Assembly: GCA_016188175.1 (NCBI GenBank)
Contig: JACPII010000107.1
Location: 1 to 34,699, forward strand
Direction: 5' to 3'
Length of the DNA: 34,699 nt
Source of the DNA: Candidatus Woesearchaeota archaeon
Lineage (GTDB): Archaea > Nanobdellota > Nanobdellia > Woesearchaeales > JACPBV01
A program made the translations under genes and the position numbers. Positions within the stretch are counted from its first letter, which is position 1. Each line of letters starts with the position of its first letter. Below the pieces are notes generated by a model, which did no database searches, had not been told where the DNA came from, and worked only from the letters and a program-made list of their open reading frames with translations. Below, piece by piece: positions 1 to 34,699 of the stretch.

Positions 1-49
1 CCTTCCCTTAATCTTGTAGATTTCAATGTGCATGGGCATCACCGAAATT

Positions 50-237
50 AGTTAAGGGCTACTAATATATAAATCTATCGGTCATAAACTGGATAAAGTA
101 GCCAATAAATTATTTTATACTATTGTTAATTAGAAAGTGTAGTTAAGGGCTACTAATATATAAATCTATCTGTCATAAACTGGATAAAGTAGCCAATAAA
201 TTATTTTATACTATTGTTAATTAGAAAGTGTAGTTAA
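50..237. repeat. Tandem direct repeat: two 91-bp units (50-140, 141-231) plus the first 6 bp of a third
   Basis: Unit agttaagggctactaatatataaatctatc[g/t]gtcataaactgg...attagaaagtgt occurs twice with one mismatch (80 g / 171 t), followed by agttaa. Confidence 0.95.
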
Positions 238-995
238 TCAAGGGTAGTCTGGGATAGTCTTTTCTTTGCAATATCCAAATACTTTTTATCTTTCTCTATA
301 CCAAAAGAACTTCTTTTTAATGTTTTGGCAATTACCAAGGTAGTTCCAGAACCCGCAAAGGGGTCTAATACTAAATCTCCTTCTCTAGTGCAAGACATGA
401 TAACCCGCCTTAAAAGTTCTTCTGGCTTTTGTGTTGGATGGACTCCAGCCCATTTTTCCTTTTTTGGGGTTAAAGGAATACTCCAAACATTCCTGGTCTG
501 TTTTCCCTTGGGATTAATAGGGTCTTCAATGTTTTTAGTATCCTCATAATTAAAAGTCCACCTAGTTTTAGAGTGATTTTTTACAGCCCAAATTAAATGC
601 TCTGTGCTTTCTGTAAACATTCTGCATGTTATATTTGGCTGTGCATTGGGCTTAAACCAAACAATGCTGTTATTAATCTTAAAGTCAAGATGATGTAGGA
701 TAAAACCCATCAAGTAGATATTGTGGAATGAGCCACAGACCCAAAGGCTTCCACCCTGTTTCAATACTCGCATACATTCGCTTATCCATTTAAGGCTAAA
801 TTCGAAGTACTCATCTTTGGAGAAAATGTCCCATGCTTCTTCAAGGGTGATGTGTTTGGAGTATTTCCAGCCTAACCCGTTTTTCTTTGCCAATCCATAA
901 GGTGGGTCAGAAAAAACTAAATCTACGCTTTCGTCCGGAATTTTCTTTAATTCTTCAAGACAGTCCCCATTAATCAATTTGTGTTCTGTTTTCAT
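234..995 (-). CDS. Beta-class DNA (N4-cytosine/N6-adenine) methyltransferase
   Basis: SDPPYG motif near the N-terminus, VHPTQKP, then DPFAGSGTT; motif order is that of beta-class MTases. Confidence 0.9.
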   Translation of the reverse strand: MKTEHKLINGDCLEELKKIPDESVDLVFSDPPYGLAKKNGLGWKYSKHITLEEAWDIFSKDEYFEFSLKWISECMRVLKQGGSLWVCGSFHNIYLMGFILHHLDFKINNSIVWFKPNAQPNITCRMFTESTEHLIWAVKNHSKTRWTFNYEDTKNIEDPINPKGKQTRNVWSIPLTPKKEKWAGVHPTQKPEELLRRVIMSCTREGDLVLDPFAGSGTTLVIAKTLKRSSFGIEKDKKYLDIAKKRLSQTTLD

Positions 996-1131
996 TGTTC
1001 GAGTTCCTATTTTGTAATCTCTGTATTGAGCCGGCGGGTGTAATAGGCAATATTAAAATACTAATGGCAAAATCAGTCATAGCTACCGCCCAAGGGATGA
1101 TTAATGTTATTAACTGGATTATTTCTGCCAT
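970..1131 (-). CDS. Possible 53-aa hydrophobic small protein between the AbrB-like ORF and the methyltransferase
   Basis: Manual translation MAEIIQLITLIIPWAVAMTDFAISILILPITPAGSIQRLQNRNSNNENRTQID*; overlaps the MTase start; below the ORF-track cutoff. Confidence 0.25.
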   Translation of the reverse strand: MAEIIQLITLIIPWAVAMTDFAISILILPITPAGSIQRLQNRNSNNENRTQID

Positions 1132-1132
1132 C

Positions 1133-1294
1133 CTAGCCCTCCTTGATAACTAGCTTGCTATCTTTGACATTCGCTTCTAAATCTTCGCCACCCTTCCAGC
1201 CGAGTTTATGGATTAGCTTATTAGGGACAACAACGAGAAATTTAAAGTATTCCTTATCTCCGTAATCGCGCCCCTTTTGCTTTATTAGTCGCAT
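1133..1294 (-). CDS. AbrB/SpoVT-like small DNA-binding protein (53 aa), absent from the ORF track
   Basis: Manual translation MRLIKQKGRDYGDKEYFKFLVVVPNKLIHKLGWKGGEDLEANVKDSKLVIKEG*; the 'vvVPnklihkLgWkgGedLea.v.dskLvIk' pattern is that of a swapped-hairpin AbrB domain. Confidence 0.6.
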   Translation of the reverse strand: MRLIKQKGRDYGDKEYFKFLVVVPNKLIHKLGWKGGEDLEANVKDSKLVIKEG

Positions 1295-1590
1295 ACCTCT
1301 ATTTGATTCCTGCCTGTATATAAAGATTTCGGTTCCTAAAAATGTAGGTTCCTAACATATCATGGGGAAAAAATAAAATTGGATTATTGTGGAAAAACCA
1401 ACAAACAAAAAAAGAGGGTGGCAACCTAAATTGGGTAAATCCTTTTTTCCACCAGCCTATCGTGGCTAAATGAACCGGTAACTGGCTGTCCTTGGTCGAA
1501 TCTTTTCATTATTTATCAATCCCCCGACCCAAAATCGGCATCTTTTAATATGCCTGGGGCATTACTAACCCGGCAGCCGAAGGGAAAATC

Positions 1591-2550
1591 ATGCAAACAA
1601 AAACCGTTCATGCAGCAGGGGAGCTTGGCCTTATCAGATGGATTGCTCGTTCCGTTGACAAGAATGGGCGGAAAAAAAAATCCATTGTGGGGATTGGCGA
1701 CGATTGCGCTGTTGTCCCCATCGGGAAAAGGCTTTGCCTCCTGACCGTTGATGCGCTCATCGATGGGATCCATTTCAGCCAGAGGTGGTCCTCTCCGGAA
1801 GAGATTGGAAGAAAAGCGATCGAGGTCAATGTCTCTGATATCGTCGCAAAGGGAGGATACCCTGTATATGCCTTAGTGAGTTTGATCATTCCTCCGACAT
1901 TTCCTTTGAAAAAATTTCAGGGGATCTATCGGGGGATTGTCTCAGCCGCGAAAGCCCGCGATGTCGAGATTGTGGGGGGCAACCTCTCGCGGGGCAGGCA
2001 ACTCATCATCGACATTTCTTTAGTCGGATTTGTTGGCCGGAAAAATGTGCGCCTGAGAAGCGATGCAAAGCCGGGAGACTTGATCATGGTGACAGGAAAT
2101 CTGGGAGATGCTGCTGCCGGCCTCGAGCTTCTCCGAAAAAATACCCCCGGATTTGCCCCATTGAAATCGAAATATCTTAAGCCCACATCCAGCGGAGGAA
2201 AAGTAAAAGGGTTTATCCGATACATCCATGCGATGGAGGACATCTCCGATGGCCTGGCAGCAGAAGCCATGCACATCTGCGAACAGAGCAAGGTGGGTGC
2301 AGTTCTCTATCCCAAAAAAGTTCCCCTCTCTCCGGGATTGCGCAAAGCCTCTCGTTTGCTCAGGAAAGACCCCCTTTCCTTTGCCCTTTTTGGCGGCGAT
2401 GATTACGAGCTTGTGTTCACTATCCCCTCGTCAGCATTGCCCCGGGTCAAGGGCTTTGTAGTCGGTCAAATAACGAGAAAGCCCGGGATTTTTCTTTCCG
2501 GGGGAAACATCTCCCGGCCGTTGCGGAAGCATGGTTTTGAGCATTTTTGA
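1591..2550 (+). CDS. thiL: Thiamine-monophosphate kinase
   Basis: AIR-synthase/ThiL fold motifs: GIGDDCAVV, TVDALIDGIHF, NVSDIVAKGG, GGNLSRG, MEDISDGLA, FGGDDYELVFT. Confidence 0.88.
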   Translation: MQTKTVHAAGELGLIRWIARSVDKNGRKKKSIVGIGDDCAVVPIGKRLCLLTVDALIDGIHFSQRWSSPEEIGRKAIEVNVSDIVAKGGYPVYALVSLIIPPTFPLKKFQGIYRGIVSAAKARDVEIVGGNLSRGRQLIIDISLVGFVGRKNVRLRSDAKPGDLIMVTGNLGDAAAGLELLRKNTPGFAPLKSKYLKPTSSGGKVKGFIRYIHAMEDISDGLAAEAMHICEQSKVGAVLYPKKVPLSPGLRKASRLLRKDPLSFALFGGDDYELVFTIPSSALPRVKGFVVGQITRKPGIFLSGGNISRPLRKHGFEHF

Positions 2551-2603
2551 TCTGGCCATCCACCTCCCCTTCCGATGGCAGCAATTCCGTTCCTTTCTTG
2601 CCG

Positions 2604-3102
2604 TATGTGCATAGCACCCTAAGGTCAAAATTCAATTTATAGGCAAAGACATTAATTATCGTAAGTGGATATCCTTGCCTATATTGGTGGACTTTAACAA
2701 GTATCATCAGATATTAAAGTCCGCGGCTATAATGATTATTATCGACGAGCGTTGCGGGGGACCGTCCTCCGTTGCGTAGCAACCGGAACGCTGGATTCTC
2801 CCTCCGTGCCGAGGCACCGGAACACTACTCTTACCCGTCCGGGAACCTCCGAAGCGGTAGCGAGGAAGTTCCAGAAATTCCGCTGAATTTCTCAGAACCT
2901 CCGAAGCGAAGCTGAGCGAGGTACCAGAAAATTCCGGGAATTTTCTCAGTACGCAGCTCCTTCTTAAGGCCAGTCGAGAATTTTGAAGCCTCCGAACGAA
3001 GTGAGGGGGTTCCAGAAATTACGCTGATTTCTCAGAGCCTCCGAACGAAGTGAGCGAGGCACAAGAAATTCCGATGAATTTCCCAGTGGTGCTATGCGCA
3101 TA
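2604..3102. repeat. Nested palindromic intergenic element: outer inverted arms 2604-2618 / 3088-3102 enclosing an array of alternating hairpins
   Basis: TATGTGCATAGCACC vs GGTGCTATGCGCATA (14/15 complementary); inside are repeated CTCCG/GAGCGAGG and CCAGAAA...TTTCTCAG hairpins. Confidence 0.8.
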
Positions 3103-3134
3103 CTTCTTGTCGCTAATTTTATAAACATAAGGTA

Positions 3135-3968
3135 GTGCCATCACCTATGGCCTTTGCCCTGAAAAATAAGTTTAAGGAATCCGTCTTTTGGAGATCGGTA
3201 TTGTCCATCCGGGAGCATCCGTTCCGTTATGCCCTTACCGTCGCCCTTGACTTTGTATTTTTGGGGATCATCGTTCTTGTCGGAAATTTTCTTACCGGCA
3301 TTGTTCCCAGCGACCCTCAAGCATTGCTCGCCATGTTTGGCGGCAGGACTTCGTTGGTTCTTTTTTCGTTGGCGTATCCCCTCGGCTACTATCTGTTCCT
3401 GGTGTTGGTTTATTCTGTCGTAAAATGGTTTGTCCTTGAGCAGGTTGCTGTCATCAACGGCAAAGGGAAAAACCAGATGAGCCAGTTTGGAAGGTTCTAT
3501 CTCCTGAATGTCTGGCTTTTCATCATCATCGTTGGCGCCGCTCTTTTTTTCTTCGTTACCCTTCGTGTCGTGTTCGAGGATAAGTTTTTCCGTCCAGCAT
3601 TTTCCGTCGTTTCCGTCCCTTTGCTGTTTTTTTCCTATGCCATCATCAACCTCAGCCACACTCCCTACCTTCTCGGAAGGCGGCAGAAGGTCATCGCTCA
3701 TGCCATCCGCCGCGCATTTCTGGAGATATTCCGTTACGGTGGATTTTTCCTGTGGGACATCCTTGCGGGTGGAATATTTTACCTCATCCTGACCTTGCTT
3801 CATTTGGCGCTGCGCCCATGGGTCCTGGGGAGCACCCAGGCGATGGCCCGATATAGCGCCTTATACGTCGGTGTTTTTCAGGCTCTTTCGTTGATTGTGC
3901 TGTACCTGCTTATTGCGATGAACCAGATATACTTCGTGGGTGAGGCCGAGAGAAATGTTCGTCCATAA
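3135..3968 (+). CDS. Multi-spanning membrane protein of unknown function
   Basis: Several hydrophobic segments; 277 aa, or start at ATG 3147; overlaps the lgt start. Confidence 0.7.
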   Translation: MPSPMAFALKNKFKESVFWRSVLSIREHPFRYALTVALDFVFLGIIVLVGNFLTGIVPSDPQALLAMFGGRTSLVLFSLAYPLGYYLFLVLVYSVVKWFVLEQVAVINGKGKNQMSQFGRFYLLNVWLFIIIVGAALFFFVTLRVVFEDKFFRPAFSVVSVPLLFFSYAIINLSHTPYLLGRRQKVIAHAIRRAFLEIFRYGGFFLWDILAGGIFYLILTLLHLALRPWVLGSTQAMARYSALYVGVFQALSLIVLYLLIAMNQIYFVGEAERNVRP

Positions 3969-4740
3969 TATTGATCCGATCCTTTTTCAGTTAGGGCCGC
4001 TTGCCGTCCGCTATTATGGCCTGTTCTATGCCCTGGGTTTTGTTATCGCTTATTTCATGCTTCCCTGGCTCGCAAAAAAGAAGAACATCCCTCTGACAAA
4101 GGATCAGGCAGCAGACCTTGTTTTCTACTCCCTCATAGGGGTTGTCGCCGGAGCGCGGATCGTATATGTTGTCGTTTACAATTTCAGCTATTTTTTTAAC
4201 AACCCTCTTGAGATATTTGCCCTCTGGCATGGCGGCCTAAGTTTCCATGGGGCCTTGATCGGGGGAATCTTGGCCGGATGGCTGTATTGCAGGAAACAGG
4301 GCCTTGATTTTTTGGCTATCGCCGATCTTGCCGTCATTCCCGCATCCCTTGGCCTCGTCTTTGGAAGGGTTGCGAACTTCATCAACGGGGAGCTGGTTGG
4401 GAGGGTAACGGACGTTGCATGGTGTGTCGTCTTTCCCGGCGTTGAGGGCTGCAGGCACCCCTCGCAGCTGTATGAAAGCGCAAAGAATCTATTAATCTTT
4501 AGTGTTTTGTGGGTCGTGAAAGGCAGGCCCTTCAAAAAAGGCACTCTCCTGGCCATCTTCGTCATTCTATACAGCTCCCTGAGGTTTTTCATCGAATTCG
4601 TCCGCGAGCCCGATGTCCAGCTCGGCTTTATCTTCGGCCTGACGATGGGCCAGTGGCTCAATATCCTCATGTTCGGGATTGGGCTGTTTTTTTTCTACCG
4701 GATCAATGCTGAAAAATCAAATACGCCAAGTGCGCAATAA
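3955..4740 (+). CDS. lgt: Prolipoprotein diacylglyceryl transferase
   Basis: RYYGLFYALGF, HGGLSFHGALIGG, FGRVANFINGELVGR, HPSQLYE, GTLLAIFVILYSSLRFFIEFVREPD are Lgt signatures. Internal ATG 3955 preferred over the track start 3940. Confidence 0.92.
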   Translation: MFVHNIDPILFQLGPLAVRYYGLFYALGFVIAYFMLPWLAKKKNIPLTKDQAADLVFYSLIGVVAGARIVYVVVYNFSYFFNNPLEIFALWHGGLSFHGALIGGILAGWLYCRKQGLDFLAIADLAVIPASLGLVFGRVANFINGELVGRVTDVAWCVVFPGVEGCRHPSQLYESAKNLLIFSVLWVVKGRPFKKGTLLAIFVILYSSLRFFIEFVREPDVQLGFIFGLTMGQWLNILMFGIGLFFFYRINAEKSNTPSAQ

Positions 4741-4749
4741 ACTCTCATG

Positions 4750-4840
4750 TTCCACCCGCCAATAGCAGCCGAAGGGAGCGGTGACTGGTGGTTCCGCCAC
4801 CCTCAATTTCCAAAGAACCACCAGCTATAAGCCGGTGGAA
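4750..4840. repeat. Nested palindrome downstream of lgt
   Basis: Outer TTCCACC (4750-4756)/GGTGGAA (4834-4840); inner perfect 10-bp stem CTGGTGGTTC (4785-4794)/GAACCACCAG (4815-4824). Confidence 0.75.
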
Positions 4841-4981
4841 AATTTCTGATATTTTATTACAATTCTTTTCGGCTCAACCATTTTTCGCAAAAGAAAGCGC
4901 ATTATCTTGGTAATATACAAATTAGTATACTAGTTTCTAAAAACGAAACATTTATATACTAAATTATCCTGCAGCCTATCG

Positions 4982-5395
4982 ATGGTTATCCTCTTTGACC
5001 GGTTTACCATGCCGGAGGATATTTACGAGGTAGTGTTTGCTACGAAGCAGCAGATTATCGTAGCAAAGCTGCTTATCACCATGATGAAAGAGAAGAAAGG
5101 CGAGATAACAAAGACCGAGATGAGTTTTTTCGCGACGCAGCTGCACGAGGGAAAATTGGTTACGGACCAGCTGCAGGAAGAGCCCTACCGGGGCAAAAAG
5201 GTCCGCATCAGCTACAATAAGCGGCAGTTTTACGACAGGATTTTGACACCGATGAAAAGCATGGGCATGATCGACTATGACCTGTACAAGAAGACCTATT
5301 CCTTAAGCGACAAGCTCAACAAAGAGCTTATCAAGATCGGCCTGTTTTGGCTGAAAGAATTGCGGAGGGAACCGTTCCGTATTCAGCGATCCTAG
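4982..5395 (+). CDS. Hypothetical basic protein, possibly winged-helix
   Basis: 137 aa, K/R-rich, helix-rich; TATA-like AT-rich upstream region. Confidence 0.55.
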   Translation: MVILFDRFTMPEDIYEVVFATKQQIIVAKLLITMMKEKKGEITKTEMSFFATQLHEGKLVTDQLQEEPYRGKKVRISYNKRQFYDRILTPMKSMGMIDYDLYKKTYSLSDKLNKELIKIGLFWLKELRREPFRIQRS

Positions 5396-5407
5396 CACAT
5401 TCTTAGG

Positions 5408-5456
5408 GGGCTCCTGGGTTCTTTTTCTGCCACCCCCAATATTTCCCGGGAGCCCT
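5408..5456 (+). terminator. Candidate terminator-like stem
   Basis: GGGCTCCtGGG...CCCGGGAGCCC followed by a pyrimidine/T-rich stretch, just after the 4982-5395 ORF. Confidence 0.45.
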
Positions 5457-5650
5457 TTCTTTTCTTTTCAAAAAAGGCTTAAAACCTATCTCGTAGGCTG
5501 AGGAACCAGAGTCAGTGTCATCGTGCCCCACTAAATAGAAGGCCCTAATGGGAAAAGCTATTATCCCCATGTTGTTAATATTTTTTTCAATTTCTTATAT
5601 CTTCTATTGCATGGTTTGTAAGGAAAGATAAGGACTCTAAGAGAATACTT

Positions 5651-6661
5651 TCACCTTTGGTGAAATTCCATTGTGTCTAAATCCAAATAACCCAATATGT
5701 ATTTTTGAGGTAACACTGCATCATATGTTCTCTCGTAACCTTGTGCTCCAATAGCCTCAGGCAGTTTTATTACATAATAAACTGTCCAGTGGCACCCTTC
5801 TTTCTTTAGATTACTAACTCCTTCTTTTGTTAACATGGGCAATTGAACCACAACAACAAATCGGTAATTCCTGTGCGTGTCCGACAACCGTTGAATATTT
5901 CTTTGGATTACCTCCTCTTTGTCTCCCGCCCTATCAAATAGAGATGCCACCCCATTTAAACCTAAGCGCGTGTGGCAATAAAGACCTTTCCTAAGGATAT
6001 TCTTTGCAGTATCCTCAACTGAAGTTGCATGAAAAAGAAGAGTTCTTTGTGGGAAAAGGAACCATTCAAACTTATCTCTATTCTTTATCAAGCGTTCCCT
6101 TCTTTCATTTACTCTTGCAACTGCTTGTTCAAATAAATTTTCATTTCCATTTTGGGAAAGGATGATTTGTGCAGGGGTTAACTCCTTAACATCCGACCCA
6201 TTGTTCTTTGCCCAAACTAAGGCTTTTGCAACCCTATCGGGGGTAATCGATGGTTGATCATAATCATAAACCATTGGCAGGTTGGAATACCCCCAAACAG
6301 AAAGTAATCTATATCGTTCTTCTCCATGGTATCACTTTAGGAATTCTAGAAAACTCTTTGGGCTGTTTATGGGGGGGTTGTCAACATCATATTCTTCCTG
6401 TAAATGTTGATAATCCCCGGCAAGACTTGGGAGGCTCTTGAGTAGAGTAAACTCATCACAGCTTATTCTTCCCAAGAACTCTTCTTTGAAATCTTCCAGG
6501 TCCTTCATATATTTTTTACTTTTGGCCCTTCCGGCTAAAAAATCCTGGATGAACGGGTAATCCAAAATAAAAGAGTGCTTAACAAATAACTCCTTGAAGG
6601 GTGGGGGAAATCTGTTTATTCTTCTTTTAATTTGTTCTTTCATTTTAATTGATACCCTCAA
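5651..6661 (-). pseudogene. ADP-ribosyltransferase-like protein interrupted by an in-frame TGA (ORFs 6332-6661 and 5651-6274 share one frame)
   Basis: Downstream part has LLFHATSVEDTAKNILRKGLYCHT and VLPQKYILGYLDLD, resembling ART-fold H and terminal motifs. The region after TGA (6332-6334) reads in frame as YHGEERYRLLSVWGYSNLPMVYDYDQPS.... Confidence 0.4.
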
Positions 6662-6752
6662 ATGGACTCACAAATTAGATTTCCTTTACCTCCCCCCATT
6701 GCCCTTTGCTCGATAATAGAAGATATTGACAACCAAGTTGGCCATCCTCTAT

Positions 6753-6887
6753 CTAAACCTCCCGAACTTCCTCATCCCCCACATAACGCTCATGGATAGG
6801 GATATCCGAATCTTCAGGCTCGGACGGAGATAAGATTTTCTTCTTCTTTCTCCTTTTGAGCAGCGTTTCGGGGTCAATCCTTTCCAT
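6753..6887 (-). CDS. Possible 44-aa charged small protein
   Basis: Manual translation MERIDPETLLKRRKKKKILSPSEPEDSDIPIHERYVGDEEVREV*; divergent from 6960 with TATA-like sequences in the shared upstream region. Confidence 0.35.
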   Translation of the reverse strand: MERIDPETLLKRRKKKKILSPSEPEDSDIPIHERYVGDEEVREV

Positions 6888-6959
6888 CGTTTGTAAAAAC
6901 TACTCTCTGAGGGTTTATATTTCAAAAACTTTATAAACCTTCTTTTCTTTCGTGTTTTT

Positions 6960-7232
6960 ATGGAAGAAGAGCCCGTAAAGGAAGACGTTGATTCTGAGGA
7001 AGGCAGGGAAAGCGCCCTCGAGGATGATGAGATCAGCCCCGCGGAAGAAGGCTTTCTGGAAGGCGCTTCAGGGGACGGCCAGGGCGCGAAATGCAGGAAG
7101 TGCGGCAAAGTTTTGGTCGGAGATGATTTTATCGAGCGGAAGGCCGGAAAGCAGGAAGAAATATTGCGCTTCTGCAGCGATGAATGCTGCGATGCTTTCT
7201 TTGAAAAGGCCGAATCCAAGAAAAAGAAATAG
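6960..7232 (+). CDS. Small zinc-ribbon/TRASH-like protein with acidic N-terminus
   Basis: CRKCGKVL...LRFCSDECCDAFF; promoter-like ctttataaac upstream. Confidence 0.6.
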   Translation: MEEEPVKEDVDSEEGRESALEDDEISPAEEGFLEGASGDGQGAKCRKCGKVLVGDDFIERKAGKQEEILRFCSDECCDAFFEKAESKKKK

Positions 7233-7329
7233 CTGAAACCTCCCTTCTTGATGGATCTCATTTTCAATCCACCCGCCGATACCAAAAACTTTTTAATCCT
7301 GGCAGTATTTTAACCTGCGGGGGTGGCCT

Positions 7330-7584
7330 ATGGCAGAACAAGAGATTGGAAAAATAACCCACTACTTTGGCAACATCGGTGTTGCTGTCGTGAAGCTCTC
7401 AGGCACCGTAAAGGTCGGAGACACCATCCGCGTCAAAGGCGCAACCAGCGACTTCACCCAAAAGATCGCTGAAATCCAGGTTGACCACAAGCCGGTAAAG
7501 GAAGCAACTCGTGGTATGGACATCGGCCTTAAGGTCGTTGAGCACGCGCGTGAGCATGACGCCGTTTTGAAGGTTGAACAGTAG
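7330..7584 (+). CDS. Translation elongation factor-like protein (EF-Tu domain 2 fold)
   Basis: IGKITHYFGNIGVAVVKLSGTVKVGDTIRVKGATSDFTQKIAEIQVDHKPVKEATRGMDIGLKV. Confidence 0.8.
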   Translation: MAEQEIGKITHYFGNIGVAVVKLSGTVKVGDTIRVKGATSDFTQKIAEIQVDHKPVKEATRGMDIGLKVVEHAREHDAVLKVEQ

Positions 7585-7630
7585 TGTCTGCTGGACTTCA
7601 CGTCTCGCGTGGGGGATACTCCCGGGGGGA

Positions 7631-7736
7631 TGCCTCCAAACAGAGTTGGGAGGTTCCAGAAACCTCCGGGAATTTTCTCAGCACGCAGGGCCATCATGCC
7701 CATAGTCGGGCGTTTCGAATATGCTAAACAAATACC
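7631..7736 (+). repeat. Intergenic AB hairpin composite followed by copy 1 of a 63-bp repeat
   Basis: gcctccaaacagagttgggaggttccagaaacctccgggaattttctcag, then ...cacgcagggccatcatgcccatagtcgggcgtttcgaatatgctaaacaaatacc (7674-7736), matching 16596-16658 without gaps. Confidence 0.75.
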
Positions 7737-7813
7737 TTCTTGGAATAAAATTGTCATCAACCTTATCATTTTGGAAAGCAACCTTTTTAACGTGGGCTCA
7801 TTCTACCCCTGTA

Positions 7814-8335
7814 ATGAAAGTTATCGTTATCACAGGCACTCCCGGTACAGGAAAAACGTTTCTTGCCAAGAGGTTGAGCAGGCTGTTAGAATTTCCCATA
7901 ATCAGTGGGGCAGCCCTGATCAAAAGGTTCAACCTTGCGGAAAAGTTTGACCGGAAGCGGAAAACCTATGTTGTTGATGAAAAGAAATTTGCCAGGGCGG
8001 CCCAGCAGGAGATCAAAAAGGCGCAGCGTGCGCATCTCAGGGGCATCATCATCGAATCCCACCTGTCCCACGAGATACCTCGTCAAAGTGTCGGCCTCTG
8101 CCTCGTAACGATGTGCGATGTGAAGGTGCTCCACGCCCGATTGAAAAAGAGAGGATATGGCAAGGAAAAAATCAAGGAAAACCTCGAAGCCGAGATATTC
8201 CAGGTTTGTTTAGAAGAAGCAAGGGCAAAGAATCATCGGGTCGCTGTTATCAACACAACGCAAGGTATAAATAACACTGTCCTTTCTTCCATTGATAGCC
8301 TTGTATGGAAATCAGCAAAGAAGCAGAAGCATTGA
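7814..8335 (+). CDS. AK6/Fap7-type adenylate kinase-like NTPase
   Basis: MKVIVITGTPGTGKTFLAKRL P-loop, IIESHLSHEI; internal ATG 7814 chosen over the track start 7721. Confidence 0.75.
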   Translation: MKVIVITGTPGTGKTFLAKRLSRLLEFPIISGAALIKRFNLAEKFDRKRKTYVVDEKKFARAAQQEIKKAQRAHLRGIIIESHLSHEIPRQSVGLCLVTMCDVKVLHARLKKRGYGKEKIKENLEAEIFQVCLEEARAKNHRVAVINTTQGINNTVLSSIDSLVWKSAKKQKH

Positions 8336-9603
8336 ACGCAGGCCTTCAGCAGGCCCACCCTCAGGTATTTTCTATGCTCTCAAAGAAAGGCAGGTCTTTT
8401 TTCTTTCCGAAATTGGGTATTCTTTCCCAGACCGCAGAGGCAAAAGGAAAGAAGATGAACGCCACCATCGGGATTTGCCTCGAAGAGGATGGGTCCCCTA
8501 TGCGCCTGCAAAGCATCCAGCAGCACCTCACCCTTAACCCGGGTGAAATCTATCCGTACGCCCCAAGCTTTGGCTCTCCGCAGTTGCGCGAGCAGTGGAA
8601 ATCCATGCTCCTCAGCAAAAACCCTTCATTGCAGGGAAAAGAGTTCAGCCTTCCGATAGTTGCCTGCGGCTTGACCAATGCGGTAGCCGTCGCAGCAGCC
8701 ATGTTTGTAGATTCCGGGGAAAAAGTTATCACTCCCGATTATTATTGGGAGAACTATGACCTCACCATCGCCCAGGGATGCAATGCATCGCTTGTCAAAT
8801 TCTCGACATTTAAGGGCTCCCGGTTCAATATCGAAGGCCTGAGGGGCAAGCTTCTCTCCAAGGGAGAAAAAAAGGTTGTCATCCTCAATTTTCCCAACAA
8901 TCCGACGGGATTTACCCTCAGGAAAGAGGAAGCCCCTAAGGTTGTTGAAGTCATCCGGGAGGCAGCAGAAAAAGGAAAACATATTGTTGTGCTTCTGGAT
9001 GATGCTTATTTTGGGCTTGTGTTTGAGGAAGATGCCCTGCAGGAATCGTTGTTTGGGATGCTTGCAGGCCTTTCCCCTAATGTTCTTGCCGTCAAGATAG
9101 ACGGTGCGACAAAAGAAGACTTTGCCTGGGGCTTGCGTGTCGGCTTTTTGACTTTTGCAGCAAAAGATGCTGCTAAAGAATGTTATGCTCCATTGGAAAA
9201 TAAAGCCGCAGGCGCTCTTCGCGGCTCAATATCCAACGCAAGCAACCTGTCCCAGTCGTTGGTCCTTAAGGCATACCGATCAGGTGCTTATCAGGAAGAA
9301 AAAAAGGCAAAGTTCGAATTGCTGAAGAAGAGATTCGATGAGGTCAAGAGAGTCCTCGCAGCCCATCCCGAGTTCAGGGAAGAATTTGTTCCGGAGCCGT
9401 TCAATGCAGGCTACTTTCTCTGCTTTAAGCTGAAGCATGCCGATGCAGAGGCCGTGAGAAAAAAATTGCTCGAAACGTATAGCACAGGCATCATCGCCTT
9501 TGGCAGCATCATCCGTTTCGCCTTTGTTGCCCTTCCCCTGGCAGGGATCGAGCCGGCTGTCACGAACATTTTTTCAGCATGCAGGGATTGCAGGAAACCA
9601 TGA
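8305..9603 (+). CDS. PLP-dependent aminotransferase, class I/II
   Basis: NFPNNPTGFTL, VLLDDAYFGLVFE, DGATKEDFAWGLRVGF. Confidence 0.85.
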   Translation: MEISKEAEALNAGLQQAHPQVFSMLSKKGRSFFFPKLGILSQTAEAKGKKMNATIGICLEEDGSPMRLQSIQQHLTLNPGEIYPYAPSFGSPQLREQWKSMLLSKNPSLQGKEFSLPIVACGLTNAVAVAAAMFVDSGEKVITPDYYWENYDLTIAQGCNASLVKFSTFKGSRFNIEGLRGKLLSKGEKKVVILNFPNNPTGFTLRKEEAPKVVEVIREAAEKGKHIVVLLDDAYFGLVFEEDALQESLFGMLAGLSPNVLAVKIDGATKEDFAWGLRVGFLTFAAKDAAKECYAPLENKAAGALRGSISNASNLSQSLVLKAYRSGAYQEEKKAKFELLKKRFDEVKRVLAAHPEFREEFVPEPFNAGYFLCFKLKHADAEAVRKKLLETYSTGIIAFGSIIRFAFVALPLAGIEPAVTNIFSACRDCRKP

Positions 9604-10157
9604 GCATTCCAATTCGAGGAGCCTCCCGAAAGGGAACCTTTTTCGGCGTTGTGCTTGCTGTCTTCTCGTTACTTCTGGTCATCATAGTCTTTGGGGGGGC
9701 TTACTATTTTATCATTCAGCCGCAGCTCATCAAGAAGCCGTTTATGGAAAAGCCCGGGCTTTCGGAACAAGCCCTCGAGCTGGCAGGGAGAAATTACCTT
9801 GTCCTCAATTCTTCTCATTTCAGCTACCTGGCGAATGAGATCGGCGCCTATAAGCTTAAGGGCGGGCTGGTCAGCAAGGACACTCCTGAGATTGAGTTTG
9901 TCCTGACCGATGTGGGAGCCTCATTTTCCGTTTTCGTCGAAGAAAATGTTCCTTCAGGAGTGAGGGGGAAGGCAGTCAACCCCGACATAAAGATCAAAGG
10001 GCGGCAGCTTATCGCCATCGAAGTTCTCGAATCCCGGGACATCCTTAAGGCGGTAAGGGCCCAGCTCGACAAGAATGCCCTCGAGGTCGAGCTCCTGAAA
10101 GACATGAGGGTATTGGCCGATAAGGGCTATCTCGCCTTGTGGGATACGATACGGTGA
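9579..10157 (+). CDS. Membrane-anchored protein of unknown function
   Basis: Single N-terminal TM segment (FFGVVLAVFSLLLVIIVFGGAYYFI) and soluble domain; overlaps the aminotransferase 3' end. Confidence 0.6.
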   Translation: MQGLQETMSIPIRGASRKGTFFGVVLAVFSLLLVIIVFGGAYYFIIQPQLIKKPFMEKPGLSEQALELAGRNYLVLNSSHFSYLANEIGAYKLKGGLVSKDTPEIEFVLTDVGASFSVFVEENVPSGVRGKAVNPDIKIKGRQLIAIEVLESRDILKAVRAQLDKNALEVELLKDMRVLADKGYLALWDTIR

Positions 10158-10168
10158 ATCTTGGTTAA

Positions 10169-10236
10169 ATAAAGGTATTCCATCAGTTTTTAACTGATGG
10201 TGTAAACCTGCTGGAAATGTAGCGGAATATCTTTAT
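10169..10236. repeat. Nested palindrome downstream of 9579-10157
   Basis: Outer ATAAAGGTATTCC (10169-10181)/GGAATATCTTTAT (10224-10236), 12/13; inner CCATCAGTT/AACTGATGG (10180-10200). Confidence 0.8.
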
Positions 10237-10296
10237 TCTCAGAAACAACGAAATTCCTTAAGAATTTCGTGTTCAAGAAATGCGTACATTTCTTTG

Positions 10297-10359
10297 AATC
10301 CGACCGAGCGACCGAAGGGAGCGAGCAATCCCCCCGTCTTTGACGGGGGGTGTCGGATT
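10297..10359. repeat. Nested hairpin element: AATCCGAC...[CCCCCCGTC ttt GACGGGGGG]...GTCGGATT
   Basis: Perfect 8-bp outer and 9-bp inner stems; ccgagcgaccgaagggagcgagcaatcc between arms; expanded relative at 11858-11984. Confidence 0.8.
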
Positions 10360-10472
10360 TCTTTTGAATAAGATTAAGAAATTGATGCGCCTTAAACTGT
10401 TTTTCATAACTTTCCCTGGACCAAAACCATCTTTTTAATTTGTACCATCTATTTTCAAAAAATTGTTTCATC

Positions 10473-10964
10473 TCAATCATTCCCCAGTGTAACTTCAATC
10501 TTCTCAACAATCTCTTTTGCCCTTTTAACGAGATTGTTCAATATCTCCTTATTAACATCTGTTTTTGTCCCATACTGGAACTCTTCTCTTAAAGATTTAG
10601 CATCCTGCAATTTCATCTGTTCCGTAGTCCTTATGAACGCCACATCTTTTATATCTAGCTCAAGGTTCTTTGTTTCAATAAGATGCTCAACCGCGCTTAT
10701 CGTACATTCATGATTTCTTGATTCGTACCCAAACATATACAAAATCGCTAGCAGTCCATGATACATTGCGTAATAAGCTTGAGAAACTGCCCAATCGTTA
10801 AAACCGCCCTTGATGTTATAATCCGTTGCTAAAAGATTGTGTTTTGCCTTTTCAATATGCTCCTTCGATTTCAAATGGTTAGCGGGGATTCTCTTAAGCC
10901 TATCCTCTTTAGATAGGCACCAATCCAACCGTGACCTATTGTTTAGCATTTTTGATAACCTCAA
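10473..10964 (-). CDS. HEPN-domain protein (candidate toxin of a HEPN/MNT pair)
   Basis: WAVSQAYYAMYHGLLAILYMFGYESRNHE is HEPN-like; overlaps the 3' end of the HTH-nucleotidyltransferase gene. Confidence 0.65.
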   Translation of the reverse strand: MRLSKMLNNRSRLDWCLSKEDRLKRIPANHLKSKEHIEKAKHNLLATDYNIKGGFNDWAVSQAYYAMYHGLLAILYMFGYESRNHECTISAVEHLIETKNLELDIKDVAFIRTTEQMKLQDAKSLREEFQYGTKTDVNKEILNNLVKRAKEIVEKIEVTLGND

Positions 10965-11526
10965 TAAATACAGATTCTCCCTTTAAGATTACCCCCTCTT
11001 TAATCAAAGATACTATCGCTTCTTTTCTATTATTTAATTCTTTGATTAAACCCTCCTTCTTAAGTATCAAGGGAACTACGGGTTTAGTTCTTATTGTTGA
11101 TACTTCTTGGCAAAAATCATGTACCTCTCGGGGTTTATCTGTAACAAATAAAACATCAACATCATTAAACTCTTTTTTTGTTAAAATTGAGCCAAATAAG
11201 ATAATCAATTCTCCTTTCTGGAATTCTTGAAGAGATTCGCTGTAAAGCTTAGCATAGCCGCGTAACAGCCTTTTTTCTTCAAGGAGCAATAACTCCCCTA
11301 TTTTAACAGCTTCAGGATTATCAAGGTTAAGGTTATAATTTACCGCATTGCCTATACGTTGAGCAGCGACTATCCTTTTTCTTTCTAGGTCTTTTAGAAT
11401 TTTAAAAGAACTCCCTACGCTGATCTTTAGATATTTAGCTATCTGATTGGCGTTATACCCATACCCCTCAATATTTCTAAGTAAAAACCTTACCAGCTTA
11501 GCAGTATTTTTTGGTATCATCTTCAT
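10936..11526 (-). CDS. HTH + minimal nucleotidyltransferase fusion (candidate antitoxin/regulator)
   Basis: N-terminal winged-HTH-like segment (NANQIAKYLKISVGSSFKILKDLERKRIV), then LIILFGSILTKKEFNDVDVLFVTD (GS...DVD). Confidence 0.7.
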   Translation of the reverse strand: MKMIPKNTAKLVRFLLRNIEGYGYNANQIAKYLKISVGSSFKILKDLERKRIVAAQRIGNAVNYNLNLDNPEAVKIGELLLLEEKRLLRGYAKLYSESLQEFQKGELIILFGSILTKKEFNDVDVLFVTDKPREVHDFCQEVSTIRTKPVVPLILKKEGLIKELNNRKEAIVSLIKEGVILKGESVFIEVIKNAKQ

Positions 11527-11574
11527 TCAAAGTGAATGTTTATTCAATAATAATGAATAACCCCTATATAAACA
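11524..11574 (-). promoter_or_regulatory. Promoter/operator candidate of the HEPN/MNT operon
   Basis: TATA-like gtttatatagg (minus strand, ~11564-11574); palindromes CATTCAaagTGAATG (11524-11538) and TTATTCAataataaTGAATAA (11540-11560) between it and the start codon. Confidence 0.6.
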
Positions 11575-11674
11575 TTTCTATATTTTGTATGTATTAATCT
11601 CCGTCAAGAGCGGCTCTGCCATCCTATAACAGGTGACAAAAATAATTATGCCAAAATTCACCTTCTATATTGAA

Positions 11675-11790
11675 TGCAACCATTCCATCCGGTCTTCGAC
11701 CGTTGCCGAGGCGAACCCGAGCGCAACTAAGAAAATCCGCAGATTTTCTGTTGGTGGTTGGGGTCAGTAACTCCATCCGGAATGGTTGCA
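11675..11790. repeat. Nested palindromic element with 52-bp core module
   Basis: Outer TGCAACCATTCC (11675-11686)/GGAATGGTTGCA (11779-11790), perfect 12 bp; core 11702-11753 is 51/52 identical to 13954-14005. Confidence 0.85.
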
Positions 11791-11824
11791 TGCACGAAAA
11801 AATTCCATTGGAATTTCTGGTGCC

Positions 11825-11984
11825 CCAGAAATCCTTTGAGATTTCTCAGGGCTTAAAAATCCGACCGAGCGACCCAAGGGAGAATCCAGCGTTCCAGCCT
11901 GCGGACGGAGAGAATCCAGCGTTCCGGTTGCTTCGCAACGGAGAGCGAGCAATCCCCCCGTCTTGGACTGGGGGTGGTTGGATT
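11825..11984. repeat. Hairpin module CCAGAAATCC...ATTTCTCAG plus expanded AATCCGACC...GGTTGGATT element
   Basis: Arms as at 10297-10359, but the middle carries two gaatccagcgttcc[hairpin]ggaga units; inner CCCCCCGTC/GACtGGGGG. Confidence 0.8.
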
Positions 11985-12062
11985 TTTTTACCCATATGCA
12001 AAATCCGATGTGTTACACCAAAAACATTAGCTATTTAAAGTGGGCTCAAGAATCCTTTCTCT

Positions 12063-13922
12063 ATGTCAGCCAGTAATCTTCTTGTGGGAAAAAATCTTGA
12101 AAAATTGCAGGCCCTCAGGAACCCGAAAGTATTACGGATTGTTGAGGAATATATCAGCCTCTGCAAGCCCGCAACAGTTACCGTCCTTACGGATACAAAA
12201 GAAGACATCCAGTACATGAGAGAACGTGCATTAGGGAATGGAGAAGAATCCCCCCTCAATCTAAAAGGCCACACCATCCACTTCGATGGCGCCAAAGACC
12301 AGGCAAGGGACAAGGAAAATACTAGGGTTCTCCTTCCCAAGGGGGCGAAGGTCAGCAGTTTCATCAATGCAAAAGACCGGGATGATGGCCTCAGGGAAGT
12401 GCTTGGATTTTTAGACGGCTCCATGCAGGGAAAAGAGCTGCTCGTCTGCTTCTTCTGCCTTGGTCCGAACAACTCGAGGTTTTCGATTCCTTCATTGCAG
12501 CTTACCGATTCTGCCTATGTTGCCCATAGTGAATCCATCTTATACCGGCCGGGATATGAGGAATTCAAGCGCCTGGAAGGCTCGGAAGATTTCTTTTATT
12601 TTATCCATTCCGCCGGAGAGCTCGATGAGCGCCAGAACTCCAGGAACATCGACAAGCGGAGAGTATACATCGACCTGGAGGAAAATCGCGTCTTTACCGT
12701 CAATAACCAGTATGCGGGGAACAGTGTCGGGCTGAAGAAGCTTGCCCTGCGCCTCGCGATCAACAAGGCAAACCAGGAAGATTGGCTCTGCGAGCACATG
12801 TTCATCATGGGCGCCCATGCGCTAAATGGTAAAAGGGTCACCTATTTCACCGGTGCCTACCCGAGCGCCTGCGGGAAAACCTCGACAGCGATGCTCCCCA
12901 GCCACTCCATCATCGGAGATGATATTGCCTATCTCAAGATAGCCGGCGATGGAAGGGTGTATGCCGTCAATGTGGAGCAGGGTATTTTTGGTATCATCGC
13001 CGATGTCAACCCCGAGGACGACCCCATCATCTACCATACCTTGACAACCCCCCGGGAGCTGATTTTCTCAAATGTGCTTATCGTCGATGGAGTACCCTAT
13101 TGGCTGAACATGGGCAAGCCGATGCCTAAAGAGGGGATCGCATTTTGTGGAAAATGGGATGAAGGGATGAAGGATGCAAAAGGAAAAGCGGTCCAGCCGA
13201 CAACGGCAAACGCCCGTTACACGATCAAGATCAGTGAGCTCAAGAACGCCGACCCTCAGGCAGACAATCCGCAGGGTGTCCCGATTGGCGGATTTATCTA
13301 TGGGGGCCGTGATTCAGATACTACCGTTCCTGTCTTTGAATCCTTAAGCTGGGCTCACGGGGTCTATGTGGGGGCGATGGTTGAGTCAGAGACGACTGCC
13401 GCGGCAATTGGCCAGGTGGGCGTGCGAAGCCATAACCCCATGGCAAATCTCGATTTCCTTGTTGTTCCTTTGGGATTATACATCAAGAATCACCTTGCAT
13501 TTGGAGACAGGCTTGACCGCCAGCCAAAAATATTCCATACCAACTATTTCCTCAAGGACGAGGGGAAATTCCTCAACTCCAAGATGGACAAGCAGGTGTG
13601 GCTGTTGTGGATGGAAAGCCGTGTCCATAACGACGTTGGCGCCCTGGAAACACCTGTCGGGTTTATCCCCAAATATGAAGATTTGAAAATTCTCTTTGCA
13701 GGCGCCATGAAGAAAGAGTACTCCCGGCAGGATTACGAGCAGCAGTTCTCAATAAGGATTTCCAAACTCCTCGAGAAGATAGAACGGATGCAGAAGATAT
13801 TTGCTGCCGAAGAGGGATTGCCGGGCGTTTTCACAAGCCACCTGCAGCAGGAAAAAGCCCGCCTCGAAGGCGCAAGAAAGAATTTTGGGAAGGATGTCAT
13901 TTCTCCGTTTGAATTTTATTGA
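12063..13922 (+). CDS. pckG: Phosphoenolpyruvate carboxykinase (GTP)
   Basis: FTGAYPSACGKTSTAML kinase-1a loop, EGIFGIIADVNPEDDPII, YGGRDSDTTVPVFES, FHTNYFL. Confidence 0.92.
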   Translation: MSASNLLVGKNLEKLQALRNPKVLRIVEEYISLCKPATVTVLTDTKEDIQYMRERALGNGEESPLNLKGHTIHFDGAKDQARDKENTRVLLPKGAKVSSFINAKDRDDGLREVLGFLDGSMQGKELLVCFFCLGPNNSRFSIPSLQLTDSAYVAHSESILYRPGYEEFKRLEGSEDFFYFIHSAGELDERQNSRNIDKRRVYIDLEENRVFTVNNQYAGNSVGLKKLALRLAINKANQEDWLCEHMFIMGAHALNGKRVTYFTGAYPSACGKTSTAMLPSHSIIGDDIAYLKIAGDGRVYAVNVEQGIFGIIADVNPEDDPIIYHTLTTPRELIFSNVLIVDGVPYWLNMGKPMPKEGIAFCGKWDEGMKDAKGKAVQPTTANARYTIKISELKNADPQADNPQGVPIGGFIYGGRDSDTTVPVFESLSWAHGVYVGAMVESETTAAAIGQVGVRSHNPMANLDFLVVPLGLYIKNHLAFGDRLDRQPKIFHTNYFLKDEGKFLNSKMDKQVWLLWMESRVHNDVGALETPVGFIPKYEDLKILFAGAMKKEYSRQDYEQQFSIRISKLLEKIERMQKIFAAEEGLPGVFTSHLQQEKARLEGARKNFGKDVISPFEFY

Positions 13923-13924
13923 TT

Positions 13925-14125
13925 CCTCAAAATGGGTTCATACCCCGCAGCTTGTTGCCGAGGCGAAGCCGAGCGCAACTAAGAAAATCCGCAGATTTTC
14001 TGTTGCTGCGATTAGAAACCCATTTTGAGGTTAAAAAATACCCCGCAGCTTGTTGCGGTTGGGATTTTTTATTCCTCAAAATGGGTTCATACCCCTAAGA
14101 TTTTCTGTTGCCTCCGTTGGGATTT
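13925..14125. repeat. Nested palindromic element downstream of PEPCK with same 52-bp core and partial local duplication
   Basis: CCTCAAAATGGGTT (13925-13938)/AACCCATTTTGAGG (14017-14030), perfect 14 bp; third copy in direct orientation at 14074-14087; core 13954-14005; taccccgcagcttgttgc repeated at 13940 and 14039. Confidence 0.85.
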
Positions 14126-14238
14126 TTTGTTCTGGGCTTCGTGTTGCCCTCAATCCATTTTTGGTTAGCCTTTCGCGGGTGGAAATGGCACTTCACTTCC
14201 TAACAACCCTTTTAAACTACCCCCGTTTATCCTCGGCA

Positions 14239-15351
14239 ATGAAAGCGGCTCTTGCGGGCATTGAGCTCCATTATCTCGTTCAGGAGTTTCAGGAATTGTT
14301 AGGGGGGCGGCTCGAGACTATCTACCAGCCTGAGCCCGATGACTTTTATTTTGTTTTTTATATCCCTTCTCGCGGGAAAAGGATAATCCGGCTCGTTATC
14401 GGCAAGTGCTGTTATCTTACGGGTGAAAAGCCAAGCGGCATTACCCCGGCACCTTTTTGCCTGTTCCTTAGGAAACACCTGGAAGGCGCAAAGCTCACCG
14501 GCATTGAGCAGCTCGAAGGGGAGCGTATCCTGAAGCTTTCTTTCGACCGTGATGGGAAAAGCTCTCTCTATGTGGAGCTGTTTGGAAAAGGAAATCTGAT
14601 ATTGTGCGATGCCCTGTCTTCCATCCGGGGGGCGCTTCACTACCAAAAATTTAAGGGCCGGGACATCGTTCCGAAGGCGAAATACCAGTACCCCCGCTTA
14701 AAGATCGATCCTTATTCCTGTTCCCCCAAGGACGTTGGGCATCTTCTGAAGGAAAGCTCCCTTTCGCTCGTCAAATCACTTGCCGCTGAGGTTGGATTAG
14801 GCGGTGTGTATGCAGAAGAGGCCTGCTTAAGGGCTGGTATCGAAAAGAATAGCCTGCCCGGGTCGCTTGTTGACGGCCAGATAAAAAAGATTGCCGCAGT
14901 GCTGAAAGAGATGACTTCAGCTCAGCTCCAGCCCCATCTCATCTGTAAGGGGCAGGAGATCCTTGCAGCTTCTCCCTTTTCACTCGAAATATTCAAAGGC
15001 GATGACAGCAAGCCTTTTCCATCATTAAGCGGGGCCATGGAAGAGTTTTTTAAGCATGCCCAGCCCGAAGTCAAGAAGCAATCCTCGAGCGAAAAAGAGC
15101 GTGACCGCTTGGTGCGCTTGCTTCTCATCCAGGAAGAAAATCTTGCAGGGCTTAAGGTAAAAGAGCAGGAAGAGCGTTCAAAAGGGGATCTGCTCTTTTC
15201 CCATTACCAGGATATCCAATCTCTCTTGCAGGAACTTCAGGGCCTTGCAAAAGAAAAAGGTTGGAAGGAAGTTGAGTCCGTTGCATCAGCAAATAAGATT
15301 GTGCGCCATATAAACCTTAAGGATAAGACTATCGCCCTTGAGCTGGATTGA
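14239..15351 (+). CDS. rqcH: NFACT-N/RqcH-NEMF-like protein, apparently without NFACT-R domain
   Basis: MKAALAGIELHYLVQEFQELLGGRLETIYQP...LFGKGNLILCD, HhH-like AEEACLRAGI, coiled coil ending KTIALELD. Internal start 14239 preferred over 14050, which lies in the repeat. Confidence 0.75.
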   Translation: MKAALAGIELHYLVQEFQELLGGRLETIYQPEPDDFYFVFYIPSRGKRIIRLVIGKCCYLTGEKPSGITPAPFCLFLRKHLEGAKLTGIEQLEGERILKLSFDRDGKSSLYVELFGKGNLILCDALSSIRGALHYQKFKGRDIVPKAKYQYPRLKIDPYSCSPKDVGHLLKESSLSLVKSLAAEVGLGGVYAEEACLRAGIEKNSLPGSLVDGQIKKIAAVLKEMTSAQLQPHLICKGQEILAASPFSLEIFKGDDSKPFPSLSGAMEEFFKHAQPEVKKQSSSEKERDRLVRLLLIQEENLAGLKVKEQEERSKGDLLFSHYQDIQSLLQELQGLAKEKGWKEVESVASANKIVRHINLKDKTIALELD

Positions 15352-15410
15352 CGGGCTCGATTAATCCCAAAACAAAAAAGTTTATATAATTAGTTCTCAG
15401 GAAATCTATC

Positions 15411-16544
15411 ATGGCTTCAGATTTCCATGGCAGTATGGGTTCTTATGTGCATTCGAGGAAGCACCAGATGAAAATCCGCAGCTTGACCGAGCGGGTTGCA
15501 AACAAGGTTATTGCAGTAAAATTAAAGATTGCCCATGGATTAAGCAAAGTTTCAGGCATCTCCTTCGGAGCCAAAGACGAAGTCTCAGCTGAGAGGACAG
15601 CCGCTCCGGTGGATGAATCTCAATCCTTGATGCATGAGCCAAAATCTGTTGTCGAAGAACCGATCGGGGAGATAAAAAAATTGCCGTTGAGCCATCTTCA
15701 GCAGCTTCTCAAGATGAGCCGTGAGAAAGGGATGCAGGGGGGCGATTCTAGCCAGGAATCTATTCCCCCTCCATCTGTTCAGCTGCCGCCCCCAGCAACA
15801 CCCACCCTCCTGCAGCTTACCTCCAAAGTTGAACAAGCCCAGGAAACCTCCAAAAAAGAGCCAGCCCCAAAAAAAGAAGGGATCAGGTTTGGAAACTTTA
15901 TCAGGAATTTTTTCCACCGCATCGAGGGAACGCAGGCCGTTTATGAAAGTGAAGTGGCTGGTTCCTCAGTCCAGGATGCCGTTGCAGCCTCACATGCTCA
16001 GGAAGTGACTCCTGAGAAAGTCGATTACCTGTTTGAAGGTTCTCAACCGGTTGCTGCTGAAGAGGCGCTTCCTCCCTCCGTTTCGTCATGTTCTGATGAT
16101 GCAGGTATATCCCCTCGCGGAGCCGTTGGCCAGGAAGCGGCAGGTACCCTGGATTCCGGGGAAGAAATCAAAGGACAGCCAACCACAGGGATAGATGAGC
16201 CTGCCTCCTTTGAAGCTTCCGGATCACAGCATGGATCTCACAATGTCCTTGGCTTTATTTCTGTCCAGCGGGCATCCGATTACGAGCGCGAGCAGGAAAC
16301 ATTGAGGAAAGCTGAGGAATCCCAGCGGGAGCAGGAAGCCCTTGCTGCACAGCGCCTCCTTGAAGAGGAGATGGAAAAAGTTGAGGTCCCCATCCAAAAG
16401 GACGAATCGCAGGAAACCGGATCCTCTGTTGAGGATATGGGGGAGCTTTTCCCCGAACAAGAGCAGAAGCAGAAGGATGTGGACCAGGAAGAGGTCATCG
16501 AGTTAGGGTCGGGCTATCGGATTCAAGTAGTCCAGAACAAATAG
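15411..16544 (+). CDS. Low-complexity/coiled-coil protein of unknown function
   Basis: E/Q/S/P-rich 377 aa with basic N-terminal region; archaeal-type TATA (aaaaagtttatataatta) upstream. Confidence 0.6.
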   Translation: MASDFHGSMGSYVHSRKHQMKIRSLTERVANKVIAVKLKIAHGLSKVSGISFGAKDEVSAERTAAPVDESQSLMHEPKSVVEEPIGEIKKLPLSHLQQLLKMSREKGMQGGDSSQESIPPPSVQLPPPATPTLLQLTSKVEQAQETSKKEPAPKKEGIRFGNFIRNFFHRIEGTQAVYESEVAGSSVQDAVAASHAQEVTPEKVDYLFEGSQPVAAEEALPPSVSSCSDDAGISPRGAVGQEAAGTLDSGEEIKGQPTTGIDEPASFEASGSQHGSHNVLGFISVQRASDYEREQETLRKAEESQREQEALAAQRLLEEEMEKVEVPIQKDESQETGSSVEDMGELFPEQEQKQKDVDQEEVIELGSGYRIQVVQNK

Positions 16545-16595
16545 CTCAAGGTAAAGGCACTTTATCGGGGTAAACATCTTCTCAGGTATATTCCC

Positions 16596-16658
16596 TTTCT
16601 CAGTTCGCAGGACTAGTATACCCGTCGTCGGGCGTTTCGAAGATGCTAAACAAATACC
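16596..16658 (+). repeat. Copy 2 of the 63-bp intergenic repeat
   Basis: tttctcagttcgcaggactagtatacccgtcgtcgggcgtttcgaagatgctaaacaaatacc; about 53/63 identical to 7674-7736, ungapped. Confidence 0.8.
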
Positions 16659-16682
16659 CTTTCTTCAATGTTTTTCATTCCT

Positions 16683-17279
16683 TCAATCGACAAAAATGCT
16701 CTCATTTGGCCAGTTTTTCTTTATCACTCCGTGCTCCATGTTGATAAACGGCAGGTAATTGTGCAGGTACCTCAATTCCTGGATGATGGGGATTGCCTCG
16801 ATTCCGACGACACATCCTGCCCCATGGTTTTTCTCAAGGGATGGCAGGATGGTTGCGTTAAAGATTTCCGTTATCTCTTTGTGGTTTTTCCCTTCCATGA
16901 TAAGGAGCAGCCCGATGTGCCCATCGCGCTCGATGAGGAACGAATTGAGGATATATCTTCCGAAAACGCTCTTAACTTTTGGCTCAGCTTTTATCTCATC
17001 AATGACCTGCTGGAGCTGGACCCCGATCTTGAACTTGAGGATATAGCATATCTGGGACCCATAGATGCCGATGCCTCTTTCTCCATAATTGATTTTCGTA
17101 AAATAGTGGACAAGCCCCTCTTCTTCAAGCCTTTTCCGTTTCCTGTTCACCGTCCGGATAGGTACTTTGGTTATTTTTCCAATCTTATTGTCCGACATCC
17201 TCGGGTGCTTTATCAGCTCCCGGACGATGAGCCGTTCTTGTCCGTCTAAAAGCCTCATGGTAGGCTCGTCTAACATCAT
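16683..17279 (-). CDS. Lrp/AsnC-like transcriptional regulator
   Basis: N-terminal HTH LDGQERLIVRELIKHPRMSDNKIGKITKVPIRTVNRKRKRLEEEGLV; start ATG 17279 preceded by GGGGGG. Confidence 0.65.
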   Translation of the reverse strand: MMLDEPTMRLLDGQERLIVRELIKHPRMSDNKIGKITKVPIRTVNRKRKRLEEEGLVHYFTKINYGERGIGIYGSQICYILKFKIGVQLQQVIDEIKAEPKVKSVFGRYILNSFLIERDGHIGLLLIMEGKNHKEITEIFNATILPSLEKNHGAGCVVGIEAIPIIQELRYLHNYLPFINMEHGVIKKNWPNESIFVD

Positions 17280-17418
17280 CCCCCCTATAAATACCTTCTG
17301 TTTAAAAATAAAAAAAAGACATTTTTTCAAATAATATTTCTATCATAAGGCGTAATATTCACGAAAAGACGTAAATTGTGCCAAAATAAAGATAAAATAC
17401 ATAATTTTGTGACAGTTG

Positions 17419-17994
17419 ATGGGGGAATATCTTATTAACTACCGTAACTTTACACCCCCATGGTGGAGGTGGGGCAGTATGCATGAGCGTTTTGGAGATG
17501 ACCTAAGTCGAGAGTCGGGAGATGGGTCTCATGTAGGGTCCGGATTACTATCTGGTGGTCAAACGCGTTTTGGTAGTCAAGGCTCAACCGTTTTGAGGCC
17601 TGATGTCCCTGGTTCCAGAATGGGCAATAATAGTCTACGGGATGTTGTGGAAAGCCCAGATACCCCCAGTAACTTAACCAGAGGAAACGGAGGATCCCTT
17701 GCAAATGTTCGTTATCCTATCTGTTACGGGTGCAAGCATACATTAGGGGTTACAGCTGTTTACGATCCAGACACCCCCGTCGATGGAAGGGGAAACTTAA
17801 TTTTGTTCCACCACTCGGGAGATGGAGCATTTAGGCCGGGGGTGAGGAACTGCCTTGCCGAACACGTTTGGGAAATGATGATGGCTGATCCCCATTACGT
17901 CCCTCCAAACTTTCCGGAGGTGCTCACCGCAGAAGCAATAAAAGGAATCAGATTGCCTCTCAGGCCATATTTCCAAGAGTTTGGCGGTGGCTAA
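17419..17994 (+). CDS. Hypothetical protein
   Basis: About 191 aa, Gly/Ser-rich N-terminus, CYGC motif; no family recognised. Confidence 0.45.
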   Translation: MGEYLINYRNFTPPWWRWGSMHERFGDDLSRESGDGSHVGSGLLSGGQTRFGSQGSTVLRPDVPGSRMGNNSLRDVVESPDTPSNLTRGNGGSLANVRYPICYGCKHTLGVTAVYDPDTPVDGRGNLILFHHSGDGAFRPGVRNCLAEHVWEMMMADPHYVPPNFPEVLTAEAIKGIRLPLRPYFQEFGGG

Positions 17995-18063
17995 ACATTG
18001 GTTTTTTCCTCAGTCATCATGTTTTTCATAACCTTTTTAAACAAAATACTATTTCTTCACTTT

Positions 18064-18173
18064 GGACGGCCATAGGGGCTTGGTTACACCTGATCCCATT
18101 TCGAACTCAGAAGTTAAGCAAGCTTCCGTTTCTGTTGGTACTGCATTCAGCGGGAAAGCAGGAAAGCTGTCCG
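18064..18173 (+). rRNA. 5S ribosomal RNA (unlinked; no 16S/23S in the window)
   Basis: Canonical core cctgatcccatttcgaactcagaagttaagc; terminal stem ggacggc (18064)...gctgtcc (18166-18172). Confidence 0.9.
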
Positions 18174-18320
18174 CCTTTTTTTATTCTTTCCGTTTGTTGG
18201 GCTTAAGCCCGATGGTTTCTTTGCTCATGTCAGAAACCAAAGGTTTCTGAGCACCCCAGAAATCCTTTGCATTTCTGTGGTTTCTTTTCCAAAGAAATGG
18301 CACGGTAAGCTGTCCGCCTT
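18164..18320. repeat. 14-bp direct repeat of the 5S 3' end flanking a hairpin cluster
   Basis: aagctgtccgcctt at 18164-18177 and 18307-18320; between them CAGAAACCaaAGGTTTCTG (18231-18249) and ccagaaatcctttgcatttctgtgg (18256-18280). Confidence 0.8.
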
Positions 18321-18334
18321 CCTTTTTTCTCGGT

Positions 18335-18808
18335 TCACTCCAATGAAGATTTTATCTTCCTGATGTAATCGAAAGTCTCCTTGCCGCCCCTTATGGGCCT
18401 ATCTATTCTAACACTGGATTTCTCAAAATATTTCTTTCTTTCCACGATTTGCTTTCTAAGGGTGGAAAGGGACTTTTTATCCAAACCGATTTTCTGGAGA
18501 AGGTCACTAGAACAAATCTCAAAACCAAATTTGGTGTTTAGTGCCAGAATTAAATCAAAGGTCTGGTCTATCACTGAAGAAGGATTCCCATAGGAAAACC
18601 TAATTGAAAAATAGTTTATGACTTGACTAGGCTTCCAACTGACTGGTAGCTCGGTTATGCCTTTTTTTGTGTTTATCTCGAAGTTTTGGCTTTCGTCCGA
18701 TTCGGCAGAAACTCTCACGCAGCCATAAGCTAATAAAAATTTTTCAACCTCAACCCTAGAAATATTCACCTTCGGTCTCAAGTAAAATAACTTAACTTCT
18801 GCTCCCAT
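18335..18808 (-). CDS. Hypothetical protein, overlapping the 3' end of the 1073-aa ORF
   Basis: 157 aa; 17-nt overlap with the upstream ORF suggests translational coupling. Confidence 0.55.
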   Translation of the reverse strand: MGAEVKLFYLRPKVNISRVEVEKFLLAYGCVRVSAESDESQNFEINTKKGITELPVSWKPSQVINYFSIRFSYGNPSSVIDQTFDLILALNTKFGFEICSSDLLQKIGLDKKSLSTLRKQIVERKKYFEKSSVRIDRPIRGGKETFDYIRKIKSSLE

Positions 18809-21800
18809 ATTTATTTACCCCTGCAAACCTGTTTAACTCCAGTACTGGCCTTTCCCTCAATCGTGCGCCTCTCAAATCAATGCCCACCTCATACACCACC
18901 GGAACAAATGTCTTTCCTTGCTGGGCAGGAGCTTGAAGCCCGTCAACCCCGGATCCTGGCTCTCCAATGATTGCCCCGGAATTTCTGTCAACCTCCATGA
19001 GAAGGATTCCCAGCTCTTCTTTTTTAACCGACGGGTGCATCGCAGAGTATTCCCGGAAAGCGGCGGGTATCTCCTTGATATATCCCCGGGCACTTGCCTT
19101 AAGTTTGCCGTTTTCCACGGTGTCAGTAGCTTCCACAAGGTGCTCAATATTCTTCAAGTCCATTGCCTTAATCTGGGATTCAAGCAGTTGAGAATTTTCC
19201 TGTGAGACAAACCCTAATTCAGGCAGAACATACGCACCCGTGATAGCCTTTCCGTCGGCACCAATAATTTCCCCAAATCGGGCTGCCCCATTATGGCCGA
19301 TTATCAAATCGTGGTTTATCTCGCCAAGGGTCTTCCCCTCTGTTTTTCCATAAGACAGCTTCCTGACATCCGCTACGACATCAAAAGTATAGCTTCCTTC
19401 GGGAAGGATAGTTAGCGGTGCAGGATGGGCAATCTCTTTTCCATCCTTATCTCGAACAACAATCCTGTAGGATATATCCTCTGCAACAACGGCCATCCCA
19501 TACCTGGCGCTGAGCTCGTTGCTTATCTTCCTCCTTACTCCCGGGACAGACATCAGGGTAAACTGTTTATCGGTTCCCGAGAAGCGCAAAGGCAGCCCCT
19601 TTTCCTCAAAGTGCTTGTACAGGATTGAACCGAGGGTATCTCCCCTCCCCTGATGGATGTATGCTCCTGAAGAAAGAGTGCCCTGTACTCCAAAATGGTA
19701 AGTTCGTGAAGCATCGTCCTTCGTAACGGTTAAGCCCGCTCCTCCCTGGAGTAGAGAGTATTGTAATCCGCCGGCATTTTCCAGTCGCAAGGGCGCTCGC
19801 TGCTCGCGGGAACTTAATCGTGATTGAAGTGCAGATAATGTTTGCTGATAGTCTTGGCTAACCGGAGATAGATCGAGCTCAATGGCGCCGCATGGCTTGC
19901 TTTGTTCCCTATCCTTATACGTGCCCTGGCTTTCCGGAGTCTTTGGAGAAGGTTTCCCGTAGGGAACTGGTGCAAGGATTTCTTCATCCCTGGCCTTTTC
20001 GGTTTTGAAAGATGATAATGCAAATAACGGTGCAGCGAGTGCAGCCCCAAAGATAATCTCCCCGATTCCGCTTTTTTCCTGCGTATCAGTTTCAGGCGTT
20101 TTCTCCAATACCTTTTCCTCGTTCGGTCTATGGGGGGAATAAAGACTGATCTCCCCATCAGCAATAGGTTCGGCGCTTTCTGCTTTCTCTTCAATGCTCT
20201 CGGTTCCGATGGGAGCGTTAACTTCTCTTGGTTCAGCAGCCTCCTCTCGTAGCGAATCATTATGGTTCCAGGTTCCATCTTCATCTCTTGCATCATCCCC
20301 ATCATCTTGGGATCGTTCCACCTGAAAATACCCTGCATCCATCTCTGAAAGCAGGCCTTGGCGTTTTCCGAATCCATCAAAGGAAAACCCCTCAGTGGGC
20401 AACGAATACCCCCCCTCTACAAAATCTGGGTTTCTCAAGAGAGATGGGGTAAAATTCACGTTCACATCGAAAGATAAAAAAGGATCCCTTGCAGGATGAA
20501 ACGCCTCTTTCAGGGAATAGGGTTGGAGTGGCTCGAAGCTCCCAGTCAGATAATTCTCCTGAGATGGATGAAGATCCATGCCTATTCTGAAATAATGGTT
20601 GGAATGCCCATCCCCAAGATTGGCCCGATGCGCAGAAAAAGGGGTATCGGTAAAATGTCCCGTTCCCCCGGCAGGGTAGTTCGGTATCGTTGCAGCATTA
20701 TCCGAACGTGCTATTGCAGAAATTGAACTATACTTTTTTTCTTGGAATTCCGTTCTCATCAATTGCGGAACCGGGAGTAATAGTCCATCATAAGCTCTTT
20801 TTTGATTGTATTGATAGGGTAGCCTATCAGAATGCCGGACTTCTGCTCTCTGGTAATCTCCTTGTCGGTAACCTCTTTTTTCCACCGTCAAGCCGGGACG
20901 TTGAAACTCAATTTTTATTTCCATAGCCTTTGGAACATTATTTTCGACAAGCTCGGCGAGGGTAACCTGTTGAAATGAATCCAGTTTGCTTTCGGCAGAT
21001 GTATCGGGAAGGATGCTGACGGACATGTTTGAATACGATGGGATGCCGCTTGTGTGGTCGCTCGGGTTCAAAATAAGGGGGACCTCACTGCCGTATTCAA
21101 TTGACTGAGAAGTTGCTGTCGGTAAAGAAAACTCCTCCGATGGTGATGCCTCTTTAACGGCCGCTGGAGGTGAAATAAGATTGCTGGCCCAGGTTTTGAG
21201 CGATGGAAGTCTGCCCCCTTCCCTGGTGCTTGTAAAAAGAATGCTTGCCGTGGGGGAATGTATCCTATATGCCTCATCCGCACCCCGATACTTAGGGGAA
21301 GAATTGCCCTCAGGCATTGCCTGTTCGCTTCCGATTGGAAAAGAGAAGCTTATGGGGGAAACGTTAGGTTCGTACACCGAAGCTTCCCTGGGAGACGGCT
21401 TGGATGCTCTGCGATGGTAAAAATGGGGAATGTTTTCCACTGATGTTCCTCCAGCAGGAACCCTATTGGTTGGAAACGAATTGGCTCTTGCAGGATTCTC
21501 ACGCACATAGGAAGATGCAGGCTTGTAAACTTCCATTTGAGGATACAATCTTGTGAACTCCCCCTCCCGGGAAACCGGGGGGGTGGGATAAGATGAAGGT
21601 CCTCGAAAGAATAACACTTTAAGGGTATACACATGGGCAACGGTATCCGGATAATGGGCAGGAACGGATGCGATTGCAGATTTTGCCACCGGTGAAAGAA
21701 AGGTCGGGTCATGGGCCGACGATGCGCTGTCTCGAAAATCACCTGCCCCGGGAACACGGTAGAACTCCCTTACAACATTTCCGGCAATCCCTCCGCCAGT

Positions 21801-22013
21801 AAATGGCTTGAGGATGACGGAACCTATATCTCTATCAGAGATCTCCGGCCTGAAGATGATGGGCTCCTCTTCGGCAGCAAGTTCTTCAGCCTCTGGTTTT
21901 TGCAGCCCATTTCCGTTGATTATTGAAAATGAGAATGATGGAAAACTTATGCAGCTATCTGCAGGAAAATGAAAAATTACTTCCCCTCTTTTTTGAAACC
22001 CCGTCGATGCCAT
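18792..22013 (-). CDS. Large protein: long disordered N-terminal region, one central TM-like segment, C-terminal domain; function unknown
   Basis: 1073 aa continuous ORF; S/P/E-rich N-terminal ~650 aa; IGEIIFGAALAAPLFALSSF TM-like; more globular C-terminus. Confidence 0.7.
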   Translation of the reverse strand: MASTGFQKRGEVIFHFPADSCISFPSFSFSIINGNGLQKPEAEELAAEEEPIIFRPEISDRDIGSVILKPFTGGGIAGNVVREFYRVPGAGDFRDSASSAHDPTFLSPVAKSAIASVPAHYPDTVAHVYTLKVLFFRGPSSYPTPPVSREGEFTRLYPQMEVYKPASSYVRENPARANSFPTNRVPAGGTSVENIPHFYHRRASKPSPREASVYEPNVSPISFSFPIGSEQAMPEGNSSPKYRGADEAYRIHSPTASILFTSTREGGRLPSLKTWASNLISPPAAVKEASPSEEFSLPTATSQSIEYGSEVPLILNPSDHTSGIPSYSNMSVSILPDTSAESKLDSFQQVTLAELVENNVPKAMEIKIEFQRPGLTVEKRGYRQGDYQRAEVRHSDRLPYQYNQKRAYDGLLLPVPQLMRTEFQEKKYSSISAIARSDNAATIPNYPAGGTGHFTDTPFSAHRANLGDGHSNHYFRIGMDLHPSQENYLTGSFEPLQPYSLKEAFHPARDPFLSFDVNVNFTPSLLRNPDFVEGGYSLPTEGFSFDGFGKRQGLLSEMDAGYFQVERSQDDGDDARDEDGTWNHNDSLREEAAEPREVNAPIGTESIEEKAESAEPIADGEISLYSPHRPNEEKVLEKTPETDTQEKSGIGEIIFGAALAAPLFALSSFKTEKARDEEILAPVPYGKPSPKTPESQGTYKDREQSKPCGAIELDLSPVSQDYQQTLSALQSRLSSREQRAPLRLENAGGLQYSLLQGGAGLTVTKDDASRTYHFGVQGTLSSGAYIHQGRGDTLGSILYKHFEEKGLPLRFSGTDKQFTLMSVPGVRRKISNELSARYGMAVVAEDISYRIVVRDKDGKEIAHPAPLTILPEGSYTFDVVADVRKLSYGKTEGKTLGEINHDLIIGHNGAARFGEIIGADGKAITGAYVLPELGFVSQENSQLLESQIKAMDLKNIEHLVEATDTVENGKLKASARGYIKEIPAAFREYSAMHPSVKKEELGILLMEVDRNSGAIIGEPGSGVDGLQAPAQQGKTFVPVVYEVGIDLRGARLRERPVLELNRFAGVNKYGSRS

Positions 22014-22251
22014 ATCCCCCGCTTATGCAGCAAAAAACCACCTTTATAAATTTTGCCTTTTGGAAATCCCAAAATTTCGAAAAAGTTCACCATAGTTAAG
22101 GAAAATCTTTTGGGTCAGGCAAAAACAATAGCGAGGCGAGCCAATTTTTGTTATTGCCAAATTGTTGGAATAATGCTGACACATTAAACGGGGCATTGCC
22201 TTTCAGGAACAACCTTTTTATAGTGCCTTCATTTCTGGACGGAATAAGAAA

Positions 22252-23550
22252 ATGCGACTCGCCATTATCGGAACCGGATATGTGGGATTGGTTACAGGCA
22301 CCTGCCTTGCCACCCTGGGAAATCATGTTGCCTGTATCGACATCGACAGGGAAAAGATTGCACGGCTGGAAAAAGGCATCATGCCCATCTATGAGCCAGG
22401 CCTCAAGGAAATGGTCGGGAAGAACGTCCGTGAATCCCGCCTGTCCTTTACGACCTCTCTTGCCGAAGGGATTGCAGAGGCAGATGTCGTGTTCATTGCC
22501 GTCGGAACACCCTCCGGAAAGGACGGTAAAGCTGACTTAACTGCAGTTGAGAAAGTTGCCGAAGCGTTGGGCAGGAGCCTTGACAGCTACAAAGTTATTG
22601 TAACCAAAAGTACCGTCCCTGTGGGCACCACCGAGCGGGTTAAGGGTATCATCGAGAAATGCCAGAAGAAAAAGGCTCATTTTGATGTCGCATCAAATCC
22701 CGAGTTTTTACGGGAAGGGAAAGCGATAAAAGATTTTCTCAATCCCGACCGGGTAGTTGTCGGTGTTTCATCTCCTAAGGCAAAGGAAGTGATGGAGCGT
22801 CTCTACAGGCCGTTGCAGCGCGTAAACAGGCCTATCATTTTCACCGATATCCGAAGCTCCGAGCTTATCAAATATGCATCGAATGCGTTCCTTGCGGCAA
22901 AGATATCGTTCATCAACCAGATCAGCAGGCTTGCAGAAAAGGTCGGCGCCGACATAAAGCAGGTTGCGACGGGGATGGGGCTTGACAACCGCATCGGCCC
23001 AAGGTTTTTGCAGGCAGGCCTGGGATACGGGGGAAGTTGTTTTCCCAAAGACGTCAGGGCATTGGTGCATATGCTGAAAGAGAACAGCTGCAGTTCTTCC
23101 ATTATGGAAGCCGTCGAACAGGTAAACCGCGAGCAGCAGCAGATTCTTGTCCATAAGGCAAAGGCTGCCCTTGGTTCGCTCAAGGGAAAATCAATAGCTA
23201 TCTGGGGCTTGAGCTTCAAGCCCGACACCGACGATATGCGTGAAGCTCCATCTGCTGCCATCATAGGCGCCCTCCTTAAAGAAGGGGCATCAGTTTCGGT
23301 TTTTGACCCCGTTGCCATGGAAGAGGCAAAGAAAATCTTCCCGTCTATCACGTACGGCGATGATCCTTACGCCATCCTCAAAGATGCCCATGCCCTTATC
23401 CTCATCACTGAATGGGACGAATTTAAGGAGCCGGATTTCAAGCGTGTCAGATCCCTCCTCAAGGCGCCTTTCATCATCGATGGCAGGAACATTTATGATC
23501 CTCAGGAAGTATCTTCATTCGGCCTCACCTACATAGGCATGGGGCGTTAA
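22252..23550 (+). CDS. ugd: UDP-glucose 6-dehydrogenase / nucleotide-sugar dehydrogenase
   Basis: MRLAIIGTGYVGLVTGTCLA, KSTVPVGTTERV, SNPEFLREGKAIKDFLNPDRVVVG, GYGGSCFPKDV, GLSFKPDTDDMREAP. Confidence 0.93.
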   Translation: MRLAIIGTGYVGLVTGTCLATLGNHVACIDIDREKIARLEKGIMPIYEPGLKEMVGKNVRESRLSFTTSLAEGIAEADVVFIAVGTPSGKDGKADLTAVEKVAEALGRSLDSYKVIVTKSTVPVGTTERVKGIIEKCQKKKAHFDVASNPEFLREGKAIKDFLNPDRVVVGVSSPKAKEVMERLYRPLQRVNRPIIFTDIRSSELIKYASNAFLAAKISFINQISRLAEKVGADIKQVATGMGLDNRIGPRFLQAGLGYGGSCFPKDVRALVHMLKENSCSSSIMEAVEQVNREQQQILVHKAKAALGSLKGKSIAIWGLSFKPDTDDMREAPSAAIIGALLKEGASVSVFDPVAMEEAKKIFPSITYGDDPYAILKDAHALILITEWDEFKEPDFKRVRSLLKAPFIIDGRNIYDPQEVSSFGLTYIGMGR

Positions 23551-23551
23551 C

Positions 23552-24286
23552 ATGAAGTGCATCGTCCTTGCAGCCGGGTATGCGACGAGGCTCTATCCCT
23601 TGACGAAAGATACCCCCAAGCCCCTGCTGGACGTTGGTGGAAAACCGATTCTTGAGCATATCCTCGATAAGGTAAGGGAAGTAAAACCCGTCGATAAGGT
23701 TTTTATCGTCACCAATGCAAAGTTCTTCGGCCATTTTAACAGGTGGAAAATAGGTTTCAGGTTCCCTGTGCCGATTGCCATCATTAACGACCTTACCGCT
23801 GCCGATGAGGCCCGGAGGGGGAGCTTAGGGGACATCCAATTCGCGATCGACCAGCAGCATATCGATGACGATATTCTCGTGATAGCGGGAGACAACCTCT
23901 TTTCGTTCTCCCTGAAGCTCTTTGTCGAGCAGCACAATATCCATAAGAAGAGCGCCGTTGCATTGTTTGATGTCCGGGACAAGGAGCTTGCCAAGCTCTA
24001 CGGCATCGTCGGCATCGACAGAAAAAACAAGATGGTTGAATTCTGCGAGAAGCCAAAAGACCCGGCATCAACATTGGCTTCAACGGGAATTTATATCTAT
24101 CCAAGGGGGGTTCTTCCCCTTTTGAAAGAGTTTGTGACTAAATTCAAGAATACGGACAAGGCGGGCAATTTCCTGGAATACCTCCATAAAAAAGAAGAGG
24201 TGTACTGCTTTGTCACCGACGAGCCATGGATGGACATCGGAAGCATCGAGCAGCTCGAAAAAGCCAGGAAAACCTTTCATGGGTAG
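23552..24286 (+). CDS. Sugar-1-phosphate nucleotidyltransferase
   Basis: CIVLAAGYATRLYPLTKDTPKPLLDVGGKPILEHILD; VIAGDNLF. Confidence 0.88.
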   Translation: MKCIVLAAGYATRLYPLTKDTPKPLLDVGGKPILEHILDKVREVKPVDKVFIVTNAKFFGHFNRWKIGFRFPVPIAIINDLTAADEARRGSLGDIQFAIDQQHIDDDILVIAGDNLFSFSLKLFVEQHNIHKKSAVALFDVRDKELAKLYGIVGIDRKNKMVEFCEKPKDPASTLASTGIYIYPRGVLPLLKEFVTKFKNTDKAGNFLEYLHKKEEVYCFVTDEPWMDIGSIEQLEKARKTFHG

Positions 24287-24322
24287 CTCACAAGGGACGA
24301 TCCCGATGGGGGCAGATGAACA

Positions 24323-25444
24323 ATGAAAATAGTGGTTATCGGTCCCATACATCCCTTTCGCGGGGGCATCGCCCATTCAACTACTCTCCTTTGTGAAAAT
24401 CTCTCGAAAAGCCATGATGTTCTTGCAATATCGTACAAAAGGCTTTTTCCCAAGCTTCTCTTTCCGGGAAAGGCGCAAAAATACGATGAGAAAAAGAAGC
24501 TCCCGTTTCCCGTCATTCCCGTCATCGATTCTATCAACCCGGTAACGTGGATCCGGGCAGTGAAAACCATCAGCGCATTTCAGCCGGATTTAGTGATCCT
24601 GGAGTGGTGGGCTGGTTTTTTGGCCCCTTGCTCCTATCAGATCCTTCATTTGCTGAAAAAAACAGGCGCCAAACGCTGTGTCTACTGCCAGAATGTCCTC
24701 CCGTTGGAAAGGAACATGCTCGATCCCATCCTTGCGAAAAAAGTATTTTCCCAGGCAGATTATTGTATTGTTCTCTCCGAAGAAGAATTGAAAAAGCTGA
24801 AGGCGCTTGTCCCCGGGGCAAAAGCTAAGGTGATCATTGAGCCAACCTATGAGGCCCAATTCCAGGATAAGATTCCCAAGGAGCAGGCAAAAAGCCGCCT
24901 GGGCATCAAAGGCAGCGTTGCCATTTTCTTTGGCTTTGTCCGGCCGTACAAGGGCCTCCAGTACCTCCTTGAGGCGATGCCGCTCGTCCTTAAACAGATT
25001 CCCCTCACCCTGCTCGTCGTTGGCGAGTTTTGGGGCAGCAAAAAGCCCTATCTCGGCCTCATAAAAAAGCATGGTCTGGAAAACAACGTCATTATCATTG
25101 ACCGGTACATCCCTGACGGCGATGTCCACTGGTATTTTTCCGCTGCCGATGTTTGTGTGATGCCCTACACCCACTCCACCCAGAGCGGCATTTTGCAGGT
25201 TGCGATGGGTTATGGGGTTCCCGTGATCACTTCTGCCGTTGGCAGCGCAAGGGACCTGATAACTGACGGAAAGACAGGCCTCCTCGTTCCGCCAAAAGAC
25301 CCGAAAGCCTTAAGTAAAGCGATTATTTCTTATTTTCAAAAAAAGCTTGAGCAGCCATTTATCAAATCAATCCGGCAGGAAAAAAAGAAATTTGCCTGGA
25401 GCCGTGCAAAAGAGTCTATACTGTTTCACGGCATGGATAAGTAA
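24323..25444 (+). CDS. GT4-like glycosyltransferase
   Basis: GPIHPFRGGIAHST; FGFVRPYKGLQYLLEAMPLV; C-terminal STQSGILQVAMGYGVPVITSAVGSARDLITDGKTGLLVPPKDP. Confidence 0.87.
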   Translation: MKIVVIGPIHPFRGGIAHSTTLLCENLSKSHDVLAISYKRLFPKLLFPGKAQKYDEKKKLPFPVIPVIDSINPVTWIRAVKTISAFQPDLVILEWWAGFLAPCSYQILHLLKKTGAKRCVYCQNVLPLERNMLDPILAKKVFSQADYCIVLSEEELKKLKALVPGAKAKVIIEPTYEAQFQDKIPKEQAKSRLGIKGSVAIFFGFVRPYKGLQYLLEAMPLVLKQIPLTLLVVGEFWGSKKPYLGLIKKHGLENNVIIIDRYIPDGDVHWYFSAADVCVMPYTHSTQSGILQVAMGYGVPVITSAVGSARDLITDGKTGLLVPPKDPKALSKAIISYFQKKLEQPFIKSIRQEKKKFAWSRAKESILFHGMDK

Positions 25445-25493
25445 TGATCAACCCCATTACCTGAGTATAATCAACGAGGTATAATAAAGAACC

Positions 25494-26375
25494 ATGAAAC
25501 AAACCATTCTTTTGGGCGGCAGCGGCTTTATGGGGCCTCACATTTTGAGCCTAGACCCCTCTATCCTTTCCATCGGAAGATCACCCCCCCCGTCATGGGT
25601 AACCAACAGGCATATCGCTGGTGATCCCATCGCAAACCCTGAGATTCTGGACACCCTTGAGTTTGACCGGGTCATTTTTCTTATCGGGAATTCCAACCAC
25701 CATGCGATAAACTCCGGCAAGATCGATGCATTTTCCTATAATGTGTATCCCCTGAAGAAGTTTCTCTCCTGCATCGCCAGCCGAGGCATCAAGCAGTTCC
25801 TTGCATTCTCCACCATCCTGATGTATGACCCGAAGAAGATGGAATTGCCTGTATCGGAAGGCCAGCCCATCAGCCCCTATGCCAATGAGTATGTCTTCAG
25901 CAAATACGTCGCCGAGCAGATGTGCGAATATTACCGGAAGTTCATGCCCATCATCAATATCCGAATGTCCAATGTGTATGGCCCCATCATGCTTGACAGG
26001 CCTGATTTGGTCCCTACGATGGTTAAATCCCTCCTTTCCAAAGGCACCTGCGAGATTCTCAGCGACAAGCCGGTGAGGGACTTCATCTATGTCAAGGATG
26101 CCGCGTCAGCATTCCTCAAGCTTTTGAAGGCAGATTTCTCCGGCACGGTAAACATGGGCACCGGAGAGATGCATTCCGTCAGGGATGTTTGCCATATTCT
26201 GGAGACGATATCAGGAAAACGCATCAAGGTTCTCAGCAAGCCCGTCGAGGGCCATCAGAAGTTCTGCTGCGATATGGCGAAGCTGAAAAGCATCATCAGC
26301 TGGAAGCCAGGATATACCATCGAACAGGGCCTCAAAGAAACCTACGAAACGATGAAAGCGTGGATGGGGAAATGA
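25494..26375 (+). CDS. NAD-dependent epimerase/dehydratase (extended SDR)
   Basis: ILLGGSGFMGPHIL, YANEYVFSKYVAEQM (YxxxK), RMSNVYGP, VRDFIYVKDAASAF. Confidence 0.85.
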   Translation: MKQTILLGGSGFMGPHILSLDPSILSIGRSPPPSWVTNRHIAGDPIANPEILDTLEFDRVIFLIGNSNHHAINSGKIDAFSYNVYPLKKFLSCIASRGIKQFLAFSTILMYDPKKMELPVSEGQPISPYANEYVFSKYVAEQMCEYYRKFMPIINIRMSNVYGPIMLDRPDLVPTMVKSLLSKGTCEILSDKPVRDFIYVKDAASAFLKLLKADFSGTVNMGTGEMHSVRDVCHILETISGKRIKVLSKPVEGHQKFCCDMAKLKSIISWKPGYTIEQGLKETYETMKAWMGK

Positions 26376-26408
26376 TTTTTCTCGTGTGTCATTAAGTGGT
26401 TTTCTTCA

Positions 26409-26552
26409 CTTCAAGGTCGCGGGGATTAAAGCTCCGCTCTTGAGAGCGACTTTGAAGTACTAAAAATGCGAACGTTAAAGCTTTGAAGTTGCGAAACAAC
26501 GAAAAGTACCAGAAACGCAAAGCGTTTCTCAGTACCCGCCCTTTAGGGCGGG
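26409..26552. repeat. Nested/tandem hairpin element in the sugar locus
   Basis: CTTCAAGGTCGC (26409-26420)/GCGACTTTGAAG (26446-26457), 11/12; GTACCAGAAACGCaaAGCGTTTCTCAGTAC (26506-26535); CCCGCCCtttaGGGCGGG (26535-26552). Confidence 0.8.
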
Positions 26553-26633
26553 GATAGTTCATTTTTTTTACATTCCCTAAACATTTATAAGCCCCCAACT
26601 ATTCTTAGAACCAACCTTACAAGGAAGGTATTT

Positions 26634-27728
26634 ATGGACAAGAAAATCATCCCCCAATGCGAACCCTGGTATGACGATACCGAATGGAGCTACCTAAAAA
26701 GGGTCATGGATTCCGGCTACATTACGGAAAGCGCCCTCACGAGGGAGTTCGAAGAGCGGGTTGCAAAGTTTACTGGCGCAAAACACGCTGTAGCGATGGC
26801 AAACGGCTCCGTTGCATTGTCCGCTGCTCTTCTCGCAGTAGGTGTAAAACCGGGAGACGAAGTCATTGTTCCCGATATGACCTTTATCGCGACCGCTACC
26901 AGCGCATTGATGATAGGTGCTGTCCCCCTATTCTGCGACATTGACCCAAAAACATTCTGCCTCGATACAGAGAAAGCTGAATCTCTGGTAACCAAAAAGA
27001 CAAAATGCATCATCCCCGTCCATCTCTTTGGGATTGCTGCAGATATGGATGCAATCAACTCACTTGCAAGGAAGCATAGCCTTTCCGTTGTTGAAGACGC
27101 AGCCCAGGGGATGGGCGTTCATTTCCAGGGAAAGCACGTCGGCACCCTTGGAGATATTGGGATGATTTCGTTCCACGCCAACAAGACGGTATCGACCGGA
27201 GAAGGCGGGATGGTCCTCACCGATGATCCCGCGTTGGCAGCCCGCTGCAGAAGGATAAAAAATCAGGGGAGGGAAAAAAAAGGCATCTTCATCCACGAGA
27301 GCATCGGCTTTAATTTCTCCTATACTGAGCTGCAGGCAGCCCTTGGCCTTGGCCAGATGGACAAGTTCAAAGAGATCATCGAAAGAAAAGAAAGCATCTT
27401 CAACATCTACCGCAATAATCTTAAAGGTATCGAGCAAATAACATTCCCCGAAATCCCTTCTCATACCCAGCCCGTGTATTGGTTCACCAACATCCTCGTT
27501 CCTGACCCAGAAAAGCTTTCCACCTTCTTGCAGGGGAAAGGCATCCAGACCAGAAGGTTTTTTTACCCCCTCCATCTTCAGCCTTGCTTTAAGGAGAGGA
27601 ACGCCCCAGCCTGCAAGGAAAGCAAATCAGCATATGATCATGGGCTGAGCCTCCCATCCTCGGCAACATTAAGCGAAAAAGACCAGATGTTTATCATCCA
27701 GTCCATCAAGGATTTTTTCAAAAATTAA
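26634..27728 (+). CDS. DegT/DnrJ/EryC1/StrS aminotransferase (PLP Lys present)
   Basis: VVEDAAQGMGVHFQGKHVGTLGDIGMISFHANKTVSTGEGGM; Lys at residue 184. Confidence 0.9.
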   Translation: MDKKIIPQCEPWYDDTEWSYLKRVMDSGYITESALTREFEERVAKFTGAKHAVAMANGSVALSAALLAVGVKPGDEVIVPDMTFIATATSALMIGAVPLFCDIDPKTFCLDTEKAESLVTKKTKCIIPVHLFGIAADMDAINSLARKHSLSVVEDAAQGMGVHFQGKHVGTLGDIGMISFHANKTVSTGEGGMVLTDDPALAARCRRIKNQGREKKGIFIHESIGFNFSYTELQAALGLGQMDKFKEIIERKESIFNIYRNNLKGIEQITFPEIPSHTQPVYWFTNILVPDPEKLSTFLQGKGIQTRRFFYPLHLQPCFKERNAPACKESKSAYDHGLSLPSSATLSEKDQMFIIQSIKDFFKN

Positions 27729-27751
27729 TCTCCAAAAAACAGGCTCAAAAA

Positions 27752-28960
27752 ATGCCCTTTAAACCAAAAAAGCAGATTGGCGTCGGTGACTTGATCCTTA
27801 GCCCGAGAGCAAAGCAGTATGTCAACCAGGCGTTAGATAACAACAGGCTCTCCTACGGCCCCTTCCATGTGAAATTTGAGAATATGTTTGCCAAAGAGCA
27901 TGATTGCAGATATGCCTGTTTCTGCAATTCCGGTGCAAGCGCCCTCCAGATAGCTTTAGCAGCCCTAAAGATAAAATACGGCTGGAACGACGGTGATGAA
28001 GTCATTGTCCCGGCTGTCACGTTCGTCGCGACCGTCAACGTGATATTCCAGAACAACCTTATGCCCGTCCTCGTTGACGTTGACGAAAAGACATTCAACA
28101 TCGACCCGGGCAGGATCGAAGAAAAAATAACCCCGAAGACAAGATGCATCCTTCCCGTCCACCTGCTTGGCCTCCCTGCTGATATGGAGCCCATCCAAAA
28201 GATAGCAAAAAAGCACAACCTGAGGATTGTGGAAGATTCGGCAGAATGCATGTTTGCAGCAGTGAACGGAAAAAAAGTCGGCTCGCTTGGCGACATCGGC
28301 TGTTTCTCCACTTATATGGCTCATTTTATCATCACCGGGGTAGGCGGCTTGGTGACGACGAATGACCCCGAGCTTGCCATCCTCATGAAATCCCTCATCA
28401 ACCATGGAAGGGATTCCATCTACCTCAACATCGACGACGACAAGAAAGAGAACGAAAAAGAGCTGTTCGAGGTCGTTGCCAGAAGATTCCGCTTTACCAA
28501 CATCGGATTTTCCTACCGCGCGACAGAGATGGAAGCTGCTATCGGCGTTTCCCAGATGGAGCAGAAAGACTTTATCATCAGCAAGAGGAAAGAAAATGCC
28601 GATTTCTTTACCAGGGCTCTTGCTCCCCTGCAGGAATTCATCCGGCTTCCCGCGATTCCGAAAGGAAGGACCCATACCTTCATGATCTACGGCTTGACCG
28701 TCCTCAAGGAAGAGAAAAGAAATCTGGTGAATTTCCTCGAGAAGAACCTCATCGAAACAAGAGACTTATTGCCGTTAACCAACCAGCCCTACCTGAAGAA
28801 CCTCCTGGGAGAAGATATAGAGGAGCTCTTTCCCGTCGCAAAGAAAATTAATCATCGCTCTTTTTACATCGGCTGCCATCCCTACATGACAGAAGAAGAG
28901 CTGAATTTTGTTGTTGATAAGTTTTTTGAATATTTTAAGGTGAAGAGGCCTGGCGATTGA
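27752..28960 (+). CDS. DegT-fold PLP/PMP enzyme with Lys replaced by His (candidate 3-dehydratase, RfbH/ColD-like)
   Basis: GDIGCFSTYMAHFIITGVGGLVTTNDP; CAT codon 28322-28324 (His191) where the Schiff-base Lys is expected. Confidence 0.8.
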   Translation: MPFKPKKQIGVGDLILSPRAKQYVNQALDNNRLSYGPFHVKFENMFAKEHDCRYACFCNSGASALQIALAALKIKYGWNDGDEVIVPAVTFVATVNVIFQNNLMPVLVDVDEKTFNIDPGRIEEKITPKTRCILPVHLLGLPADMEPIQKIAKKHNLRIVEDSAECMFAAVNGKKVGSLGDIGCFSTYMAHFIITGVGGLVTTNDPELAILMKSLINHGRDSIYLNIDDDKKENEKELFEVVARRFRFTNIGFSYRATEMEAAIGVSQMEQKDFIISKRKENADFFTRALAPLQEFIRLPAIPKGRTHTFMIYGLTVLKEEKRNLVNFLEKNLIETRDLLPLTNQPYLKNLLGEDIEELFPVAKKINHRSFYIGCHPYMTEEELNFVVDKFFEYFKVKRPGD

Positions 28961-29155
28961 TTGATGTGAATTTAATGGAAGTAACTTATTTTCCGGTGAT
29001 AATGGGGTCGTAAAGCCATCTCGCCAAATCAATGGGGACATTATTACATTCCATTTAACTCGTTTTCCGATAACTGGGGGCACAGGGGAATAATCGGAGG
29101 CAAGAGAATTGTGTTTATAATTCAAACTAACACAGATGAAACAATCAGGTAGTCT

Positions 29156-29992
29156 TTAATTTTGGGATTGATTTAGGCTCCGGTGAAAAAGTCCAGCTAA
29201 AATAGCCTTCAGGTTGTGAAGGACTGCCCGCGCCGTGACTTCTGCGTGTTGGGCGCGGAAGTTGACGCTTCGGACGTAATCTCCGAAGCGCCTTTTGAGG
29301 CTCGAGTTGTTGTATTCTGAGCAGTTTCGTTCCCAGTATTGTCCATAATCAAAGCAGTCTCGCATTTGTTTGCGATAGTTTCCCCGACGGCAATTCTTTT
29401 TTGCAGGAATAATGCTGTATACTCCTTTGTCCCTGAAGTGTGCATGAATGTAATTTGCATCATAGCCCTTATCAAGGCAGTTTGTTTCTGCAAGAACCAA
29501 ACTGTTTTTTGTCAGATATTTGACATCTTTTGTGTCACCGCGCCACCTTGCGCGGAGGCGGAACGCAAGTATCCTGCGTTTTGATGTGTACATGCTGAAC
29601 TTCAGAGGCCGCGCGATTGGTTTTTCGCGGTCAATTCTCCTAATAAAATGTTGGCTTGCGTTCGTCCTGCTTAACCCCGTTGAGTCTATAGCCCCAAACT
29701 CGGCAGGTTCAAGACCTGCTGATAATGCAACAAGGGTGTTCTTCAACCACATGGGCAATCTTTTTACAAACTTGATGAGTGTTGAACGGTCTGGAACTTC
29801 GTTAAGATAATAAGCAGCAAAATCGTCGATAAAATCCTGCCAAGAACATTTAAGTTTCTCTTTCAAAAGCCAAGCCTTGCAATGCTGCCAGCTTGTGTAC
29901 GTCTTTGGTCCAAACCTGTGCAAGTATACAGGAACTCTTGCCTGCCTTATCAAACCATCAATTTTTTGTAGTAAGCTCTTTTTCTTCTTCAT
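29156..29992 (-). CDS. DDE transposase (IS4/IS5 superfamily-like)
   Basis: GAIDSTGLSRT, NCLDKGYDANYIHAHFRDKGVYSIIPAKKN, YVRSVNFRAQHAEVTARAVLHNLK; inside a TIR-bounded element. Confidence 0.85.
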   Translation of the reverse strand: MKKKKSLLQKIDGLIRQARVPVYLHRFGPKTYTSWQHCKAWLLKEKLKCSWQDFIDDFAAYYLNEVPDRSTLIKFVKRLPMWLKNTLVALSAGLEPAEFGAIDSTGLSRTNASQHFIRRIDREKPIARPLKFSMYTSKRRILAFRLRARWRGDTKDVKYLTKNSLVLAETNCLDKGYDANYIHAHFRDKGVYSIIPAKKNCRRGNYRKQMRDCFDYGQYWERNCSEYNNSSLKRRFGDYVRSVNFRAQHAEVTARAVLHNLKAILAGLFHRSLNQSQN

Positions 29993-30075
29993 GGCGGGGC
30001 TGTACTCCCCACCCCCGTTCTGCCGCTAACGCGGCGAACGGGTTATTTAATTCTTACGAGATTTTCACCGGAGCC
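29176..30075. mobile_element. Complete 900-bp insertion sequence with 14-bp TIRs and 10-bp TSD
   Basis: GGCTCCGGTGAAAA (29176-29189)/TTTTCACCGGAGCC (30062-30075); flanking gattgattta at 29166-29175 and 30076-30085. Confidence 0.93.
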
Positions 30076-30181
30076 GATTGATTTAGGTAACTTTAAATTA
30101 CAATACAGCTTTTTCCTGCACATGAGAAAAGAAATAATCGTTAAATTATGGATTGTTTTATTGCATAAGACTTTAAATTTT

Positions 30182-30287
30182 TTTGATGGGTTCGGTGAAC
30201 AAATTTGGAACAATTATCATCCGAATATCAAAGTCCGCTGCTGTAGCCCTATCCGACGGCAAAGGCTCCCCCCGGGTACCCATCAAA
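30182..30287. repeat. Long-arm inverted repeat next to the IS
   Basis: TTTGATGGGT (30182-30191)/ACCCATCAAA (30278-30287), perfect 10 bp. Confidence 0.6.
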
Positions 30288-30364
30288 TTAAAACTGGGAG
30301 TTGGGACCAGTCGTTTAGGCTATTGAATCGGCAAAAAATGGTTTCTTTTTCCGTCCAAAAATTG

Positions 30365-31024
30365 CTAATGGGTATGTATCCTTCCTTTAGCCTGCTTTTC
30401 AACAATCGAAAATAATGCATCCAGCACCTTTTGCGGAATATCAAGATTCATCTCCGCTTTTAGGGATTCTAAGAAATAACCTAAATCAAAAGCAGCCCTA
30501 TCCTTCCCAAGTTCCACCTGTTTTTTTGCTTCATCGATGAGGATATCCCAGTTAATTGTTGTTGAATCGATAATTCTTCGAGCGTCATCTTTATCTTTAA
30601 TCCGGTCAGTAGCGCATTTCATAAGTATAATGTCGTGCGGATTGGCTATTTTTAGGATTAAATTTTCTTCAAATTGATGAATGTGCTCTGCTCGTTGCCT
30701 CATTCTCTCAGAAAAGATAAAATCTATTACTTCTACGACAAATAAATCAAAGCGTTCATCATTAAGTTTAAGCATCTCTGGAGTATTTCTTTTCACCCCA
30801 TACACTTTTAAGGCATCCATTTCTAAATAGCCTAGAGATTTTACTGCTTCTTTGAAAACAACGCGGTCTTTCTCGTTCTCAAAGACAAGATCAATGTCTA
30901 AAGTCGCGTCTTTAAAACCCAGGAACATCATGGCAGTTCCGCCTATAGCGTAAACAGTTATCTTTCTGGTAAGCCTTCTGGCAACGTTTAATAATAATTT
31001 TTGTTGTTGATCTATGGTAATCAT
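30365..31024 (-). CDS. Nucleotidyltransferase of AbiEii/DUF6036 type (candidate type IV toxin)
   Basis: VYAIGGTAMMFLGFKDATLDIDLVFEN (GG...DxD). Confidence 0.7.
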   Translation of the reverse strand: MITIDQQQKLLLNVARRLTRKITVYAIGGTAMMFLGFKDATLDIDLVFENEKDRVVFKEAVKSLGYLEMDALKVYGVKRNTPEMLKLNDERFDLFVVEVIDFIFSERMRQRAEHIHQFEENLILKIANPHDIILMKCATDRIKDKDDARRIIDSTTINWDILIDEAKKQVELGKDRAAFDLGYFLESLKAEMNLDIPQKVLDALFSIVEKQAKGRIHTH

Positions 31025-31641
31025 AGGTATTCCTCCAAATCTTTCTTGTTAAAGGGGAGGTGTATTTTCCAGGTGTTCTCAATATCCATAAAATCCTTCG
31101 ATTTCAGCCCCGGAATGAGGTAGGCAAAGGCATATCCTTTTTTCGGCAATGCGCTGCCTCTAAACTTTTTGGCCATTCTTCTTACTTTCATAACTTTGCG
31201 GGCAACGTCATACAATGCCCCCACCTGCCTCTCGATATGGTTTTCCCTGGCAAGCTTGTGCAATATTGCCCAATTGCTGATTTGTTTGAACAAAGCTAAT
31301 GATGCGAGAATGGTTCTCAGGCTTTTGGTCTTGACCGCAAAAACGAGGGTTTCTTCCAGACAAGGCTCTTTTCCATAAATCCTATGAATTGCCGCTGTGG
31401 AAATTTTTATGGGAGAATGCTGATTGATGATATCATAATAGCTTGCACCCCCGAGCTTATTGTCCAATGAGATAGTATATACCCGCCGATTATTCCTCTG
31501 CCTCCTGGTTTTAACATAGCCCTCTTTTCTCAGCCGGTGAAGATAGTATATCGCCATTTTCTTACGTACGCTGAGGATGTCCATGGCTGTCTCTATGGTC
31601 TGAACTCCAGCTAGTTTGTGGAGGAGTTCGCCTTTGTCCAT
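31021..31641 (-). CDS. HTH protein, AbiEi-like candidate antitoxin
   Basis: N-terminal winged HTH; 4-nt overlap with the downstream nucleotidyltransferase gene. Confidence 0.6.
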   Translation of the reverse strand: MDKGELLHKLAGVQTIETAMDILSVRKKMAIYYLHRLRKEGYVKTRRQRNNRRVYTISLDNKLGGASYYDIINQHSPIKISTAAIHRIYGKEPCLEETLVFAVKTKSLRTILASLALFKQISNWAILHKLARENHIERQVGALYDVARKVMKVRRMAKKFRGSALPKKGYAFAYLIPGLKSKDFMDIENTWKIHLPFNKKDLEEYL

Positions 31642-31798
31642 ATCTTAATCTAGCTATAACTATTATATAAATGTTTCTATTGATTGTAATTAACTGTTTA
31701 ATCTAGATGGGGTGGTTGTTTGAGGTAGAACCACCTAACAAGCAAAGGGATGCATCAATGGAAAAAATCAATGCCAGAAAACTTAATTTATCAAAAAT

Positions 31799-32386
31799 TT
31801 AACCTTCAGTTACAAGTTTAGCACATTCTTCTGGATGTTTTGGGTATCGCTCACCCTTCATCAATATATCTGAGCCTGTTTCATCATGACCAAATCTTGT
31901 TGTATAAATCCAACACACATCACTCCCAATCAATTCTCCTTTATTCCGGTATTCATGGTATACATAACAATCAGTCATTTCTGCATTACAACTTGCTATC
32001 TTGTAAGTAGTATTAAACAATACTTTTTCCAATAAAACTTCTTGTTCATCTGGGAGAATAAATTTCATAAAGTAAAAGTTATAATTTTTCCCAAAACGAG
32101 GGCCATCTTCATTATAACTTAACTCTTGCGAATAAAATGGGGAATAAATATCAGATTCTGGAGCTGAATTATACGTTACAGATATATTTGAACTTTTTTG
32201 GAAAAGTGGACTATTCGTTAATGTTGAGTTTTGTATTTTGATTTCATCACCCCTATTATCTGTGATATCTGCATTTTGCAGGAACGGATATATTGCTCCT
32301 GCAACCCCAAGTAAGATAATAATTGTTACTATCAATTTATTCCTCGTCAATAATTTATGAATTACATCCACATGTTTGTTAACCAT
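31799..32386 (-). CDS. Hypothetical membrane-anchored protein
   Basis: N-terminal TM NKLIVTIIILLGVAGAIYPFL; 195 aa. Confidence 0.5.
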   Translation of the reverse strand: MVNKHVDVIHKLLTRNKLIVTIIILLGVAGAIYPFLQNADITDNRGDEIKIQNSTLTNSPLFQKSSNISVTYNSAPESDIYSPFYSQELSYNEDGPRFGKNYNFYFMKFILPDEQEVLLEKVLFNTTYKIASCNAEMTDCYVYHEYRNKGELIGSDVCWIYTTRFGHDETGSDILMKGERYPKHPEECAKLVTEG

Positions 32387-32482
32387 TCATGGGGTGGGGG
32401 GTAATGTTCATTTAAAGGTTGCTATCCATTTTGTCATTTAGCCCCCAAAAATTATCGAAATTAACAATTAACGCTACAAACA

Positions 32483-33436
32483 TCAAGGCCCATGGCTATT
32501 ATTCTTATCCGCATTCTTGAAAAGACTCCCTTTCGCAAGCACCGTCGCCAGTCCAACCGTATAAATCGTCATGATGATCAAATACGAGATGTAGGCGCTT
32601 GCAGTAACTGCAGTCGGAACTCCCTGAAACCCGAACAGCACGACTGCAGCCGTCTCTCTCACCCCGATCCCCTGGATCGTCAAAGGCACCAGGGAAACTA
32701 AAAAGACGATGGAATTAGTGATGAGGATTGTAGCCATCGGAAGCGCAGCCCCAAACGAAGAGAATAGCCGCTGCAGGATAAACGCAGATAGTATCCACCT
32801 GACTGCCGTCAGAAGAAAATCAAGTGCTAATGCGTCTTTCTGCCCCCGAAGGAAAGAACGGAGCGTATTGCCAAACCCCTGAAAGTTGGCAGAATACTTC
32901 TTCAATAATCGGTTTTTCAAAAAATCCCTTCCTTTTGTTGAAAAAAAGAAGAACAAAACAATAATCCCGCCAGCTGCCAGAAGCCCAAAAATCTTGAGGA
33001 AGTCCCGGCTCCCGACGAAAGGCAGCAGCCCCATAAGCCCCAGGATGCAGAGAAACCCAAGATTCATCCCCTTGTCGAGCAGGAAAATAGCAGTCCCCTT
33101 CCCCAGGGGTATCTTCTCCTTTGTATAGAAATATACCATCGAAAGCTCTCCGATCCTCCCGGGGACAGTAATGCTCAATGCCTGGGTGATCAGCGTATAT
33201 CTGAAAAAACCGAATATCGTGCTTTTGGGCGCAACCTTTGCAGTCATTATCTTTAGGGATAATCCGGAAATCGCATCGATAAAAAGGGATACGGGAATTA
33301 TGAACAGCAGGCTCCTGATATCAAACGCTTTCAGATTCTCCGTGATCGTGCCCCAGCCGATAAAAGAGAGCAGCGCAGCAAGGATGCTTACTCCGATAAT
33401 GAGCTTTATGGCAAAAAAGGCTGTTTTATTCACCAT
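32483..33436 (-). CDS. Flippase-like integral membrane protein (LPG synthase TM / UPF0104-like)
   Basis: Multiple TMs, VPGRIGELSMVYFYTKEKIPLGKGTAIFLLDKG, IQGIGVRE. Start near 33436 (MVNKTAFF) likelier than 33550. Confidence 0.7.
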   Translation of the reverse strand: MVNKTAFFAIKLIIGVSILAALLSFIGWGTITENLKAFDIRSLLFIIPVSLFIDAISGLSLKIMTAKVAPKSTIFGFFRYTLITQALSITVPGRIGELSMVYFYTKEKIPLGKGTAIFLLDKGMNLGFLCILGLMGLLPFVGSRDFLKIFGLLAAGGIIVLFFFFSTKGRDFLKNRLLKKYSANFQGFGNTLRSFLRGQKDALALDFLLTAVRWILSAFILQRLFSSFGAALPMATILITNSIVFLVSLVPLTIQGIGVRETAAVVLFGFQGVPTAVTASAYISYLIIMTIYTVGLATVLAKGSLFKNADKNNSHGP

Positions 33437-33484
33437 TCTCCGTTCTTCCAAAGGTTTATAAACATTTTCCCGTTCATCGGAATC

Positions 33485-34678
33485 ATGATTCCAAAGCTCA
33501 AGCCCTGCTTTAACCACAGGGAGCTGCTTGCCTCCTTTCGGTTTGCCCATCAGGCCATCCCCGAATTCGAGGAAAATTTTGCAATAGCAGCCAATGCACG
33601 TTACGCTCTTGCATTCCCCTATGGGAGATCATGCCTGTATGCGTTCCTGAAAGCGCTGGACCTTAAAGGGGAAGTCATCATGCCTGCGTATTCCTGCGTC
33701 GTTGTTGCAAATGCCATCGCGATGGCGGGCAATGTTCCGGCCTTTGCCGACTGCGATAAAGGGTCATTTCTCATGGACCTCGAAAAAGCCGGGCAAAAAG
33801 TCACCAAGCAAACAAAAGCCATCGTGCCGACGAGCCTGTTCGGCTATCCGGTAAACATCGGCCAGATAAAAGAATTCCAGGAAAAGGGGATCTATGTCAT
33901 GCAGGATAATGCGTTGGCATACCGTGCAGAGTGGAAAGGGAAGCCCGTTGCAGGCGCGGGCGATGCAGCCTTGTACTCTATGGGGATCGGAAAGCAGCTG
34001 AGCACCATCACCGGCGGCATGCTGACGACGGACAATGAGGATATCTATGAAAAAGTCAGGCAATTCAGGGATCGGGCATTCTTTAACTATACTCTCGGGA
34101 CAGTAAAGAAATATTTGTATTTTTATGCCCAATTTGCTGCCCTCAGCAATCCCGGATACAGCTTAACCTATTGGCTTTGGAAGAACAATATCATCAGGCC
34201 GTTCACCCAGTACTTCAAGCCGGACACCATCGATCTTCCGAAAGATTTCGACAGTTTCTACTCTTCTTTTCAGGCGAATCTCGGCCTTGAGCAGCTAAAG
34301 AAGCTGCCGGAAATAATTGAAAAAAGGAAGGCGATTGCTGCATTCTATCACCGCCAGCTCCAGGGGCTGAAAAATATCAGCCTTCCCCCCCATGAGGATG
34401 GGGCAACCTACTCCCACTTTGTCCCGAGGGTAAAAAACAGGCCGTTTTTCATCGAAGCGATGGCAAAGCGGGGCATTCATGTTGGCCACCATTTCGAGTA
34501 CGTCATCCCGAAGCTGAATCCCTTCGCCGAAAGGTTTCCATCGTCGTGCAAAGGCCCGTTTCCTTCCGCATCAGCATCAGCAGAGCAAGTCGTCAATATC
34601 CCTAACTTTCCAAGCCTTACCAAATCCCAGCAGCACTATATCGTGGAGCAGGTAAGGGCGGTGGATGCGTTGATGTAG
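33485..34678 (+). CDS. DegT/DnrJ/EryC1/StrS-family PLP enzyme
   Basis: IMPAYSCVVVANAI, MQDNALAY, ALYSMGIGKQLSTITGGMLTTD (Lys retained). Confidence 0.85.
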   Translation: MIPKLKPCFNHRELLASFRFAHQAIPEFEENFAIAANARYALAFPYGRSCLYAFLKALDLKGEVIMPAYSCVVVANAIAMAGNVPAFADCDKGSFLMDLEKAGQKVTKQTKAIVPTSLFGYPVNIGQIKEFQEKGIYVMQDNALAYRAEWKGKPVAGAGDAALYSMGIGKQLSTITGGMLTTDNEDIYEKVRQFRDRAFFNYTLGTVKKYLYFYAQFAALSNPGYSLTYWLWKNNIIRPFTQYFKPDTIDLPKDFDSFYSSFQANLGLEQLKKLPEIIEKRKAIAAFYHRQLQGLKNISLPPHEDGATYSHFVPRVKNRPFFIEAMAKRGIHVGHHFEYVIPKLNPFAERFPSSCKGPFPSASASAEQVVNIPNFPSLTKSQQHYIVEQVRAVDALM

Positions 34679-34699
34679 GCCATCTAAAAAACAGGCCAA

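What the first reader, a model, noticed from the sequence alone, without database searches (positions are those of the whole stretch)
2820..3090. Alternating two-hairpin array (A-B-A-B...) downstream of thiL
Module A (aacctccgaagcggtagcgagg, aacctccgaagcgaagctgagcgaggt, agcctccgaacgaagtgaggggg, agcctccgaacgaagtgagcgaggc) alternates with module B (ccagaaattccgctgaatttctcag, ccagaaaattccgggaattttctcag, ccagaaattacgctgatttctcag, caagaaattccgatgaatttcccag). Stems covary: ACCTC/GAGGT vs GCCTC/GAGGC, and AGAAATTC/GAATTTCT vs AGAAAATTCC/GGAATTTTCT. This implies selection on, or templated copying of, structure.
Basis: seen in the sequence. Interest (0 to 1): 0.8.

Follow-up and report, generated by a model that had tools for sequence, protein, structure and literature searches.

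The report
Modular hairpin jumping element in Woesearchaeota
The alternating hairpins after thiL are inner building blocks of one large copy of a small jumping DNA element that is scattered through many tiny archaea, and it is unusual because its folded middle is better conserved than its ends.

Summary
The A and B hairpins are real, but they are not one continuous array. They lie inside a 501-bp element (2603-3103) with 16-bp terminal inverted repeats and an 8-bp target-site duplication (TTCTTGCC/TTCTTGTC). It is the longest genuine member found of a non-autonomous DNA transposon (MITE) family. Of 155 related TIR pairs, 115 have flanks matching at 7-8 of 8 bases, against 0 of 614 control comparisons. 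The usual form is a bare ~132-135-bp hairpin "core". Larger copies add hairpin modules (A-B ~52 bp, C ~33 bp, a TA-flanked double hairpin). The same modules occur in two other MITE families with different ends. Each window AB unit matches the unit at the same position in elements elsewhere (94-96%) better than its neighbours (80-85%), so local tandem duplication is not the explanation. A model of the core finds it in 95 of 353 genomes (70 of 220 genera) of the order. Its pairing covaries strongly, and the folded interior is better conserved than the outer ends, the reverse of an ordinary MITE. Recent copies show no templated double changes, no G·U strand bias and no orientation bias to genes. 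I favour selection for the fold during DNA transposition over an RNA function. The transposase was not found. Closest analogues: pneumococcal BOX elements and REPINs.

The parts
2595..2602 (.). left target-site duplication TTCTTGCC
   Evidence: matches right copy 7/8; 8-bp duplication shown family-wide
2603..2618 (+). left terminal inverted repeat GTATGTGCATAGCACC
   Evidence: inverted repeat I1; conserved TIR
2619..2633 (+). core left arm CTAAGGTCAAAATTC: conserved unpaired NTNAGG plus stem TCAAAATTC
   Evidence: alignments A1 and A3
2638..2731 (+). nested double-hairpin element (2640-2729) flanked by TA duplications; found alone at other sites
   Evidence: searches (I2, I3; L044, L045, L046, L051, L052), comparison with bare core
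2743..2759 (+). core stem, 5' side (CGACGAGCGTTGCGGGG)
   Evidence: alignment A1; covariation
2768..2789 (+). hairpin module C1
2803..2823 (+). hairpin module C2
2834..2843 (+). apical hairpin of core, CCC-GTCC-GGG (conserved TNCGG)
2844..2865 (+). A1 (site I, proximal unit)
2871..2895 (+). B1 (site I, proximal unit)
2896..2922 (+). A2 (site I, distal unit)
2924..2949 (+). B2 (site I, distal unit; long-arm AGAAAATT class)
2950..2986 (+). core right arm separating the two A-B-A-B blocks
   Evidence: same sequence in bare cores
2987..3009 (+). A3 (site II, proximal unit)
3012..3035 (+). B3 (site II, proximal unit)
3036..3060 (+). A4 (site II, distal unit)
3062..3086 (+). B4 (site II, distal unit; CAAGAAATT class)
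3088..3103 (-). right terminal inverted repeat GTATGCGCATAGCACC
3104..3111 (.). right target-site duplication TTCTTGTC

Best explanation
Positions 2603-3103 are an insertion of a non-autonomous DNA transposon (MITE) of the archaeal order to which this genome belongs; named genomes with the element are Woesearchaeota/Nanoarchaeota MAGs. Shown here: terminal inverted repeats, 8-bp target-site duplications, many dispersed copies, intergenic insertion in either orientation, a bare ~130-bp core, and larger versions carrying shared hairpin modules at fixed internal positions. Also shown: strong covariation of the core over 30 genomes, and an interior better conserved than the outer ends. Inferred: a transposase acting in trans cuts and pastes the element; copies whose arms still pair and which keep the conserved internal hairpin move best, so pairing is renewed by compensatory changes in the active lineage while dead copies decay. 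Also inferred: hairpin modules are tolerated because they are self-contained and leave the ends together, and they are shuffled between elements by recombination. The A-B blocks of the finding are such modules, assembled in an ancestor and then moved here.
For: 8-bp flank identity >=7/8 in 115 of 155 TIR pairs, 0 of 614 controls. Bare and expanded forms with own TSDs. Modules in two unrelated TIR families with exact 8-9 bp TSDs. Window AB units closest to same-position units elsewhere, including another genome. 0 of 124 elements inside ORFs and no orientation bias (36/33/23/20). Order-wide distribution: 95 of 353 genomes, 70 of 220 genera; only one hit outside the order in a phylum-wide sample of 371. 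Covariation above both controls. Interior identity 0.66-0.91 against outer TIR 0.56-0.62 and flanks 0.29-0.30. Recent copies: one-sided changes dominate, G-T about equal to A-C, paired sites change half as often as unpaired.
Against: No transposase or autonomous partner with these ends was found (PF12762, PF13610, PF01609, PF03050, PF00872, PF01610). The link between fold and transposition is inferred. The A3 sample was picked by a covariance model and so favours well-paired copies. The lower rate of change at paired sites partly reflects TIR constraint. The apical 3-bp stem shows more G-U (9) than A-C (1), which could hint at RNA. How modules enter a core is not shown.
Confidence: 0.62

Rival explanations
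1. The core is a structured RNA (riboregulator or mobile ncRNA); covariation reflects selection on the transcript, and A/B/C hairpins are RNA expansion segments.
For: Strong covariation, conserved unpaired motifs (NTNAGG; G-rich loop; TNCGG apex) over 30 genomes; apical stem has 9 G-U versus 1 A-C.
Against: No Rfam match; no sense/antisense difference in energy or G-U count; G-T 39 versus A-C 32 in recent copies; no orientation bias to genes.
Confidence: 0.15
2. Templated copying: one arm of each hairpin is rewritten from the other by snap-back or template-switch synthesis, so complementarity is a by-product of mutation.
For: Whole stems of C differ yet stay complementary; few mismatched intermediates across genomes.
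Against: In near-identical copies one-sided changes outnumber complementary two-sided ones 133 to 9. Non-complementary chimeric C hairpins exist (GTTGCGAAGGGACA) and were not corrected.
Confidence: 0.1
3. The conserved interior is only the relic of a recent burst or of horizontal spread of one MITE; structure is a passive consequence of TIR-derived palindromy.
For: MITEs are typically palindromic and highly paired (PMC3049150); some copies within genomes are near-identical.
Against: Spacers have diverged to 0.40-0.41 identity while stems and loops stay at 0.66-0.91 and outer TIRs vary at 0.56-0.62; two-sided changes are four times shuffled expectation.
Confidence: 0.12
4. The array arose at this locus by tandem duplication of an A-B unit.
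For: Tandem Repeats Finder reports 2 copies of 52 bp at 2843-2949.
Against: Units are 80-85% identical to neighbours but 94-96% to same-position units of other elements, and the blocks are split by core sequence.
Confidence: 0.02

Closest known systems
BOX elements of Streptococcus pneumoniae and S. suis (PMC3049150)
   Same: Non-autonomous, dispersed, intergenic; conserved terminal parts with a variable number of internal modules that fold separately; in S. suis two families of ends share the same internal modules; size range similar (67-637 bp).
   Different: Here several module types with compensatory-variable stems, at two or more internal sites; clear 8-bp TSDs; order-wide in archaea; core conserved more than the outer ends. 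No sequence relation was tested.
REPINs (REP doublets moved by RAYT/Y1 transposases, PMC3116915)
   Same: Hairpin-forming miniature mobile DNA in which compensatory changes in the hairpin are common; hairpin proposed to matter for movement.
   Different: REPINs are proposed to be mobilised by a Y1 tyrosine transposase; an 8-bp TSD points to a DDE-type staggered cut here (general knowledge of transposition).
Ordinary MITEs derived from insertion sequences
   Same: TIRs, short TSD, no coding capacity, many copies.
   Different: In a usual MITE the TIR is the conserved part and the interior is free (general knowledge); here the folded interior is conserved across genera while outer ends change.
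Bacterial composite repeats (BIMEs, Correia elements)
   Same: Palindromic units in composite intergenic repeats (PMC3049150).
   Different: Alternation here is of different hairpins inside one TIR-bounded transposon rather than of one palindrome in two orientations.

Membership tests
MITE (non-autonomous DNA transposon) | Terminal inverted repeats | tested here: met
MITE (non-autonomous DNA transposon) | Target-site duplication | tested here: met
   115/155 at >=7 of 8 bases against 0/614 controls
MITE (non-autonomous DNA transposon) | Short, no coding capacity, many dispersed copies | tested here: met
   104-501 bp copies; 25 type-1 and 122 type-2 TIR sites in own genome
MITE (non-autonomous DNA transposon) | Autonomous IS with the same TIRs | tested here: inconclusive
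   six transposase families searched, none flanked by these ends; genomes incomplete
BOX elements | Variable number of internal modules between constant ends | tested here: met
   length ladder 132/165/199/231 and +52
BOX elements | Sequence homology to boxA/boxB/boxC | not tested
   BOX sequences were not fetched; membership not claimed
REPIN/RAYT | Y1 transposase (RAYT) in the genome, linked to repeats | not tested
   no Y1 family search made
REPIN/RAYT | No staggered-cut duplication expected (single-strand transposition; general knowledge) | tested here: not met
   clear 8-bp TSDs
Structured RNA family (Rfam) | Match to a known family | tested here: not met
   nothing above gathering scores
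Structured RNA | Excess of G-U over A-C in the transcribed orientation | tested here: not met
   39 versus 32; the apical stem alone leans the other way

The most novel reading that the evidence does not exclude
A mobile element whose identity lies in a folded interior rather than in its ends: an order-wide ~100-nt hairpin core, recognised as a structure, that has changed its terminal repeats (and so perhaps its transposase) repeatedly and grows by taking in further self-contained hairpins.
Probability: 0.3. Interest if true: 0.82.

Novelty: new variant of a known kind. Interest (0 to 1): 0.62.

Why it matters
It reveals an apparently undescribed family of hairpin transposons spread over about a quarter of the sampled genomes of one order of small-genome archaea, groups that are often thought to be lean. 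Interior conserved over exchangeable ends reverses the usual MITE pattern and makes a testable question: does a transposon need the fold of its middle? The shared modules give a natural record of how composite repeats such as BOX elements are assembled. It also warns that strong covariation, the usual sign of a functional RNA, can come from a DNA element.

Tried and rejected
Known RNA family: none. Local tandem duplication: rejected. Templated arm copying: not supported by recent copies. RNA-strand selection: no asymmetry. 3'-UTR or terminator role fixed to genes: no orientation bias. Transposase: IS1595, IS6, DDE_Tnp_1 (IS4/IS5), IS66, IS256 and ISL3 families searched in relatives with many copies; IS1595 and IS256 absent, the others few and without these TIRs. 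Autonomous copies by long TIR pairs with TSD in fetched loci: none longer than the window's 501 bp. Viral contigs: no exact match to the left end. Literature: no paper in the library holds Woesearchaeota, transposase and inverted repeats together.

Full report
WHAT IS THERE. The eight strings of the finding are in the sequence. The repeat finder showed that the whole stretch is bounded by a 16-bp inverted repeat, GTATGTGCATAGCACC at 2603-2618 and GGTGCTATGCGCATAC at 3088-3103. The flanks are TTCTTGCC and TTCTTGTC. So the object is a 501-bp element that fills most of the gap between thiL and the next ORF (2551-3134; the thiL call rests on the AIRS domains). The A/B hairpins form two separate A-B-A-B blocks, split by 37 bp of the element's own right arm (2950-2986).

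IT IS A TRANSPOSON. The window element matched 58 places in its own genome, mostly in pieces. The TIR occurs in pairs, most often 131-135 bp apart end to end, in its own and related genomes. From all fetched loci, 155 non-redundant TIR pairs were compared: 90 have perfect 8-bp flanking repeats and 25 have 7 of 8, whereas none of 614 displaced comparisons reached 7. Of 124 elements with good TSDs none lies inside an ORF of a simple ORF caller, and the four gene arrangements in the element's frame number 36, 33, 23 and 20.

MODULES. Lengths form a ladder: 132-135 (bare core), about 165, 199 and 231 (one to three C hairpins), and 184-189 (core plus one A-B), up to 501. A-B units sit at two fixed internal sites: after the apical CGGG (site I) and just before the right TIR (site II). 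The terminal unit of each site has its own signature, GTAC-CAGAAAATT...CTCA-GTAC at site I and GCAC-AAGAAATT...CTCA-GTG at site II. Window units are 80-85% identical to each other but 94-96% identical to same-position units in elements elsewhere (L047, L041, L008, L018), which excludes local tandem duplication. The modules also occur in elements with unrelated ends and exact 8-9 bp duplications: GGTCGCATTGAAAA (L045, L041, L038) and GAGGTTGGTGCGAA (L058, L061). A 90-bp double hairpin flanked by TA (2638-2731) is nested in the window copy and occurs alone elsewhere.

CORE CONSERVATION. A covariance model from 50 bare cores finds the core in 95 of 353 genomes and 70 of 220 genera of the order. 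In a phylum-wide draw of 371 genomes, 52 of 53 matches lie in the same order. A pattern scan of named genomes gave only Woesearchaeota, Nanoarchaeota or 'archaeon' MAGs. In 30 genomes (alignment A3) 98.3% of cells pair, 22 of 32 pairs show two-sided change, and the covariation score is 0.456 against 0.155 shuffled and at most 0.10 slid. Identity between genomes is 0.66-0.79 in internal stems and loops, 0.91 in the inner TIR, 0.56-0.62 in the outer TIR, 0.40-0.41 in spacers and about 0.30 in flanks. Outer ends differ between genomes yet stay inverted, and one genome (G044) holds several versions. A3 was picked by a structure model, so the percentage paired is biased upward.

SELECTION, TEMPLATING OR RNA. 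In clusters of near-identical copies, one-sided changes of stem pairs number 133 and two-sided complementary ones 9; G-T results 39 and A-C 32; paired sites change at 0.18 and unpaired at 0.36 events per site. Sense and antisense strands fold equally well with equal G-U counts. This argues against wholesale templating and against selection on one RNA strand, and fits slow compensation in an active lineage while individual copies decay. The apical stem, with 9 G-U and 1 A-C, is the only hint of the opposite.

MECHANISM. Shown: insertion with an 8-bp duplication, dispersal, modularity, covariation. Inferred: mobilisation in trans by a DDE-type transposase; need for the fold; module exchange by recombination. 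The C hairpin GTTGCGAAGGGACA looks like a left half of one class joined to the right half of another, which fits recombination. The transposase was not found in six families searched; the genomes are incomplete and fragmented, so absence is not strong evidence.

COMPARISON. Pneumococcal BOX elements are built alike (constant ends, variable inner modules; two end families share boxB in S. suis; PMC3049150). REPINs show compensatory hairpin changes (PMC3116915). Neither is claimed as a relative. The difference that matters is the order-wide conserved interior combined with exchangeable ends.

Noticed in passing
window 7600-7735 and 16577-16657: Truncated right ends of the second TIR type (GTATTTGTTTAGCATC), the first with an A-B remnant, next to other genes.
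   Followed up: partly
window 11740-11920 and 26509-26532: Further B-type hairpins (CCAGAAA...TTTCTCAG) with other outer stems; the first sits beside C-type hairpins in reverse orientation.
   Followed up: partly
window 49-237: Tandem repeat of a 91-bp AT-rich unit, 2.1 copies, 98% matching.
   Followed up: no
L050 2475-2777 and L046 3401-3692: TA-flanked double-hairpin elements with different arms but the same layout, nested several deep; they resemble palindrome-associated elements of IS200/IS605 type (from memory, untested).
   Followed up: partly
L062, L063, L056, L053, L064, L057: A/B/C modules in still other scaffolds for which no TIR with TSD was found, some next to runs of AAC/TTG repeats.
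   Followed up: partly
L160 5279-5622 and L177 1148-1597: Related genome (C21_metabat.bin.55) with the same ends but entirely different nested hairpins inside.
   Followed up: partly
L082 1603-1725, L083, L249, L250: A 123-bp element in another genome that shares the first 13 bases of the TIR but has an unrelated hairpin interior, also with TSDs.
   Followed up: no

Follow-up and report, generated by a model that had tools for sequence, protein, structure and literature searches.

A double-hairpin element nested in unrelated palindromes of a Woesearchaeales genome is probably mobile

The DNA analysed here (the window, 34,699 nt) is contig C30 of G000, a Candidatus Woesearchaeota genome of 1.64 Mb that is 75% complete and divided among 119 contigs. 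On both sides of its PEPCK gene lies a short repeat, the core, which is probably a non-coding mobile element of 46–51 nt, made of two adjacent hairpins, that inserts into the hairpins of other intergenic repeats and is moved in trans. The core is inserted in at least six unrelated host palindromes, each of which also exists empty. It is the comparison of these filled and empty paralogous sites, rather than of two strains, that points to movement.

Two copies of the core in the window

The 52-mer at positions 11702–11753 recurs at 13954–14005 in the same orientation, with 51/52 nucleotides alike and a C/G exchange as the sole mismatch, as an earlier note on this DNA had described. A 25-nt piece of it has two matches in the window, against 0 expected from 100 shuffles. 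Copy 1, on the plus strand (69.4 bits to R1, a covariance model built from eleven copies, alignment A3), consists of hairpin 1 (11702–11727; GTTGCC-GA-GGC-GAA-CCC-GA-GCGCAAC), hairpin 2 (11730–11749; AGAAAATC-CGCA-GATTTTCT) and a final GTTG (11750–11753). The mismatch falls in a stem, so that copy 1 loses one base pair of hairpin 1, in GGC/CCC. In copy 2, also on the plus strand (71.0 bits), the hairpins occupy 13954–13979 and 13982–14001. At its 5' end the mobile unit is best taken to lack 1 nt of the 52-mer, which gives TTGCC...GTTG at 11703–11753 in copy 1 and 13955–14005 in copy 2, with a boundary ambiguous by 1–3 nt.

The palindromic arms around the two copies differ, again in agreement with the earlier description. 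Copy 1 separates the left half (11675–11702, plus strand; TGCAACCATTCC...GACCG) from the right half (11754–11790, plus strand; GTGGTTGG...GGAATGGTTGCA) of host palindrome A, whose arms are TGCAACCATTCC (11675–11686) and GGAATGGTTGCA (11779–11790). Copy 2 stands between the halves of host palindrome B, GATTCCTCAAAATGGGTTCATACCCCGCAGCTTG (13921–13954) and CTGCGATTAGAAACCCATTTTGAGG (14006–14030), both on the plus strand, with arms CCTCAAAATGGGTT (13925–13938) and AACCCATTTTGAGG (14017–14030). More B-type repeat modules, with a second partial B unit lacking the core, follow on the plus strand at 14031–14125. The mosaic also goes on past palindrome A, at 11793–11990, with the nested repeats AGAAATCC... 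and GAGAATCCAGCG..., the latter having a 34-nt inverted partner at 2767–2800, and with a larger AAAAATCCGACC / GGTTGGATTTTTT palindrome. At the contig end (49–230), a 91-bp unit is repeated in near-perfect tandem (99%), which could reflect either a genuine duplication or the assembly.

The neighbouring genes encode a possible nucleotidyltransferase-type protein (10936–11526, minus strand), PEPCK (12063–13922) and an NFACT_N protein (about 14239–15351). From the copy density of the genome, about 1.6 pairs of cores within 2.25 kb are expected by chance, so the flanking of PEPCK by two cores 2.25 kb apart leaves nothing to explain. The core has no known tie to PEPCK, and nothing points to PEPCK mobilisation; the excision or inversion of this gene hinted at in the earlier note is thus unsupported.

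Filled and empty hosts

A genome-wide search, which the earlier note had proposed for the 52-mer, showed that the core recurs: G000 has 35 copies at E<1e-6 under model R1, and a plain sequence search placed it at about two dozen sites beyond the window. Host A (TGCAACCATTCC...GGAATGGTTGCA) contains the core in C30, C72, C8, C34 and C71 and lacks it in G000 at C51:3600–3671, C9:25366–25437, C77:186–257 and C95:1885–1956; it is also empty, in a slightly different form, in C50 and C49. With a slash marking the junction, the empty site reads ..GGTCTTTGACCG/GTGGTTGG.. and the filled site ..GACCG/TTGCC..CGTTG/GTGGTTGG.., or, in short form, ..GACCG/GTGG.. and ..GACCG/TTGCC..CGTTG/GTGG.., respectively. 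Host B carries the core in C30 and C51 and lacks it at C91:21344–21448, C68:80507–80608 and C87:19440–19540, where ..CCCCGCAGCTTG/CTGCG.. (in short, ..CAGCTTG/CTGCG..) becomes ..CAGCTTG/TTGCC..TGTTG/CTGCG.. on filling; among copies of a shorter form of B, those in C56 and C23 have the core and those in C88, C75, C52 and C9 do not. The only unit fitting both hosts is TTGCC...GTTG, of 46–51 nt, with a slack of 1–3 nt; shifted by one nucleotide, it reads GTTGCC...GTT.

For five further contexts (D1, D2, E, C104 and C78), the unit was deleted in silico, the flanks were joined, and the genome was searched with the result. Real empty copies ran across the junction for E in C79 (99%) and in C105 and C72 (100%), for D2 in C25, C26 and C111 (98%), and for D1 in C62 and C9 (90%). 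The joined flanks of C104 were spanned in C96 (87%) and C119 (86%), while those of C78, the weakest of the six hosts, found a looser match in C9 (79%). The six hosts are therefore A, B, D (D1 and D2 counted as one), E, C104 and C78. The claim that the core alone is mobile is in this way borne out, since no fewer than six unrelated host repeats contain it and every one of them is also found core-free and joined at the same point.

Insertion is mostly clean, follows a G and has one orientation relative to each host; the copies in C60 and C68, which lack part of the host right half, show that not every insertion is. The target-site duplications that the earlier note suggested inspecting were looked for in the filled/empty pairs and are absent. 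Duplications are visible in this genome, since in C51 a separate MITE with GTATTTGTTTAGCA ends lies within the core and is flanked by the 8-bp duplication CCGAGCGC, thereby serving as an internal control. This MITE family, represented in C51 by positions 2511–2702 of the G000 contig, has ends in the window at 7674–7736 and 16596–16658 and is common in G000 (20/228 fetched loci, a redundant set). In the predicted hairpin of the joined flanks, the junction falls in the 3' arm for A and E and at the 3' edge of the loop for B and D, and its place is less clear for C104; this is a small sample of junctions, taken without a random control.

The history of the core is separate from that of its host. 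While the C30 cores in A and B are 98% identical, the core of C30-A is only 81–87% identical to those in the same host A of C8, C34 and C71, and among complete A copies C72 alone has the C30-A core type (96%). Because C30-A is nearer to the B cores than to most A cores, segmental duplication of the core plus its arms is disfavoured, as it would not give a B-like core in host A; the shared flanks that such a simple duplication implies were not found, the flanks being those of six unrelated hosts. The same comparison bears on the reading in which the palindromes have long contained the core as a fixed component and the empty copies arose by replication-slippage deletion across hairpins. Hairpins are deletion-prone, and the B and D junctions have a 3–4 nt repeat (TTG/GTTG) usable for slippage, but the A junction shares 1 nt only, and it is unlikely that several copies would each have lost the core precisely at the same base. 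Moreover, the same core must still have entered six unrelated hosts, and we consider this deletion scenario unlikely.

Units are also stacked head to tail, twice in C91, three times in C67 and four times in G004:C150, and a 50-nt core of G000 (C91, host D) has an exact counterpart in C122 of G004, a genome from another genus. Mis-joining of repeats in a fragmented metagenome assembly, conceivable with 119 contigs and several core copies at contig ends, is very improbable indeed: the two copies of the window are each enclosed by intact arms that match, and units with the same ends are present in many genomes of the order that were assembled independently.

Fold of the element

The core is a non-coding double hairpin composed of a tandem G·A stem with a GNA loop, a TA linker, an A/T-rich stem and GTTG. 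In 65 distinct copies (from 79, in an alignment biased towards the model to which it was fitted), 16/16 stem pairs change on both sides, 98.6% of cells are paired versus 32–59% in slid controls, and 0/500 shuffles reach the observed pairing. Compensatory exchanges are visible by eye (GTTGC/GCAAC, GTCAC/GTGAC, GTTGAG/CTCAAC, GTTTCC/GGAAC). Conserved as well are the tandem GA on the two strands of hairpin 1 (61/65 and 57/65 copies), the GNA triloop, which is GAA, GGA, GTA or GCA (51/65), and the TA linker between the hairpins (60/65). The 3' tetranucleotide is GTNG (GTTG in 39, GTGG in 6 and GTAG in 5 of the 65 copies), and it is this tag, 3' of hairpin 2, that is unpaired, the 5' GTTG of the core being paired in the stem of hairpin 1. 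As DNA, GCGAAGC forms a mini-hairpin of unusual stability, a property in keeping with action on single strands; tandem G·A pairs and GNA loops are stable in RNA too, so this motif does not decide between the two.

Strong compensatory change in the stems indicates that the fold is under selection. Together with the location of cores 3' of co-oriented genes (see below), this agrees with a core that is mainly a functional RNA or DNA module (a terminator, a stabiliser of mRNA 3' ends or a protein-binding site), spread by recombination and only incidentally mobile. Homologous recombination, however, cannot put an exact-ended unit of 49 nt into unrelated flanks, 3 of the 21 copies whose neighbours could be called lie between divergent genes, and no Rfam family reached its gathering cut-off with the core (the best, STnc490, scored 28 bits versus 56); we rate such a module as a rather unlikely account.

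Two other likenesses were considered and dropped: a kink-turn, as there is no 3-nt bulge 5' of the GA, and an integron attC site (AAC...GTT, cut G^TT), as the right flank of A starts with GTGG and the required TT is missing. Several related structures were also seen. A divergent relative of the same architecture (GCCTCCGAACGAAGTGAGCGAGGC, with a GCCTC/GAGGC stem and an AC linker; 31.6 bits, E 5e-6) lies on the plus strand at 3037–3089 of the window; it is outside the main core family and belongs to a second double-hairpin family with weak model matches in C61, C94, C90 and C65. Loci L036 and L040 (G054) have host E-like arms around a different first hairpin (TGCATAAATTAC...GTAATTTACTGCA) and the usual second one, which suggests that the two hairpins are exchangeable. 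At L034 (G003:C87 75011–75067), a core-like unit has, in place of hairpin 1, a near-copy of the neighbouring sequence GTTGTTGCTGAGGAAGATATCATC, which could read VVAEEDII, as if the insertion had hit the end of a coding sequence.

Distribution and genomic position

The distribution is patchy. Among 288 Woesearchaeales genomes, 20, from scattered families, carry the core, and G004, G157 and G177 have at least 20 copies each. A strict-pattern scan of GTDB genomes returned two contigs of one other Woesearchaeota MAG, and the closest named relative with the core is a groundwater Candidatus Woesearchaeota MAG of the same family. The same kind of scan gave no match in viral contigs and therefore no sign of a viral carrier.

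The core is probably transcribed, because in 17 of the 21 cases where neighbours could be called it follows a gene of the same orientation (p 0.007), a count based on mechanical ORF calls and including copies that share a host and are not independent. This position is no more than suggestive: insertions may survive at 3' ends, or the hairpins may have an action there. The position would also suit an RNA route, in which a reverse transcriptase copies the transcript of the double hairpin and the copy is inserted into single-stranded hairpins; the sense-strand bias and the stability of the fold in RNA mentioned above both speak for it, but the 3' position could equally reflect selection against harmful sites, and no reverse transcriptase (PF00078) turned up in G157 (98% complete, 21 copies), G177 or G000. 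Spread through RNA copies has been proposed for the GC clusters of yeast mitochondria (PMC4478555).

Discussion

The core would have moved in trans as a folded single strand, by means of a Y1/HUH-type transposase or an unknown enzyme working the same way. The left hairpin may provide one end signal and the right hairpin plus GTTG the other, and the target would be the loop or an arm of a host palindrome. Y1-like single-strand transposition is resembled because there is no duplication, the ends are hairpins, the last tetranucleotide is fixed and the targets are hairpins. A Y1-type route is, in our estimate, a plausible one at somewhat less than an even chance and the RNA route an unlikely one, the rest falling to an unknown enzyme or process.

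Y1 genes are weakly associated with the core (11/20 carriers versus 90/268 other genomes, Fisher p 0.048). No Y1_Tnp gene was found in G177 (91% complete, at least 20 copies), in G131, likewise rich in copies, or in the carriers G004 and G001, and the core model found no core in the flanks of the fetched Y1 loci, among which, in a search that was not exhaustive and of incomplete genomes, there was also no autonomous element with the end hairpins of the core. Such gene absences are soft, as the genomes are incomplete. Because Y1 and reverse transcriptase both fail in well-covered, copy-rich genomes, the mover is not pinned to either; the left end of the core, moreover, leaves no space for a guide and linker laid out as in IS608, which counts against a Y1-type route. 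In G000, locus L090 (C74) has a Y1 transposase gene, apparently frameshifted near its start, between GCGGACTTCAGTCCGC and CTGCGGGCTTTAGCCCGCAG hairpins. It is possible, though doubtful, that a lineage of double hairpins of about 49 nt has been moved in Woesearchaeales into DNA hairpins, without target duplication, by an enzyme that is neither Y1 nor a reverse transcriptase; if so, the core would be among the smallest mobile DNAs of cellular chromosomes with exact filled/empty evidence.

The movement of tiny hairpin elements in mitochondria and bacteria has been hard to work out, in part owing to the shortness of the elements and the scarcity of known pre-insertion sites. A single genome here supplies about 35 copies, six hosts with matched empty sites, tandem arrays and a fold defined by covariation across the order, which together give a concrete basis for defining the end signals and the target rule and for seeking the enzyme. 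The core also accounts for part of the mosaic intergenic DNA in an uncultured group and for some of its assembly breaks.

Among known systems, MITEs are likewise non-coding, repeated and intergenic, but the core has neither the terminal inverted repeats nor the target duplications seen in the MITE of C51. Another kind is the miniature IS200/IS605 derivatives, which include the PATEs (palindrome-associated transposable elements) of haloarchaea. IS608 has end hairpins and inserts as a single strand without target duplication; the core shares a hairpin at each end, fixed ends and the absence of target duplication, but it is far shorter, its hairpins are directly adjacent and no matching autonomous element was found among the fetched Y1 loci.

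REP sequences, the GTAG-tagged palindromes moved by Y1 transposases (RAYTs), are also short, intergenic and usually 3' of genes, with GTNG at one end. Certain REP families lie within palindromes, and T. roseum has hundreds of copies of the target in its empty state (PMC3733652). In REPs, however, the tag is 5' of the first hairpin, while in the core it is at the 3' foot of hairpin 2, with no unpaired GTAG/GTGG directly 5' of a hairpin; core units are head to tail rather than in inverted pairs, and no adjacent Y1 gene flanked by the repeat was found at the Y1 loci searched. In a 2018 survey, no subclass other than IS200 was found in Archaea (PMC6006769).

The structural likeness is to the double-hairpin and palindromic elements of organelles (Allomyces DHE, yeast GC clusters, Volvox palindromes and sponge RHE), which are about 50 nt long, have one or two hairpins and are intergenic, sporadic and often nested. 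Volvox palindromes are inserted in one another (PMC2670323), yeast GC clusters form mergers (PMC4478555), and the sponge RHE is among the nested elements (PMC2800124). With two adjacent hairpins in about 50 nt, dispersed and nested in palindromes, the core falls into this structural class. In contrast to the organelle elements, it is in an archaeal chromosome, has a two-hairpin fold that covaries across an order and exact filled/empty pairs in six hosts, and lacks a target duplication, which in yeast clusters is AG/ACT. Searches of the open-access literature yielded no report of like repeats in Woesearchaeota or DPANN. Nested hairpin elements are known from organelles and, as REPs, from a few bacteria; what is new is an archaeal variant with unusually clean evidence.
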